From Spiroplasma floricola 23-6 (GTDB lineage: Bacteria > Bacillota_I > Bacilli_A > Mycoplasmatales > Mycoplasmataceae), in contig NZ_CP025057.1 in assembly GCF_002813555.1 (NCBI RefSeq), forward strand, positions 868,001 to 932,000: a stretch of DNA of 64,000 nucleotides, given 5' to 3'. Made by a program: the position numbers and the translations under genes. The notes below the pieces were generated by a model. That model did no database searches. It saw only the letters and a list, made by a program, of their open reading frames with translations, and was not told the origin of the DNA. Within the stretch, counting starts at the first letter, position 1, and each line of letters begins with the position of its first letter. Positions 1-64,000 of this stretch are shown piece after piece.

Positions 1-180
1 TGTTCATATACATGAATTTAAAAAAGTTAAAAAAAACATTATTGGTGAAAGTGCTTTAGTATTTTTTGTAATACAAACTTTAATAACTTGAGGCATTAAC
101 ATTGAAAAACTTGTTGCAAATCCAATTCATCCAAGAATTAAACTAGCCATTTCTTTACTTTCTGATGATAACAACAACAT
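1..180 (-). CDS. PQ-loop / SemiSWEET-like membrane transporter (N-terminal part)
   Basis: Reading from ATG at 180 toward the window start gives 60 codons with no stop, so only the N-terminus is present. After a short head comes a hydrophobic helix (ILGWIGFATSFSMLM) followed at once by PQVIKVCITKNTKALSP and a second hydrophobic run. A Pro-Gln pair at the end of helix 1, a short polar loop and a Ser-Pro at the start of helix 2 is the PQ-loop layout of SemiSWEET and related small transporters that move sugars or other small solutes across the cell membrane. A well-placed AAGGGGG Shine-Dalgarno sequence precedes the ATG. The substrate cannot be told from the sequence. Confidence 0.7.
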
Positions 181-204
181 AATAAAAACCCCCTTAACTT
201 TTTT

Positions 205-233
205 ATAATAACAAATAAGTTTAGTGGGGTCAA
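205..233 (-). promoter_or_regulatory. Sigma-A promoter of the PQ-loop gene
   Basis: On the minus strand TTGACC (233-228) is followed after exactly 17 bases by TATTAT (210-205), close to the sigma-A consensus, and lies just upstream of the Shine-Dalgarno and ATG at 180. It separates this gene from the defence cassette upstream. Confidence 0.6.
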
Positions 234-311
234 ATTGGAGTGTTTAATGATTGTATAAAAATAGTAAACTTTATAAAATAAATTGAAAGTTATAAATAAA
301 AATTTCTAAAT

Positions 312-2909
312 TTAATTATCTTTTCAAATATCACAGCAAATTTTTGTTAATTGTTCAGTTCTTTTTTTAATATTATCCTCATAAAAGTTATTAAGTTCTC
401 TTAAATCCATTAATTCTAAAGTTTCATCTTTATAACCTTTAAACTGATAAGAGCTGAGGATTTTGCCTTCCTTTGAATACTCATAAATTTTCTTATTAAA
501 AGTTTTATTTTGAATTTTTGAATTTGATTTACCTTCAATACACATTAAATTACCTAATTTATTTAAAAATTTAGTTTTTCATCTTTTAGCTTCTTCTAAT
601 GATAATTCGTGATCACTTCATACTATTATATCTTGATATCATTCCTCATTAGGTTTTTGAGGAATTATATGTTCTAATGTTCTTTTTTCATATTTAGTGT
701 CAATATAATTATAATCGTCTCCAAAAAAGTCCTTATTATTCGATAAGTAATTCTCAATTCTATATCCAATAAGAGTTGCTATCTTATTGGATATATCATA
801 CTCTCTCAAACTATTTCTAAATCTTTCTAAAGAAATTCTATTATTTGATTCATCTTCATGTTCACCTATAAATAATTTTCTTATAAAATCAGGAGTTATA
901 ATTCCATTTCCTAGCTCTTTTAAAATATTAAAATCAATATATTGAGAAAGGGATTGACCTTTATAATTAGAAACTTGAAGTCTAACTTCATATTTTTCAA
1001 TTTCAAAAAATACTCTTCTTATCTGTTTTGTAATTTCTTTATTTGTCTTATTATTTTCATAATCAAAATTTATTAAAATTTTCATTAATAGAGGATAATA
1101 AATTTCTCTGCCTTCTAACATAGTTAGAATATCTTTAAATCTATATGTTAAGGAGTCTGCTTTATTAAATGAATTAGAGTCTGAAACAGAAATATACATA
1201 TCAATGTATTTACCTAAATCTATAAATAACTTTCTAGATTCTTCAAATGATTTTAAGTTTCTATTATTAATAAAATCAGAAATCAAAGTTTCTTTAAAAC
1301 TTTCAAATGCTGATTTTGTTGCATATTGTTTTTCTTTTAATCTTAAAAATACATTTATAAAACTATCCATTTTTGATGTAGGATTCTTAAAATCTTTAAA
1401 TTTTGAAGTAATTTCTTCTTCAAAAGTAAATTGTAACTGCTGTTCATGTTTATCTACTATTTGTTGATCTATATGCATAAACAAGAAGTTTTTTATTAAA
1501 TCCATAGTAGAGAGTTGCAAAGATTTAGTATTCAAGTTTTCAAATAAAGTATATTCATTTGATATATGATCTGTAGTAACTGAAAGAATTAGCTGTTCAT
1601 AAATTTTTTTTAAAAGATCATTTAAACCTGCTTCATTAAAATCTTTAATAATATTAAAAACTGCAACTGAGTTTGTAAATACTGAAGTTGTAGTTTCTTG
1701 AATTTGTTCACCTTTTATAATATTATTAAATGTTCTAAAATCACTGTTAGTATCTATTCTTTTAAAAGTTTTTGATATTGCATTTTCATCATACTGATCA
1801 AGAACAAATAAATTATATAAAACATCAGGTATTTTATAGTCCTTCATTAAATATACATTATATATTTGTCTTAAAATTATTAAACAAGTTGTTAATCTTT
1901 GTTGTCCATCAATTAATTTATTATTCAATCTGTCTCTAAGAGGCACAAATAATACAATACCTCCAATATAATGATATTTTCCTTCCTTTAGATTTAGAAT
2001 GTCATTTAAAAGACCTGTAGCAAGTTTTTGTTCTCAATTATATTGTCTTTGATAAATAGGAATTGCAATTTTTGAGTTATCTCCTGTTTTTAAAAAATAA
2101 TGATTTATAAATTCTCCAAAAGAGTAATTTTTTGAGTAAATCAGCTCTTCATTATTTCAATTCATAGGTAAATTTATAATATTTTCTTTATTAACTTTAA
2201 ATTTTTTAAAGCTATCATTAATAAACATATTCTCTATATCATTAATTTTGTAATAATTCGTTCATTCCTTTTCAAAAATATATTTATAGCAGGCTTGAAT
2301 TATTTTTTTATTATCATAAATCCCTTTTACTTTATATGTTGTTAGCAATCTTCTAAGAGAATCATTATTTTTTATATCATCTAATCCTTCAATTAAAAAA
2401 TCAGCTTTATTATCACATTTAGAAATAGCTTTATTAATTCTATTTTTTATATTTTCATCGTTATCATCATAAGTTAATTCATTTTGTATTAATGTAGCAA
2501 TTGAAAATCCATTATAAAAAGTATGTTCATTTTTAAAACTATATTCAGTATAGCCATTTAATCTTTTTTCAATAATTTCTCTTGCTTGTCTTTCTAAATC
2601 TTCATCAAAACTATATTCAACAATAAAATCATATTCAAAAAAGGTATCTAGCTTTTCAATAAATTCAGCATTTTTTAACTTAATAAATCCTAATGTACAT
2701 CAAACTCTTAGAATTTGCACAAATGTACTTCTATCTCCTTTTTTAATTATGTTGGTATCTTTTTTATTTATTTTAACTTTTAACTCTTTTCCAGATGGAG
2801 TAAGAGAAAAATTTACTATGTCTCCTTTTTTAAAACAACTAGTTTTTATATAATCATTTATATAACTATTAAAATTTGTTGCAATATTTCATGCGCTTCC
2901 TGATCTCAT
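312..2909 (-). CDS. DUF262/DUF1524 (GmrSD-type) restriction-like protein with long N-terminal extension
   Basis: Joining across TGA(Trp) codons gives one 865-residue frame. Residues about 282-292 read IPIYQRQYNWE and about 334 DGQQRLTT, the two signature motifs of DUF262, a ParB/Srx-fold NTPase. Near residue 745 lies LEHIIPQ, followed later by GNLM and a conserved Asn/Lys-rich tail, which is the HNH-type DUF1524 nuclease. In GmrSD-family proteins this pair forms a modification-dependent or phage-directed endonuclease. About 280 N-terminal residues precede DUF262 and match nothing I recognise; they could be a DNA-recognition module. The ATG overlaps the stop of the methyltransferase gene as TAATG, so the two are translationally coupled. 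The DUF calls are secure; the role as the nuclease of an R-M system is inferred. Confidence 0.85.
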
Positions 2910-4162
2910 TAATTCTTTTCCTCTTTCATCATATTATTGAAAAGAGCTACCAATACGTTTACTACAATTGAATTTCCTGCTTGTCTATAAAGTATATCTT
3001 TTCGTTGATTAAATACTGTAGCCTTTTCAAAGTCTTCTTCTGTAAATCCCATTAATAAAAAAGTTTCTCTAGGAGTTAAAAATCTGTAATTGGATTTGCC
3101 CGTTTTTTCTAACTCTTTTATTATTTCTGTTTCCTTGAGAACAACAATTCCTGCGTTAGGATGTCTATCTTGTTTTGTTGTGATAGTTCTTACAAAACTA
3201 AGATATCTATATTCTCCCTTTATAACCTGAAACACTTTTGGATTCTCTTTGTACATTTTTCTTCTACTTGGTGTATTATTTGGTGAACAATTTTTAGCTT
3301 CTTTTTCATATTTTTTTATTGAATAATTAACTTTTAAAATTTTTTTTAATTGTTTATTAATATTAAATTCCTTAGATACATCTTCAATATCATCTGAATC
3401 ATTTATAAAATTTTCTATATCCAATAAAATTTCTTCATCTTTTAAAATACTAATTGCAAATACTCTTTTTCTTTTTTGTGGTATTCCATACTTACTTGCA
3501 TCTAATATATAAGTTTTTGTTTCATAACCTAACGAGGCTAAAAACTCTAATCATTCAATATAATCATCTTTATGCTTATTAGAAATCATATTTTTGACGT
3601 TTTCCAATAATAAATATTTAGGCAACTTATTAAGCTTTTTTAACTCTTTAAGTATTCTTTCAATTTCTCATAACAAACCACTTCTAGTATTTGAACCTTT
3701 TGCCATTCCTTGATTAAAACCATGAAAACTTCCTGCAACAGATAAATCTTGACAGGGAAAAGAATAAGTTAAAAGATCAAAATCACCAATATTATTAATA
3801 AGTCTATTACCAGTTATTTCTAAAATACTTCCTTGATTATTACAATTTATTAAAGAACTATATAATAACTCTCTAATTTTTCTAGGCTGTCTTAATACAA
3901 ACTTTTCATCAATTGGTTTTTTTCCATCATTTGAAAGAGTATATTTTGTAATGAAATTATTAATTTCTTCATCACTTAATTTTTCAGCTACATTTTTATT
4001 ATTATGATGTATTGCATTATAACTTAAATTTGCTCAAATATCTCATTCACTTGTTCCAGCTATTTCATAGTCAAATCCCACTATATTCTTTTTAAGTATT
4101 TCTAAAGCTTTATGTTGCGCTCCTATACCTGCAAATGTTTCAAATACTCTTAATTTACTCAT
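2909..4162 (-). CDS. DNA (cytosine-5-)-methyltransferase
   Basis: This 417-residue protein shows the ordered C5-methyltransferase motifs: FETFAGIGA (motif I, SAM binding), FPCQDLS (motif IV, catalytic Pro-Cys), LLENVKN (motif VI, ENV), PQKRKRVF (motif VIII), LTPRETFLLMGF (motif IX) and QAGNSIVVNVL (motif X). It transfers a methyl group from SAM to cytosine in a target sequence that cannot be read from the protein. The target-recognition region between VIII and IX is of ordinary length, so it acts alone. It sits between a helicase-nuclease gene and a DUF262 nuclease gene and overlaps the latter, so its likely job is to protect host DNA from that machinery. The RBS is GGGGT, 8 bases before the ATG. 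Confidence 0.93.
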
Positions 4163-4170
4163 AAAAAAAT

Positions 4171-4219
4171 ACCCCGTTAAGAGTAATTTTATTGTTTTTT
4201 TTTTTTTTTTGCAAGGGGT
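4171..4219 (-). promoter_or_regulatory. A16 tract and possible Shine-Dalgarno sequestering stem before the methyltransferase
   Basis: The 60-base gap between the helicase stop (4223) and the methyltransferase ATG (4162) holds sixteen consecutive A on the minus strand (plus T at 4195-4210). It is flanked by ACCCC (4219-4215) and GGGGT (4175-4171). GGGGT is the methyltransferase Shine-Dalgarno sequence, so the two flanks could pair and hide it. Homopolymers of this length mutate readily by slippage and can act as expression switches in Mollicutes. The switching role is inferred. Confidence 0.45.
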
Positions 4220-4222
4220 TAA

Positions 4223-7200
4223 TTAGCTAATTTTAAAAATAAATTTGGGTTTTTTATGGGATTTTTTTTCAGACCCATTTTCTACTTCTTTTCTATCAAT
4301 TATTTTTTCAATTTTTCCAATAAATACTTTAGCTTTATCTCCCTTTTCATTTCTAAGTTTTTCATCTGAAAAGAATACATAAGTTTTATATTCCTTTAAA
4401 TTCATCATATTTCTTTGCATTTCAGTAATTTTGTCCATATCAAATTTTCAATCATCAGGAGTATCTCAATATAAAGTTTGATTTTCATAATCATAAATAT
4501 TACCGTGTCCAAATTTTGTGGAAATTGTATTAGTTGAAGCATCAATTGCAAAGATTTTATCTTCTTTATTACTAATAATTCCCCCTACACCTTTACCTTT
4601 AAATTGATTGTCTTTTACTGTAATAGAGCATAATGCTTGAAATTGATTATGATTTAAATGTAAACCTTTAAAACTTTCAATTTCTTCAGTTAGACTTGTT
4701 GTTAATAATTTTTCATTGTTTAATTTAAATTTAAGTAAATATTTAATTTCTTTTAAAAAAAACTTATTTTCTATATTAAAAATAGTTTCAAAAGCTAAAT
4801 TTAAATCATAATAAAAATTATCTTGTTTTGTTGGTGAATGATGAAAAGAAACTAAAAATATTTTATTAATAAGCTTATTATTTGAAATCTTTTTATTTTC
4901 TATTATTTCTAGAATCTCTTTAATTAAGTTCTTATTATTAAAAAACATAAATTGGCGAATTCTTGTTTGGTTATTAGTTGTTAAGTTTTCTCTGAAATAT
5001 GCTTTTTTAAGATTATAAAATTCATAGATACTGACTTCCTTATCTCTAAAAAATGATTCATAATCTTCAAATACTCCAGTTCTATATTCATCAATAATTG
5101 ATTTATATAAATTATGTTTTTCATATTCTTTAAGTTGATTCAAAAAATCTTCTTTGATAATTTTTGTAAGTATAAAATTAGAATCACCTGGTAAAAAATC
5201 GTTAATATGATTTATGTTTTTCTCAAACTCATTTATTTTTAAGTCATTTGTAAGAACATTAAAAGCAGTTAAAGGATTATAATTTTTATTTACTTTAATA
5301 TCAACATTATTTACAAAATCATATATTTGCAATCTCTTGTCAGTAACTTTTCTCATTCCTCTACCAAGTTGTTGTAAATAAATAAGAACAGAAGCAGTTG
5401 GTCTTAAAAACATTATAGTATCTATTTCTGGAACATCAACACCTTCGTTTAAAATATCTCTTACACAAAGAAAGTTTATTTTTCCTCTTCTAAAATCATT
5501 TAATATTTCTTTTCTTTTCTCTTTTGTTATTTTTTCAGAAACTAAAAATTCACTTCTTTCTCCCTTTTCATTTAAAAAATTTGATAAATCACGTGCATGC
5601 TCTATTGAATTACAAAATAATATGGCTTTAACATTTCTAGAATTTGTACCTATATATTTTTGTATATTTTTATAAACAAATTCATGTCTTTTTTTAATAT
5701 TTAAAACTTTGTTTAATTTATCAGTTTTTAGAATATCTATGTTTGTCAAATCAGTTGAATCATCTTTTATAAAAAAGTAATCAAAATCACATAATAACTC
5801 TTTTTCAATAGCTTCAAATAATCTTATATTTGCTGCATATTCATCATCAAAAAAAATATTTACATTTATATTATCAGTTCTTTCTGGGGTTGCAGTTAGG
5901 CCAAATACTTGTTTAGTATTTGGAAGTACTAAAGAATATATTTCCTTAAATGTATCTGCTTGAACATGATGAGCTTCATCAAAAACTACAATATCAAATT
6001 TTTTATTTCTTAATTTTTCTTTTCTTCTTATTAAAGTTTCTGTATTTGTAAATATTCAATTTTCTTTTGATAAATCAGCATCATTATTTCTACTATCATA
6101 AAATTCCAATCCAAAATCATATATTTCAAGATAATCTCTAAAGTCTTTAACAGTTTGATCAAGTATTTCTTTGGAAGGTGCTATATATAATAAACTTGGT
6201 TCTTCTATTTCTCAAAGATTTGCAAGAGCTTCGTATGTAAAAATCATAGTTTTAGTTTTACCTGTTCCTGTTGCCATAACAAGCAAATGTTTATTTTTTC
6301 CATTATTTACCCTATTTAAAATATTGTCAACAACTTCTTTTTGATAACTATATGGAGTTATAAATTTATTTTTTGCATTTATTCTTTCAAAATGCTTTGA
6401 CCTATTATCTTCATCTTCTCATATAGAATTATTAATTTCTTCTCATTTATCATTTTCAATTTTTTGACGTAGTAGTATATTTTGAATTTGTTCATGATCT
6501 TTTATGTCTATAAAATCAGTTGAATTAAATAATTGATCAAACTCTTCTCTATAATCTTCAATAATTTTTTTATCTTTAAATTCACTAATTCTTAAATTAT
6601 GTTCATTGCCAGTTATTAAACCAGTTTTTGTAAAATTACTACTTCCAATATATAAAGAACTAAAGTTATTTTCTCTATTAAATAAATATGACTTTATATG
6701 TAATCTTTTTGCACTTTTTTCAAACAGATTTTCTATTTTAACTTGAATTATCTTATTATATTCATTAGCTAGTTTTATTAAATCTTCTAAAGCTAAGAAC
6801 TTTGAAGTTCCATCATATGTTGTTGTTATTATTTTTAATGATTCTATATTTGGATTATTTACTAAAATATCTTCTAACTTATTTATCATGTGTTTTGAGA
6901 TAAATGGTGAGATCATTTGAATATCATTTGAAGATTCAAATTCTTTTTTTAAATTAGATCATAACTTATTTTTAATAAGTTTGTTTATACTTATTTGATC
7001 TAAACTATTATACTTAACATCTTTTTTTATTGCTTTTAATGAAGTTCATTGTTCCTCATTAGTTAAATTATTTAAAAACTTTATTTTATCTTCTATTGTT
7101 TGAAAATTAGATAATTTATCTTTAATTTGTCTAGAAAACTGATTTATTAATCAGTCATCATCAACATTTTCTAATTCTCTAATATCATCTTTTTGAAAAA

Positions 7201-7258
7201 ACTGCAGCTCGTTTTCTTTAATTAAAAGATCATATATTCCCTTTTTAAACTTTTCCAT
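4223..7258 (-). CDS. PLD-nuclease / SF2 helicase / DUF3427-like fusion protein
   Basis: The joined frame encodes 1011 residues. The N-terminal third contains a phospholipase-D-type nuclease signature: HIK, then about 12 residues later GSSNFTKTG and NEHNLR (roughly residues 180-215). The middle is an SF2 helicase: Walker A ATGTGKTKT, DEAH in FDEAHHV, motif III-like LTATPERTD, and motif VI QQLGRGMRK near residue 630. The last 350 or so residues end with a LYWDTP motif and an FIGKI-type strand that resemble DUF3427, found on PLD-DEAD proteins of bacterial defence loci. ATP-driven DNA translocation coupled to cleavage is expected by family analogy. It is the first gene of the cassette with the methyltransferase and the DUF262 protein. 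Confidence 0.85.
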
Positions 7259-7315
7259 AAAAAATACCTCTATATAAACAGTTTAACAGGATTAACTTTT
7301 TAAATAAATACATAA

Positions 7316-7345
7316 TAAAAAAAGTAGATAATCTACTTTTTGTTT
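7316..7345 (-). terminator. Rho-independent terminator
   Basis: A 10-bp stem AAAAGTAGAT/ATCTACTTTT is followed on the minus strand by a T run. It sits just after the stop of the 7380-7886 gene and separates it from the defence cassette. Confidence 0.75.
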
Positions 7346-7379
7346 TAAATTAATTTATTTTTTTTGCCTCAATTTTTTT

Positions 7380-7886
7380 TTATACTAATAATTCTTCAGT
7401 TTTTGTTAAAAAATCTGAGTTTAAATCAAATAATGATAAATCAATTTCAGAAGAGTATGAGTTTTTTCGATCATTAATATCTTTTGAATTTAGCAAAATC
7501 ATATATTTTTTAATCTCTAAAATAAGATTTTCTAATTCTTTGTAATTGTCTATTTTTTCATTATCATTGCTAATTAAAGCTACTTTTTTATTTAATTCAT
7601 TAATTTTATTTTGAATTACATCTTTAATTTCCATATTTTTAGAATTATTTTCATTAATAACTTCTAATTTATTTTCTAAATTCTCTGGATAATATTCTTC
7701 TAATGTTAGATAATTTGTTCCCTCTTCTTGAGAATTTAATAAGTTATTTTTATTATTGTAAGTATATTTTTTTAAATCATTAATATGCAATACTGCTTCA
7801 TGAAAGTATTTATACTTTGCCATTACAACATTGCCAATTAAATTAATGACCAAATATTCTTCTTTTATTTTTTTAATAAAATACAT
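7380..7886 (-). CDS. Hypothetical protein
   Basis: A 168-residue acidic, Asn/Lys/Glu-rich protein with no signal peptide and no clear membrane segment. The first 45 residues (IKKIKEEYLVINLIGN, then FHEAVLHINDL) look like a small beta-alpha domain. The middle is predicted to be largely helical and coiled-coil-like (NKINELNKKVALISN). It has its own terminator and an AAAGGGGAG ribosome-binding site before the ATG, so it is probably a single-gene unit. It lies next to the defence cassette, but no sequence link to it is visible. I do not recognise the family. Confidence 0.6.
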   Translation of the reverse strand: MYFIKKIKEEYLVINLIGNVVMAKYKYFHEAVLHINDLKKYTYNNKNNLLNSQEEGTNYLTLEEYYPENLENKLEVINENNSKNMEIKDVIQNKINELNKKVALISNDNEKIDNYKELENLILEIKKYMILLNSKDINDRKNSYSSEIDLSLFDLNSDFLTKTEELLV

Positions 7887-7987
7887 AAAGTCTCCCCTTT
7901 AAATAAAATTGATTTTACCCTAACCATTGCTATTATATCAAATTCCAAAGGTATTTTATTTTTAATTTTTATTAATATTTTACAAAT

Positions 7988-8014
7988 AAAAAATGTAGAA
8001 TAATCTACATTTCA
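7988..8014 (-). terminator. Rho-independent terminator after the ROK gene
   Basis: A 9-bp stem AAATGTAGA/TCTACATTT with a short loop is followed on the minus strand by TTTATTTG. It begins 7 bases after the stop of the ROK kinase gene. Confidence 0.7.
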
Positions 8015-8018
8015 TAAT

Positions 8019-8873
8019 CTACATTTCACAACAACCCAATAATGTTGCATCTTCTAAATCTTTGGCAAATTCAAATTTAACTTTATAATTTGCATCTTTT
8101 GTTACTTGTCAAACTTTCTTCATGATTTCTGTTATAAATTCTTGATTCTTTATAGCAACACTTCCCCCAATTACAATCATTTCAGGATTTAAGAAGTTAA
8201 TTGAAGTTGAAAATAAACTAATTAGTTGATTTTCAATTTTTGCAAAAAACTTATTTACAGTTTCATTTTTTTTGGTTTTATACAATTCAAAAGCTTGTTT
8301 GGCATTTTCTACTTCTACTCCAAGTTTATTCAATTGAACACAAATGTTTTTTCCACTTGCTTGAAATTCAATACCACTTCTTTGTGGATTTTCACTTTCT
8401 CAACATGGAAGTGAATTTGCTATTTCAAGAGCAGTTCCATTATATCCTTGAAATATTTTGCCCTCATAAATAAAACCTGCTCCAATTCCTGTTGAAATTG
8501 TAAAATATAATAAAGAGTGCAAGTTTTTTCTAACAATATATTGACCCAAAGCTGCTATATTTCCATCATTGTCTATTTTTACATTGTCAATCTTAAATAA
8601 GTCTTTAATTTCTTGTAAAATGCATTTTTCACTTCAATCTGGAAGATTGTAAGTAATTAATATTGTTCCTGTTTTTAAATCTAAAGGTCCAGGACAACAA
8701 ATACCTATATAGTCAATTGTTTCATTTCAAGATTCTACTGTTTTTTTAATGTAATCAAAGTTACTTTTTCTGTCATTTGGATTAGTATCCATTACTTCTT
8801 TTTTTATTATTTGATTTTTGTCAATTAATGCAAATCTTATTGAAGTACCACCAATATCAATAGCTAATTTCAT
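8019..8873 (-). CDS. ROK-family sugar kinase (glucokinase-like)
   Basis: The 284-residue product begins MKLAIDIGGTSIRFALID, the phosphate-1 motif of the ROK/actin-like ATPase fold. It continues with CCPGPLD (phosphate-2 region), DNDGNIAALGQ (catalytic Asp in the DN.GN motif), STGIGAGFIYEG and, near the end, EMIVIGGS (adenosine motif). ROK kinases phosphorylate glucose, mannose, N-acetylglucosamine or N-acetylmannosamine in the cytoplasm; the sugar cannot be fixed here. The cysteine-rich zinc motif of ROK repressors (CxCGxxGCxE) is absent and there is no N-terminal helix-turn-helix, so it is a kinase rather than a regulator. It stands alone with its own terminator. Confidence 0.85.
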
Positions 8874-8930
8874 TATTATTTCTTGTCCTTTTCTAGTAGT
8901 TTACAACTATTCTTAAATATTCTATCAAAA

Positions 8931-9125
8931 TTAAAAGAAACAACCACAAACTATTGTTAATAAACCTGCTACAAAAAAGATTATAGGAATAGTGTCTAAA
9001 AAGTATTTTACAATCCCTCTTTTTATACAAAAAATGCTTTTTGTTTTTTTTATTAAAAAATATATTAAGAAACCCAAAGACATTAATAATAGTCCAAAAA
9101 ACACATATATTAATATACTAGTCAT
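8931..9125 (-). CDS. Small two-helix membrane protein
   Basis: A 64-residue protein consisting of two hydrophobic helices (about residues 3-24 and 43-62) joined by a short Lys/Arg-rich loop, so both termini are probably on the same side of the membrane. It has no recognisable domain. It lies between the ROK kinase and a SAM methyltransferase with loose spacing. The 148 bases upstream up to the methyltransferase stop hold no other gene. Confidence 0.5.
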   Translation of the reverse strand: MTSILIYVFFGLLLMSLGFLIYFLIKKTKSIFCIKRGIVKYFLDTIPIIFFVAGLLTIVCGCFF

Positions 9126-9273
9126 ATATTTTTCTTAAATTCCTCATATTTTCATTGCAATCATATTTTGAAGTGTTTATAGCTCTTAAAAGGCTCTTAT
9201 AAAAAGTATCAATATTTTTTAATAATAATTTATTGTCTAAATTCTTAATTAAAATAGTTAATAAGAATACTAT

Positions 9274-10008
9274 TTATTTTTTAAAAATAAATGTAACTGT
9301 TTTTACATTTAAATTTATTTTACTCCCATAATTAATAATAAAAACTCCATCTTTAAATCCTTTTGAAGCTAAAATATCACAAAATTCTTGTACTCCATAT
9401 CAAGTTAATTTGAATTCTTGAGTTTCTTTTAATTCATTATTGATGAAGTAATCAATTTGATTAATTGTGTATTGCTCTATTCAATTAATTTCTTTTGATC
9501 AGTTTTTTACTAAAACATCTTGATTTTCGACATAATGAGTAGATTCATGTTTTGATCCTGCTCTAAATTCAATTGGCAATATTAAATCGATTATAAGAGT
9601 TCCCTTGTCAGTTAAAGATTGATAAAAGTTATCTAATACTTTTAAAGCTTTTTGTCTTGTTTCTAGCAAGTTAAAACTTGCATTAGGCATTATTATATAT
9701 TCATATGTATTTTTTTCAATATAATTCTCCAAATCTTGGCAAATTAAAGTTGCTTTTAAGTTTTCTTTTTTTAGATTTTCACTGCAAATATCAATCATTT
9801 CTTGAGATTTGTCAATTCCTACAATATCTACTTTATATTTTAAAAGTGGAATAAATAACCTTCCATTTCCAACACCAGCTTCAAGTATTTTTCCATCAAT
9901 TGGTAGTAATAAAGACTTGTAAAACTCTAAATCTTTGTCAATACTTGTTCCTGGAGGCTTTGTTGCATTGTAAATTAAACTACTTATTTTCTTATAATGA
10001 TTTTCCAT
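9274..10008 (-). CDS. Class I SAM-dependent methyltransferase
   Basis: The frame (244 residues after one TGA=Trp) has the Rossmann SAM-binding motif ILEAGVGNGRLFIPL (residues about 42-56). An acidic residue follows at the end of strand 2 (VGIDKSQEM), then CQDLENY and the post-motif strand YEYIIMPNASFNLLE, typical of methyltransferase domain 25/11 proteins. The N-terminal YNATKPPGTSID resembles small-molecule methyltransferases of Gram-positives. The substrate is unknown. It is preceded by a gene-poor kilobase and appears to be transcribed alone. Confidence 0.8.
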
Positions 10009-10715
10009 GAAAATTCCTCAACTTTTTTTCAAAATTCTTTTAAAAATAATAACATAAAATAAATCAGAATTTTTCTAAACTATATAATTTATTTATAGGG
10101 TGCAGGGTGGGTTTCGAAGAAAGGCTAATAAAAATTAAAAATAAGAAATTCAAGTTTATGATTACAATGTAATGTTTTCATTAATAACTTTAATTTTTAA
10201 TATAAGTAAGATTTAATTAACTCTAATTAAATATTGCTGAAATAAATAAAAATGGATTATAAAGTCTATTCCTTATATCTTTTAGAGCAAGAAATATTCC
10301 TACCAAATATGTTTCATGATTACCTGATATGTAATCCGTTTAAAAATAAGTTAGCAATATATAATAAATTGAACTGTATAAAATATTTTTAACTGCCAGA
10401 CAACATTTTTTAAAAGAATCAAGTGAAATAGATTAATCTGTGAAATAAAGAATTTCAAGTACCATAAATTTTTCTTAAATCATAAAAGTTAAATTTTTAA
10501 CAAGAAATTTAAAAAATATTGAAAATAGATAGAAAATACAGAAAATAATAAAACTTGCAATTAAACACACAAATTCATATATCAATTAGCATGCATAATA
10601 CCCACTGGTTGATGTTTGATCTAATTTGAATTTGTATTTAAATGTATCAGTAAACCATATGATAAATTAAATTATGTAAACTATATTCAAAATAAAAGAT
10701 TTATAAATAAATTTT

Positions 10716-10853
10716 TTATAACATTAATTTAATAAATCAGTTTAGAAAACAAAGAGCTTCATAAAGCAGTAATACATATAATGAATTAAATTCTCTGTTA
10801 CTATCATTAGTTTTAAAACTAATTGGCCTTTCAGCTTTATAAATTTTATTCAT
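10716..10853 (-). pseudogene. Fragment of a decayed gene
   Basis: A minus-strand ATG at 10853 opens a 45-codon frame (MNKIYKAERPISFKTND and on) that reads like protein, with normal codon use and a TGA tryptophan, before a TAA. Further protein-like pieces continue downstream in other frames to about 10200 (for example FTDTFKYKFKLDQTSTSGYY), which suggests a frameshifted remnant. Family not recognised. Confidence 0.3.
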
Positions 10854-10880
10854 TTTTTAATAAAAATATTCCTTTTTTTA

Positions 10881-10904
10881 AACACCTTAATTGGTGTTTT
10901 TTTT
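10881..10904 (+). terminator. Rho-independent terminator, plus orientation
   Basis: AACACC-TTAATT-GGTGTT followed by eight T on the plus strand. No plus-strand gene precedes it, so it may terminate an unannotated transcript from the gene-poor kilobase or be a relic. A run of T also precedes it, so minus-strand function is possible. Confidence 0.5.
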
Positions 10905-11026
10905 ATATAGATTTTAAAAACTATATTCATTTTTTACTAAAACTTTAAAAGTAAATTCAAATTAAAATATTTTCACTATAGTTTATTGTTTAAAAATTGA
11001 TTTGAGAACTTTTAAACAAAATAAAA

Positions 11027-11048
11027 ACCCAATGTAAATTGGGTAAAT
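11027..11048 (-). terminator. Rho-independent terminator
   Basis: A 7-bp stem ACCCAAT/ATTGGGT followed by TTTTATTTTG on the minus strand, about 50 bases after the stop of the lipoprotein gene. Confidence 0.7.
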
Positions 11049-11096
11049 AAGAAACTTAATATTGTTAAATTTTAGATTAAATGTTATTTTTATCTA

Positions 11097-12932
11097 TTAA
11101 AAAATAACATAATTTTCTCAAAGTTTAAATTCTTGTTCTCTATCAAATTTTATTTTAATTTTAATTATTCCAAATAAATTTAGCATCATATAATCAAAAT
11201 TTTGAAATAGTTTGTAACTGTCTTCTTTTATTACATGGAAAAAAGAAGATGAATTTTTGTTTGGTGTTAATTTAACATTATTGGCTATATTATTGTCAAT
11301 ATTTTCAATTGAGAAATATATATTTTTTTCTTTTAAAACTCTTTCAGATAGTTTTACTTTATTTAAAAAACTTAACTTTCTAGTATGATATGTTTCTGAA
11401 AAGTCTTTTAGAAGAGTATTAAGTTCAAAATTGTTTAAAGATTTATATTCTCCACTACTATTTCAAATAGTTGAATCTTTATTTTCAAAAAGTAAATCAA
11501 AATAATAAAAACTAATCTCGTTTTCAAAAGGTAACATTCCCTCATTTTGAAAAGGTGCAAAAAGCATCTTGTAAGTTTCAAATAATTTCATTGATAAATC
11601 TAAAAGACTATCATAATCTAAATCTCTTACTCCATTCATAGAATAAGAAATTGGCAATTTAAAGTCTAGTAATTGATGATTATATGCTAACTCTCCTGAT
11701 CCTATTTTAATACTTGGACCTGCAATATCAATATAACCCATTGCTATTGCCAATTTATAATTTTGTGTTTCTTGGAATTTTAATATTTCACTTTGACTTA
11801 AGAAAGTACTCAAGAAATTATTTTGAATCACACTATAATCGCTTCTAATTTTAGCTCAATTTCAGAAATGAAATTGTTCTGTTAGTAAGAAATTATTAAT
11901 TGCATCTTCATCTCCTAAAAGTAATTTATTAACTTTTTCATGATCTTCTGTTTTTGTTAGATCAAAACTTATAATATCATCATTACTCGCATATAAATTA
12001 TTTATAATTAGAGAGTTCATATTTTGTTGTTCAAAACTTTAAGTTCTGTAAATACTTTCTTTATTAAATCCAATTTCCATTGTAGGAAATTCGTTTTTAA
12101 AATACTTATCTTTAATAGTTTTTATCAAACTTTCACTAAATGCATTATTCTCATTATAATATTTTTTTAATTGATCATTTGAGTTTAAATAAGCATCAGA
12201 ATCACTATTGTCTCCTTTAATATCACTTCATTTTAAATTTAAATAATTTTCAGTTTCACTTGAAATAAACATATCCTTTCCAATATTTTTATACATTGTA
12301 TCTCCAATGACTTTAAAAGATTCATTATCTGTTGAAGTATACTTCAATGTTCCTGATAATTTAAAATTTTCTAAATCATCTAGTCCTTTATATTTAGTTA
12401 CAATTTTATAATCAATAATTACATTTCCTATGTAACTGCCAGGAACTATTTCTCCTGAATTAATTTCAAAATTATCATTAAAAAGTAACTCTATATGATC
12501 AAAAACTGAATCAACTTCATCAAGAATTATTTTATATTTATTTAATTTTTTAAGTTCGTTTAATTTTTCTTCTAATAAATTAATTTTGAATATTTTTCCT
12601 ATATCAATTGCTAATTGTTTTTTATTTTCATTTGTTAATTTATCTTTTCATTCTGGATCTGAGAATTTTAAAATATTTTCTTTAAATAAAAACTGATTTC
12701 CCTCTTCCATACTTCCAACACCAATGAGATTGCCAACAACCTCTTTTTCATAATGTTGTGTTCAAACTTCTCCCACTTCTTTTTCAAAATCTTGAACAGC
12801 TTGAGTAATATCTTTTTTAGGTTCTTCTATTCCAGAATTACCATCTTTTTGTTTTGTACCACATGCAATAACACTAGTAGTTGTTGAAGCAACAATGCCA
12901 ATTGTTGCTAATACACTTAACGATTTTTTCAT
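11097..12932 (-). pseudogene. Lipoprotein gene interrupted by one in-frame TAA
   Basis: The ATG at 12932 starts a lipoprotein: a short basic N-terminus, a hydrophobic stretch and a lipobox ending SVIAC at residue 25. After 297 codons an in-frame TAA (12041-12039) interrupts it, and the same frame then runs open for 314 more codons to the TAA at 11097, without any frameshift. The two halves read like one secreted protein of about 611 residues with many Asp/Asn/Lys and aromatic residues. A terminator follows the distal stop. The upstream half could still give a 297-residue lipoprotein, and an ATG at 12020 could restart the rest. Most likely a recent nonsense mutation, or a sequencing error. Function unknown. 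Confidence 0.75.
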
Positions 12933-13183
12933 TTTTCATTTTTCCTTTTTTAAAGAGCCTTAAGAAATAAAATAAGTATCTTAATTGATATTTATAATTA
13001 TATATATTAAGGAAATAAAAACCTTTTTAACTTTTCTTAACCTTAGACTACAAAAGGAGTTGAAAAAATAATATTAAAATGTGTATAAAATAGCTCGTAA
13101 TTAAAAAATAGACATAAATACGTCTACTCACTTCATATTAAATTTTAAAATTCAATAATCTTTATCATATTTACTAAATACTT

Positions 13184-13447
13184 TTAGCTTTTAATGATTT
13201 TATTTTTTGACATTAGAATTAAACATTCATTTTCTTTATCTAATTTCTTATAAAAAATTGGTCCTGCAGCTTTAATTTTAACTCCAAATCTTTCAGTTAA
13301 TTTATCAAACTCAATTTCATCTAGCATTACATAAGTTTCATCAATTTTTTCTACTAATAGATAAGGATCTTCAAACGCATCCAAAATTTTAATATCTGAA
13401 ATAATATTCTTTGTTACTTTTATTTCCATTCTTTGATATATATACAT
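13184..13447 (-). CDS. Hypothetical small protein
   Basis: An 87-residue protein; an internal ATG at 13429 (MEIKVTKN) would give 81 residues, but GAAAG lies 12 bases before the first ATG. The sequence alternates short strands and acidic turns (ILDAFEDPYLLVEK, YVMLDEIEFDKL) and has no signal or membrane helix. It may be a small beta-rich cytoplasmic protein. Family not recognised. It lies between the broken lipoprotein and a HAD phosphatase and has its own promoter space. Confidence 0.5.
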   Translation of the reverse strand: MYIYQRMEIKVTKNIISDIKILDAFEDPYLLVEKIDETYVMLDEIEFDKLTERFGVKIKAAGPIFYKKLDKENECLILMSKNKIIKS

Positions 13448-13489
13448 ATTTATAACATTCTTTCAAATGTATTTTACTAAAACTAAATG

Positions 13490-13516
13490 AAAAAACTCAA
13501 TAATATTGAGTTTTTT
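13490..13516 (-). terminator. Rho-independent terminator of the HAD gene
   Basis: A 13-bp stem AAAAAACTCAATA/TATTGAGTTTTTT whose left arm begins inside the stop codon of the HAD phosphatase gene. The T-rich arm acts as the uridine tract on the minus strand. Confidence 0.8.
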
Positions 13517-14312
13517 AATTAATATACTTGCCAATTTCTCTTTTAGTATTTCTAATTATTGTTTTTCCTGCTTTTAAAGCTAATTTTGTACCACTTGCCA
13601 TAACAAATGAATTTTGCACATTTTCTAACATTTCAAAGTCATTATCTCCATCTCCTGATGAAATAATATCTTTTGGATCAATATTGTATTTCTCTTGTAA
13701 ATACTTTATTCCAGTATACTTAGAAACATCTTGGTGCATTAATTCTAATACAAATGGAGAAGTATGCAATATTTTAACATCTTTTAAATCTTTAAATAAA
13801 CTTCTAATATAGTCAAAATCTTGAGTATGTGCATAAAGAGCAACATTATTTAGTTTTTCATTTGTTAAAACCGTTTCAATATATTCATCAAATTTATCTT
13901 CTTTTTCAAATCAAAGAGGAATAACTATAGTTGCTTCATATCTTGGTTTTTCTTCTTTTATACCCGATATTTCAATAGCATTTAAAGTATCTGATAATTT
14001 AATACCACAAAAATTATGTAATTTTTTTAAAGCATCATAAATTTTTTGTCTTTGTGTCATAGGTATTGAAAGCTCATAAAGAGTTTTTTGCCCTTTAAAC
14101 ATCGCAGCTCCATTGTTAGTAATTTTATACTCAACATCAAATCCATGTTGTTGTACTAACTCATTTACATGATCAATATCTCTTCCTGTTGCAATAATAA
14201 ATTTATTTTCTTTTGTTCATTGTTTTACAAAATTTATATCTCTTTCAATTAACTCATAGTTATTTTCTTTTAAAGTTAAAGTACCATCAAAATCACTTAT
14301 TCATCATTTCAT
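13515..14312 (-). CDS. Cof-type HAD-superfamily phosphatase
   Basis: 265 residues. Motif I is ISDFDGTLTLKE (nucleophile Asp), motif II lies in FIIATGRDIDH, the type II cap occupies the middle, and the C-terminal motifs are KYLQEKYNI (motif III Lys) and SSGDGDNDFEMLE (motif IV). This is the Cof/YbiV type that dephosphorylates sugar phosphates, nucleotides or FMN/PLP-like small molecules in the cytoplasm. The start ATG is followed by two TGA(Trp) codons, which hides the N-terminus under the standard code. A paralogue with the same layout lies at 21566-22423. Confidence 0.88.
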
Positions 14313-14470
14313 ATTTTTTTATATCCTTTCACAATTAAAAGGTATTCATATTAATACCCTATTAAAAGTATAGAACTTTAAAGTAGGTTTAATGCAAGAG
14401 TTTTTTAAATAAAAATAAAATATTTTCTATTAACTGTATTTACTTAATTTAATAAAAATAAAATAAAAAA

Positions 14471-14498
14471 AACATTTTCAAGTTTGAAAATGTTATTT
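14471..14498 (-). terminator. Rho-independent terminator of the ABC/exported-protein operon
   Basis: An 11-bp stem AACATTTTCAA/TTGAAAATGTT followed by a T run on the minus strand, 33 bases after the permease stop. Confidence 0.8.
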
Positions 14499-14526
14499 AT
14501 AAATAAATTATAAAGGTTTTACTCTA

Positions 14527-15459
14527 TTAAATATTAAATGATATTTTTTTAAATATAATTGTTGATAATCAAGCAAGTGCAAAAGAGATTGAAATAGAAA
14601 TAACTATTAAAGAAGAATAAGATGCTTTATTTATTTCTTTTAAAACTGGTGTTTCTATAAAAATAATTCTTGTTGAACCACTACCTATTATTTCTTGACT
14701 TAATATATATCTTACAGGTTCTGCATCTAAATCATAGTTAAAAACATTTGTAATAAATGCTTGTAATCCAATATAATTAATTACTATTTTAAAAGCCTGA
14801 CTTTGAGAATTACTAACAAGATAAATTAACTCAAGTATACCTATTAAAATAAAGTATCCCAAAATTAAAGATGCAATAACATTAAACATTGTAGCTCTTT
14901 CTGTTAAAAGCAATGACATAATAAAAAATATTGAACTTAACATTATTAGAAAAAAGTAGATTTGAATAAATCCTAAAACTATATTATTATAAGCATTTTT
15001 TGCATCTTGAGTAAAAGATGCCATTATCAATAATACTATAAGAGCAGGAATATACATCACTGTAATTACTAAAAGTAAAAATAAATATTTCATAAGTATT
15101 ATTTGAGTTTTTGTTAAGGGTTGTGTTAGCCATAAAGAAATTTGTGTAGAACTTATTTCTTTTAATAAAATTTTATCTATAAAAGTTATCATAACAAAAC
15201 CATAAATAGCTAAGCCTAAACTTTTAAAAAAGATATTATAAATCAGTTCTAAAGGTATCATTGATTCATAAGTTCCTGATATTGACCCTGATCCTGATAA
15301 AGAAGATTCATATATTGATCCTCTTACTATTGTAAATCCTGAAGAGATTAGAGGTAGCATAAAAATACCTACTATAAATATTGTAAAAATTGCTACAGTA
15401 CTAACAATTAATTTTCAGTGAATTTGAAAATAAGTACCTATTCCATTAAATATTTTCAT
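14527..15459 (-). CDS. ABC-2-type transporter permease
   Basis: 310 residues with about six hydrophobic helices: one at 17-37, an extracellular Ser/Gly-rich loop (SGSGSISGTYES), then helices near 75, 125, 160, 195 and the C-terminal anchor. Arg, Lys and Thr between helices 2 and 3 (WLTQPLTKTQI) match the coupling loop of ABC-2 permeases. The ATG overlaps the stop of the ATPase gene as TAATG, so the two form one exporter. The cargo is unknown; the broken exported-protein gene just upstream is a possible client. Because the ATPase is frameshifted, this permease may be idle. Confidence 0.8.
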
Positions 15460-16173
15460 TAGAACAAATCCTCTACACTATGATTTTTAAATAATTTTAC
15501 AAAATCCTCTTGGATTTCTTTCATATTTGTCTCTTTAGTATTATATTCTTTAATTAAAACTCCTTGTTTTATAAATCCCACACGATCACATAACTTTAAA
15601 ACTTCATTAAATTCATGAGAACAAATTATTATAGTTGTTTTAAAGTCATTTTTAAATTTTAATATTAGATCATAAAACTGAATTGATATTGCTAAATCTA
15701 AACCTCTTGTTGGTTCATCTAAAACTAAAAATTCTAGTTTGTGCATAATAGCAGAGATTATAGCTGTTTTTTGTTTCATGCCTGTAGACATTTTTTTTAT
15801 TTTTTTTCTTTGCATCTAATTCGAAAAAATTTAATAGTTTTTCTACAAAATTTCAGTCAACATTCCGTTTTAATTTAGCAACTATTTTTAAGTATTGTAT
15901 TCCTGTTAATCCATCATATAAAGCAATTTCTCCAGCAATATATCCTGAGAAAAACATTATTTCTTTAGTTTTCTTAAAACTATCAAAATCTTTAACTGTA
16001 ATTTCTCCTGAATCTGGTTTTACAAAACCTAAAATTTGTCTAATAAGAGTAGATTTCCCTGCTCCATTAGGACCCATAATTCCATAAACTTCATTTTCTT
16101 TAACATTTAAAGAGATATCAAAATTTCCTGTATTTTTACTATATGTTTTTGTTACATTTTTTACTATTAACAT
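15459..16173 (-). pseudogene. ABC transporter ATP-binding protein, frameshifted in a homopolymer
   Basis: The first part (ATG 16173) holds Walker A GPNGAGKST and a Q-loop region; the second holds an LSGGQ-like STGMKQK, Walker B FLVLDEPTRGLD and the switch His in IICSHE. They lie in different frames. The shift is in two adjacent eight-A tracts (plus T at 15791-15798 and 15800-15807). Removing one A restores ELDAKKKIKKMSTGMKQK and a normal domain of about 238 residues. It may be a pseudogene, a phase-off variant, or a gene rescued by transcriptional slippage. It ends in TAATG with the permease start. Confidence 0.8.
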
Positions 16174-16202
16174 TTTTATCCTTTCTACTTTTTATATTAA
16201 AA

Positions 16203-16868
16203 TTATCACGCTTTATATCTCACTTCTGTTGCCTTCACTGTTCCAGCAGATCAGTATCAGTTAGAACCCACTCCATAAGCGGCAATTTCATATTTTAATT
16301 TAATTTCTAAAGTATTCTTATTTTTAAAATTAGCATAAACATATGCTTTATAATAATTTCCTCATTTAAATCCACCTTTATCAGATTCTTTATGTATAAT
16401 TTCAAATCATTACCCCATACTTTCTCTTAAGTTTCAAGTAAAAGTACGTGAAGCACTGTATACATTTTTATTTTTTATATATTCATCTCAATCCATGTTT
16501 TTTCCTTTTTTAAAGTAATACTCTTCTTCAATTACTACTGTTAAATCTGCATAATATTTTTGTAATAAATCTTTTCCTCCAAATTTAGTTAAGTCAATTT
16601 CAATGCTTTCTTCTAAAGGTTTAACATTTATAGTATGTCCTCCTGTACCTCATGCTTTTCCAACAGCTCATGTTTCAAGACCCAAATAAATATCATCTGT
16701 AACATCTTGTGCTTTATTATTTAGTAAATCAATGTTTTGTGATTCTATATTTTCATTAATATAATTATTTTCTCGTTTATTTAGTTCAAGTCTAGTTGTA
16801 TCAACCATTGTTGATGTTAAAGGTGTAGTTAATGTTACTACTCCCAAAATTGGTAATAATTTTTTCAT
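16203..16868 (-). pseudogene. Exported-protein gene with an in-frame TAA
   Basis: The frame starts MKKLLPILGVVTLTTPLTST, a secretion signal without a lipobox Cys. It would encode 221 residues rich in Trp, Tyr and Lys (WFEIIHKE, FKWGNYYKAYVYANF, GSNWYWSAG), a beta-strand pattern. Codon 153 is TAA (16412-16410); the frame on both sides is open and protein-like, and no indel is seen. A single base change from a Tyr codon would explain it. It lies 29 bases upstream of the frameshifted ABC ATPase, so the whole unit may have decayed together. Function unknown. Confidence 0.7.
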
Positions 16869-17029
16869 ATTGTTTTTTCCTTCTATCGACTTCTCAAGTC
16901 TAATTTAATTATATATTAATAACACTTATTAAAGTTTTTATTATAAAAAAGTGTTAAAAACACAATTAAATTAACTTATAAAATAAAATTTAGTTTCAAT
17001 ATAAATATTTATAATAAAAAAATAGTAGC

Positions 17030-17421
17030 AAAAAGTATTATTTAATATTGTAAAAGTTTTATATTCTATATTATTGGATTTTATTTTTTTTATTTGAATA
17101 ATATAAATAATAATGAAAGTACAAATAGATACTATAGATATTAAAATTAAAGACCAACTTAAAACAATATACTTTTTATATTGTTGTAATTAATTTTCAA
17201 TTTGAATAGTGAACAAAGTATAAAAGTCTTGCTATAAATACTAAACAAAAGTAAATATAAATATGATAAAAAATAATGTAGAAAACAAAAAGTGCTATAA
17301 CTGAATTAGTTTAGAAATTAAGCATATCTGCTCCTGATATTGACACAATAAGCAAAAAGTAAAATCCAATAAATTCAAAAAGAATACAAGCCTCTATTTC
17401 ATTTAAAGTTTTTACTTTCAT
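17030..17421 (-). pseudogene. Decayed copy of the 18255-18677 membrane-protein gene (copy C)
   Basis: ATG at 17421 opens 37 codons (MKVKTLNEIEACILFEF and on) to a TAA. Matching pieces follow in shifting frames: FIARLLYFVHYSN, then IISI-type hydrophobic segments, then NNIEYKTFTI, which aligns with KNIEYKEFTFW of the intact copy. Several frameshifts and stops show it is dead. Confidence 0.6.
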
Positions 17422-17499
17422 AACTTTCTTTGAAAGTTTTTCTCGTTTTCGATAATCACACACTCCAAACTATTATTTTATAGAATTTATCAAAATATT

Positions 17500-17935
17500 A
17501 TTTTTATAAATATTTTATCTTGTTTAGTAACAAATTATATTTCTATCAAAAGTAAATTCTTTATACTCAATATTTTTCTCTTTCCTTTTTTTTGATAGAA
17601 ATAATATAGAAAACTATAAATATACAAATAGAGATTATTGGCAATCATATTAAAACTTTACTTAATTTTATATTTTTATTCTCTTCTTCGAGTTTTGAAT
17701 TTGAATAGTGCAAAAAAAGATAAGTTGATATCTTTGTAAAGTATCAACTATGATTATCATTGCTACAAGAATAGTAGATAAAGCAACATATACTACATCC
17801 AGAGTTGAAGCAAAGTCAATTTTGGATTTATTAAAAAGATTAATAAATAATAATAAGAATTTCAGAAGTAATAAATATTATTAAATAATTTATGGGTTTT
17901 CTTTTTTTAATTGCTTTCCTAAAAATTATCTGTCT
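17500..17935 (-). pseudogene. Decayed copy of the 18255-18677 membrane-protein gene (copy B)
   Basis: Nucleotide similarity to the intact copy is visible over its whole length; for example, AAATTCTTTATACTC occurs in both at the 3' end. Reading in alternating frames gives DFASTLDVVYVALSTILV, then KLEEENKNIKLSKVLIWLPI and FIVFYIISIKKK, which follow the intact protein closely. Frameshifts and stops interrupt it and the start codon is lost. Confidence 0.65.
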
Positions 17936-18041
17936 CTCTTTTTCGTAATAATTTGTATGCTAGAAAATATTGTTCTGAATAAATTTAAAGATTAATATTA
18001 TTTTCTACTCTATTAGAAAATATAAATATTTAAACTCTCTA

Positions 18042-18058
18042 TTTTTTTTTTTTTTTTT
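18042..18058. repeat. T17 homopolymer
   Basis: Seventeen consecutive T on the plus strand. It lies between the decayed copy B and the duplicated leader upstream of it, at a position where it would sit in the 5' region of copy B. No such tract is present in the sister leader at 19.5 kb. Confidence 0.8.
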
Positions 18059-18059
18059 A

Positions 18060-18182
18060 AAATACTTAAAGTTTTTAAACTATACCTTCTTCGAATCTAT
18101 GATTTTTATATTTAGCTTACATTCAATGCCTACAATTGATTTTTACACTTATAAAAAGAGTTTTATTTTTATAAGTGTAAAA
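18060..18182 (-). promoter_or_regulatory. Duplicated promoter-leader module, copy 1
   Basis: On the minus strand this reads TTGAAT-GTAAGCTAAATATAAAA-ATCATAGATTCGAAGAAGG. The same order occurs at 19500-19610 (TTGACT, 17 bases, ATCATAGATTCGAAGAAAGG). The TTGA box plus 17-base spacer suggests a promoter. At its upstream edge it carries a perfect 17-bp inverted repeat (18141-18157 with 18166-18182). It would have driven decayed copy B. Confidence 0.45.
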
Positions 18183-18188
18183 AAATAA

Positions 18189-18212
18189 AAAACCAGCATA
18201 AAGTTGGTTTAA
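18189..18212 (-). terminator. Rho-independent terminator
   Basis: On the minus strand AACCAAC-TTTAT-GCTGGTT followed by TTTTATTTTTTT, about 45 bases after the stop of the 18255-18677 gene. A near-identical terminator lies at 19607-19632, so the terminator was duplicated together with the adjoining leader. Confidence 0.75.
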
Positions 18213-18254
18213 TTTCAAACTATTAATTTATAAAAATTATTAATATTCTATTTT

Positions 18255-18677
18255 TTATAAGTTCTCTAATAATAAATTATATTTTTTTCAAAAAGTAAAT
18301 TCTTTATACTCTATATTTTTCTCCTTCATTTTTTTAATAGCAATAATATAAAATGCTATAAATAAGCAATTGGATATTATTGGCAGTCAAATTAATGCTT
18401 TACTTATTTTTATATTTTTATTATTTTTTTCAAGTTTCTGATTTGAAAAATATAAGAAATTAATAAGAGAAATTCTATTTAAAGGCCCTAATATAAAATA
18501 CAATAATGTAACAGTAATAACTAAGATAGAAAATACTATATCTAGTTTTGTTTCAAAATTAAATCTAGTTTTTGAAAAATCTATAAATAGTCATATTAAT
18601 ATAGCTATACTAAAAACTTCTGCATCAATACATATTAAAAGATTCCTTACAGGTTTTATTGTTTTTATTTTTTGCAT
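18255..18677 (-). CDS. Three-helix membrane protein (intact copy A of a tandem family)
   Basis: 140 residues: a basic head (QKIKTIKPVR), helices at about 13-32, 45-66 and 98-118, an Asn/Lys-rich cytoplasmic loop between the last two, and a charged tail ending KEFTFWKKYNLLLENL. Good AAAAGGAT ribosome-binding site 5 bases before the ATG, which directly follows the distal stop of the exported-protein gene upstream. Two decayed copies lie downstream in tandem. Family not recognised; the small size and clustering with secreted proteins would fit an immunity or accessory role, but this is speculative. Confidence 0.65.
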
Positions 18678-18689
18678 TTTTATCCTTTT

Positions 18690-19463
18690 CTATAATGAAT
18701 TAACACTTCACACTATTAAGACTGTAGCTCATAAATATACTCCATTGCCTCTATTTGCTGATTCAATTCTATACACTACATATTGAATTTATAAAGAAAT
18801 AACTAACAAAATTTTTGCTGCTATTCAACCAATTTTTGGTATAAAACTAGCTATAGCTGCAGCAGTTCTTGTTGCATCTTGAAAAACTTTTGCATAGCGA
18901 CATAAAACAATAGTAGCTTCATAATTAAATGTTGCTTTATATGTTCCAAATCAATATCACTTTGTATAAATTTCTACTCTAGGAGCATTTGAATATAGTT
19001 GATATTCATTCTTGTTTTCTAAATTAAAGCTAATATTATTGTTTTGTTCTTTATATGGTAAGTATTCTACCTTATTAGCTTCTAAAACAAAATAACCTTT
19101 AATAAAAGCGTTATTAAGTTCATTAATAAATTCTTCACTTAAAATTAAATTTATTAATTTATAGTTATTTGTAAGTTTTTTTAAATCATCTTTATAAATC
19201 TTTAAAATATCTAAATTTGAGTCATATTTTATTTCATCTAAAATTTGTTCTTCCAAAGACCTGTTTACTTCTGAAAAAAAGTCTATTTTGTCACTATTAA
19301 ATATTTGTGTTAATTCATTAACTATTTGAGAATATCCATTGTTAGATTCTAACTGGCTTTTAAAGAATTGAGTAGTTTTATCCTTTTTTATTCCTCCAAA
19401 AGCTGCAACAGATGAACTAGTAATTAACATAGCTGACGCCAATGTTCCTAAGAAAATTTTCAC
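18690..19463 (-). pseudogene. Exported protein gene, truncated by an in-frame TAA
   Basis: GTG at 19463 with AGGGAT 6 bases upstream begins MKIFLGTLASAMLITSSSVA, a signal peptide. The frame meets TAA at 18791-18789 after 224 codons, within a hydrophobic helix (IAAKILLVISL). It continues open for 32 more protein-like codons (IQYVVYRIES, NGVYLW) to TAG at 18690, right before the ribosome-binding site of the next gene. The intact form of 257 residues would end in a membrane-inserting helical hairpin after an Ala-rich segment. The 224-residue product could still be made. Function unknown. Confidence 0.6.
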
Positions 19464-19499
19464 AAAAATCCCTATTTTCTTTTAGATCAAGAAGTTATA

Positions 19500-19605
19500 T
19501 TTAAACTTTAAAAACAATTAAATAGTTTTTAAGCTATCCTTTCTTCGAATCTATGATTCTTATCTTTATTTTACAGTCAATGTCTACAATAGGTTTTTAC
19601 ACTTA
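19500..19605 (-). promoter_or_regulatory. Duplicated promoter-leader module, copy 2
   Basis: Minus-strand TTGACT followed after 17 bases by ATCATAGATTCGAAGAAAGG, matching the module at 18060-18182. It lies upstream of the exported-protein gene at 19463 and downstream of the terminator of the Cys-rich peptide, which fits a promoter plus 5' leader. Confidence 0.5.
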
Positions 19606-19606
19606 T

Positions 19607-19632
19607 AAAAAACCAACATAAAGTTGGTTTTT
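19607..19632 (-). terminator. Rho-independent terminator of the Cys-rich peptide gene
   Basis: AACCAAC-TTTAT-GTTGGTT followed by TTTTTTATAAG on the minus strand, 12 bases after the TAG of the Cys-rich peptide. Sister copy of the terminator at 18189. Confidence 0.8.
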
Positions 19633-19643
19633 AAAAATTAATA

Positions 19644-19745
19644 CTAACCGTGATTAGTGTCAGTTGAACACATTTGACATTCAGCACAGTTATCATCTAA
19701 GTCACAAGAGCAATTACAATCTTTGCAATCTTTATTACATTCCAT
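19644..19745 (-). CDS. Cys-rich mini-protein (possible metal-binding peptide)
   Basis: ATG at 19745 is preceded by AAAGGAAGTGA and opens a 33-codon frame with eight cysteines in CxxxCxxCxCxC and CxxCxxC spacing, beginning MECNKDCKDCNCSCD and ending TDTNHG. Asp and Asn fill the gaps. The Cys pattern is that of metallothionein-like or zinc/copper-binding peptides. A dedicated terminator follows and a housekeeping gene (mtnN) lies upstream, so it is a monocistronic unit. An in-frame ATG seven codons upstream is possible but lacks a ribosome-binding site. A second such peptide is at 60230. Confidence 0.7.
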   Translation of the reverse strand: MECNKDCKDCNCSCDLDDNCAECQMCSTDTNHG

Positions 19746-19799
19746 GATTACGTCACTTCCTTTCATATATATTTTATTACTTTTTAAGTAAATATTTTT

Positions 19800-20459
19800 T
19801 TACTTTAAAATTTGCAATAAAATTTCACTAATTTTTTCACTACCTTTTTTTAAAATTAATTTAAATTGCTCCTCATTACTTCCACTCTCAATGTGATCAC
19901 TTATCACTTTAAGAGCTATTAAAGGTTTTTTAAACAGATATGCTCCTTGAAAAAATCCAAAACATTCCATATCAAATATTAAAATTGAATCACTCAAAGG
20001 TTTTATTATAGAATTAACTTTTTCTTGTGAATTAATAAATACATCACTTGAACAAATATCTACCTTGCTAAAGTCTTGAAAAGATTTTAGCAGATTTTCA
20101 TCTGAGCAATAATATTGTTGCATTCCAGGAATTTGACCCATTTTATAACCAAATCCTGTAGCATCAGCATTACCAAGATAAGAGTTCTTAACAACTACTG
20201 TTTGTAATAAAGATAATTTTTTGCTCAAAGTTCCTACAAGTCCAGCATTAATATAAAAATCAATTTGATATTTTTGATTAACATAAGAAAAACAACTTGC
20301 AGCATTAATTAAACCTATTTTTGAAATTGCTATATAAATATTGTCTTTTTGATATATTTCAAAATATTTATCTTCTAATAAATTAGCACAAAGTTTATCT
20401 ATTAAACTTTGTGCTTCATCTTTCATAGCAAATAAAATTACTCAATTTTTATTTTTCAT
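19800..20459 (-). CDS. mtnN: 5'-methylthioadenosine/S-adenosylhomocysteine nucleosidase
   Basis: 219 residues of the PNP/UDP phosphorylase fold. The N-terminus WVILFAMKDEAQ carries the acidic residues of the MTAN family. NAGLVGTL is the glycine-rich base and ribose region, FDMECFGFFQGAYL holds the purine-binding Glu (ME motif), and VISDHIESGS provides the catalytic Asp (SD). The enzyme cleaves adenine from MTA and SAH, recycling SAM by-products. The ATG overlaps the TAA of nadD-yqeK as TAATG, so the two are co-expressed, a common Firmicute neighbourhood. Confidence 0.88.
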
Positions 20460-21559
20460 TATTTTTCCTCTTTAATTCAATAATTATGAGACTCAATTAG
20501 TTTAGAACCAATTGTTTCTTTTGAGTGTTTTTTAATAGCAACTTCATATTGATTTTTAAGCAATTTTTTAAAACCAGTCAATAGATCTGCTTTAACAAGT
20601 GCTCTGAGGCTCTCTACACCCTCATATTGTCTTTCAATAGATATTTTATCAGCACAAAATATTATCATGTCCAATAAACTCATGTTTTTAGATGCTACTG
20701 TATGATTAAAAACAGCAGATATTACTTCTTTATCATCTAAAAGCCAATCATTTTTTAAATGATATGCACCTACAAATGAATGTCAAACTGGTTCAGGTTC
20801 TTTTAAAAGTTCTTTATTATTTTTTAATAAACAATCTTTCATTTCTTGGTTAGTTCAGCGTTTTGCAACATCATGAAGTGTTCCTGCCAATAGTGCTTTT
20901 TGCAAATCAATATTATTTAAAACAGCTAATTCTAATGCCATTTGACCAACATTTAAAGAGTGAAAATATCTTTTTTCATCCATTTTACTTTCTAATCTTT
21001 CATATAGATACATTAATTGATTATTAACATAATCATTTATTTCTTTTATTTGTAAATCTAAATTTTCTAAATTTCTTATTTTTGTTGAACTTAAATGATT
21101 GTTTTCAAATTCAAAAGTTTCTAAATTATACTTTTCAACAATGTTTTGATTAAAATTAGTTGTTCTTAAAAAAACTTTAAAATCTATTTCTTTTATAAGG
21201 TCATTAAAATGATCTCATTTTTCAAAATTATCTAATTGATCTGAACCCATTATAAAAGAAAATTTTAAATTGGGATATTTTGCTTTGTAATATTTAACAG
21301 TATCATAAGTAAAACTTGAGTTTTGCTTTGATATTTCATATGTTTCGATTTTTACATAATCTAAATTTTTTGTAGCTATTTTTAACATTTCTAATCTTTG
21401 AACAACACTTGAAGATGAAAGTGTTTTAAAAGGATTAACATATGCAGGAACAACTCAAACCTCATCAAAATTCAAGTTTTGTTTACAACTTTTAATTATA
21501 TTTATATGATCTGTATGAATGGGGTCAAAACTTCCTCCAAACAAAGCAATTTTTTTCAT
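20459..21559 (-). CDS. nadD: Nicotinate-nucleotide adenylyltransferase fused to a YqeK HD hydrolase
   Basis: 366 residues. The first 185 or so form NadD: GGSFDPIHTDHINI with the (H/T)xGH-like nucleotidyltransferase motif (here HTDH), VPAYVNPFK, FIMGSDQLDNFEKW and SSTKIR. They adenylate nicotinate mononucleotide to make NAD precursors. The C-terminal 180 residues form an HD domain of the YqeK type: YFHSLNVGQMA, LHDVAK, WHSFVGAYH and FCADKI, a diadenosine tetraphosphate hydrolase in Bacillus. The fusion of these neighbours is known in Mollicutes. It overlaps mtnN by one base. Confidence 0.9.
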
Positions 21560-21565
21560 TTTCTT

Positions 21566-22423
21566 TTATCCCTTACTAATTAACTCTTTTAAATATTTAC
21601 CTACACCATTATTGTCAATGTGATCAATAATTTTTCAAGCTTGTTTTTTTAAGTTTTCAACAGCATTTCCAACAGCTATTCCAAATGGCAATTCGCTAAC
21701 CATTTCTATATCATTGTTATTATCACCAATTACATGAATGTCTTTCAAAGCAACATTCATAATTTCAGCTCATTTTTTAATACCACTAGCTTTGTTTATT
21801 CCTTTTGGCATTGCATCAACTAATATTCTTGATTGAATTATTGTTGAAGGATGATATAAATTTTTAGACTTCAAATAAACTTTTAATTCTTCTGCTTTTA
21901 CTGTGTCTGTTTTACAATCAAGTGAATACATTAATTTAACTGTTCTGTGTACATCATTTTTAATATCTTCAATTAATTCATTATAATTATTATATAAAAT
22001 AAATTCTGGTTGATCTTCTTCAAGATAATGTCCATAAAGTTTTTTATAAGCTTTAACTCTTTCTGCGCTTTTAAGTGCACATAAAGTTGTTGCAGTATAT
22101 ACAGAAACATCTAAATCATTTTCTAATGAATGTTGCAGTAACTCTATTACTAAATCTTTGTCCATTATATGTTCATAATATACTTCTCAAGTTAAAGGAT
22201 CAGTAATTGCTCCCCCATTTGAACTTACTACAGGAAGAGTTACATTTAATTGTTTAATGTAATGCTTCATATTTTGAAATGCTCTTCCAGTAACAATAAA
22301 GAATTTATTATTTGATTTTTTTTGATAAGCATTTATATCATTAATTGTTTCTTCCAATATTTTAAAGTCACTGTTTTTAACAACAGTTCCATCTAAATCG
22401 CTTCCAATATAAGGTAATTTCAT
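21566..22423 (-). CDS. Cof-type HAD-superfamily phosphatase
   Basis: 285 residues with motif I YIGSDLDGTVVK, motif II FFIVTGRAFQN, a large type II cap, motif III KASGIKKW and motif IV HVIGDNNNDIEM. I chose the ATG at 22423 because GGAGGAT stands 7 bases upstream and motif I then lies at residue 8, where the family expects it; the longer upstream frame has no such site. It probably removes phosphate from small metabolites. It precedes nadD-yqeK by six bases and is likely part of that operon. Confidence 0.87.
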
Positions 22424-22631
22424 AATCTTATATCCTCCAAAAATAATTTTACAATATATTTTAAAAATAACCATAGGTCAATTATTGAAAATCAATATTT
22501 TTTTAATATCACTTACTAATGCTCTGTAAAAAACTAACAAAAAAAATAAAACTGAAAGCAACTCTATATAGCTAAAAATCTATATAATTTATCTTTTTCT
22601 CAAATTCATCTCTAATCAGTTTTTTGAATAA

Positions 22632-22880
22632 TTATATGCTTTTTTTATAATCCTTTAATAAACAAACTTCACAGTAATTTTTAACTCTATTTAATTGAGT
22701 TACTAACATATATTTTGAAACATTTTCACATGTTTCACATTTAGTTTTATCATTATTTTTTAATTGAGCATTTAGTTCTTTAATAGCACATTTTTTACAA
22801 ATTAAAGTAACAACGTTTAATTGACTTATCCTCTTAAAATCAGCATTACTTTTACAATTATTGCAAATAAGTTCTTTCAT
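22632..22880 (-). CDS. Small zinc-ribbon protein
   Basis: 82 residues with four CxxC pairs: CNNC, CKKC, CETC and CEVC. They form two tandem zinc-ribbon units of about 40 residues with the internal repeat ISQLNVVTLIC / VTQLNRVKNYC. Start ATG 22880 has AGAAGTGAT 4 bases upstream; an in-frame ATG three codons earlier is less well placed. Such double ribbons bind zinc and often nucleic acid or act as adaptors. It is preceded by a structured non-coding element (22962-23098) that may control it. Confidence 0.6.
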   Translation of the reverse strand: MKELICNNCKSNADFKRISQLNVVTLICKKCAIKELNAQLKNNDKTKCETCENVSKYMLVTQLNRVKNYCEVCLLKDYKKSI

Positions 22881-22961
22881 TATTATCACTTCTTTTCTAT
22901 TAATGTAATTATATTTAAAAAAATGTTGATTTTTTAATTTTTTTTTGATATATTTAATAAT

Positions 22962-23098
22962 GTCCTTTTGGACGCGACTATGATAGTTAAAAAATCTAAG
23001 CAGATAACATCACTTGTCTGTATTTTCATTTTTTAATTAGTATAATATCCTTTCTTTCGATTTAGGCCACTTATATTATCATAGTCAATAAGTGGCCT
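22962..23098 (-). ncRNA. Candidate structured leader RNA with pseudoknot
   Basis: On the minus strand an 11-bp perfect stem (23098-23088 with 23074-23064) encloses a loop containing GACTATGATA. This pairs perfectly over 10 bases with TATCATAGTC at 22985-22976, about 90 bases downstream. A GTCC-AAAA-GGAC hairpin (22973-22962) follows at once. The region is much richer in G+C than its surroundings. It ends about 80 bases before the start of the zinc-ribbon gene, so it may be that gene's 5' leader. Known riboswitch consensus sequences were not recognised. Orientation is inferred. Confidence 0.45.
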
Positions 23099-23165
23099 TA
23101 TTACTCATTCATATCTTTTTAATTATTAGCAAATCAATTACATATGCGAAAGCATGATTAATAAT

Positions 23166-23202
23166 AAAAAAAATACACTTTTATAAAGTGTATTTTTTTT
23201 AT
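23166..23202 (-). terminator. Rho-independent terminator after the ABC ATPase
   Basis: A long stem AAAAAAATACACTT/AAGTGTATTTTTTT with a 4-5 base loop, 45 bases after the ATPase stop. It can work in both directions. Confidence 0.75.
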
Positions 23203-23246
23203 TAATTTTAACAAAGTATACAAAGCAATTTAATATACTTAATAAT

Positions 23247-24239
23247 TTATTGCTTTTTTTCTTCTTTTTTATCTATTTTTTTAACTTTTACTTTTTTCAT
23301 TACAATAATTTTATCTTCAACTTTAAACTCATATTCTAAAGCTTTGCAAATTGCTTCCATATTAATTGGTAACTTAATAAGATTAGCTAATGGTAAGTTA
23401 TTTTTAATTAAGTATAAAAATAAGTAGTTTAATTGTTTATATCTTTCAACTGCAATAACCAATGAATTTTCTTTATCATCGTATTTAAAAGTTTTAATAC
23501 CATTTTCTTGTAAGAAAGTTTTAAATTTAATTACATCAAATTCTTTTCTAACATATAGTTTATATTTTGAATATACATTTAATTCTGCTGCTGAACCTTC
23601 AAATATCTTTTTACCTTGATCTAAAATAATATAATCATCAATAATATCTGAAATTTCGTCAATATTATGGACTGTAATAATTACTGTTTTGCCTGCTTCT
23701 TTAGCTTCAATTAATAAGTTTTTAATTTTATTTCTTCAATAAGAATCTAAGTTAGCTCCAGGTTCATCCATAATAATTATTTGAGAGTCTTTTATAAAAC
23801 ATAAAATTAAATTTAATCTATTTTTCATTCCTCATGAAAAATCACAAATATTTTTATTTCTAGCAACTCAAAGATCAAAGAATTTAAGTCAATACTCTAT
23901 TTTCTCTTTAATTTCACTCTTAGGTAATCCAATAATTAAACACATAGTTTTTAAAAAATCTTTTGCTTTTATTTTGTAAAGTGCAAAATCAGTTTGACTG
24001 TAAAGGCCAACAAATTTATTTACTTTATAACTAGTCATTTTTTTTCTTGAAACATTTTTTACCAAGATTTTACCTTTAAATTTTCTTGTAGCTCCAATTA
24101 TAGAGTTAATAATAACACTTTTTCCACTACCACTTGAACCAAGAATAGCTGTAATTTTACCAGATTCAATAGTCATATCAATAGGACCAATTTTATTATT
24201 TTTAAATTTTTTTACAAAATTTTTTAAAACTACTTCCAT
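23247..24239 (-). CDS. ABC transporter ATP-binding protein
   Basis: 330 residues. Walker A GSSGSGKSV (about 35-43), Q-loop in GLYSQTDFAL, signature FSWGMKNRL, Walker B IIIMDEPGANLD and switch His in ITVHNIDE. After the 230-residue nucleotide-binding domain comes a 100-residue extension ending in a Lys-rich tail (KKVKVKKIDKKEEKKQ), a length common in exporters of the ABC-2 class. The signature is a weak LSGGQ variant with Trp encoded by TGA. It lies 9 bases downstream of the permease gene; together they form an exporter of unknown cargo, perhaps linked to the two lipoproteins upstream. Confidence 0.85.
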
Positions 24240-24248
24240 ATTTACCCC

Positions 24249-25985
24249 CTATTTTAAATCCAATTTATTAAATCTATGAAATGCTAACATTAAAAATGTT
24301 ATTGTGATAATCAACATTACGATTAAGTAAATTTGAGGATTTACATGCTCGTTATATGCTTTTTCATTAAAAGTACCATTTTCATTTGGTTCAAAAGTAT
24401 AATTACTATAACTTAAAAATAGATTTTCTTGTTGATTAAAATAAATTTTTGATTTTGAATAACTATTAAATCAAAAGTCATCATAACTAAATCCTGATCA
24501 GTTACTATAGTTACTTCAAATTCCATTAAATATATTAAGTGTATTGTAAATATCATAATTTTTTCTAGCTTTTGAATATTGCTTTCAATTATTATCTTGA
24601 TCAAGAGTGTATGTAGTGGCAACTACATATTTGCTTGTGTAATTTATAAAATACTCTTCTAAAATTCTTGCACAAATCATTATTGGAGAAAATAAACTAT
24701 TTCTAATAAAACTATTTTCAGTTGAACTTGCTCCAATTGTAAATCCAGATTCCAGTGAAACATTAGAAGCTATATTATATTTATACATATTTATTAAATA
24801 ATCTTTTTTAAATGGTGCAACAATTGAAGTATTAGTTTGATCAGTTATTTGACTTTTTGCTTCATCTATAAAAATGAAATCATCGTAAAAACTACTAGTA
24901 TTTTCCATAAAATTAGTTATATTTTTTTGAATATCTACAGAGAAATTATAAAGATCTTTAAGTACTTTTGCATTTTCACTTGCAGATTGATTAATTTTAT
25001 ATTTTAATTCTTCTTGAGATATAAAAGTATTTTCTAGTGACACTTTAATTGTTACTAAATTGTTTTTTTGAAACTTTTTCAATTCATCATTTGTTGGTAA
25101 AGTATTTATACGAATATCTTTTGCACTTATTTCTTTAGTATCTGTATTTACAACTCCAATTGCTTTTCAAAAATCATTAATTCTCTTATCTATTGAACTT
25201 GTTTCAACAAATTGTTCACGTGTAAAATGATTATCATCTACAAGAAATTTATTTAAAGCATATGATAAATATGGATATCTAATTTGATAATTTGTTACAT
25301 ACTTTTGTAAATCAAATGATTCATATAAATCAGTTACTTTAATTATTTGAGAAGTACCTCTTGAACTAAAACTTAATGTTGCTTGCTCTTCTTTTGCTGT
25401 AACAAACAATCTTGGAATATTAGATAAGAAAGTTAAAGAAATTAATAATGTACAAATTATTGTTGTTACTTGCAATGAATTAAATAGCAATAATAATAAA
25501 ATAAAAGATAATAAAAATATTGTTGATATAAATGAATAAGTTAAAAATGATAAATTAAGTCTTACAATCAAATCCGAATTATTTGATAATAAAATTCCAA
25601 AACCTGTAATAACTCCCGTTGATATAGCTGTATTTATAAAAACTATTATTATAATTAATAAGTATTGACCCAACAACATTTTTATTCTTGATATTTGATT
25701 TGAAAATACTAGATATAATAGTTTATTTTCTAAAATATTAATTATAAAAAATTGCAAGGATCTTAAAACTATTAGAAAAATAAAAAGTGATATATAAATT
25801 AGTACATAGAAATTAAAAAATATTACTAGTTGTGCACCAGTTGATGAAAAAAAGAATAATGCTGAAAATAGGAATGGTAAAAAAAATAAAAATATATTTA
25901 ATATTAAAAAAGATTTTTCATGAAAAATCATTTTAAAATTAAAAATAAAAACGCTTAAAAAAGATATTTTATTTTTCAACTTCAC
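24249..25985 (-). CDS. ABC-2-like permease with a large extracellular domain
   Basis: 578 residues. GTG start with GGGGGAG 7 bases upstream. The N-terminal 200 residues carry about six helices (FLILNIFLFFLPFLF, then IFLIVLRSLQFFIIN, LLIIIIVFINTAI and others). They are followed by a soluble domain of about 330 residues rich in Asn, Tyr and Ser that must lie outside the cell, and a final helix YLIVMLIITITFLML. This layout, with a big loop before the last helix, is seen in Mollicute exporters of lipoproteins or toxins. Paired with the ATPase that follows 9 bases later. Confidence 0.75.
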
Positions 25986-26219
25986 AATAAAGCTCCCCCT
26001 TTTTAGATTTATTTTTATAAAAATTAATTAAAAAATAAGTCTAATAGCTCTATATATAAAAAAATTATATGTTAATCTTTTTTTTTATTTTTAAAAAAGA
26101 TATTTATTTCATATATATATTATAACAAATATTAATAAAGTTCAATATCTTTTAAAATGTTATAGCAAGTTTTATTATAAAAAAATAAAAAAATCTTATA
26201 TATTTAATAAAATTAGATT

Positions 26220-28094
26220 TTATTTATTTCCTACTATAATTTTTGATACTTTATTATTTAGATTAGCATTATTACCACTTAAATTAATTCACATTTCTAT
26301 GAAGTTAAAGTTAATGTAGAATCCATACATAGCTTCATCTGATCCTTTTCCATTACCAGCTTTAACTGCTTTAATTCCATCAGTTGTTAAACTATATTGC
26401 ATATAATCTTGTGATAATTGTCATAAACCTTGGAAATATGATGCTATTCCAAAGTTAAATGACATTTGTGATCCTTCATTCATTAATTTATTTCTATAAA
26501 TTAATTGATCACTATTTTTTAAAGATAAAGAACTATTCATATTTGCTGTACTTCATATTCCAGTGTCTTGAACTGGTGTTTGTCCAGAGATAGTTCTTCA
26601 TATACTTTGTTCTATTGTATTATCTTTAGTAAGTCCTGTAAATGATACATATGTAGAATCCGTTGTTGGTTTTTTTACATTATATACATTTTGGAAAGAT
26701 TTAATACCTTTAATTGCATTAAAATATAAAGCTCCCAATACTGCACTACTTTCATTATTAGCAATTTCAGAATTTTTAATTGAGTTGTCAATTGCAACTG
26801 AATATGAAATTTTTAAAGCATTAAATGGTAAGTAAAAATTAGAGTTAATTTTCATTTGTAAACCTTCAACATCAAGAGATCCATACATTATTGAAGTAGT
26901 ATCATCATATTTTCCTTGATAATTTTCATTTTTCTTAAAAGATTTATAAGAAAGTGTTTGAAATGACTCTACTCGACTTTTTCAAGTATCACTTCCAGTA
27001 GTTAAATCAAATATGAATTTATTTACTCTTTGATTTCCATAATTTTTGAAAGTTTTATCAGTATCTTCAATTGTGCTTTCTGCAAATATTGCATTTTGAA
27101 TTGTTGTACTTTTATCTTGTCCATAAACATGTATATAACCATTAGATGATTGAAGATATCCAGTACCATAAATATTAAGTTTATTTGGTGTACCTACTTT
27201 TAATGAAGGTTTGTCATCAATAAAAGTAAAATCATAATCTGTTAAATCATAACTAGTTTTAATAAATGAATTTACATAACTTGAAAATTCGCTTGTTTGA
27301 TAAAGATTTTTCATAGCTTCTTGTCTTGAAGAATCGCTGTAGAATGTATCTAATACTTCATAACCCTTTTCTTTAGATATTCCTAGAGCCTGTCTATCAA
27401 TTCATGAGTATTTATTATCGTCATTAAAAAATTTACTTGAAAAAGTTTTTTCAATTTCTTTAATTTTTAAACTTAATGCTCCATCATTTGAGAAAGTTAT
27501 AAATAAAGGAATTTTAATTTCATAAGTATTTTTTACACCTTGTTGATCTTTATAAGCTGCTTTTATTATTAAATCAAACTTACTTGAAGATAGAAGATAA
27601 TCTTCTGTAACATTTCCTGATACATCCTTACTTGTATATTCAATTACAACATTGTCTGTATATATTGAATCTACAACTTTATTGTTTAATAAAATAGCAT
27701 TGTATTTATCACTTTTTGAAGCAATTAATTGTAATTCATTAGATAAATCATTTAAACTTAAGAAACTGAAAACATCTGCTTGAAAGTTATTTTTGACTTC
27801 TGTAGTCATTACTTCACCTTTATCATTTTCAATATCCTTATTATTTCCATATTTTTTTACATTTTCAATGTTAAAGAAAGAATTTGATCCTGTTTCTTTA
27901 GCTTCTTTAACCAAATTAGCTCTTCTTGCATTAATTCATGAAGTTGATGTTGTATCTACTTCCTCTTTATATTCTTTTATAAGTTGTTCAATTTGTTCAT
28001 TAGTCATAGGATCTTTAGTTCCACATGAAACAGCATAAGCTGTTGTATTTGCTATAAGACCAAAAGCTCCTAGAAAACTCAATAGTTTTTTCAT
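26220..28094 (-). CDS. Lipoprotein, Spiroplasma type
   Basis: 624 residues starting MKKLLSFLGAFGLIANTTAY with lipobox AVSC (Cys at about 24) followed by GTKDPMTNEQ. The mature protein is rich in Ser, Asn, Thr and aromatic residues and shows no enzyme motif. Segments such as FDLIIKAAYKD and YEIKIPLFITF suggest beta structure, as in surface lipoproteins of this group. GGAGGG ribosome-binding site and a TATAAT upstream. It probably sits on the outer face of the membrane. Together with the 28142 lipoprotein and the ABC exporter it forms a surface-protein cluster. Confidence 0.8.
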
Positions 28095-28114
28095 TATTTT
28101 ACCCTCCATAGTAT

Positions 28115-28120
28115 ATTATA
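28115..28120 (-). promoter_or_regulatory. Possible -10 box of the 26220-28094 lipoprotein
   Basis: A perfect TATAAT on the minus strand 20-odd bases before the ATG, within AGTGTATAATATAC. The -35 region is weak, so support is limited. Confidence 0.35.
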
Positions 28121-28141
28121 CACTAAAAAGTGACTGAAAAT

Positions 28142-30439
28142 CTATTTTTGTGATTTTAAGGATGAATTATAATCTGGGTTATTTTTATTTTGAGAAACAT
28201 GTTTCTTTCAATAATTCATTAATAATTCTTTTCATTTATCTTCTACTGCTATTTTATATTCAAATTGACCATAAGATCTTTCTTTATCTTTTCATCAAGT
28301 ATTAATATCATCTATTTTTTGATCTTTTGCAACTCCAAAAGTATTAACAGTTCCTGCAAAAATATATTGTTTTTGAGAGAAATCTCATAAAACTTGAATT
28401 TCGTTATTAAAAATATTTTCTCTAACAACTGATTCAGATGATTCTTTGTAATCATTAGTTATTAAATTTATTTTTTTACTTTCAAGTAATTCATAAAATG
28501 CAATATCGTCATCTGCTTTTGCTCAATCAGTATTCGAGTTAAGACCTTTATTTGAAAAGTCCAAACTTACGTTTCGATTGTGAATTTCAAGTTTATCATT
28601 TTGATCTTTTCCAAATATTTCATATATTTTTTCATTTGAGTATTTATTAATTAAAGCTAATAAATGATAAATTCTTCAAGAATCAGCAACTGGTTCATTT
28701 TTATTTGCAAAATTAGTAGTTGAATTTAAAGCAATAGCTTCTTTTAATTTATCTAGCATAATTTTTTCTAATTCATCTTCAGTTGCATTAACTTTTGAGT
28801 CTTTTAAACCCAATACATCTAACTCTATTGATGAGCTTGCTTGATATTTGCTTAAAACATTATAAGTTTTTTGAGAATAAGCTCTATCAAGTAATCTTTG
28901 ACTTAAAAAAACATTTCTAAATCCTTTGTCAGCAATGTATTCATCTTCATTTTTTTTATCATCAGGAGAGTATCATTGTTTTCCATTTCCAGTTATTGGA
29001 GTTGTTTTAGATCAATAAAAAACTTTAAATTTATATGAAGAATCATAACCAAAATCTAAATAATGTGTTTGATTAGCTAAAGCTATATTATCTTGATTCT
29101 TATTTTTAAATAAATTAGCATTTAATCATTCTACAGAAAAATTAAATTGTCCTGATTCTGGGTCATCATTATTTCTTGAATCATCAATAATGTTTCTAAA
29201 AACTGATATAAAATTATCTTTATTTACTGATATAAATTCATTATTATCTTTTTTTATTTTATCTATCATATTTGTAAATTGATTTAATAATTGTGTATTT
29301 ATTGATGGATTATTAGCTAGCACATTTTTAATATTTGTTTCTAATTTTGTTATCATAGATTGAACAATTATATCAGCTTCTTTTAATTGTTCTTCTATAA
29401 AAAGTGGTTTTCCATCATTGTCTACAAGATTTCTTCTATCAATTGAATTTTTAAGTAAAATAGCATAAATTTGATTTTTAACAATAGTATCTACTTGATC
29501 AGTACTCATTCCTTCACTTAAAAAGATAGGTTTCTGTAATAAATACTCATTTAAAGCTTTTTCAATCTCATCTTGAGAATTTTGTAAAACCATATTTGTA
29601 AAATCCAAGTTAACTATAGTATTATTGATAAAATCAGTTGCACTTGGTGAGTAATTGAAAAAGCCTGTAGGTACTTTTGAAGATTGAGTTGAAAGAATAT
29701 TTTCCAGTTTGAATAAGCTTGAAGAGTTTGCATATCCTCGATAAATCATACCTTTGTTTGGATTTTTTTCGTCTAAAAATGCATCTTGTGAATTTAGAGT
29801 ATTAGATGAATTATCATTTCGATGAGTTGCTTCTTTATTTGATTTATCTTCTTGTACTTCTCCATCTTTATTTGCAGATAACTTTCTATTTATATTAACT
29901 CTAGCATAAGTTGGTTGATCTACACCATTTCATCCTAATAAATCTTCATTTAAAAAAGTAACTGATAAAGATCAGTCTTTGTCTTTTTCACTCATTCAAC
30001 CACTAACATTATTATAAAATGCTAAAGATGTATTTTTATCTTTAACTAAATCTTTTATTGCTCACTGTGACTGTCATGAAAGTTTATTTGAAATTCACCC
30101 ATATCCTGGAACTTTTGTAGAAATTTCATTTAAAAATTGATTAGACATTATATAAACACCTAAACTTTTTTTAAGTACTGCTCCATTTGGGTTTTGATTA
30201 ATTAATTCCTTCAATCCTAATGCTTCTACTACTTTATCAATGTCTGCATCAGTCATTAAAGAATTGATCTGAACACCATTTTTAACAAGTTGATCTTCTG
30301 TTAAATTATAAATTGATACTATTTTTTCTTCATCTGTATAATTAAGAGACATGTCAAGACCACCATTACAAGCAATAACAGTTGATGAAGAAACTACAGT
30401 TAAACTAATTACACCTAAAAATGAACATAATTTTTTCAT
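28142..30439 (-). CDS. Large lipoprotein
   Basis: 765 residues starting MKKLCSFLGVISLTVVSSST with lipobox VIAC at about residue 24. The mature part is Asn/Asp/Lys-rich with several Trp residues encoded by TGA. A central acidic linker (SANKDGEVQEDKSNKEATHR) is followed by a long helical segment (about 290-420). No catalytic motif is seen. Its stop is 48 bases upstream of the next lipoprotein gene, so the two may be co-transcribed. Surface exposure is likely; adhesion or solute binding is possible, but nothing in the sequence decides it. Confidence 0.8.
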
Positions 30440-30482
30440 ATCTTAACATTCCTTTCAAATTTATCTTATTATACTATTCTTT

Positions 30483-31211
30483 TTAATTATTTTTCTTTTT
30501 ACTTTTTTTACTATCAAGTTTCTCAAGTTTTAATTTACGCTTTTTGTCTTTTTGTAAAAGTCTTCATTGATTAAATACCTCAATAAGTTTTTGAATTTGT
30601 CTTCCCAATCAACAAAGTGCCAATCAAAGAGTTCAAAATAAGATAATTGCTGTAAAAACACAACCTATTGCATAGTATACAATTCCACTTACTCCTGCAA
30701 TTCTTTCTGCTATATTATCACTAAATGCTCCTGGAACTGCTATGTATGCTTGATGAGGAAGTATTCCTCCCCCATTAATATAAGTTAAAAGTCCTGGAAT
30801 TATAAAAAATATAACAGCTATTCCTGAAAAGTGAATGAAAGTTGTTCAATATAAATATTTATCTTTTGGTACATTAATAAATTTATCGCTCAATTTTTCC
30901 TGAATCAATCAATTTGCAAATGTAAAATACAATATTGGAATAATTGGAATAATTGGAAGACATCCAATAACTGTTGCTGCAAATATAAAACCTTGAGCAG
31001 ATTTTGGTTCTACTATTGATTCTCCAAATAAAAAATATAGTCCTTTAATTCAATAGTAAAATCCACCATTTTTATGTGGTACTGCATAAGAAAGACTTAG
31101 CATAATTATTTGAAAAATAAATAGACATGCTATTATAAATACCATTCAAAAAATTTTGTACAATCTTTTATATGGTTTTAATTTTATTAAAAAATTACTA
31201 AACTTTTTCAT
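30483..31211 (-). CDS. Multi-pass membrane protein
   Basis: 242 residues with four hydrophobic segments (about 21-43, 60-85 with GFIFAATVIGCLPI, 115-135 IAVIFFIIPGLL, 170-200 IVYCIGCVFTAIILFW) and a Lys-rich C-terminal tail (KLKLEKLDSKKSKKKNN). Start ATG 31211 is chosen over 31223 because GGAG stands 6 bases upstream of it. Family not recognised. It ends 44 bases upstream of the lipoprotein gene, and on its other side ispH is divergent. Confidence 0.65.
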
Positions 31212-31330
31212 ATTTTGCTCCATAGTAATATTTTAAATGAAAATATGATTTATAAATTAGAAAAAAACAAAAAAAATATAGTATTTTTTTACTAATTTTA
31301 AATAGTAAAATAAATAAGATGAGGTGTTTT

Positions 31331-32215
31331 ATGAATGTTTTAAAAGTAACTCCAAGAGGTTTTTGTCTTGGAGTAGTCAAATCAATAAAAATGGCAAAAG
31401 ATGCAATTAAAATGTATCCTCATAAAAAAATTTATATGATAGGTCTTTTAGTTCATAACAAAATAATAGTAAAAGAATTAGAAGAACTTGGAATAATTGC
31501 TATAGATGATTGAAAGAAATCACGTTTAGAAATAATAAAAACAATTCCTAAAGGAAGCGTTGTTATTTTTTCAGCTCATGGAACAGATCCTAAAGTTGTT
31601 CAGTTAGCTCACGAATTAGAATTAATAGTTGTGGATACAAAATGTGAATGAGTTTTAGAAACAGAAGAAATCATTCAAAAGTATTTAAGTTTACACTATG
31701 ATGTTATTTTTATAGGAAAGCACGATCACCCAGAAACAATCGCTTTAACAAGTTTGGACAAGAAAAGAATTCATTTAGTTACTAATTTAAAAGAAGTTGA
31801 AGATCTAAATATTGTAAATACAGATATTTTTATAACAAATCAAACAACTCTTTCAATAATCGATACTGAGTTAATATATAAAAAAGTAAAAGAAAAGTAT
31901 CCTAATGTTGTTTATAAAAATGATATATGTGAAGCAACTCTTGTAAGACAACAAGCAGTATTAGATTTAAATCCTAAAGAAGTAGATTTATTATATGTAG
32001 TTGGTGATGAAAGAAGTAACAATACTTTAAAATTAGTTGAATTAGCTCAAAATAAAGGGATTAGATCTATTAGAATAAATAGAAAAGAAGAAATAAATTT
32101 ACAGGACTTAAAGAATGTAAATACAGTAGCTGTTACTGCTGGTGCATCAACTTCAAGTATTATTCAAAATCAATTTATTAAATATTTAGAGGAATTAAAA
32201 AATGAAACTAATTAA
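31331..32215 (+). CDS. ispH: 4-hydroxy-3-methylbut-2-enyl diphosphate reductase
   Basis: 294 residues. The last enzyme of the MEP pathway makes IPP and DMAPP with a [4Fe-4S] cluster. The three cluster cysteines are seen in PRGFCLGV (Cys near 12), DTKCEWV and DICEATLVRQ. Active-site residues occur in LVHNK, FSAHG, KHDHPETIA (His and Glu), NQTTLS and SNNTLKL. In most IspH proteins Pro follows the second cysteine (CPxV); here it is Glu-Trp. ATG 31331 follows GATGAGGTG. It is the only plus-strand housekeeping gene in the central region and ends in a palindrome shared with the next gene. Confidence 0.92.
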
Positions 32216-32230
32216 TTAGTTTCATTTTTT
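32197..32230. terminator. 34-bp perfect palindrome: bidirectional terminator overlapping two gene ends
   Basis: Bases 32197-32213 are the exact reverse complement of 32214-32230, with A6 at one end and T6 at the other, so each strand has a stem and a T run. The palindrome contains the last four codons and stop of both ispH (plus) and the convergent membrane-protein gene (minus); both proteins therefore end in Asn-Glu-Thr-Asn. Confidence 0.85.
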
Positions 32231-32589
32231 ATTGTATTTTTTGCTTTGTTTTTAGTGTCTTTTTGATCTTCTTCTTTTGTTCTAGTATATTTATATTTAG
32301 CAATTAAAAATAAAATACCACAAGGAAGATTTCCAGATATAAAAGAACCAACTATACTAAATATTGAAGCTGTTTTCTGTTTTCTGTAACGTTTTATAGA
32401 AGAAATTAATCCCATAATTCCCAAAATTACTATTAAAACTGAAGTAATTGTCAATCCTGTAAAAAGTCCCTTATTTTCATCATCTTTATAAACTAAAGTA
32501 GTAATAAAAGCTGATAGAGCTAATAAAGTATATATTGCTTTTACAACAATTCCTGCAAAAAAATATTTTTTTGATTTTTTAAATTTCAT
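32212..32589 (-). CDS. Small membrane protein
   Basis: 125 residues with three hydrophobic segments (about 10-31, 42-62 and 77-97: IFSIVGSFISGNLPCGILFLI) and a charged C-terminus rich in Lys and Asp. Convergent with ispH; the coding regions overlap by 4 bases through the terminator palindrome. No family recognised. Confidence 0.6.
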   Translation of the reverse strand: MKFKKSKKYFFAGIVVKAIYTLLALSAFITTLVYKDDENKGLFTGLTITSVLIVILGIMGLISSIKRYRKQKTASIFSIVGSFISGNLPCGILFLIAKYKYTRTKEEDQKDTKNKAKNTIKNETN

Positions 32590-32611
32590 AAGTATTTTGC
32601 CCTTTTATGTT

Positions 32612-33406
32612 TTAATAGATTATAAATGTATTTTTAATATCAAATGCACTAATTTCAACTTCATTGTCAAATGTTTTTAATAATTTGTTTCTTAAATCAT
32701 CAATAAAATGATTTTCCATGTAATGACCAAGAGTTAACATATCCATATTATTTTGATCAGCATAAAGTCACTCATTTCATTTAGCCTCTCCAGTTATAAA
32801 AAAAGTATTTTGTAACTGTAATTCCATCATAGTTGATGCTCCACTTCCAGAAGTTAAATAAATTCTATCAATTTCCTTCTCCAAATTAGAGTTTCTTGTT
32901 AACAATGCCTGTTGTTTTCCAAATATAAACTTAAATTTGTCAATTGTTTCTTTTAAACTAACTGCTCTTAATAATTTAATTTTATAACCTTCATTTGATA
33001 AACCTACTTTGTCTACACTTTTAACATTTAATTGTGTTTCAATTAAATCAATAATGTTTTGTTTATCACTGTTATCATAATTTGTATGTATTGAAAAAAT
33101 TTGAATTTCATTTTTTATACACATATCATAAATTTCTTTTTTAGCTAAATTTTTCATTTCAATTTCTAAATCCATAAATAAAAATGGATGTCTACTTATA
33201 ATAAAATTTGATTTTTTTTCAATTGCATAGTTTACAACTTCTTTTGTAACATCAAGACAAATAACAATATGTTCTATTTCATCTTGACTTTCTAAGTTAT
33301 AAACTTCTTCTAATTGAAAACCAACTTTATCTCATTCAGCTGCATTTTTTTGTGGAAACATATCGTTTAAATAATTAGTTAAAGCATTTGCTTTGATTTT
33401 ATTCAT
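32612..33406 (-). CDS. Nif3-like dinuclear metal centre protein
   Basis: 264 residues of the Nif3/DUF34 family. IVICLDVTKEVV and FIISRHPFLF correspond to the conserved strand and the HHPxxF metal motif, but the first His is Arg here. Further motifs are IFSIHTNYD (HTN.D), YLTSGSGAS, FFITGEAKWNEW and LGHYMENH (GHYxxE). The family binds two metal ions; its cellular role is not settled (metal insertion, GTP cyclohydrolase-like fold). It overlaps the trmK end by 8 bases, repeating the Firmicute order sigA-trmK-nif3. Confidence 0.85.
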
Positions 33407-34094
33407 TTATTAAAGTTCTCCTTTTTAAAAGTTTACTAATTTCTTTTTTTCGCTTTAAAGTAACTTTATATTTTTTATCCTTTTTAGGGATTTGTTGCAA
33501 TAGCTTAAAAAGTTTTTCTTCTTCTTCTAATCATTTTTGTAGAAATAATTTATTTTTCTCATCTTTAATTAGTAATGGACCAAATAAGATATCTCTTTTA
33601 TTTCTTATTTTAGTTCCTGCAAATTTATTGATTTTAATAATTTCATAAATAATCTTGTTATCTTCAACAATTAATTCTCTCTCTACAAAATATTTTTTTT
33701 CCTTAGTTCATTTTCTAATTGGTTCTAAATTAGTATTTGAAGCAATAATATAAGAATAAATGTTTTCATTATCCTTTTTAAGGATATCTAAAATAGAAGA
33801 TGAACCCATTCCTGCTATAATACATGAATCCAATTTTATTTGATTTAACATAGTTCATTCAATACCATCTGCAAGTATTGTTTCTACTTTGTCAGCAACT
33901 CCAAAAGAAGTTAAATTATTCTTTGCAACTTTAAGTGGTCCTAATGCCACATCAGTTGCATATATTTTCTTTGCTTTTCCATCTTTAGCCAAATAAATAG
34001 GAAGATAAGCATGATCTGTTCCAATATCTGCAACTACTTCGCCTTCTGTTATTAAACTGGCCAATGAAAATAAGCGTGGAGTAAGAAAACTCAA
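33399..34094 (-). CDS. trmK: tRNA (adenine(22)-N(1))-methyltransferase
   Basis: 231 residues. SAM motif VADIGTDHAYLPIYL, acidic strand-2 end IYATDVALGPL, and IAGMGSSSI, the TrmK equivalent of the catalytic motif, followed by a basic helical C-terminal domain. It methylates A22 of tRNA. The start is TTG 34094: AAAGGAT stands 5 bases upstream and no ATG is available. The stop of rpoD (34096) is immediately before, so translation is coupled to the sigma factor. Confidence 0.87.
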
Positions 34095-34095
34095 A

Positions 34096-35484
34096 TTATC
34101 CTTTGAAGAAATCTTTTAAAGCTTTTGCTTTAGGATTTGATGCAGATGGCTTGAATTTTCTAATTGTTTTTGCTTCAATTTGCCTAATTCTTTCTCTTGT
34201 AACTTTTAATTCTTTCCCTACTTCTTCTAGAGTTTTTGGTGAATCATATTTTGAAAGATGAAATTGAATAGTGGGATTGTTATATTTTTGAATTTTTTCA
34301 ATTGATGTATCATAGTGAATATCTAAATCTGCAATTGCTTGTTTTAGTTGTTCACAATTTTCATCTTCACACTCTTCTGCAAGTCTAATTAAAGTTCTTA
34401 ATTTAGTTGGTAAGATACCAAATCTCATTCTTACAACTTTTTCTTCTCTTGGAGCTAAAATATCGCTAAACACTTGATCTATAACTTCTCTTAAAGCTTC
34501 TTTTTCTGCATATTCATCTGGAGAAGAAATATCTTTATCTTCAACAAAGTCACCAAAGTGTGTATCATCTTCATCTCCAAATGGTTTTTCTAAACTAACT
34601 GGCTCAATTGATAATTTTTTAATTTCAATAACTTTTTGTGAAGTAATTCCTTTTCCAAAAGTTTTTGCAATTTCTTTTGATGTAGGTTCTCTTCCTAATT
34701 CTTGAGTAAGTTGTCTTTCAATTCTTGTAAGTTTATTAATTGTTTCTACCATATGAACTGGAATACGAATTGTTCTTGCTTGATCTGCAATTGCTCTAGT
34801 TATAGCCTGACGAATTCATCATGTTGCATAAGTTGAAAATTTGAATCCTTTTTTATAGTCAAATTTATCAACAGCTTTCATTAAACCAATATTTCCTTCT
34901 TCAATTAAGTCTGCAAAGTCTAATCCCCTGTTTAAGTGTTTTCTAGCAACTGAAATAACAAGTTTTAAGTTAGAAGTAATTAATTTATCCCTTCCCTCTT
35001 TTGCGATTTCTGGATCAGAATCTTCTAGCATTTTTGCATATTCAACTTCTTCATCTTTTGTTAAAATTTTTGAAGAACCGATTTGATTAAAATATGATTT
35101 AATGATATCTTGAATTTTAGTTTCATTGCTAATTCCACCCACTCTATATTTAACGGGTGTATTATTTTCATTTGCTTTTTTTAGATCTTTTCTTTCTTTA
35201 TCTCTTTTTCTAAACTCTCCTTCAAGTTCATCAGCTTCATCATCAAGATCTTCATCAAGATCATCTTCATCTTCGTCAATAAAGTCATCTGTAAAAACTA
35301 CATCTCTTTTAGCAAGTTCATCAAAAAGTAAACTTACCTCATCTTCATCTATATCTTGAAATTTTTTAAAAATAACTTCTTGTATTTCTTCTTGAGCTAT
35401 TTCATTATCATTTTTATCTAAATAATTTCAAAGATATTCTTTAAAATCCTCAATTGTTTCAAATTTTTTTAAATTTAGTGCCAT
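34096..35484 (-). CDS. rpoD: RNA polymerase primary sigma factor (sigma-A)
   Basis: 462 residues. After an acidic region 1.1 (long Asp/Glu run near residues 65-90) come region 1.2 (IKSYFNQIG), region 2 ([16 protein letters not shown], then [15 protein letters not shown], with both Trp as TGA), region 3 and region 4.2 ([27 protein letters not shown]). Unusually, about 55-60 residues ([17 protein letters not shown] to HLSKYDSP) stand between RMRFGI of region 4.1 and TLEEVG of 4.2, where most sigma-A proteins have about ten. It directs housekeeping transcription and overlaps dnaG as TAATG. Confidence 0.95.
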
Positions 35485-37436
35485 TATATTTTTCTCCTTT
35501 TTTCATAAATTTTATTTCTATCTTTTAATAATTGTTCAATATGCTCTGCAAATTGAATTTTAAGTTCTGGATCTTTTGCTAAATGCATTTTTTCATTATA
35601 AGTCTTTATTTCATCTTCAATATTGTAGAGTTCAATTGCATCAAAGCAATCTTGTATACCTTTCTGTGATAAGGTTTTTTGTAATGAAGAGAAATGCCTA
35701 TTTTTAATTTCATATATGTATTCACAATATTTGGAACCAAGTTCTTTTAAGTCATTTGCAATTTGTTCTCAATTGTGACCAAAATACTTATTTTCCCTAT
35801 ACTGATTAATTATAAAATTTAATATTTTTTTGACTCCAACAGATTCAATAATATTTATTTTTTTCAATAATTCATCTTTTAAAGAATCATCTTCCAATAA
35901 ATTTCAAATTAGAGCTGCTTCAGCAAAATTTTTTGAACTTTTACTATCAATAATCTTATATTTAGTTTGTTCAATTTTGTCTTTTTTAATTGTGTCATAA
36001 GCATATTCTGGAATTTCAAAGTTGGAAGTTTCCTCATCAACATAACTATTCATCATTCTATTTATATAATCTTCATTATTAATAAAATTATTTTCATATT
36101 GATTATTTAAGTTATTTTTATCTACTTTCGTTAATGAAGGTTTTATTTTTTCTTTTTCTTGATTAAAAGTATTTCTAATTGTATTTCTTTCCAATTTAGT
36201 GATTTCAGATAAGTTTAATATGGCAGAATCTATTATACTTTCATTGGATTCATACTTTAGAATTGAAATAACTTTATTAATAAATTCACTAACTTTAATT
36301 GAATTTTTTATATCAAGATCTTTTGAAAAATATCTTGATGCAAAATTTGCCGGGTGAATAGAATTTTCAATCATTTGATTAATCAGATTCTTTTCTCCTA
36401 ATTTAACAAGTTCATCTGGATCTTTTCCCGTATTATTTTCAATTACAGTTACATCTATTTTCTTTTCGAGTAGAAATTGAGATATTTTTAAAGCAGCATT
36501 TACTCCCGCTTTATCTCCATCTAAAAATAATTTATATCGTTTAGCAACTCTTGAAAAGAGTCTTATATGATAATCACTTAAGCTTGTTCCCATAATAGCT
36601 ACAGTATTTTTTATATCAATGGATTCTAAACTTATTACATCCATAAAACCTTCTAAAATAATAATTTCATTTTTTATTCTAGCTTCTTTTTTTGCACAAT
36701 CAAAATTATATGCTAATTGTGATTTTTTAAAGATTAGATTTTCACTACTATTTTTATATTTGGGACTTTCATTTGCATCAATTACTCTTCCAGAAAATCC
36801 AATTATATTTCCATCTTCATCTGTAATTGGAAATATTAATCTATTTTCAAAAGCACAATTATAATCTATTCCATTTTTATAAACAATTTGTGATTCAAAG
36901 ATATTTTCTTGTGAAAAACCAAGTTTAATTAAATAATCATATAGTTTTACTTTATTAGGACAAAAACCAATTTTAAATCTTTTAATTTCTGTATTAGTTA
37001 TTCTTCTTTCTTTTAAATAATTTCTTGCTTTAGCTGATAAAGAAGAAATTAATAAACCATTGAAAAAATCAGCTGCTGCTTTATTAATGTCAAATAAAAT
37101 GCTTTCTTTTGAATTATACTTAGGCTTATCATCAAAGTCTTTTAAACCTTCAATTTTAATATTTAAATCTTTTGCAATTAATGATAATGCTTTAAAAAAT
37201 GTTATATTGTTAAACTCTTGAACAAATGTTATAAGATTGCCACCAGTTCCACAAACAAAACATTTAAATATTTTTTTATCTGGAGACACATTTAATGAAG
37301 GATCTGAATCATCATGAAAAGGACAAACAGAAACATAGTTTCTTCCCTTTTTTTGAAGATCAATATATTTGCCAATAACATCAACGATATTGGCTTTATT
37401 TAAAACTAAATCAATTTGTTGTTGTGAAATTGACAA
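35484..37436 (-). CDS. dnaG: DNA primase
   Basis: 650 residues. N-terminal zinc finger CPFHDDSDPS ... CFVCGTGG (C-H-C-C), RNA polymerase domain with IGFCPNKVKLYDYL and GFSGRVID, TOPRIM motifs IILEGFMDVISL and LFLDGDKAG, and a helicase-interacting C-terminal region. It makes RNA primers for replication. It is preceded by glyS with 16 bases between and runs into rpoD with a one-base overlap, the classic macromolecular synthesis operon. Confidence 0.95.
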
Positions 37437-37452
37437 ACTATCCCCTCCTTGA

Positions 37453-38820
37453 TTAAATTAATTTTTTTACTAAATATTCTTTAATTTTTGTAATTTCAAT
37501 TCTCTCTTGATTCATTGTGTCTCTATTTCTTATAGTTACACAATTATCAGTTTCTGTATCAAAATCAATTGTTATACAAAATGGAGTACCTATTGCATCT
37601 TGTCGTCTATATCTTTTTCCAATATTTCCTGTTTCATCAAAAGTTGCATCAAAGTCAATTAAAAGTTCTTTATAAAGTTTATTAGCTTTTTCTTTTTGTT
37701 GTTTTTGTAAAGGCATAACTGCAACTGAATAAGGAGCAAGTTTATAAGGAAGTTTCATTACAACTCTTTCTCCACTTTCAATTTTTTCTTCAGCATAACT
37801 TTGACAAAAAATAGCTAATAATAATCTTTCAACTCCAACACTTGGTTCAATAACATTAGCTAAGTATTTTTGATTTGTTTCTGGATCTAAGTATGTTAAA
37901 TCTTGACCAGAATGACTTTGATGTTGATTTAAATCAAAGTCACTTCTATGAGCTATTCCTCATAATTCTCCTCTTCCAAATGGAAAATTAAATTCAATAT
38001 CTACTGTTCTTTTAGCATAGTGAGCAAGTTCTTCTTTGTTATGTTCTCTTATTGAATAATTTTTTTTATCAATTTGAATTATTTTTTCTAAGAAGAATTT
38101 TACTTTTTCTAATCAATATTCAAATCAGTCATTTGAATCATTTGGAGAGAAAAAGAACTCTAATTCCATTTGTTCGAACTCTCTTGTTCTGAAAATAAAA
38201 TTACCTGGAGTAATTTCATTTCTAAATGATTTACCAATTTGTCCAATTCCAAAAGGAAGTTTTTTTCTTAAAGCTCTTTGTGAATTTTTATATTGTGTAA
38301 AAATTCCTTGAGCTGTTTCAGGTCTTAAATATACAGTTGAAGCTTCATCTTCAACTACACCTTGATTAGTTTTAAACATTAATGTAAATTGTCTAATGTT
38401 TGTAAAATCATTAGACTCACATTTAGGACAATTAACTTCATTTTCTTTAATGAACATCTCAATTTCTTGATTTGTTCATCCCCCAACATTCATTTCTGTA
38501 AACTTTTCTTCAATTAATTTGTCTGCTCTAAAACGTGATTTACACTTTTTACAGTCTATTAAAGGATCATTGAAATTACCTAAATGACCTGAAGCTCCTC
38601 AAACTTTTGAATTTAATATAATTGATGAATCCAAACCTATATTATATTCATTTCTTCTTACAAAAAAATCTCATCATAGTTTTTTTAATTTATTTTTAAT
38701 TTCTGCACCTAATGGACCATAATCTCATGAATTGGCAAGCCCTCCATAGATTTCTGAACCTTGAAATACAAATCCTTGTGACTTCAAGTGAGAAATTAGT
38801 TTATCTATTTCTATCTTCAT
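37453..38820 (-). CDS. glyS: Glycyl-tRNA synthetase, class IIa (alpha2 type)
   Basis: 455 residues, single-chain alpha2 type. Motifs: [20 protein letters not shown] (N-terminus), a zinc-like CKKC ... CPKC pair, [38 protein letters not shown] (motif 2), [10 protein letters not shown], and [15 protein letters not shown] (motif 3), then the anticodon-binding domain [11 protein letters not shown]. It charges tRNA-Gly. An intrinsic terminator stands only 18 bases upstream of the ATG, behind its own promoter-like TTGACA, so transcription may be attenuated. Confidence 0.95.
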
Positions 38821-38837
38821 GGTTCTCTCCTAACAAT

Positions 38838-38910
38838 AAAAAAAGCAAACTTCTAGTTTGCATATATCGAGATACTTAGGAATTTTCTAACATATATTAG
38901 TTCTTGTCAA
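38838..38910 (-). promoter_or_regulatory. Promoter and attenuator-like terminator in the glyS leader
   Basis: Minus-strand TTGACA (38910-38905) with a weak -10 (TAGAAA, extended TG) is followed by a short leader and a terminator: GCAAACT/AGTTTGC stem (38861-38845) and seven T. The glyS Shine-Dalgarno AGGAGAG comes directly after the T run. The terminator may close the recO transcript or act as an attenuator for glyS. No T-box sequence was recognised. Confidence 0.5.
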
Positions 38911-38923
38911 TACAATATAAGTG

Positions 38924-39706
38924 TTATTTATATTTATTTGCTTCTATTTCATTCACAATTAAAGCAACAGTTTCTTTCAATAATTTTATTGGCCCCATAT
39001 AAATACCAAGTACATTTTCATAATAATTTACAACAATATTGTGCAATACTATTAAATCTGTATAAAAATACTTTTGCTCTACATTAAAATGAATTGTTTT
39101 TCTGTTAATATTTGCAAATAATTTAATAAATGATTCTGGTTGTACTTTTTCACCAGGTCATAAACATCTGCTACAAACAAAACCATATTCACTATATTCA
39201 AATCTCACTAGTGGTGCTGTTGTCTTTTTACATCTTACACAACCTTTAATTCTAAAAGGTTGAATAGATTCTTGTATTAAATAAGTTATAAAAAATAAAT
39301 AATTTATAAAAGGATTTTTATTATTATTTATATTTTCTAAAGAGAAAATAAGCATCTTAAAAATTTTATAGTTTTTATCACTAATTTGTTCTATTTGATC
39401 AAGAATTTTAAATATAATTGAACAATAAATATAATTATTATAATTTTGAGCTATTTTAAAATAGTCTTTTTTTAAAACTCCTGTTTTTAATTTACTTATT
39501 TTTTCTTCTTTTCTAGCTTTAAAAATTTCAAAATCACTTAAACTAAAAGTTTGAATAGAATATTTATTTTTAGATGTTGATTTATTCACACCTAAAGCAA
39601 TAAAAGATAGTTTTCCAAATTGTTTACTAAACACTTTAACAATTTTTGCAAAGTCATCATAATCAGTTGATTCAATAACTATTGCATTTATTTTTATTGC
39701 CCCCAT
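38924..39706 (-). CDS. recO: DNA repair protein RecO
   Basis: 260 residues. N-terminal OB fold INAIVIESTDYDDFAKIVKVF, then FIALGVNKSTSKN, a helical middle, and a zinc finger CVRCKKTT ... CSRCLWPGE. RecO loads RecA onto SSB-coated DNA in the RecFOR pathway. The start ATG has AGGTGA upstream within the 3' end of era. The order era-recO-glyS is the standard Firmicute arrangement. Confidence 0.9.
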
Positions 39707-39715
39707 TTATTTCAC

Positions 39716-40618
39716 CTAATAACTATCCTTATCATAGCCTAATTGTTTAATTAGTGAAGCTGACTGTCTTCATTTTTCTTTTGTTTTGACAAATAACTCC
39801 AAATAAAATTTTTTATCAAATAAATGTTCAAGTTTCTCTCTTGAATTAATTCCAATTGACTTAATTTTATCTCCCTTATTTCCAATAATAATTCCTTTTT
39901 GACTTTGTCTTTCACATATTATTGAAGCAATTACTTTAATGATATCTTTTTTTTCTTCAAATTTATCAATTAAAATAGCAACTGAATGAGGAATTTCTTG
40001 TTCAGTTTGTAACAAGATTTCTTCTCGAATAATTTCTCTTATTAAAAAACGTTCTGGTTGATCTGTAAAAGTATCATCAGGATAAAACTTAATACCTGTT
40101 TCAGGTAAACTACTTTTAATTTCATTTAAAAGTTCATTTAAATTATTTCCCATTGTAGAAGAAATAGTTAAAATTTTTTCAAATTTAAAATCTTGTTGCT
40201 TTCATTCTTTTACTTTTGTTTCTAATCGATCTGATTTTACTAGATCACTTTTAGTTATAACTAAAAATACAGGAACATCACGTTCTTTTAGAGCATTTAA
40301 AATAAATTTATCATTATCTCCAATGAATTCATCTGCTGGAGCTAAAAATAAAATTAAATCTACTCCTTTTGTAGAAGATAGAGCAACTTTATTCATAAAT
40401 CTTCCTAATTCATGTTGTGCTTTGTGAATTCCAGGTGTATCTACAAAAATGTATTGTGCATCACTATGTGTCAATATACCATTTATTCTATTTCTTGTGG
40501 TTTGTGCTTTATTTGTAACAATTGATACTTTTTTTTCTAATAAAGTATTTAAAAGTGTTGATTTACCAACATTTGGTCTTCCAATAATACTGATAAATCC
40601 TGATTTAATTTTTTGCAA
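39716..40618 (-). CDS. era: GTPase Era
   Basis: 300 residues. G1 IIGRPNVGKSTL, G2 region TTRNRI, G3 DTPGIH, G4 TKSD, G5 ISST, and a C-terminal KH domain with IICERQSQKGIIIGNKG. Era binds 16S rRNA and assists 30S assembly. The start is TTG 40618 with AGGAGAAAAG upstream; the next in-frame ATG would remove G1. Ten bases separate it from recO. Confidence 0.95.
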
Positions 40619-40629
40619 TTTCTTTTCTC

Positions 40630-41778
40630 CTAAATTATATCTTCTGATTCTTTAATCTTTTGTTCTACTTCTTTTTCTTCTATAAATTCTTCAAAATCAT
40701 CGTCATTTTCAAACATATTTAATGCAACAGCTTTAATTTCTTCTTTATCCTTTATGGTTCAAGTATATCTTATTGCCGAGCTTAATGATAACATTCAAGG
40801 AATAAGCAATATTAAATATAAATAGTGATATCACATTGATGAAAGATATGCTACATTTTGTACCATATAAAGACCATAGATTATAAATGCAAATAAAAAG
40901 AGTTGATTTGTTCAATAAAATATTAAACTTATTCTATTATAAGGTATGACATAAGAAGATAAAAAGATGATATATCCTGAAACAAGTATTATATATTTAA
41001 CAACATTAAAATTAGTTGATGCAAAAACATCCATTAGATGAAATACACTAGCAGAAACAACTAAAAATCATCCAGCAGTTATCATCAAAACTCTTGCTTT
41101 AATTTCTCCAGGAGTAACCCATGTTTTGAAAATGAAACCATTTTCTCTATCTTCTGTTTTTCTATATCTTTCAATTCTAATTCATTCTCTATTTCACATA
41201 TTTATATCTTTAAAAATTGATTTTAACGGAGCATATGAGAATAAAGCAATAAAAATAGCAAATATTCACAATCATTGTGTTTTAAGTATTTCAAGAAGCT
41301 GAGAAATATCTTGAAATTTATGAAGAATTCCCACTCAATCTAATACAAATAAAAAGCTTCCATAAAGCAATCCCTCTGAAATATATAGAATATTAAATAT
41401 TGTTGTAAAAATAGTGGTTCCTTTACCCATTGTCATATTTAACATAACAATTAAAACTGCTGACATTATAAATAAATGATAAATTTGAATAAACATAAAT
41501 GTATTTAAAACATTTATTTGGTCTTGATATAATCATAAATCTTGTGAATTTATTGAGTTTATTGGATTGTTCATATATTTTTGAACTACAATTCTTGCAT
41601 AAAAGAAGAAAGCAATTCAAATAACTTGAATGGGCATACTATAAATTACTTTACAACAGCACCTTAACCTTGCAAGATAATCTCCTTCAGAGACCATCTT
41701 TACTTGTTTAGACTTTAAAAAAACTCTTGTAAAAAATTCACCAATTTTTCCTCTTATTAAGTAATTTGTTTTTCTCAT
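40630..41778 (-). CDS. Multi-pass membrane protein
   Basis: 382 residues with about seven hydrophobic helices, basic N-terminus (MRKTNYLIRGKIGEFF) and an acidic C-terminal tail (ENDDDFEEFIEEKEVEQK). A polar segment near the middle (FKDINMWNREWIRIERYR) probably faces the cytoplasm. GGTGGTGAG ribosome-binding site before ATG. It stands 11 bases upstream of era, between era and a second membrane-protein gene, and has no counterpart in the usual era neighbourhood. Family not recognised. Confidence 0.65.
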
Positions 41779-41813
41779 ATTCTCACCACCTTTTTTAATT
41801 ATTACTACTATTA

Positions 41814-42485
41814 TTATTTAAAAAATATATTAATTACAATTAATGAAAATCCCACAACAGGAGCTCCTCAAGATATTCAATAAACTATTTTATAATCTTT
41901 TCAAACCTTTTCTTTTTTAGTTAAATTAATTTGTCTAACTTGATCATTTATTACAGTTTTTACTTTGGTAAATTCAGTATATTTTACTAAACTTGTAAGT
42001 GCATTGGCAAAAAAGAATAATACTCAAATAGAAACTATACCACTATCTGATTTCATTTTTGTCATATTAAAAAGTCAATCTAATATATCTAAATAAGATC
42101 CCCCACCAATGACCAAAATTGTTAAAACTCAGATTCCAGTTTGCAATCAAGATTTTTTTCTAATTGTTGAATTAATATGTCTTTTTGCAAATAGTTCATT
42201 AAAATATCATACAACTTCTCTTGAATTATAGTCCATTGCACCTCTAAAAATAGTTTTTGCATAGTCAATATCTTTATACAATCTTGTTTTAGAAATACCT
42301 GACATTTGTGATAATTTTAAGTCATATTTCAGCTTTTCAAATAGCTTTTCTCCATCAACTCTAGTGTGAAGTCTTTGTTTTAAAATCTTTCTTTGAATAT
42401 CACAAAAAATTAAAGGAGCTAAAATTATAATAGCTAGACCAATTGCAGCTAATACATCTGTTACGATTGTATCTCATCTTATCAT
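41814..42485 (-). CDS. Membrane protein with N-terminal anchor and C-terminal helices
   Basis: 223 residues. One helix at about 8-28 (VLAAIGLAIIILAPLIF), a long basic cytoplasmic segment (about 30-110), helices near 117-133 and 145-165, then a basic segment and a final helix. It lies 35 bases upstream of the 40630-41778 membrane protein and is probably co-transcribed. No known domain seen. Confidence 0.6.
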
Positions 42486-42520
42486 TTTATTTCTCCTTTA
42501 TAATATATAAAATTATATAA

Positions 42521-42546
42521 AAAAACTAGGTAAAAACCTAGTTATC
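42521..42546 (-). terminator. Rho-independent terminator
   Basis: AACTAGGT/ACCTAGTT stem followed by a T run on the minus strand, immediately after the stop of the 42547-43281 gene. It ends the operon that starts near dgkA/cdd. Confidence 0.8.
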
Positions 42547-43281
42547 TTAAGCATAATTTTTTTTAATATGTTTTAAGTATTCTTCAGATTTCAAAATTCA
42601 AAGATTAGTTAATTTTTTAAAGTTTTCTCCTTCAATTCATTCTCTTTGCTTTAAGTGTAAAATTTCTTCATTTAATGAGTTTGAAATTGAGATTATTTCT
42701 GCCATTTCAATATAATTTTCTGGCAAGGTAATAATTGGTCCAAAACCTTTAAAAATTAAAACCATTTGTAATAAAAATCAACAAAATAACTTAGTATTTG
42801 ATCCAAATGTTCCCTTAACATAATTTTCATGTAAAAAAATTGAAAATTCTAATATTATTTCTTGATAATTTTTTAATGTTTGAACTTTCTTCAATATACC
42901 TGATAATGCCATATAAACATCATTATCTTCTCTTTTATTTTCAATTAAAAATAAATCATAAACTCTAGCATCCTTATTTAAGATTAGATAAAGTTCTTTA
43001 TAATCAAAAACTTTGCAATGAGGATAACTTGATTTATTTTTTTTCATTTCAGACTTTTTTTCTAAAATAATTCTTTTAACTTCTAATCAAGCATCTATTA
43101 ACATAGTAAGATTTCTATTTTTTATGTCTGTTTTATCTTCTGTTTTATTAACTATTTTTAATTTAGTTGCATTCAAGATTTCTTCAAAAGAATGTTCATC
43201 ACCAATAAACTTTAAACAATTAAAGATATTGTGTGATCCAACATTAATTCAAAAATTATTATTATTTCAATATCTACTCAT
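42547..43281 (-). CDS. Diverged Fic-domain-like protein
   Basis: 244 residues. The central part reads FSIFLHENYVKGTFGSNTKL followed by a hydrophobic helix (WFLLQMVLIFKGFGPII). This layout recalls the Fic core HPFxxGNGRxxR plus helix, yet the catalytic His, GNGR and Arg are not preserved as such. The N-terminal region (FIGDEHSFEEILNATKL, then MLIDAWLEVK) also resembles the start of Fic proteins. If related, it has probably lost AMP-transfer activity. It is paralogous in layout to the next gene upstream. The call rests on pattern only. Confidence 0.4.
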
Positions 43282-43301
43282 TTAAAATATAACCCCTTTT
43301 T

Positions 43302-44024
43302 TTATTCAAAAATATATTTTTTCTTTTCGTGATTTGAGAAAAATTCAATTTTATCCTTAAAAATTGAAACAAGTTCTCTAAATTCTTTACATAAACTAAA
43401 ATTTTTACTATTATTTTCTTTTACAAATTGAATTATGTTTTCATGTAAATAAAATAATCTTTTTATTTCATGTTGATCTTCAAAAATAGCTACCCCATAT
43501 CCTCTAGAAATCATTACTGTTTCTACAAGTCAGATTAAATATCTAAATGTTATTTTTCCTAAAAAATCATTTGCAGTTAAATCATATGCTGCTGCTAATA
43601 AATATTCAACAAGAGAGTCAAAAGTTTCTACTTTAGTCATTTTTACAATAATTCTTTCTAATTTAGATAAAAAAGATTTACTTTCTTTTGTTTCTCCTTT
43701 AAACATATCAATATATGTTCTTTCTGGATGAACACTTTCGTATAAAATTGTAAACTCATCTAAAATTAGTGTATCAACTCTTTTTTGATACTTTTTCTCA
43801 AATTCTTTTATTTTTAAAATTATTTCTCTTACAGTATCTCAAGCTTTTATATAATTAATAACTTCAGGTTCAAAATCTTTTGCTACTTCTTTATCTAAAT
43901 ATTCTTTTTCAACAATTAGTTCATAAATTTCATCTTTTGATGAACTAATATTTACTAATTTTAAATATGAATAAACAAAGTCTGCTCCTTTTTCATTTCA
44001 AAATTGATCACTTCTATAAAACAT
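43302..44024 (-). CDS. Diverged Fic-domain-like protein, paralogue
   Basis: 240 residues with the same plan as its downstream neighbour: FEPEVINYIKAWDTVREII resembles the pre-core helix of Fic proteins, and YDLTANDFLGKITFRYLIW with the hydrophobic helix LVETVMISRGYGVAIF occupies the place of the core motif and following helix. No HPFxxGNGR is present. Ends 20 bases before the neighbour starts. GGGAG ribosome-binding site. Function unknown; both genes interrupt the normal era-cdd linkage. Confidence 0.4.
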
Positions 44025-44038
44025 ATCATATCTCCCTT

Positions 44039-44446
44039 TTATTTTATGTTTTTACTTGTAAAAGCATATGGTAAAAAATCTATCACTTTAAATGAATTAA
44101 CAAATTTGTTTTTATTATAAACTCAAATTTCTTGATTTTCTAAAAGTAATTCAAAAAGTGTTTGTCGACAAGTTCCACATGGAGAACCTAATTCTTCTGA
44201 ATCTGTATATAGAGCTACAATTTCTACATCATTTTTATTATAACCTTGTGCTATCATTTGAGTTAAAGCTGACCTTTCAGCACATATAGTAGGATTATAA
44301 GCTGCGTTTTCTACATTAACACCCTTTATTTCATTACCATTTTTTAAATAAATTATACAAGAAACTCTGAAATTTGAATAAGGTGCATAAGCATTTTTTC
44401 TAAGTTCTTTTAAATCACTATAAACTTTATCTTTATTTAAACTCAT
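44039..44446 (-). CDS. cdd: Cytidine deaminase
   Basis: 135 residues with the homotetrameric CDA motifs: AYAPYSNFRVSC, VNVENAAYNPTICAERSAL (zinc-ligand Cys and catalytic Glu) and SPCGTCRQTLFE (PCxxC). It deaminates cytidine and deoxycytidine to uridine forms. ATG 44446 has GAGGA 8 bases upstream; a longer in-frame start at 44461 lacks this. It lies 14 bases after dgkA, in the standard ybeY-dgkA-cdd-era order. Confidence 0.93.
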
Positions 44447-44460
44447 ATTTTCATTCCTCA

Positions 44461-44871
44461 CTAATTGAATAAATTACTAATTGTTTCTATTAGTTTTGGT
44501 AAATAAATTAAAAAGCCAATAACAACAGAGAGTAAAGCATTAATAATACTTGCTGCAGCACAAATATCTTTTATCTTTTTTGCTTGAATATTATATTCAA
44601 AACTTAGCAAATCTACAAAATTTTCAATTGAGGTATTTACAAATTCAAATCCTGTCAACACTCCAATTGTAAGAATCACTATTGACCATTCAATAGTAGA
44701 AAGTTTGATTCAAATACCTAGTCCTATTGCAAGAATAACAACTATTAAATATACAATTAAAGTTGATTCCTCCTTAAACGCAGTATAAATCCCTCTTGCT
44801 GCATTAACAAATTTATTTTTTACTCTTGTACCAACTTTGGTTTTCTTTTTAATATCATTCTTTTTTGCCAT
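44461..44871 (-). CDS. dgkA: Diacylglycerol / undecaprenol kinase family protein
   Basis: 136 residues. A basic N-terminus (KKNDIKKKTKVGTRVKN), FVNAARGIYTAFKEE, three membrane helices and the motif VLTGFEFVNTSIENFVD, which corresponds to the conserved ExxNTAIE of DgkA. The C-terminal helix follows KIKDICAAAS. It phosphorylates a membrane lipid alcohol. AAAGGTG ribosome-binding site. Position next to cdd matches Firmicutes. Confidence 0.87.
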
Positions 44872-44935
44872 ATATTTACACCTTTATTCTGCTCTTTTAT
44901 TATACTTTAATTAACTTTTAATTTGCAATATATAA

Positions 44936-44959
44936 AAAATGCCTTTTAAGGGCATTTGA
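44936..44959 (-). terminator. Rho-independent terminator after the metalloprotease gene
   Basis: AAATGCC-CTTAAAA-GGCATTT followed by TTTATAT on the minus strand, directly after the stop at 44961. Confidence 0.8.
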
Positions 44960-44960
44960 A

Positions 44961-46529
44961 TTATTTTTTTACTTTTCTTGATCTAACTTTAATAATAATT
45001 AAATAAAAAGCTGTTACAGTTATTGCTGTTGCTGCTATTGAACCAACTGCAATTCATAGTGATTTGTTATTTCATATTGAGTAAGTGTATTCTCCAAAGA
45101 AATCGCCTTTGTAAAGATTTTTGTAATTTAATAATTTTGAATAATTAGTTGATCTTTTTAAATTTAACTTACTTCCAAAACCATCAACAACATGACCCAT
45201 CTCGTGTATTAAGACGCTATATTTATTTGGACTACTTCAAAATCCTGCTTTATATTGATCATTAAATTTCTTATAAGTTAAACTAGGACCTGTAATTACA
45301 ATATAGGCATATTCAGTACTTACAATTTCTTTGGTTGAAGGATCTAGACTATATTGTGTAGCAGTATAACCCATAGTACCTTGACTACTAGTTCCATCAT
45401 CACTTATCAATGGAAAATCAGGACTTATTATCAAAGCAGATAACATTTTATCAACTCATTCTTCTCTCTTAATTAAATTAAAAAGTGCATTATACATTTT
45501 TAAAGTAAGCTCTTTTAATTGATTTGTATGGTCTTTTGTTCATTTTTCATTATCAATTCTTACATTTGGAGTTTGTGATAAATAGTTTTTCTCCATATTT
45601 TCATAAATATATGAAAATCAAACAGCACTATGATTATTTATATCCTTAGAAGAATTTTGCAATTTAGTATCAAGTTCTTCAAATGAATTAAAATATTTTT
45701 TATTAAAATTATTAAATGAATCAATTGATTCTTGGCTAGCTGGTGTATATGAGTCATACATTCATTTAGAAGTTATACCATTAATAGTTGTTATATCTTT
45801 AAAAAGAACTACCTCACGAGATTCTTTAATAATTTGCGAACTAATCTTTGATAAAGCATTTTGTGAATTATTATTAGATCAAATAACTGACTCATTATTA
45901 TATTGTAAATTTAAAGAATTAGATTCTTTTTGTTTTAAAGTTGCATTATATTTTACTTTTGAAGCTGAATTTAAATCAGAATTAATTAATTCTACTGTTT
46001 TATCAGAAATAGTTTTATTTTCTTTATAATTATCATTATATCTTCCACCAACTGAGATAATTTCAGGCAATATATTTATATAAAAATTATTTGTAATTTC
46101 TCAACTTTTATTTTTTAGATCATCATCTGTATTTAATCACTTACTAAAACTTTCTGCAAAAAATTCTGCATCACTTGTAGCACCATAAATACTTGGCATA
46201 ATTGTTGATGCTAAGATATTTTGAATAGTCAATTCTTTATACATGTCTGATTTATTTCCTGTTACCATTATATTTTCTCTTATTGAATTAATATCATCTT
46301 CATTTACTTTTATGCTATTTGCATAATAGTATTTTAAAAGACGACCATAATACATAACTTGCTTATTAGGTTCTATTAAACTTTTATAAGTTATTGACTC
46401 TTTTATATTTTTTTGTTTAGTTGTATTTAAAATTAAATTATTTACTGAATTTTCTTTTATAACTTCATATGTTGAAGTTGTATAAGAAAATGGATTTAAA
46501 AATGCTCAAAACATTATTAAAAATTTCAT
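44961..46529 (-). CDS. Membrane-anchored zinc metalloprotease candidate
   Basis: 522 residues with a signal-like N-terminus (MKFLIMFWAFLNPFSYTT) and a single C-terminal helix (SLWIAVGSIAATAITVTAF) plus a basic tail (VRSRKVKK), so the bulk is outside the cell and tethered. Near residue 434 VLIHEMGHVVDGFG carries HExxH, the zinc and catalytic motif of zincins. A second Glu-rich helix, DAEFFAESFSKW, of the type that supplies the third ligand in ATLF-like proteases, lies far upstream (about residue 125), not downstream. Substrate unknown; host or self proteins are possible. It interrupts ybeY-dgkA linkage and has its own terminator. Confidence 0.7.
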
Positions 46530-46612
46530 TTTTCCACTACCTTTATTCTTATTTTAATTTTACTTCAAATTGTTAATTATATAAATAATACTAAAAAAAT
46601 AAAAAAATCCCA

Positions 46613-47086
46613 CTAAAAAGACATAATATATTTAATATTTTCACTTTTCAAAATATCATCTGTTAATTTAAACATTTCCTTTGCATCTTGTTCATTAGTT
46701 TCGTGGTCAAAACCCAATATATGAAGCAAACCATGTACAAACAATCAAGCCATTTCTTCTACAATTGTATGATTGTAATTTTTTGCTTTATTTTGTGCTT
46801 CACTAAAAGTGATAAAAATATCACCAATCTCTTTGAAATCTAATTGATCGTAAATTCCAAACTCATCATTAATTGGAAAAGATATTACATCTCCAACATA
46901 CTCTTTTTGTCTATATTGTTTATTTATTTCTTTTGATTTATCTTTATCAATATAGTTTACAGACAAACTTAAATTTTTCTTTATACCCAATATTTTTTTA
47001 GTAGAAATTAAAAGATTTCTAAATAAGCTTTCATATTCTTTTAAAGATTCTTTTGTTTCATAATTAAATTCTAATAAGTCACCCAT
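46613..47086 (-). CDS. ybeY: Endoribonuclease YbeY (rRNA maturation)
   Basis: 157 residues. NKQYRQKEYVGDVISFP and GDIFITFSEAQ lead to the zinc motif HGLLHILGFDH (HxxxHxxGxxH) that defines YbeY. It takes part in 16S 3'-end processing and ribosome quality control. ATG start has GGAG upstream. Its usual partner dgkA lies beyond the metalloprotease gene. Confidence 0.94.
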
Positions 47087-47109
47087 TTTTTTAATCTCCT
47101 ATTTAAGTT

Positions 47110-47487
47110 TTAAAAAATATTTGATAATAAATAAGATAATAGAGACACTTTTTCTCCATATATCAAAACATTATTTGAAGGATATTTAATACTTCCAATA
47201 TTGTTTATATTAATCTTTATTAAAGAATTACTATATTCTAGTTTTGAAGCATTAACAAACATATTTCCTTGATTTGTTTCTAAAATTATATAATCAATTA
47301 AGCTTATATTCAAATTTTTAGAACTTAATAAATACAAATCCTTTTTTATAATTCCTTGTTCATCAATATATTCTTGTATATAAACTGATCCATAAAAAGT
47401 TTGTTGCTTTTTAAGCAAAGCTAATGACAATAAAAATAATAAGAGAAATATTAAAAGAAAATAAAGCATTTTCAACTCTTTTTTCAC
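47110..47487 (-). CDS. Single-pass accessory protein of the C39 exporter
   Basis: 125 residues: one N-terminal helix (MLYFLLIFLLLFLLSLALL) and an external beta-rich domain (GSVYIQEYIDEQGIIKKDLYLLSSKN). GTG start overlaps the exporter stop (TAGTG) with GGAGGT upstream, so it is made together with the exporter. Position and topology suggest a very short membrane-fusion-like or assembly factor. No HlyD motif is visible, so the assignment is by context only. Confidence 0.55.
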   Translation of the reverse strand: MKKELKMLYFLLIFLLLFLLSLALLKKQQTFYGSVYIQEYIDEQGIIKKDLYLLSSKNLNISLIDYIILETNQGNMFVNASKLEYSNSLIKININNIGSIKYPSNNVLIYGEKVSLLSYLLSNIF

Positions 47488-49526
47488 TAGATTACCTCCA
47501 CTCTTTTTTCAAAGAAATTAGAATAAGCTAAATCATGGTCACACATTATAATTAAGCTACTTTTTTTATATTCCATAAAAGTTTTAAATAGAAAATAAGC
47601 AGTATGTTTATCAACATTACTTAAAGGTTCATCAATAAGATACAAGTCTTTATTTGTAAAAAATAAGGCTATAAAATTAATAATTTGTCTTTGACCTTTG
47701 CTCAAGTTATAACCATTGTCATAAATTCTTTTTGTTAAATCTATATTGTTTCTTTCCAAAATTTCGATTAAGTGAAAGTCTTGTAAAATTTGAAAATCTA
47801 CTTTATTTTTAAACTGTTGAATATTTTGCCATACAGTTCCATTAAACAAATAATCATATTGACCTAAATATATCGTTTTACTCAAAAATGAGTTTTTATC
47901 TAAGTTATTAAAATTTATATTGTGATTAACAATTAATTCCCCTTCATATTTTTCATAATGTCCAGATAAAAGTTTTAACAAAGTAGTTTTACCACTACCA
48001 CTTTTCCCATGTATAAATGTATTTTTATCAAACTCAAAATTAAAATCTTTTAATAAACAAGAATCACTTTTATATTTATATAAATTTTTTGCAGTTATAT
48101 TCTCTATTTTATTTATTTTTTTGTATTCAATATTATTATCCTTAGAATTGAAAATAAAATTTAATGATTTATCAGCAATTAATGTTTCTTGTATATTTAA
48201 AATAAAACTTTCAATATTACTAAAAAAAATATTTATATATGAGCTAACTGCTGTATAGAAAAGTAAATCAGGTAAAGAGTATTTTTCTTGATTTATATAA
48301 ATAATTGATATATAAAATATTAAATAAAAAAATAGCTTATTTGTTAAAGAAAATAATACTTGAGTCTTACTATCTAAATTAAAGATATTTTTAGTTTCTT
48401 TAATAGTAGATAAGTAATTTTTATAGTTTTCAGTTTTAATTTCTAGCTCAATATTTTTATATTTTATTTCTTCAAATCCATCTAATAACTGTCTATAACC
48501 AAGAAAAAATTCAATTATTTTTCGCTCTTTTCTTAATTTTAACTCCTTCATAAAATAAAAACATACAATTGATAAGCAAACAGAAATTAAATTCTGAACT
48601 AAAACTAAAGTTAAAATAAAAGGAGATATTAAAAGTAAAAATAATGAAGACATAAGAAAAAGAGTTAAGCCCAATGGTAAAGATATTGTACATTGACTTA
48701 TAAAATCAGACATAGAATTTATATAAGATAATTTTTTTATTCATTCTTCTTTTGAAAAAGAGTTAAATTTTTCAATATTAAGATCTACAAGTTTGGTTTT
48801 ATAAAAGCAAAATATATCTTTTGTAACTTTATTTTTTATTGTAAATATTATTTTATTAATAAAATAAGAAGTTATTGTTTGAACTACAAAAATTAAAGCA
48901 AAAGTTAAAAAAATTAATTGCATTGTTTTATTGTTTTTTAAATTTATATTATCCATATAAATTTTTATAAAATTATTACTAATTAAAATTAAGACATTAA
49001 GCAATATTGAAACAATAAATAATAATGATATTTCTAGTTTAAATTTTTTTAAAAAAGTAAATCAATTAAGTAGACTCTTATTTTTAAAATTTACTTTATC
49101 AAATACTTTTGTAGTTGATAAATATCCTTGATATATTTTTTTTATTTCATCACAACTTACTCATTTTAAATCATTTAAATTTGGATCAGCTATTAAGAAC
49201 TCATTTTTTCGTTTTTTATAGACAATTATAAAATGATCCAAATCATTATCATTTAAAACATTTAAAACTATCGGATTTGTAATATCTATTTCTAATAGTT
49301 CATTAAAGTTGCATGTATAAGATACAAATTCAATTTTATATTTAGTCAATAAATTCTCAATATCATATAAACTTAACATTTCATCATTTAAAGAATTTTC
49401 AAATTTAATTTCTTCAATTCCAAAATCTTTATTATGATAATAATTTATTAACATTGAACTTATTGCAATACCACAATCATTTTCTCCTTTTTGCTTTAAA
49501 AACTTATAATTCAAATTTATCACCAA
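47487..49526 (-). CDS. Peptidase-containing ABC transporter (C39 peptidase, bacteriocin-exporter type)
   Basis: 679 residues in three domains. Residues 1-125 are a C39 cysteine peptidase: KQKGENDCGIAISSML with oxyanion Gln12 and nucleophile Cys18, His98 in LDHFIIVYKK and Asp114 in IADPN. Residues about 150-440 form six membrane helices. The nucleotide-binding domain has Walker A GKSGSGKTTLL, signature LSKGQRQ and Walker B LYLIDEP. Such exporters cut leader peptides after a double glycine and pump out the mature peptide. An accessory gene overlaps its end; no double-Gly precursor is visible in this window. Confidence 0.92.
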
Positions 49527-49555
49527 TGAATTAATCGTTTAAATAATACAAAAAA

Positions 49556-50041
49556 TTAAAATTTAATTGCAAATCTAATAAATTCTATATCATCTCATTT
49601 TAATTTAACTTTTTTTGGTCTTCCTTTAATAAAGAAATCAAATATAAATTCGTCATCTTTAAATTCTGTTAATGTTGCAGAAAATTCTGTAAAAGTTTCA
49701 ATGGGATTAATAGTTTTTAAGAAAAAATAACTTCCAACATTGCTTTTTAAAATTTCTAATGTCCTTACAACTCTTTCTGCTCCTGCACTGGCAACTTCTA
49801 ATATATATGGATCTTTAAGTTCTTTTATGTCATCTAATAAAGTAGAAAGATTTTCATTAGCTTTAATTAATAAATCAAAATCCATATTTTTCTTATTAGC
49901 ATCTTTATTTTCTACCAAAACTTGTAATACTGTTGATTCAAAATCATTTACAATATTTAATTCATAAAGTAGAAAATCACTTTCGCTAAGAATTTCTTTT
50001 ATATTATCTAAATATTTATCTTTTACAATTTCTAGTGACAT
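49556..50041 (-). CDS. rimP: Ribosome maturation factor RimP
   Basis: 161 residues. N-terminal domain with LYELNIVNDFESTVLQVLVE and LSTLLDD; PYILEVASAGAERVV is the RimP hallmark (usually LEVSSPGxxRPL) in a diverged form; then the Sm-like C-terminal domain FSATLTEFKDDE. It assists 30S assembly. It follows polC as in Firmicutes. The usual next gene, nusA, is absent here and the exporter genes follow instead. Confidence 0.85.
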
Positions 50042-50092
50042 AGCTACCTCTTTTATAAATTAATTTTATATTATTTTAGGTTAATAACTAAA

Positions 50093-50145
50093 AAAAGATA
50101 ATGATTTTCATTTAAAAATTAAATGAAAGTTGCTCATCATCTTTT
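50093..50145 (-). terminator. Long terminator hairpin overlapping the polC 3' end
   Basis: A long imperfect stem on the minus strand: outer AAAGATGATGA with CATTATCTTT, inner TTTCATTTA with TAAATGAAA, followed by TTTTTTTAG. The left arm lies inside the last polC codons and the stop codon sits in the loop. A reduced flow into rimP is expected. Confidence 0.65.
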
Positions 50146-53100
50146 AAGTTATCAGTTATTTTAAGTTTTGCAAATATCTCAATTTGTGTCTGTGTTACTT
50201 GTGTTCTTTGTTTTAAATCATTAACACTTGTTATTTGTCTATCTTTTCGTGCATTAACAATAGATTTTGCCACAGCTTCTCCAAGAGAGTCAATAACGTT
50301 AAATGGAGGTATTAATATTTTTTTATTATCCTCTTTAAAAATAACAAATCTATTACCTTCTGAGATATTAAAATCAATATTTTTAATTTCTATGCCTCTT
50401 GCAAACATCTCTAATAATACTTCATAAACTGTGATTAAAGAGATTTCTTTTGCAGTAACTGGAAGTTTATTATTTAGTCTTTGTTTAATATCTTCAATTG
50501 ATGCTTTAATTGCTTCTTTTCCTTTTAAAGCAGTTTCTAAATCAAAGAAATCTGCTCTAGTTGAAAATCAAACAGCATAATATTCTTCTGGATAGTAAAT
50601 TTTATATCAAGCTACTCTGTAAGCCATTAATACATAAGCAGTGGCATGAGCTTTTGGAAACATATATTTAATTTTTAAACAACTGTTAATATATCATTCA
50701 GGAACATTGTGGTTTTTCATAAGAGCAATTCACTCTTTTGAAAGTCCTTTTCCTTTTCTAACACTTTCCATAATATTAAATGAATTGGAAGAGTCTAAAC
50801 CTTTTGACATTAAATAAACCATAATATCATCTCTACAACCAATAACAGAAGATATATTTGCAACACCATCTTTAATTAAAGATTGAGCATTTCCAACATA
50901 AACATCAGTTCCATGACTTAATCCTGAAATTTGAACAAGATCTGCAAATGTTTTAGGTTTTGTTTCTTTTAACATATTTCTAACAAATTGAGTTCCAAAT
51001 TCAGGAAGTCCAATTGCACCTGTTGTTTCTCCAAGAATTGATTGTGAATCGATTTTTAGAGCTGAAAGCTCAGAAAATAAAGAGTAAACTTTTTTATCAT
51101 TTGTTGGGACTTTAATTGGATCAAATCCAGTTAAATCATATAACATTCTTAAAGCAGTTGGATCAACGTGTCCTAAAATATCCATTTTCAATAAATTATC
51201 ATGAATTGAGTGAAAATCAAAATGTGTTGTTCTTCAATCACTTGTTTCATCATCTGCTGGATAATTTACTGGTGTAAAATCTTCAATTTCATATTCTTTT
51301 GGAAGAATAATAATTCCCCCTGGATGTTGTCCTGTTGTTCTTTTAACTCCTGTTGATAAACTTGCAAGTCTTTCAATTTCAGCTTTTCTAATTAAATCTA
51401 AATTAGCATTTTGTTTTTCAAAATATCCCATTGTAAATCCATAAGCTGTTTTTTCAGCAACAGTTGATATAGTACCAGCTCTAAAAACGTTATTTTCACC
51501 AAAAATTTCTTTAGTAAAATTATGAGCAATTGGTTGATATTCACCTGAAAAATTTAAATCTATGTCTGGAACTTTATCTCCATCAAATCCTAAAAAAGTT
51601 TCAAAAGGAATATCATGACCTTCTCCAATTAATTTTGAATTACATTTTGGACACATTTTATCTGGCAAATCATATCCACATTTAAATTCTTCAGATGTAT
51701 CAAAATCTGAGTATTTACATTCAGTGCAAATATAGTGAGCTTTAAGTGGATTTACTTCTGTGATTAAAGATGTTGTTGCCACAAATGAACTTCCAACAGA
51801 TCCACGACTTCCAACTAAATAACCATCATCATTTGATTTCTTAACTAATAAATGACTTATTCAATAAACCACTGCAAAACCATGTTTAATAATTGAAGCT
51901 AATTCTTTTTCTAAACGTGTTTTAACAATTTCGGGTAACTCTTCTCCATAAATTGCTTTGGCATTTTTATAACATTCATCTGTTAATAATTTATCCACAT
52001 TTTCTATATTAGGTGGATATGAACCAGATTTAATAGGAATTATATTTTTATCAATTAAATCTGAAAGAGCTAATGAGTTTTGAATTACTATTTCATTTAT
52101 TAATTCACTATTTTCTAATCATTTAAACTCTTCTAACATTTCATTTGTTGTTCTCAAATGTTGATCAGGATTATCTTTTACTCTTTGTTTGAAATCATAA
52201 AGTGGATGATAAACTCCTCCCAATCCTTTTGTATTTATATAAATATCTCTAATTTGTTTTAATTCAGGATCTATATAGTGAGCATCACTTGTTGCAATAA
52301 TTTTTTTATTTAATTTCTTTGAAACTTCAATTATTTTTAAAATTACTTTTTTCAAACAGTCCATAGTTAAATCATCAGTTTGCAATAATTTTTTGTAAAC
52401 ACTCAATGGTTGAATTTCTATATAATCAAAAAGATTAATTGCCTCTTCTAGCATTTTAAAAGTTCCTGTTCTTGCATATTCAAAAACAATTCCATTAACA
52501 CATCCACTACCAATTAAGATATTATTTTTTTCTCTCATTTCTAAAAGTTTTGATTGAAATATTTTTGGAGATCCTAAAAAATTCTCTGTATGAGAATAAG
52601 AAATTAGCTTATATAAATCTTTTAATCCATCTTGATTTTTTGCCAATACATTGACATGAAAACCTCTAGATCTTCTAAAATTCTCATTCTCAAATTTATT
52701 TTTATTAAATTTATTTCAATCTGAGTCAACATCAATTGGAGTAATTTTTTTAGCTTCACTTCACATATGTTCATACATATTTGTAAGTACTTCTGCATCA
52801 TAGTCAGCACGGTGAGCAATTTTTTCATCATATAAAATTTGATATGCTTTAGCAACAGTTCCTAATCGATGATTTTTCAATTTTGGTTGTAAAAGTCTTG
52901 AAAGTGATAAAGTATCAATTACAGTATTTGTTAATTCACCATAGCCAAGTTTACTTGCAAAAGCTTGTAAGAAGTTAAAGTCAAAGTTAGCATTATGGGC
53001 AATAAGAATACCATCTTTAATAATTTCCATTATATTTTTAAACTCAATTTCAATTGAATTTTTGTCTTCTAACATTTCATTTGTAATATGAGTTAAATCT

Positions 53101-54560
53101 ATTGTAAATTTTGATATTGGTTTAGTTGGTTTAATCAAAATATCATATTTTTTTGAAGTACCTTTAGCATAGTCATAAACATTTGCTCCAAATTCAATAA
53201 TTTCATCATATTCTGGAGATAAACCTGTTGTTTCTAAGTCGAAAACAACAAATTTTGCTTCACGTAAGTTTTGATTCTTAGGATTTTTAATAATTCATGC
53301 TTCATCTTGTAACATTACAAGTTCACTACCATAAATTAGTTTTAATTTATTTTCTTCTTCTACACCTTTATTAACATCTAACAGTGCATAGTATGCTTCA
53401 GGAAATGCTTGTACATTTAAATGATCTGTAATAGCAATAGATTTTCAACCAAATCTTTTGGCAGCTTCAATATAACTTTTTGCACTACTTACTCCATCCA
53501 TTACAGACATTTTTGTGTGAGTATGTAATTCAACTCTTTTAACTTTTGCTTCATCTTTTCTATAAGTTTTTTTTGATTCAATTTTCTTGTATTTATTAAT
53601 ATAAAAAATATATCCTTTATCAAAAGTTGAGAAATTGAAATTACCATTAAAAGAAACTCAATCTCCTTTTCTTATAATTTGGTTTTCAAAACCTGTCAGA
53701 CTTTCTTTTGTCTCTTCTGTTATTTCATCAAAAAAAGTTGGGTCATTATTTCTTTGGAAAAAAATACACATAACTGATGATGTACCATCAGTTATTGCAA
53801 TATTGTAAATATTTCTTCCTGCTTTAGATTTACGAGTATTTTTAGAGATAACTTCACCTTGAATTGTTACATTTTGAGCATCTTCTTCTAAATCAACTAT
53901 TTTTTCATAAGTTGGTTTATTTAGAATTTCTTCATTTGATCTATATTTAGTTTTTGACAAAGAATAATTTGGCTTAGAATCACTCATTTCATTTTGCTGA
54001 TTTGGAATTATTTTAGAAGCCTTTTCATATTTTTCTCTAATTGGTTCTAATACATCTGTTTGTGAATTTTTTTTAACTTTAATTTCTAAATCTATATCTT
54101 TAAAACCATATTTTAAAAGTTTATTTTTATAATAATCCTTATGTTCTTCTAAAAGAATTTTTTCAGTTTCATTAGAGACATTAAAAATAACTATTCTGTG
54201 CTCATTAAAATACTCAACAGTTGAAGGTGAAAGAATTTTAATTGTTCCTGTTTTAACCTCTGCTTTTTGCTCTTTAACATATTCAATATGATTTCATATT
54301 AATTCCTTTGAATAATTATTATTATCAACTAGTAAATTCAATTTTGTTGGAATTAAAGTGTTTGTATTTAAAATAGTTTCAATTTTATTTAATAAATGAA
54401 TTGGTAAAAAATCTTTAATTTTAATAAAAACTCTCAATTTATTAATACTGGCACTAAATTCAGCTTCTTTATAAAAATGAGCTCCATCAAAATAAACTTC
54501 TTCAGATTCTTCTAAAAAAACATTTAATTTTTCAAACATATCTTTTACTTCTTTGTTCAT
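50112..54560 (-). CDS. polC: DNA polymerase III alpha subunit, PolC type
   Basis: 1482 residues, the Gram-positive replicative polymerase. In order: N-terminal domain, OB fold ([15 protein letters not shown]), PHP domain start ([14 protein letters not shown]), 3'-5' exonuclease ([13 protein letters not shown], then IAHNANFDF and HRADYDAEV), PHP end (IATSDAHY), a zinc finger (CTECKYSD ... CPKC), and the palm with PDIDLNFSG, followed by RTTGQHPGG and finger/thumb motifs ([15 protein letters not shown]). Seven or more TGA Trp codons split it under the standard code. RBS AAGGGGGT. It lies after rseP with 25 bases between. Confidence 0.96.
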
Positions 54561-54585
54561 TTTGTTAACCCCCTTTTATATTCTG

Positions 54586-55827
54586 CTAGACTATAAAATC
54601 TTTTATAGTAATTACTACAAATAATAGTAAGAATAAAATTGCTCCAGCTGTATTTACAAAAATTTTATATTTTAAAGGTAACTCTTTTCTTAATATCATT
54701 TCAATAAAATTTTCTAATAATCTGTATCCATCAAGTGGTGGTAAGAAAATTAAGTTTAATATAAATAAATTGGCACTAATTGTTGCTACATAAATAAAGA
54801 ATTGATCTGCACTTTGCAATAGAGTTGCAGTTTGTTTTGCAACTCCCACTGGTCCTACAAGATTTGAGAATTTACCGGTAAATACATTTCCAAGAGCTTC
54901 TAAAATTGAAATTGAAGCCTTAAATGTTTCTCCTCATCCAGCTCCATAAGCCTGAGCTGTAGTTTCATAAATTCTATTTGGAGCAGCTATTCCTACTGAG
55001 TCACCAGCTTTAATATCTTGCAATTCAGTGATAACTCCATCTTTGTAATTATCCAGTGCATATCCACTGTATTTATCGACTTTTTTGTAAGCAAATTGAA
55101 TTTTTATATTTTCATGATCTTTTGATAATTTTAAATTATCAATAAAATTATAAACGGTCTTTTTATAATCAACAGCTTTTTGTTCATTTAAACTATTTAT
55201 TGTTATTTTCTCATCACATTTTGTAGTCTTTGCATCACAAATATTGTCAAATAAAATTTCATCTTTTTCATTTTGAACTGAAATCATTTTTCACCCTCAA
55301 ATAACATAATCTTGCCCCACATATTCAACATTAATATTTTGACTCTTTTCTTTCTCTTTAATTGCTTTTGCAGCAATTCCTTCTTGGACATAGTTTGCCC
55401 CAAAATAAGTCATATCATTTTTCTTTTCTCCAATTGCTGCAAAAATAGTTGTAAATAACAATAATGCAATAAATAAATTCATTAAAGGTCCCGCTAAAAT
55501 AAAGAACATTTTCTTTCATCTTGCAATATAATCTAATTTTCTATCATCTGGAACCACTTCATCTTCTCTATCACTTGGAGGATCTGCTTTATCTGATGCA
55601 ATTGAACAATATCCTCCTAGCGGAAATATTCTAATAGAAATTCAAGTTTCTTTTCCTTTGAATACAAAAAGTCTTGGTCCAAAACCAATTGAAAATTCAT
55701 AAACATAAGCCTTTGCCATTTTGGCCACAACCAAGTGACCAATTTCATGAATAGTTATTAATAATAACATAACTATAATTCCAATAAAAAAAGCTAATAC
55801 AACCATTCCACTACTTACTTCACTCAT
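54586..55827 (-). CDS. rseP: RIP zinc metalloprotease (site-2 protease)
   Basis: 413 residues. Helix 1 carries LLITIHEIGHLVVAK (HExxH) and the C-terminal part LNLIFLPPLDGYRLL (the LDG Asp ligand). FSIGFGPRLF and RIFPLGGYCSI are family motifs. An unusually polar insert (about residues 165-265), with cysteines in NICDAKTTKCDEK, replaces the usual PDZ region. It cleaves membrane proteins within the bilayer and also clears signal peptides. Directly follows ispC with 3 bases between, as in other bacteria. Confidence 0.92.
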
Positions 55828-55830
55828 TTA

Positions 55831-56955
55831 TTATTCTCCAATTCTTGACAATGTAATTTTTCTTATTGCTTTATCATATTTTAATATTTCATCATAAGTT
55901 TTTAATTCTATATTTTCACATTCATTAAAAACCATTTCCACAATTTCTGTTATTTGATAAAACTTTATTTTTCCCTTTAAAAAATAATCTACACATACTT
56001 CATTTGAAGCATTTAAAGCAATTGACTTTGAGTTTTTGTATTTAAGACAATTTAAAGCAAATTTAATAGGTTTAAATCTATCTTGATCAATTTCTTTTAG
56101 TTCTAAATTAATTAAATCATTAAATTGCATATCTTTTTGTTTATAATATGAAAATCTTTTAGGATAATGTAAAAAATAGTTAATTACTTGTTTCATATCT
56201 GGAACAGATAATTGTGCTTTTATTGATCCATCATTAAATCCAACCATTGAATGAATAATTGATTGGGGATGTAGTAAAACTTTTATATTTTTAACTCCAA
56301 ACAAATAATATGCTTCTAATATCTCAAAAGCCTTATTGAACATTGTTGAACTATCTATTGTTATTTTTTTACCCATATTTCAATTTGGATGTTGTAAAGC
56401 ATCTTGTAAAGTTACTTTTTTAGTTTCTTGTAAAGTCAAATTTCTAAAACTTCCCCCTGATGCTGTTAAAAATAAAGTAGTTGGTTTATTCTCTTTTTCC
56501 AAACATTGAAAAATAGCACAATGCTCTGAATCAATTGGATAAATTTTAGTTTTACTTGTTTTAAGCATTTGATTAATTAAGTTTCCAGCTGTTACAAATG
56601 ATTCTTTGTTAGCATTTAATAAAACTAAATTTTTTTCAATTGTTTTTAAAGTTACTTGTAAACCATAAAAACCACTTAAAGCATTAATAATTATTTCTTC
56701 CTTATTATTAAATAAATTTAAGATATCATCACTTATAAATTCAACTTTTGGAAATTTTATTTTTAAATAAGTGAGCTCTTTTTTAGAATAAATCTTTTTC
56801 AAACTTGGAAAAGAAAGCAAAAAAGATTCTACTTCTGAATCATTTTCCCCCACACTAAGTGCTATTAAATTATATTTATCTTTATTTTCTCTTAGCAATT
56901 TTATACATTGCTTTCCAATATTTCCTGATGCTCCAAATAATATTATATTTTTCAT
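55831..56955 (-). CDS. ispC: 1-deoxy-D-xylulose-5-phosphate reductoisomerase
   Basis: 374 residues. NADPH site ILFGASGNIGKQ, then LLNANKESFVTAG, metal and substrate motifs PIDSEHCAIFQ and TASGGSFRN, and the IDSSTMFNKAFEILEAYYLF helix. It catalyses the first committed step of the MEP pathway; with ispH at 31331 it shows that this organism makes its own isoprenoid precursors. One base separates its ATG from the cdsA stop. DSEHCA has Cys where most have Asn. Confidence 0.93.
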
Positions 56956-56956
56956 A

Positions 56957-58036
56957 CTAAACAGGTAAACAAGATATAAAGATAAATAATATAAACAATG
57001 AAAATAGAATTGAATCCATTCTATCTAAAGCTCCACCGTGTCCTGGAATTAGATTTGAATAATCTTTAATTTTAACTACTCTTTTTACTCAAGAGAATAA
57101 TAAATCTCCAAATAAACCAATAATTGGAAAGACAATTGCTAATAAAAGATAGATAATTATCTCTAATGCTATTGTTTTATCTCCAAGTGATTGCATTGGT
57201 TCTCTTAAAGGTTGGAAATTCTGTAAAGGTTTCACGAATTGAAAAATCATTGCAAAAACTATTCCAGTAAATGCTGCTGTTCCCATACCTATTAAAGCTC
57301 CCTCTCAAGTTTTTTTAGGACTTATACTAGGGCATAATTTAGTTTTTCCAAATCTCATACCTCCAAGATATTGGAATGAATCACTTAAAATAATCATCAT
57401 TCAAATTCAAACAATAGTGTTGAATGAAAATCTTGCTAAATTATTATCAAGTGCCAATGAAGTAATTGAAAATGCTTTTAAAGCAAGAATAATTATTAAA
57501 GTCATTATAAAGTTTATCAATGCATTTTTTGTATCAATTCTTTTATCTGAAACAGAAATAATTATTGTAATTAATAAATAAACTGTAATAATAACTGGAA
57601 ACTGTCATGTTTGAAATCATGTTTCCAAACTTAATTCAGTATAAAATGAAAAATTATATAAATTATACTTTGATGGAAATAACAATAATAATATTGAAAT
57701 AGTAATTATTAAAACTTGATAATATCAAAATTTAAATCCCATAACTTTATTCATTTCATAAATACAAAGTCCTGTTAAAACAACAGTTAGAATTATTGAA
57801 AAATATGAAGCAATTTCTGGATTACCTATATTTGCTGTCTTTAAAGATGTATAAATAGCTCCAGAACAGACGAAACCTAAAAGTAAAATTAAAAGAACTA
57901 CTGTTGAAAGAAGTCTAGTTTTTAAATTTCTTTTTGCTGATTCTAATTTAAAACGATTCTTGCCAATATTATCGTCAGTTTCTGGTGAAATTTCAACTGT
58001 ATCAGGGACTTCAAAATTCTTATCATTAGTTTTCAT
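56957..58036 (-). CDS. cdsA: Phosphatidate cytidylyltransferase (CDP-diglyceride synthase)
   Basis: 359 residues: a polar N-terminal 45 residues, then about eight helices, and the CdsA signature [17 protein letters not shown] ... SPKKTWEG followed by [13 protein letters not shown] and [18 protein letters not shown]. It makes CDP-diacylglycerol for phospholipids. Its start lies inside the end of uppS (11-base overlap), so translation is coupled. Confidence 0.93.
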
Positions 58037-58742
58037 TTTTTATTTCTCCAAATCTTCTATTTCTATTATTATAATATTCAATTGCTAACTTTAAATCTTT
58101 TTCTTTAAAATCAGGTCAATATTGATCTATAAAATAAAATTCAGCATATGCTAATTGTAAAAGCATGAAATTACTTAATCTTTTTTCTCCACCAGTTCTA
58201 ATTAATAAATCTACTGGTGGTGCTTTTTTTGTATATAAATTATCCAAAATTGTCTGAACAGTAAAATCTTCAAGTAAAATTTTTTTATTATTAATATCGC
58301 TAAATACTATTTTAAAAGCATTTTCTATTTCTTCAAAAGAACCATAGTCTAAGGCAATATGAACTACAATTTGATCACATTTTTTTGTTTTTTCTTCTAT
58401 TTCTTCTAGTATTTCTTTTGTTTTTAAAGGAACTTTACTTCTTCGTCCAATTCAAACAATTTTAATGCCCTCTTTAACGTATTGTTCTTGTTGTTTTTTT
58501 GAAAAAATTTCACTTGGAAAATTCATTAAATAATTTACTTCTCCATCTGGTCTATTTCAGTTTTCTGTTGAAAAACAAAACATTGTTATATATTTTATTT
58601 CCAATTTTTTTGAACTTAAAATTGTTGGCAAGATATTTTTCATACCAATTTTATGTCCATATGTTCTTTGTTTTTTTCTTGCCTTAGCTCATCTTCCATT
58701 TCCATCAAGAATAAAAGCTATATGTTCCAATTTTTTGATAAT
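58026..58742 (-). CDS. uppS: Isoprenyl (undecaprenyl) diphosphate synthase, non-canonical start
   Basis: About 238 residues. HIAFILDGNGRWA (catalytic Asp), RTYGHKIGMKN, TMFCFSTENWNRP, LLIRTGGEKRLSNFMLLQLAYAEFYF are the cis-prenyltransferase motifs. No ATG, GTG or well-placed TTG exists before HIAF. AGAGAGG stands 5 bases before an ATT (58742) and 8 before an ATC (58739); a TTG at 58730 would be 17 bases away. AUU or AUC initiation therefore seems likely and gives the normal N-terminal length. It supplies the lipid carrier or prenyl chains from MEP-derived IPP. Confidence 0.9.
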
Positions 58743-58753
58743 TTCAACCTCTC

Positions 58754-59818
58754 TTATTTTACTATTTGAAGTTCTCTTAATGGAGTAGTTAAAAATTCAT
58801 ATCCATTTTTAGTAACTAAGATATCATCTTCAATTCTTACTCCCCCAATTTCAGGAATATAAATTCCTGGTTCAACAGTAACGCACATACCTTCTTGTAA
58901 AATTTTATTACCTGCTGCTGAGTTATAAGGCTCTTCGTGAATTTCAATTCCTAAACCATGTCCAGTTCCGTGAGTAAAATATTTACCATAGCCTTTACTT
59001 TCAATATAGTCATAACAAATTTTGTGTACTTCATTTCCACTAATTCCTGGTTTGATACTTTCAATTCCTAATTGTTGTGAATTATAAACTATTTCATAAA
59101 TTTCTTTTAACTTTGTATTATCAGTATTTCCCATTACAAAAGTTCTTGTTTGATCAGAGCAATACCCATTAAAGTAACATCCCATATCAAGAGTTACAAA
59201 ATCCCCAGTTTCAATTTTTTTATCAGTTGGAACAGCATGAGGCATACTTCCATTTTTACCACTTGCCACAATTGTGTCAAAACTTAGTTTTTCAGCACCA
59301 TTTTTTAAAAATGAATCACTTACAAATCTAGCTAAGTCTTTTTCACTCATTCCTGGTTTAACAAAATCTAAAACTTCCAAAAATACTTTATGTGTAATAT
59401 CACATGCTTTTTTAATTTGTTCAACTTCTCATTGATCTTTTACCATTCTAATTGCATCAAAATTATAACCTACCATTTGTGCATTTAGTTTTTCTTGGAA
59501 AATTTGTGAATCTTTAACAAAAACTCAATCACTTTCAAAAATAATTGTTTTTATTTTATTATTTGATATTTCTTTATTAATTAATTCATATAACTTCCCA
59601 AATTCTATTATTTCATCAATATTATTTAATAATTTTGAGTTTCTTGCAGCTATAATATATCTTCCATCAACAAATAAATATGATTTTTCACTTGTATATA
59701 AAAGATATCCAAGAGATGAGTGAAATCTAGAAAATCAGTATCTATTTTGAGGTGAATACAATAAAATTGCATCTGCATTATTTTCTTTTAAAATTTTATT
59801 TAGTATTTCTTTTTTCAT
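58754..59818 (-). CDS. pepP: Xaa-Pro aminopeptidase (M24 family)
   Basis: 354 residues. A creatinase-like N-terminal domain (residues 1-125) with ILLYSPQNRYWFSRF, then the pita-bread domain with metal ligands in FVTLDMGCYFNGYCSDQTR (Asp, Asp), GTGHGLGIEIHEEP (His), VTVEPGIYI (Glu) and GGVRIEDDI (Glu). It removes N-terminal residues ahead of proline. Ends 11 bases before the uppS start. Confidence 0.92.
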
Positions 59819-59865
59819 ACGTTTGAACTCCTTTTAATAATACTATACAAAAAAAGAGAGTAAAA

Positions 59866-59899
59866 AACCTTATAAAAAGTATTTTTTATTCTCTCTATT
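59866..59899 (-). terminator. Rho-independent terminator of rpmG
   Basis: An imperfect long stem GAGAG-TAAAAAA with TTTTTTA-TTCTCTC spans the end of rpmG and is followed by T-rich sequence toward pepP. Confidence 0.55.
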
Positions 59900-60038
59900 T
59901 TTTTTGTTTGTGAACTTGATGTGAATTACATTTAAAACAATGTTTTTTAACTTCAATTTTATCTTTTCTTTTATCGTTTTTTGCTATGTAATTTTCTTCT
60001 TTACAAGTTGCACAACGTAAAATAACTCCTTCACGCAT
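59895..60038 (-). CDS. rpmG: 50S ribosomal protein L33
   Basis: 47 residues: [22 protein letters not shown], then [16 protein letters not shown]. The two CxxC pairs of the zinc-binding L33 form are present, and length is normal for the family. AGGAGGC ribosome-binding site. It is a single gene with its own terminator between pepP and the metallothionein locus. Confidence 0.93.
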
Positions 60039-60169
60039 ATTCTTAAGCCTCCTTGATAATTTTGATTAAGATAATAAGCAAAATAATAATACCAAAAAAT
60101 ATAAAAGAATACTCATTTTTTTACTATAAATAATAATTTTTTTTAAAAAAAACTGAAAAAAAGATTAAT

Positions 60170-60225
60170 TTGTAGTATTATCTATATAGATAGATGTCTA
60201 TATAGATAACTATCTTAAGGAGGAT
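60170..60225 (+). promoter_or_regulatory. Promoter/operator of the metallothionein-like gene
   Basis: Two copies of TCTATATAGATA lie at 60181-60192 and 60197-60208, 16 bases apart; each core is a perfect palindrome (ATCTATATAGAT at 60180-60191). They stand just upstream of the strong AAGGAGGAT ribosome-binding site (60217-60225) and overlap the region where a promoter must lie. This is the typical layout for an ArsR/SmtB-type operator. Confidence 0.65.
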
Positions 60226-60229
60226 TACT

Positions 60230-60301
60230 ATGAATAAAATTTCTTCAGCATGTAATTGTGAAGTATGTACTTGTTCAAATTGTACTTGTTCAAATTGCTA
60301 A
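60230..60301 (+). CDS. Metallothionein-like mini-protein
   Basis: A 23-codon frame MNKISSACNCEVCTCSNC plus TCSNC, with seven cysteines in CxCxxCxCxxCxCxxC spacing, that is 7 of the last 16 residues. The spacing matches metal-thiolate cluster peptides such as bacterial metallothioneins. It has an excellent ribosome-binding site, its own promoter with palindromic operator, and a terminator, so it is a real gene despite its size. The convergent neighbour is an ArsR/SmtB-type repressor rich in cysteine. Likely role: binding of excess Zn, Cd or Cu(I); the metal is not known. Confidence 0.75.
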   Translation: MNKISSACNCEVCTCSNCTCSNC

Positions 60302-60313
60302 TAAAAATTTTTT

Positions 60314-60342
60314 AAAATAGAGTTTATATAGCTCTATTTTTT
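60314..60342. terminator. Bidirectional terminator
   Basis: AAAATAGAG/CTCTATTTT stem, 9 bp, with T runs on both strands, between the convergent metallothionein-like gene and arsR-type gene. Confidence 0.75.
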
Positions 60343-60658
60343 ATTTATTACAATTTGAGCAGTTCATTAGTTTTTTCTCTTCTTGTATTGAACCTATAAA
60401 ATTGTTTATTTCTTTTATCATTTCTTGATTTACTTTATATATCTTTGAGTTTTTTTCTTTTGTAGAATTTAAAATCCCAACTTTTTCTAACATTTTCATA
60501 TGATAACTTAAAGTTGGTTGAGTAATGTTTAAGTTATCTAATATATTTTGAGCACATTTATTACATCCACAATCGCAGATCATATTAATAATTTTTAATC
60601 TTGTTGGATCTGCTAGAGTTTTAAAAACTTCTGCAAATTTTGTATATTTTTTTTCCAT
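60341..60658 (-). CDS. ArsR/SmtB-family metal-responsive repressor
   Basis: 105 residues. Winged helix-turn-helix: FKTLADPTRLKIINMI, QNILDNLNITQPTLSYHMKMLEKVGIL (recognition helix), then YKVNQEMIKEINNFI. In the alpha-3 position ICDCGCNKC offers four cysteines (ArsR and CadC use CVCD-type sites there), and the tail adds NCSNCNK. Thus a thiolate metal site is likely, with release of DNA on metal binding. The tail motif CSNC recurs in the metallothionein-like peptide. Probable target: the TCTATATAGATA repeats at 60181-60208. Its own upstream region has no clear copy. Confidence 0.88.
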   Translation of the reverse strand: MEKKYTKFAEVFKTLADPTRLKIINMICDCGCNKCAQNILDNLNITQPTLSYHMKMLEKVGILNSTKEKNSKIYKVNQEMIKEINNFIGSIQEEKKLMNCSNCNK

Positions 60659-60803
60659 GTATAAAACCTCTATTTATCTCAATAATTTAAATAATTATAT
60701 CAATTTTACATAAATTATTTTTGAACTTTATTTTTTTAAATAAAATAAAATTTTATTTAAAAAAAATGTGTAAAATAATAATAGTAAATTAGGAGTGATT
60801 AAA

Positions 60804-61703
60804 GTGAGAAAATTACTTAGCGTAATTTCAGCCACAACACTAGTTGGAACATCAACTTTAACTGTTGTTTCTTGTAGTTCAAATAAAAATTATAAAGAAT
60901 TTAAAGGATGAATTGATAATAAAGAATCATTCATTTTATATATAGGAGCAGATAACTGTCCACATTGTCAAGATTTTGAATTCGTACAAAAAAAATACGA
61001 TAAAAAATTTAATGATAAAATTAATGAGTTAAATACAAGTTATAACCAAAAAGTTGTAAATCAACAAGGATCTGAAAATCCAGATTCACTTATTGCATAT
61101 GGTGAAAAATTAAACAATGATGTTAATTTAAGAACATTTAAAACAGAAGAATATCAAAGTAAATTTACTGAAAAGTGAACAAAAAATATTCTAAATTGAA
61201 TGATTGATGAAGTAACTGAGATTTATAAAAAACAATATACTATTGGCGATAATATGAGCGATAAATTAGCAACAAAATTAGCTAAAGCAAAAGTAAAAAA
61301 ATACTTTAATCTTGATGCAACTCAGGGATTTCCAATGTTTATATTAGTTAGAAATGGTAAATTAGTTTCTTGACAAAGTGGTTTTGGCAGTCAATCTGCT
61401 GGAGGATGAACTGAAACTTTACTTGATGATTTATTTGATCCTTTAATAACTGCAATGAATAACGGAGAACAAGAAGCTGAAATTATTAAAAAAGTAGATA
61501 CAGGATTAAACTCTGGTGGAGGCGAAACTGGATCTGGTGGAGAAACTGGATCTGGTGGAGAAACAAAAAATAAACCTAAAACTAAGGCTAAAGCCAATAC
61601 TAAAACTAACCCTAAAGTTAAAAGTAACAATAAAGCTAAATCAGTAAATTATTCAATAAGTGATAATCTTTTAATTGATTACTTAACTAATACAATTATC
61701 TAG
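60804..61703 (+). CDS. Thioredoxin-motif lipoprotein
   Basis: 299 residues; GTG start with AGGAGTG upstream. Signal peptide with lipobox VVSC (Cys24), then ILYIGADNCPHCQDFEF with a CxxC redox site at 52-55 and, near residue 185, QGFPMFILVRNG with the cis-Pro of the thioredoxin fold. Between these lies a helical insert. The tail has Gly/Ser repeats (GGGETGSGGETGSGGET) followed by a Lys-rich stretch (PKTKAKANTKTNPK). It probably acts as a thiol-disulfide oxidoreductase or reductant on the cell surface. Terminator follows 6 bases after the stop. Confidence 0.8.
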
Positions 61704-61705
61704 AA

Positions 61706-61737
61706 TAAAAAACTCCTATTAAGGAGTTTTTTATTTT
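61706..61737 (+). terminator. Rho-independent terminator
   Basis: AAAACTCCT/AGGAGTTTT stem followed by TTATTTTTTT on the plus strand, right after the thioredoxin-like lipoprotein gene. Confidence 0.85.
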
Positions 61738-61902
61738 TTTAGTTATTAGTTTTAAGTTTCTTTCCTACCTTTTTATTTATTAACAAACTTAATCTTATTC
61801 TTTTAATTTTGGAAAAGCTTTATTGTAAAAAAAGGAAATATTAAATAATATAATAAAATAAATAGAAATAGAAATAAGTAAAAAATAAATCAAGTTGGAG
61901 AA

Positions 61903-62151
61903 ATGTTTTATTCCTTATTTAAAAAATATCGTGGTGATGGTTTTAATAATGGATTAAAAATGTATGATATTTGTACAATAGCATATATTTTAAATCCTGA
62001 GTTATTTATAGTTGAAAAAGCATATGTTGAAATTGATACACAAAAGGAAATAAGTGTAGGTACAATGTATGTTGATTTTAAGGGTTATTTAAGAAAAGAA
62101 CCAAATGTAAAAATAATGACAGATATAAACTCAAAAAAATTCATTTCATAA
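61903..62151 (+). pseudogene. 3' fragment of a nucleoside hydrolase gene
   Basis: 82 codons reading LKMYDICTIAYILNPELF, then EIDTQKEISVGTMYVDFKG and MTDINSKKF, which match the C-terminal part of inosine/uridine-preferring nucleoside hydrolases (the D-x-x-(A/T)-A-Y-L-x-P-E-L-F segment and the following strand). The N-terminal two thirds, with the DxDxxxDD metal site, are missing; the 200 bases upstream contain no recognisable remainder. GGAG stands near the ATG, so a short product is possible but would be inactive. Confidence 0.65.
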
Positions 62152-62256
62152 TTTCTAGATAAAATTAAGCAATGCAAAATTAATTAAAAAATAAGTTTTA
62201 CAGATTCAAAAAATGCAAAACTTATTTTTATATCTAGTTATTTTTCAAAAAGAAAA

Positions 62257-62278
62257 AAAGCACTCTTTAGAGTGCTTT
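62257..62278 (-). terminator. Terminator of the tRNA operon
   Basis: AAAGCACTCT/AGAGTGCTTT stem followed by a T run on the minus strand, 20 bases after tRNA-Leu. Confidence 0.85.
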
Positions 62279-62298
62279 CTTAATCAAGTCCTTAATAA

Positions 62299-62387
62299 TG
62301 GTCCCCAGGGCCGGACTTGAACCGGCACGACCGCTTAAAGTCGCTGGATTTTAAGTCCAGTGCGTCTACCTATTCCGCCACCTGGGG
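62299..62387 (-). tRNA. tRNA-Leu (UAA)
   Basis: Acceptor CCCCAGG pairs with CCTGGGG before A-CCA; anticodon loop CTTAAAA gives UAA; long variable arm typical of Leu; CCA is encoded. Confidence 0.93.
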
Positions 62388-62399
62388 TTAATAAAAAAA

Positions 62400-62475
<76 letters not shown>

Positions 62476-62489
62476 GTTACTAAAATAAA

Positions 62490-62564
62490 TGGCTGGGCTA
62501 GCAGGATTCGAACCGGCGCATGAGGGAGTCAAAGTCCCTTGCCTTACCGCTTGGCTATAGCCCA
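62490..62564 (-). tRNA. tRNA-Gln (UUG)
   Basis: Acceptor TGGGCTA with TAGCCCA, anticodon loop CTTTGAC, T-arm GGTTCGAATCC, encoded CCA. 75 bases. Confidence 0.92.
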
Positions 62565-62569
62565 ATAAC

Positions 62570-62653
62570 TGGTGGGGAGTGACGGATTCGAACCGCCGAA
62601 CCGTTAGGAGATGGTTTACAGCCACCCGCGTTTAGCCACTTCGCTAACTCCCC
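62570..62653 (-). tRNA. tRNA-Tyr (GUA)
   Basis: Acceptor GGGGAGT with ACTCCCC, anticodon loop CTGTAAA, long variable arm (Tyr is class II in bacteria), encoded CCA. 84 bases. Confidence 0.93.
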
Positions 62654-62666
62654 TTAAATAATAATG

Positions 62667-62742
62667 TGGTGCTGACTAAAGGACTCGAACCTTCGACCTA
62701 TTGATTACTAGTCAATTGCTCTACCAACTGAGCTAAGTCAGC
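62667..62742 (-). tRNA. tRNA-Thr (AGU)
   Basis: Acceptor GCTGACT with AGTCAGC, anticodon loop CTAGTAA giving AGU, T-arm GGTTCGAGTCC, encoded CCA. First gene of the five-tRNA operon Thr-Tyr-Gln-Lys-Leu. Confidence 0.92.
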
Positions 62743-62861
62743 AGTTATCCTTTTCTACAAAAGTAAGAACCTTTTCAATTATACAAAAAATATTAAGTTA
62801 AAGTCAATGATTTTTTATAAATATTTTAAAAAGATATTAAAAATCTCTCATTTTTAAATAA

Positions 62862-62888
62862 AAAAAGCACTCTGGGCGGAGTACTTAA
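62862..62888 (-). terminator. Rho-independent terminator downstream of the phosphorylase gene
   Basis: AAGTACTC/GAGTGCTT stem (one mismatch) followed by seven T on the minus strand. It lies between the pyrimidine phosphorylase stop (63068) and the tRNA operon. The 180 bases between stop and stem hold no gene. Confidence 0.7.
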
Positions 62889-63067
62889 TTAATAAATCTA
62901 GAATAGTCAATACTTTACATATTATAAATCTAAATATTATGTTCATTTGATAGGGCTAAATAAACATCATGGGCTAATGCTTTAAACTATTCCAGACAAA
63001 TAAATTATATTTTAAATGCTCTTAAATTTCAATATTTAAAAGTTAATTTTTTAAATATAATAGATAT

Positions 63068-64000
63068 CTAACTAGTTAAAAGTTTAAGAATTAATTCTTC
63101 ATTTTCTTTTTTATCTTTTATTAAAATTAATTCTTCTGCTTTTTGTTTAAAACTTTCAACATTATCTCTATTTGTATAAAGAGTCATTATAACTTCTCCT
63201 TTTTTTACAAATTCATTAGTTGTTTTATTTAAATAAATTCCTGCAGAAAAATCAATTTCTTCTTCTTTAGTTGCTCTTCCAGCTCCTAAATACATTGAAA
63301 GATATCCTAATTGATCTGCTGAAACAAATGAAACATAACCCTCTTTTTGAGCAAAAACTTCAATAACATGTTTTGTTGAGAAATTTTTATCATAATCAAT
63401 AATTACATCAAAATTGCCGTTTTGTGCCTCTATAAAGTCCTTTAACAAGTGTGCAGCACTTTTATCTTTTAATACCTTTAAAAGCTCTTCTTTAGCTGTT
63501 TTTAAGTCCTTAAAAACTTCATTTTGCACTAAAGTCAATCCAGCTGCAGTTACACACAATTCTTCTAAATCAGAAGGTCCATTACCATTTAAAGTATCTC
63601 ATGCTTCTTTTACTTCAATTGCATTTCCAATTGCTCTTCCCAATGGTTTGTCCATATTTGTAATCATTACACTAACATTTCTGTTATGCTCTTTTCCAAT
63701 ACCTATCATTGTTTTTGAAAGTTCAACAGCTTTGTCTAAATCTTTCATAAAAGCTCCACTTCCCATTTTTACATCTAAAATAATGCTATTTGCTGGAATA
63801 ACTAATTTTTTTGACATAATACTTGAAGCTATTAGTGGAATTGAATCTACAGTACCTGTAACATCTCTTAAAGCATAAAGCTTTTTGTCTGCAGGAACTA
63901 CTTGACTTGATTGACTCATAATTGAAATACCAATTTCATTTAGTATTTCTTTAAATCTATGATCTGATATTTCACCAGTTCATCCTGGACAACTTTCTAA
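63068..64000 (-). CDS. deoA: Pyrimidine-nucleoside / thymidine phosphorylase (C-terminal part)
   Basis: About 310 residues are present; the N-terminus lies beyond the window. PADKKLYALRDVTGTVDSIP, SIMSKKLV, ILDVKMGSGAFMKD and MITNMDKPLGRAIGNA are the core motifs of the glycosyltransferase family 3 nucleoside phosphorylases, and the C-terminal domain (STKHVIEVFAQKEGYVSFV) is the PYNP C-domain. The enzyme splits thymidine or uridine with phosphate, feeding base and deoxyribose-1-phosphate salvage. The pdp versus deoA subclass is not decided. Confidence 0.92.

What the first reader, a model, noticed from the sequence alone, without database searches (positions are those of the whole stretch)
312..7258. 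Three-gene defence cassette: PLD-helicase-DUF3427-like protein, C5 methyltransferase, DUF262/DUF1524 nuclease
The three genes run in one direction; the last two overlap as TAATG. ATP-dependent C5 systems with PLD nuclease plus helicase are known (NgoAVII and CglI types), and DUF262/DUF1524 proteins are known as type IV (GmrSD-like) nucleases. Here PLD nuclease and helicase are fused in one chain and a GmrSD-type protein is tied to the methyltransferase. Two independent nuclease chemistries with one protecting methylase suggest a layered or unusual restriction system.
Basis: partly seen in the sequence, partly recalled or inferred. Interest (0 to 1): 0.8.

Follow-up and report, generated by a model that had tools for sequence, protein, structure and literature searches.

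The report
Switchable restriction operon with borrowed nucleases
A wall-less bacterium carries a DNA-marking enzyme linked to a cutting enzyme whose cutting part differs among its relatives, apparently under a repeat-based on/off switch, next to a second cutter that looks built to find marked DNA.

Summary
In genetic code 4 the minus strand carries a PLD-helicase (1011 aa), a C5 methyltransferase (417 aa) and a GmrSD-type protein (865 aa); the last two overlap as TAATG. (1) The PLD-helicase is SauUSI-type: its C-terminus is predicted to be an SRA domain, the modified-cytosine reader of Type IV enzymes, not the B3 domain of NgoAVII/CglI. It also occurs alone. (2) The methyltransferase's usual partner is an unnamed N-terminal domain of the GmrSD protein ('WIT': W-x-I-x-T ... 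Q). In relatives WIT is a separate gene, or fused to GmrSD, HNH_2 or NOV_C modules; 18 of 20 WIT hits in a 395-genome scan lie within 3 kb of this methyltransferase, the other two are remnants. I infer a methylation-blocked restriction enzyme with an exchangeable nuclease. (3) 29 of 39 methyltransferase loci read carry a slippage-prone repeat (controls 3 of 99); the window has TTGC-A16-CAA-TAAAAT. Best reading: a phase-variable R-M pair plus a Type IV companion. Target site, cleavage and switching are untested.

The parts
4223..7258 (-). PLD nuclease - SF2 helicase - coupler - SRA protein, 1011 aa (P0003), SauUSI-type
   Evidence: closest solved chain 7clg (SauUSI) E 4.8e-53
6530..6952 (-). 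PLD-type nuclease domain (residues 103-243) with H187-x-K189 ... G205-S206-x-N208
   Evidence: RE_NgoFVII 7.7e-10, PLDc_2 1.1e-6; these residues invariant in 12 of 12 rows
5351..6361 (-). SF2 helicase/ATPase core (residues 300-636)
   Evidence: ResIII, DEAD, Helicase_C
4226..4756 (-). C-terminal target-recognition domain (residues 835-1011), predicted SRA fold
   Evidence: AF2 pLDDT 83.8, pTM 0.77; Foldseek MspJI/AspBHI/LpnPI; VIA-align 7clg_A Z 9.7, rmsd 2.9, 118 aligned; rows 1-46 are, as I read titles and ranges, SRA-domain proteins, row 47 Z 4.0
4186..4214 (-). putative slippage-prone promoter TTGC-A16-CAA-TAAAAT (spacer 17 counted from TTGCAA) upstream of the methyltransferase; the A-run is 4195-4210
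   Evidence: A/T runs of 15-17 are a separate class in the stretches of this genome that were read (28 in 464 kb, none of 11-14); A/T runs of 15-18 upstream of 15 of 39 relatives
2909..4162 (-). C5 cytosine DNA methyltransferase, 417 aa (P0002)
   Evidence: DNA_methylase 1.4e-54; best solved relatives 4dkj and 8c56, aligned over 4-243 and 357-411 but not between; PCQ, ENV, QxRxR, GNSI present
312..2909 (-). WIT-GmrSD protein, 865 aa (P0001), start overlapping the methyltransferase stop as TAATG
2550..2909 (-). WIT domain core (residues 1-120), proposed DNA-recognition module
   Evidence: alignment A1; profile comparisons with reversed controls; AF2; weak winged-helix resemblance
1479..2078 (-). 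GmrSD_N / DUF262 (residues 278-477), IDGQQR motif
   Evidence: 1.9e-26 for the whole protein; motif
342..821 (-). GmrSD_C / DUF1524 HNH-type nuclease (residues 697-856), LEHIIPQ motif
   Evidence: 3.8e-15 for the whole protein; motif

Best explanation
The operon holds two restriction layers. Layer 1 is a restriction-modification pair: the C5 methyltransferase marks host sites, and the WIT-GmrSD protein, using its WIT domain to find the same sites and its DUF262/DUF1524 module to cut, destroys DNA that lacks the mark. The WIT domain is the constant part; the nuclease module is exchangeable (GmrSD, HNH_2, NOV_C). Methyltransferase and WIT-nuclease are probably switched together by slippage of an A16 tract inside their own promoter and stay coupled through the overlapping start. 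Layer 2 is the upstream SauUSI-type PLD-helicase-SRA enzyme, an ATP-dependent Type IV nuclease that attacks DNA carrying modified cytosine in other contexts, such as that of phages that evade layer 1. Shown: gene order, overlap, homologies, exchange of modules, repeat tracts. Predicted: the SRA fold. Inferred: WIT as recognition domain, block of cutting by the mark, switching, division of labour.
For: Linkage: 26 of 33 genomes with a P0001 hit have it within 3 kb of the methyltransferase hit. Minimal unit: I read 39 of the 86 methyltransferase genomes, taken mostly by rank, a few (such as G053, G095, G163, G048) also because they had a P0001 hit; 36 of the 39 have a WIT domain in the cluster (alignment A1), and 27 of the 39 have no PLD-helicase in it. 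Exchange of the nuclease on WIT: fused or split GmrSD; HNH_2 (G175, G179; G149 by alignment only); NOV_C (G076, G118). WIT groups match: 12 of 15 group pairs at E<=2.5e-4 (best 1.4e-17), the other three 5.6e-4, 0.038, 0.39; 30 reversed controls all E>=0.08. Specificity of linkage: a scan of 395 genomes of the class found WIT in 20, all of this order; 18 lie within 3 kb of a methyltransferase hit, two are remnants with many stops and no methyltransferase hit; G027 and G098 were not in the query alignment and show WIT-GmrSD beside the methyltransferase. Decay fits: in G150 the methyltransferase is intact while PLD-helicase and WIT-GmrSD are broken. SRA fold. PLD-helicase without the methyltransferase: G088; beside a methyltransferase remnant in G109. 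Switch: repeats in 29 of 39 methyltransferase loci against 3 of 99 control ORFs; poly-A and dinucleotide promoter tracts are known switches in mycoplasmas (vlp, vmm; PMC10502178 passages).
Against: No activity, target site or methylome is known. A k-mer test found no motif depleted only in the genomes with the methyltransferase; CpG is low with or without it (0.25 and 0.39 against 0.30 and 0.39). WIT's fold is weakly supported: mean pLDDT 62.5, W7 in the poorest stretch, Foldseek best E 1.0, best VIA Z 5.7. The window's own WIT group joins the HNH_2 and NOV_C groups only through the other groups (E 0.39 and 0.038), and its match to split group A covers only the second motif. In G110 and G169 the methyltransferase is out of frame at a (GA)n tract while the WIT-GmrSD frame is open: lethal for a plain R-M unless translation is coupled. 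G032 has methyltransferase and GmrSD but no WIT seen; G180 has neither partner; in G163 WIT is truncated. Seven of the 33 P0001 hits are not within 3 kb of a methyltransferase hit. Outside the Mollicutes the same methyltransferase family shows no WIT within three ORFs in 68 of 68 loci (some contigs end close by). Lower-ranked methyltransferase hits belong to another family with another partner. A mark reader beside a mark maker could conflict.
Confidence: 0.58

Rival explanations
1. One reading: one ATP-dependent R-M system of the NgoAVII/CglI kind in which both the PLD-helicase and the GmrSD protein are blocked by the same methylase.
For: M, PLD nuclease and SF2 helicase are the three functions of CglI/NgoAVII (PMC4267653 passages); the PLD domain matches RE_NgoFVII; one relative of the methyltransferase (L207, Abiotrophia defectiva) has an RE_NgoFVII protein next door by Pfam, and L183, L221 and L222 have neighbours that match the PLD-helicase profile; the PLD-helicase lies 64-206 bp from the methyltransferase in 12 genomes.
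Against: Predicted SRA target domain rather than B3; no Z1 hit in P0003; single chain like SauUSI; the enzyme occurs without the methyltransferase (G088) and 27 of 39 methyltransferase loci read lack it.
Confidence: 0.12
2. SspE-like licence model: WIT-GmrSD reads the methyltransferase's own 5mC mark and is activated by it to attack unmarked DNA, as SspE does with phosphorothioate marks.
For: P0001 and a relative match PADLOC SspE models (E 1.3e-9 and 8.8e-19); SspE is a DUF262/DUF1524 effector that depends on the host mark (PMC9646914 start of abstract; PMC10952713 passages); would tolerate methyltransferase-off states.
Against: Relatives with HNH_2 or NOV_C instead of DUF262 keep WIT and the methyltransferase, so DUF262 sensing is not needed; a weak SspE match is expected for any GmrSD protein (inference).
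Confidence: 0.15
3. Defence island only: WIT-GmrSD is an ordinary Type IV enzyme against glucosylated or hydroxymethylated phage DNA and merely sits beside an orphan methyltransferase.
For: Known GmrSD enzymes are modification-dependent (PMC4619093 start of abstract); GmrSD genes gather near other defence genes (same paper, passages).
Against: Linkage across the order, stop/start overlaps in 17 of 21 junctions as called and 2-3 bases in the other four, and 18 of 20 WIT hits beside this methyltransferase.
Confidence: 0.1

Closest known systems
SauUSI (Type IV, PLD - SF2 - coupler - SRA), PDB 7clg
   Same: Single chain, same domain order, aligned over 83-837 of the family profile, SRA fold predicted for the C-terminus; homologs in Tenericutes were noted in print (PMC7913695 passages)
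   Different: About 60 extra N-terminal residues; encoded directly upstream of a C5 methyltransferase; modification dependence untested
CglI / NgoAVII (C5 methyltransferase, B3-PLD endonuclease, SF2-Z1 ATPase)
   Same: C5 methyltransferase with PLD nuclease and SF2 motor in one operon
   Different: PLD and motor in one chain; predicted SRA not B3; no Z1 hit; adds a GmrSD gene
GmrSD / BrxU (DUF262 + DUF1524)
   Same: Both domains and the IDGQQR and EHI-P motifs
   Different: N-terminal WIT domain; gene overlaps a methyltransferase; proposed to be blocked by, not dependent on, modification
SspABCD-SspE
   Same: A DUF262/DUF1524 effector working with a host DNA mark
   Different: Mark is presumably 5mC, not phosphorothioate; WIT at the N-terminus
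Metamycoplasma hominis DCM5 with its downstream 979-aa DUF1524 protein (PMC10305163)
   Same: Probably an instance of the same pair; the authors suggested that DCM5 may take part in defence because of the neighbour (passages)
   Different: Described as an orphan, perhaps inactive methyltransferase lacking motif I; no WIT domain and no repeat switch in the passages read; I did not compare its sequence

Membership tests
SauUSI-type Type IV enzyme (P0003) | PLD HxK...GSxN nuclease motif | tested here: met
   Invariant H187, K189, G205, S206, N208 in 12 of 12 rows
SauUSI-type Type IV enzyme (P0003) | SF2 motor and coupler in the same chain | tested here: met
   Profile positions 83-837 align to 7clg 25-742, E 1.5e-89
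SauUSI-type Type IV enzyme (P0003) | C-terminal SRA target domain | tested here: met
   By predicted structure only: VIA Z 9.7 to 7clg, rmsd 2.9, 118 aligned; rows 1-46 SRA-domain proteins as I read them; sequence alone did not reach it
SauUSI-type Type IV enzyme (P0003) | Cleavage of 5mC/5hmC DNA only | not testable with these tools
   Needs enzyme assays
CglI/NgoAVII | Separate endonuclease and ATPase subunits | tested here: not met
   One open frame 4223-7258
CglI/NgoAVII | Z1 domain in the ATPase | tested here: not met
   No Z1 in P0003 at E<=1; not among the 25 of 31 families shown for its 12-member alignment; the model is in the library, as L226 matched it
CglI/NgoAVII | B3-type target domain | tested here: not met
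   Predicted SRA fold in the C-terminal position instead; no separate search for a B3 domain elsewhere in the chain beyond Pfam
GmrSD family | DUF262 + DUF1524 with DGQQR and (D/E)HIxP | tested here: met
GmrSD family | Modification-dependent cleavage | not testable with these tools
   Needs enzyme assays
Type II-like R-M pair | Methyltransferase and nuclease genes linked across genomes | tested here: met
   26 of 33; WIT in the methyltransferase cluster in 36 of 39 loci read and 18 of 20 scan hits
Type II-like R-M pair | Both enzymes act on the same site | not testable with these tools
   K-mer depletion gave no site
SspABCD-SspE | sspABCD modification genes | not tested
   No such search was run

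The most novel reading that the evidence does not exclude
A phase-switched, mark-inverting restriction unit: in ON cells the methyltransferase and WIT-GmrSD destroy unmarked DNA; in OFF cells the SRA-PLD helicase, encoded upstream of the switch, destroys DNA that carries the ON-state mark. Phage grown on either half of the clone would then be restricted by the other half. It requires that the SRA enzyme is held off, or cannot read the mark, in ON cells.
Probability: 0.07. Interest if true: 0.88.

Novelty: new variant of a known kind. Interest (0 to 1): 0.6.

Why it matters
GmrSD proteins are usually filed as modification-dependent Type IV enzymes; here the module appears to serve as the interchangeable cutting end of a modification-blocked system, steered by an undescribed recognition domain. 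That gives a testable rule for finding the missing nucleases of 'orphan' Mollicute C5 methyltransferases, and links their switching repeats to defence rather than to gene regulation alone.

Tried and rejected
Recognition site by motif depletion: O/E of 24 candidate motifs (some are each other's reverse complements) and CpG in 464 kb of the window's genome and 400 kb of G103 (both with the methyltransferase), 200 kb each of G091 and G124 (no hit at 1e-30); no motif was low only in the first two; CATG is low in all four.

CpG specificity by similarity to 4dkj/8c56 (M.MpeI as I recall; the table says only cytosine-specific methyltransferase): not supported; the target-recognition region does not align and carries its own conserved TxTTKQD stretch.

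WIT fold: Foldseek gave nothing (best E 1.0); a second look gave winged-helix proteins (VPS25 Z 5.7, GntR 5.0, NanR 4.8, FadR 4.5) among unrelated rows. Kept only as a hint.

Named scan with P0002 alone found nothing; with the alignment A3 it gave 80 loci. Pfam and PADLOC gave no name to WIT, and PDB sequences no match to P0001.

NgoAVII/CglI membership and the DUF3427 label: see membership rows and observation check.

Relation of the other family's HNH neighbour to WIT or to the 342-aa partner in GHKL/Z1 loci: none found.
Full report
What is there. Under code 4 three genes run on the minus strand: PLD-helicase 4223-7258, C5 methyltransferase 2909-4162, GmrSD-type protein 312-2909, the last two joined as TAATG. 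The window lies in a single-contig genome of 1,284,130 bases, 99.8% complete.

How often. In 248 genomes of the order, P0001 had hits in 33, P0003 in 58, P0002 in 86 (cut-offs 1e-10, 1e-20, 1e-30). In 26 of 33 the P0001 hit lies within 3 kb of a methyltransferase hit; the misses are G047 (4.6 kb, but a second GmrSD gene is in the cluster), G035 (109 kb), G003 (no hit), and G044, G072, G087, G127 (other contigs). The PLD-helicase lies 64-206 bp from the methyltransferase in 12 genomes, in all of which a GmrSD gene is in the cluster (in G150 both nuclease genes are broken). They fall in five genera of one family (labels).

The helicase protein. It is closest to SauUSI and aligns to it from PLD to coupler; active-site residues are invariant in 12 of 12. 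Its last 177 residues fold with pLDDT 83.8; VIA-align rank 1 is SauUSI 803-940, Z 9.7, rmsd 2.9, 118 aligned; rows 1-46 are, as I read titles and residue ranges, SRA-domain proteins, and row 47 has Z 4.0. SauUSI's target domain is SRA 806-953 while CglI/NgoAVII have B3 and Z1 (PMC7913695 passages). So P0003 is of the 5mC-reading kind; that it needs 5mC is not shown. G088 has it without a methyltransferase hit and G109 beside a methyltransferase remnant; a more distant relative (37% identity) lies elsewhere in the window's own genome (585947-588277).

The WIT domain. Residues 1-275 of P0001 match no Pfam family at E<=1. I read 40 neighbourhoods: G088, and 39 of the 86 genomes with a methyltransferase hit, taken mostly by rank and a few (such as G053, G095, G163, G048) also because they had a P0001 hit. 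A W-x-I-x-T stretch and a later S-T-x-x-Q stretch recur at the N-terminus of GmrSD proteins, in separate 176-250-aa genes beside them, and at the N-terminus of other proteins after the methyltransferase. Alignment A1 (37 rows from 36 of the 39 loci) has T11 invariant and W7, Q65 in at least 90%; rows were first picked by eye. The three loci left out are G032 (no WIT seen), G180 (no partner) and G163 (truncated). Profile comparison of six groups, 15 pairs: 12 at E<=2.5e-4 (best 1.4e-17), the rest 5.6e-4, 0.038 and 0.39. The window's group against other fused GmrSD 1.6e-6, split B 6.1e-6, split A 2.5e-4 (second motif only), NOV 0.038, HNH 0.39, so it joins the last two only through the others; 30 reversed controls all E>=0.08. 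The non-GmrSD partners carry HNH_2 (L112 2e-6, L114 5.9e-7) or NOV_C (L097 2e-8, L098 6.5e-7); L116 was placed with the HNH group by alignment only. L156 shows the motif by eye and a weak NOV_C hit (0.0035); L155 shows the motif by eye only and no Pfam hit.

Whole-genome check. The profile of A1 against 395 genomes of the class gave 20 hits, all in this order (up to 7 candidates scored per genome; how many of the 395 lie outside the order was not printed). Two (G064, G079) are remnants with many stops and no methyltransferase hit at 1e-30; the other 18 lie within 3 kb of a methyltransferase hit; one of these, G074, also has stops inside. Because A1 was built from methyltransferase neighbours, G027 and G098 matter most: both were outside A1 and both show WIT-GmrSD beside the methyltransferase.

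Wider family. 80 named relatives of the methyltransferase were kept of 260. I counted 12 as Mollicutes by title (one of them, L187, titled Tenericutes, has no WIT). In the other 68 there was none, though some contigs end close by. Their partners differ; one example of each was tested by Pfam: DUF4420 and AIPR in L177, Vsr in L212, GHKL ATPase and Z1 in L226, RE_NgoFVII in L207 (listings, cut in the middle, and 71). TxTTK(Q/D)D is present in 69 of 83 methyltransferase ORFs.

Exchange in evolution. In the methyltransferase tree G103 (split WIT) sits in a 100/100 clade with G000, G150, G057 (fused; order inside weak), and G115 (split) in a 100/100 clade with G106, G153 (fused): fusion, splitting or replacement happened more than once. 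G103 keeps helicase and methyltransferase 71% and 77% identical to the window's while its best GmrSD match is 27%.

Switch. A run of 15-18 A (or T, in two) lies upstream of 15 of 39 methyltransferases, (AT)n of 12-16 units in 8, (GA)n in the coding part in 4, poly-G in 2: 29 of 39, against 3 of 99 control ORFs of 300-600 aa more than 5 kb away (Fisher p 4e-18). Cautions: the repeat classes were chosen after seeing them, for shortened frames the search was extended upstream, and related loci are not independent, so the p is only a guide. In the window TTGC-A16-CAA-TAAAAT gives a 17-base spacer; a match of this form occurs in 7 of 34 loci tested, with spacers of 15-19. In 464 kb of this genome A/T runs of 15-17 number 28, runs of 11-14 none. 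Poly-A and dinucleotide promoter tracts are known switches of mycoplasma surface genes (PMC10502178 passages), and CpG methyltransferases of M. agalactiae and others have poly-G or poly-GA tracts (PMC9465063 passages). That the tract here switches anything is inferred.

Function. Linkage, module exchange around WIT, overlap (17 of 21 junctions overlap as called, four are 2-3 bases apart) and decay (G150: methyltransferase whole, both nuclease genes broken) point to methyltransferase plus WIT-nuclease as an R-M pair, with the SRA enzyme as a companion for modified DNA. A Type IV GmrSD enzyme beside a modification system, BrxU with BREX, is a published analogue of such layering (title of PMC8565348; PMC10952713 passages). 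Against: methyltransferase frames out of register with open WIT-GmrSD frames in G110 and G169. The overlap could couple translation, or the two parts might act as subunits (NCBIfam has an 'N-terminal subunit' model that matches P0002 1-99 below its cut-off).

Prior print. M. hominis DCM5 with its 979-aa DUF1524 neighbour is probably this pair; the authors took DCM5 as orphan and perhaps inactive but suggested a defence role (PMC10305163 passages). In the listings of nine searches (3 to 20 papers shown of 3 to 284) and the passages read I saw no description of the trio, of WIT, or of a GmrSD protein as the proven partner of a C5 methyltransferase; the library is open-access only and REBASE was not available.

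Several counts and wordings were mended (group pairs 12 of 15; how loci were chosen; which residues are poorly predicted; which partner genes were Pfam-tested).

Noticed in passing
L292:6841-9135, L303:7888-10369, L297:9475-11995 and eight more loci (L293, L294, L295, L298, L300, L301, L302, L097:10371-12633): A sister methyltransferase family without the TxTTKQD stretch, which I take from recall to be the M.SssI/M.MpeI CpG type, adjoins in 11 loci a related protein of 369-435 aa (220 aa in L294, on the opposite strand); L295 and L300 are 98% identical. HNH_2 matched in 6 of 6 scanned (E 4.5e-8 to 0.005; only L303 clearly and L295 just above the curated cut-off): a candidate nuclease for methyltransferases held to be orphans. 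L296 and L299 show no such gene. L292_9 resembles M.SssI as I recall it; not checked by a call.
   Followed up: partly
L118 (about 9500-10200), L125 (1-650), L116 (19600-19987), L114: (GA)n tracts interrupt or end the methyltransferase frame; M. hominis DCM5, reported to lack motif I, may be the C-terminal part of such a gene.
   Followed up: partly
window 4195-4210 and 18042-18058: In 464 kb of this genome there are 28 A/T runs of 15-17 and none of 11-14; many lie close together in similar contexts, suggesting a set of slippage switches.
   Followed up: partly
L306:5804-9726: G109 keeps an open 1050-aa PLD-helicase beside remnants (99 and 80 aa) of the methyltransferase.
   Followed up: no
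L183, L186, L192, L204, L207 neighbourhoods: The same methyltransferase family recurs in Staphylococcus, Veillonella, Macrococcus and Abiotrophia with different neighbours (L186, Veillonella infantium, has a GmrSD-like gene on the other strand, E 1e-44), a natural set for testing partner exchange.
   Followed up: no
window 4171-4219: A short inverted repeat (ACCCC ... GGGGT on the plus strand) flanks the poly-A promoter of the methyltransferase.
   Followed up: no

What the first reader, a model, noticed from the sequence alone, without database searches (positions are those of the whole stretch)
60170..60658. Minimal metallothionein-repressor pair in a Mollicute
A 23-residue peptide with seven cysteines behind two palindromic boxes and convergent with a Cys-rich ArsR/SmtB-type repressor looks like a miniature version of the cyanobacterial smtA-smtB system. 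The CSNC motif is shared between peptide and repressor tail, which could allow metal exchange between them. I know of no such pair described in Mollicutes.
Basis: partly seen in the sequence, partly recalled or inferred. Interest (0 to 1): 0.72.

Follow-up and report, generated by a model that had tools for sequence, protein, structure and literature searches.

The report
Tiny metallothionein with its metal-sensing repressor
An insect- and plant-associated Spiroplasma and nine of its relatives carry an overlooked gene for a 21-28-residue, cysteine-packed peptide, almost certainly a tiny metal-binding metallothionein, which a neighbouring repressor probably switches on when a toxic metal (most likely copper) appears, and which seems to stand in for a copper pump these species lack.

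Summary
The genome length matches Spiroplasma floricola 23-6 exactly. A 23-residue, 7-Cys peptide gene (60230-60301, +) with a good Shine-Dalgarno lies convergent to an ArsR/SmtB-family repressor (60341-60658, -).

It is not chance: 10 of 20 genomes of the genus keep peptide, repressor and operator together. In the tenth (S. culicicola by length) the same cassette sits at another locus. The peptides keep CxCxxCTCxxCxC while their other residues, lengths and Cys codons vary.

The "two boxes" read better as the arms of one 12-2-12 operator just behind the -10. The same dyad occurs in three other family genomes with a related repressor: before a repressor + 21-aa/7-Cys peptide operon, before a repressor with only an uncertain 8-codon ORF, and before a CPC P1B-ATPase + repressor operon.

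No mini-metallothionein genome has a P1B heavy-metal ATPase (0/13 versus 20/47 others in the family), so copper buffering is my leading reading. However, the repressor's closest relatives outside Mollicutes sit in arsenic operons, and metal and regulation are untested.

It works like smtA-smtB, but differs in peptide family, gene order and sensor site. Verdict: real; a new, miniature variant of a known kind.

The parts
60153..60181 (+). putative sigma-70-type promoter of the peptide gene: CTGAAA (60153-60158), 17 nt, TATTAT (60176-60181)
   Evidence: read from sequence; TATTAT is kept in all 10 orthologous loci; no start-site data
60181..60206 (.). candidate operator: 12-2-12 inverted repeat TCTATATAGATA-GA-TGTCTATATAGA, overlapping the end of the -10 box (most other species have a perfect repeat with GT spacer)
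   Evidence: core ATATAGATA-NN-TATCTATAT recurs in G209, G207 and, with 2 mismatches, G154 at promoters linked to related repressors
60217..60223 (+). Shine-Dalgarno AAGGAGG, 6 nt before the ATG
   Evidence: kept in all 10 loci
60230..60301 (+). mini-metallothionein gene, 23 aa, 7 Cys: MNKISSACNCEVCTCSNCTCSNC
60314..60340 (.). terminator-like hairpin AAAATAGAG...CTCTATTTT between the convergent stop codons
   Evidence: read from sequence; similar hairpin with T run downstream of the peptide in the other loci
60341..60658 (-). ArsR/SmtB-family repressor, 105 aa, with Cys cluster C28-x-C30-x-C32-xx-C35 before/at helix alpha3 and C100-xx-C103 in the tail

Best explanation
The pair is an inducible metal-buffering cassette. 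A constitutively made ArsR-family dimer sits on the 12-2-12 operator behind the -10 box and blocks transcription of the peptide gene. When a thiophilic metal rises in the cytosol, it binds the repressor's Cys cluster (C28/30/32/35, perhaps with C100/C103) and the repressor leaves. The 23-residue peptide is then made and wraps the metal through its seven thiolates. Cu(I) is the most likely metal (about 0.5), with the peptide standing in for the Cu(I)-exporting P1B-ATPase that these species lack. Shown here by sequence: real coding gene, conserved cassette, operator geometry, cassette relocation, absence of P1B ATPases. Inferred: DNA binding, direction of control, metal binding and metal identity.
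For: (1) Peptide, operator and convergent repressor occur together in 10 of 20 genus genomes, and the other 10 have neither gene. (2) Protein-level conservation: CxCxxCTCxxCxC kept in all but slight variants of the first residues, TGT/TGC interchange (57/10), lengths vary by whole codons 21-28 aa. (3) Cassette is between rpmG and a lipoprotein gene in nine genomes, elsewhere in G183, whose rpmG-lipoprotein site is empty. (4) Operator core found at 1 mismatch or fewer in 12 of 13 family genomes with a related repressor versus 3 of 47 without; the 13th (G154) has it with 2 mismatches before a P1B ATPase + repressor operon. (5) G209: operator + repressor + 21-aa, 7-Cys peptide. (6) P1B ATPase over cut-off: 0 of 13 mini-MT genomes, 20 of 47 others in the family; within the genus 0/10 versus 7/10, and the six read have Cu(I)-type CPC, YN and S-S motifs. 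(7) Same Cys count and CxC, CxC, CxC, C order as the 26-residue Cu-thioneins of Neurospora and Agaricus (PMC4755600). (8) Repressor fold and profile closest to metalloregulatory ArsR/SmtB proteins.
Against: No expression, binding or metal data. The complementary distribution rests on few independent events: the nine main carriers form one clade, whole genera g7, g10 and g12 lack the ATPase anyway, and three genus genomes have neither system. Pooled pN/pS of the peptide is 0.70, so residues between cysteines are weakly constrained. Closest repressor relatives outside Mollicutes are in arsenic operons. Typical alpha3N and alpha5 metal sites are not present. A CxC-rich peptide could equally bind Zn, Cd or As.
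Confidence: 0.62

Rival explanations
1. A Zn(II)/Cd(II) buffering pair working like cyanobacterial smtA-smtB: Zn or Cd releases the repressor and the peptide binds about two divalent ions.
For: The ArsR-controlled bacterial metallothioneins described in the papers read (smtA, nmtA) respond to Zn/Cd, nmtA's repressor also to Cu (PMC8790569; PMC7387436).
Against: No alpha5 site (repressor has a single His, H53) and no His in the peptide; P1B ATPases in the sister species read have Cu(I)-type motifs.
Confidence: 0.17
2. An arsenite sponge: As(III) binds three repressor cysteines, and the peptide chelates As(III) in a lineage without arsenite exporters.
For: The repressor's nearest relatives outside Mollicutes carry ELCACDIL, often plus a C-terminal CxC, and lie beside ArsA, Acr3-like (SBF) and ArsP genes; best structural match is an As(III)-responsive ArsR, 6j0e; no Acr3 in the genus.
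Against: The C-A-C motif has become C-A-Q here; a related Mollicute repressor with the same operator type is in an operon with a CPC P1B ATPase, not an arsenite pump.
Confidence: 0.12
3. A thiol-redox or sulfane-sulfur buffer: the repressor senses oxidation or persulfide through its Cys cluster as BigR, SqrR or HlyU do, and the peptide is a thiol sink.
For: ArsR fold includes BigR, HlyU and SqrR; both proteins are Cys-rich; a thioredoxin-like lipoprotein with CPHC is the next gene (Pfam, below cut-off).
Against: That lipoprotein is equally present where the cassette is absent; repressor scores far below the BigR cut-off (33 versus 155 bits); the related repressor goes with a metal ATPase.
Confidence: 0.07
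4. Chance ORF, Cys-codon leader peptide or non-coding RNA, not a working protein.
For: 23 codons is below usual gene-calling length; no transcript data.
Against: Frame, start, SD, stop and Cys pattern kept in 10 genomes with codon-sized indels; no downstream co-oriented gene to attenuate, since the next gene is convergent; zero such ORFs in shuffles.
Confidence: 0.02

Closest known systems
smtA-smtB (Synechococcus), bmtA-bxmR (Oscillatoria), nmtA-azuR (Anabaena)
   Same: Metallothionein gene under an ArsR/SmtB-family repressor with a 12-2-12 inverted repeat near the promoter (PMC8790569).
   Different: Peptide 21-28 aa with no Pfam or NCBIfam match and no His in this window; convergent order (smtA-smtB is divergent, azuR is unlinked); no alpha5 site and only one alpha3N Cys; repressor of an arsenic-operon-like lineage; AT-rich dyad ATATAGATA-NN-TATCTATAT.
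Neurospora crassa / Agaricus bisporus Cu-thioneins (26 aa, 7 Cys)
   Same: Size, 7 Cys, and motif order CxC, CxC, CxC, C (PMC4755600).
   Different: Spacers 2-2-2 instead of 5-3-2; bacterial; presumably convergent; metal not measured.
Mycobacterium tuberculosis MymT
   Same: Small bacterial metallothionein with a copper-detoxification role (PMC7387436).
   Different: No sequence relation tested; MymT is about twice as long and differently regulated (own knowledge).
As(III)-responsive ArsR of Firmicutes (ELCACDIL type) and 6j0e
   Same: Closest repressor relatives outside Mollicutes, about 36-48% identity; best structure match.
   Different: CxC of alpha3 replaced by C-A-Q with a new CDCGCNKC cluster; partner gene is a peptide, not an arsenic pump.

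Membership tests
ArsR/SmtB metalloregulators | winged HTH of the family by profile and fold | tested here: met
   PF01022 44.1 bits (cut-off 22), NF033788 66.1 (cut-off 55); AlphaFold model pLDDT 87.8, best PDB matches include ArsR, SmtB, CzrA and CadC
ArsR/SmtB metalloregulators | 12-2-12 operator near the target promoter | tested here: met
   60181-60206, one mismatch between arms here, perfect in most other species; binding itself not tested
ArsR/SmtB metalloregulators | alpha5 metal site DxHx10Hx2E | tested here: not met
   only His in the protein is H53; helix alpha5 78-94 has none
ArsR/SmtB metalloregulators | alpha3N site: ELCVCDL-type CxC plus N-terminal Cys | tested here: not met
   C35 is the invariant first Cys, second is Q37, no Cys in residues 1-27; instead C28, C30, C32
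ArsR/SmtB metalloregulators | metal-dependent release from DNA | not testable with these tools
   needs gel shift or fluorescence anisotropy
metallothioneins (broad, by composition) | short, Cys-rich with CxC motifs, few or no aromatic residues | tested here: met
   23 aa, 7 Cys (30%), 3 CxC, no F, W, Y or H
metallothioneins (broad, by composition) | binds metal through thiolate clusters | not testable with these tools
   needs mass spectrometry or titration
bacterial SmtA/BmtA metallothionein family | profile match to a curated metallothionein family | tested here: not met
   no Pfam or NCBIfam match at E<=1; a 23-aa query has limited power
smtA-smtB locus architecture | divergent genes sharing one operator region | tested here: not met
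   genes convergent, operator only before the peptide

The most novel reading that the evidence does not exclude
A Mollicute class of regulated bacterial Cu-thioneins only 21-28 residues long, among the shortest metallothioneins known. It is controlled by a repressor recruited from the arsenic-sensing ArsR lineage through a new Cys4 cluster, has replaced the Cu(I)-exporting ATPase, and travels as a cassette, with unannotated cousins in further genera of the family.
Probability: 0.4. Interest if true: 0.72.

Novelty: new variant of a known kind. Interest (0 to 1): 0.57.

Why it matters
Few bacterial metallothioneins have a tested function. A 23-residue one with its own repressor in a wall-less, genome-reduced insect symbiont would give a minimal, synthesizable metal-buffering switch, and would suggest how Spiroplasma species without copper pumps cope with copper in insect hosts. 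It also suggests that gene finders miss a class of Cys-rich peptides in Mollicutes.

Tried and rejected
Chance ORF (rejected: shuffles and conservation). Wider regulon in this genome (no other exact box; one-mismatch hits no more frequent than the reversed-pattern control). CSNC metal-exchange idea (motif not conserved). Peptide as Cys attenuation leader (no co-oriented downstream gene). PDB search with the peptide: nothing. Cys-rich ORFs with a Shine-Dalgarno near 80 relatives of the repressor: only scattered ORFs that I judged chance; the Williamsoniiplasma lucivorax (G207) candidate is only 8 codons (MCPDCGCC) and is not counted as a carrier. Papers on metallothionein in Spiroplasma/Mycoplasma: none relevant. 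The Spiroplasma diminutum/S. taiwanense expression paper's main text does not mention ArsR, copper or metals; its supplements could not be opened.

Full report
WHAT IS THERE. The window is C1:868001-932000 of a single 1,284,130-bp chromosome. That length equals the published chromosome of Spiroplasma floricola 23-6 (PMC5908944). The same match of lengths names G183 as S. culicicola and G184 as S. diminutum (PMC5091035) and G188 as S. monobiae (PMC5940939). At 60230-60301 (+) lies a 23-codon ORF, MNKISSACNCEVCTCSNCTCSNC, with SD AAGGAGG six bases upstream. Convergent to it, at 60341-60658 (-), is a 105-aa ArsR/SmtB-family protein above the curated cut-offs of HTH_5 and NF033788.

NOT CHANCE. 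First-order Markov shuffles of the window gave no ORF of 12-45 aa with six or more Cys in 40 trials. The repressor has orthologues of 57-89% identity in nine other genomes of the genus. Each carries, just beyond the repressor's 3' end and convergent to it, a 21-28-aa peptide built on CxCxxCTCxxCxC, a Shine-Dalgarno and the same operator. The remaining ten genus genomes have neither gene. Cys codons alternate TGT/TGC, lengths differ by whole codons, and the core cysteines are invariant while intervening residues drift; pooled pN/pS is 0.70. So it is conserved as a protein, mainly in its cysteines.

THE CASSETTE MOVES AS A UNIT. In nine genomes the cassette lies between rpmG and a thioredoxin-like lipoprotein gene. 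In the genus genomes without it, no cassette is seen beside rpmG, and in most of them the lipoprotein-type gene follows directly. G183 has an empty rpmG-lipoprotein site and carries the whole cassette at another locus; in the pepP tree it lies outside the nine-genome clade.

THE OPERATOR. The -10 TATTAT runs into TCTATATAGATA-GA-TGTCTATATAGA (60181-60206), a 12-2-12 inverted repeat. Most other species have perfect arms and a GT spacer. G154 has ATATTGACA-AT-TATCTATAT in front of a P1B ATPase (CPC; His-rich N-terminus) whose stop is followed within 20 nt by a related repressor. TATAGATA-NN-TATCTATA at 1 mismatch or fewer was found in 12 of 13 family genomes with the repressor and 3 of 47 without. 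This is the strongest evidence for repressor-operator-target linkage. 12-2-12 repeats near the start site are the recognised target form of this family (PMC8790569).

OTHER MINI-METALLOTHIONEIN-LIKE PEPTIDES. G209 (same genus as W. lucivorax, g12): operon of repressor and MCNCNCKCNDCTCASNGTSCK. G200 (g10): MIRSNSKCKCENCTCTNCTCAAPQEGCC, no repressor near. G157 (g7): MSNNKCTCQNCSCADCNCNNSKECNNCTCSTTECHCD (E = 0.0018, weaker). None beyond this family in 320 genomes of the order at E<=0.01.

WHICH METAL. P1B heavy-metal ATPases over the TIGR01525 cut-off occur in seven genus genomes, all without the cassette. In the six I could read, the motifs (CPC, YN, and a paired serine in the last helix) are those of Cu(I) pumps, by established P1B motif knowledge; G178 and G180 have CsoR-CopZ-CopA-like operons, the other four a separate HMA protein. 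No cassette genome has one (Fisher p = 0.003, not corrected for descent). Across the family: 0 of 13 carriers versus 20 of 47 others (p = 0.003). The association rests on few independent events, because the nine main carriers are one clade and whole genera lack the ATPase. The window peptide also has the Cys count and motif order of the 26-residue Cu-thioneins of Neurospora and Agaricus (PMC4755600). Against copper: relatives of the repressor outside Mollicutes (about 36-48% identity) lie next to ArsA, Acr3-like and ArsP genes in the ones inspected, and the best PDB match is As(III)-responsive ArsR 6j0e. A tree puts the 13 Mollicute repressors together (93/91 support) among these sequences. 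In the Spiroplasma ones the arsenic-type C-A-C of alpha3 has become C-A-Q with an added CDCGCNKC cluster, which suggests a changed sensor site. No Acr3 was found in the genus.

MECHANISM. Inferred: repressor dimer on the dyad blocks the promoter; metal binding to its Cys cluster releases it; the peptide chelates the metal and is shut off as the metal falls. The operator is absent before the repressor gene in the window, so the repressor is probably constitutive in Spiroplasma and autoregulated in Williamsoniiplasma.

FILING. It works like smtA-smtB. The repressor is a member of the ArsR/SmtB fold family but meets neither the alpha5 nor the alpha3N site definition. The peptide is a metallothionein by composition only and matches no curated family. 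New variant of a known kind.

Noticed in passing
19644-19766 (-); likely start at 19745: Second Cys-rich small protein, MECNKDCKDCNCSCDLDDNCAECQMCSTDTNHG (33 aa, 8 Cys), next to a PNP_UDP_1-family nucleosidase gene; conserved in the close relatives, with divergent forms in G183, G186, G195 and G207, so not tied to the cassette; no Pfam match.
   Followed up: partly
L020 / L200 (G154): P1B-type ATPase with a long HNHSE repeat at its N-terminus, in an operon with a repressor related to the window's and with a similar operator.
   Followed up: partly
L025 (G149): A more distant Mollicute ArsR-like protein with CGCSDC and a C-terminal CNC lies next to a small HMA-like ORF with CSSC, seen by eye: another possible copper-linked ArsR.
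   Followed up: no
L150 (G200), 1501-1587: Stand-alone mini-metallothionein-like ORF near an rnjA-like gene without the dyad or a repressor nearby; its control is unknown.
   Followed up: partly
60795-61703 (+): Lipoprotein with a thioredoxin-like CPHC motif; similar genes lie beside rpmG in much of the genus whether or not the cassette is present.
   Followed up: no
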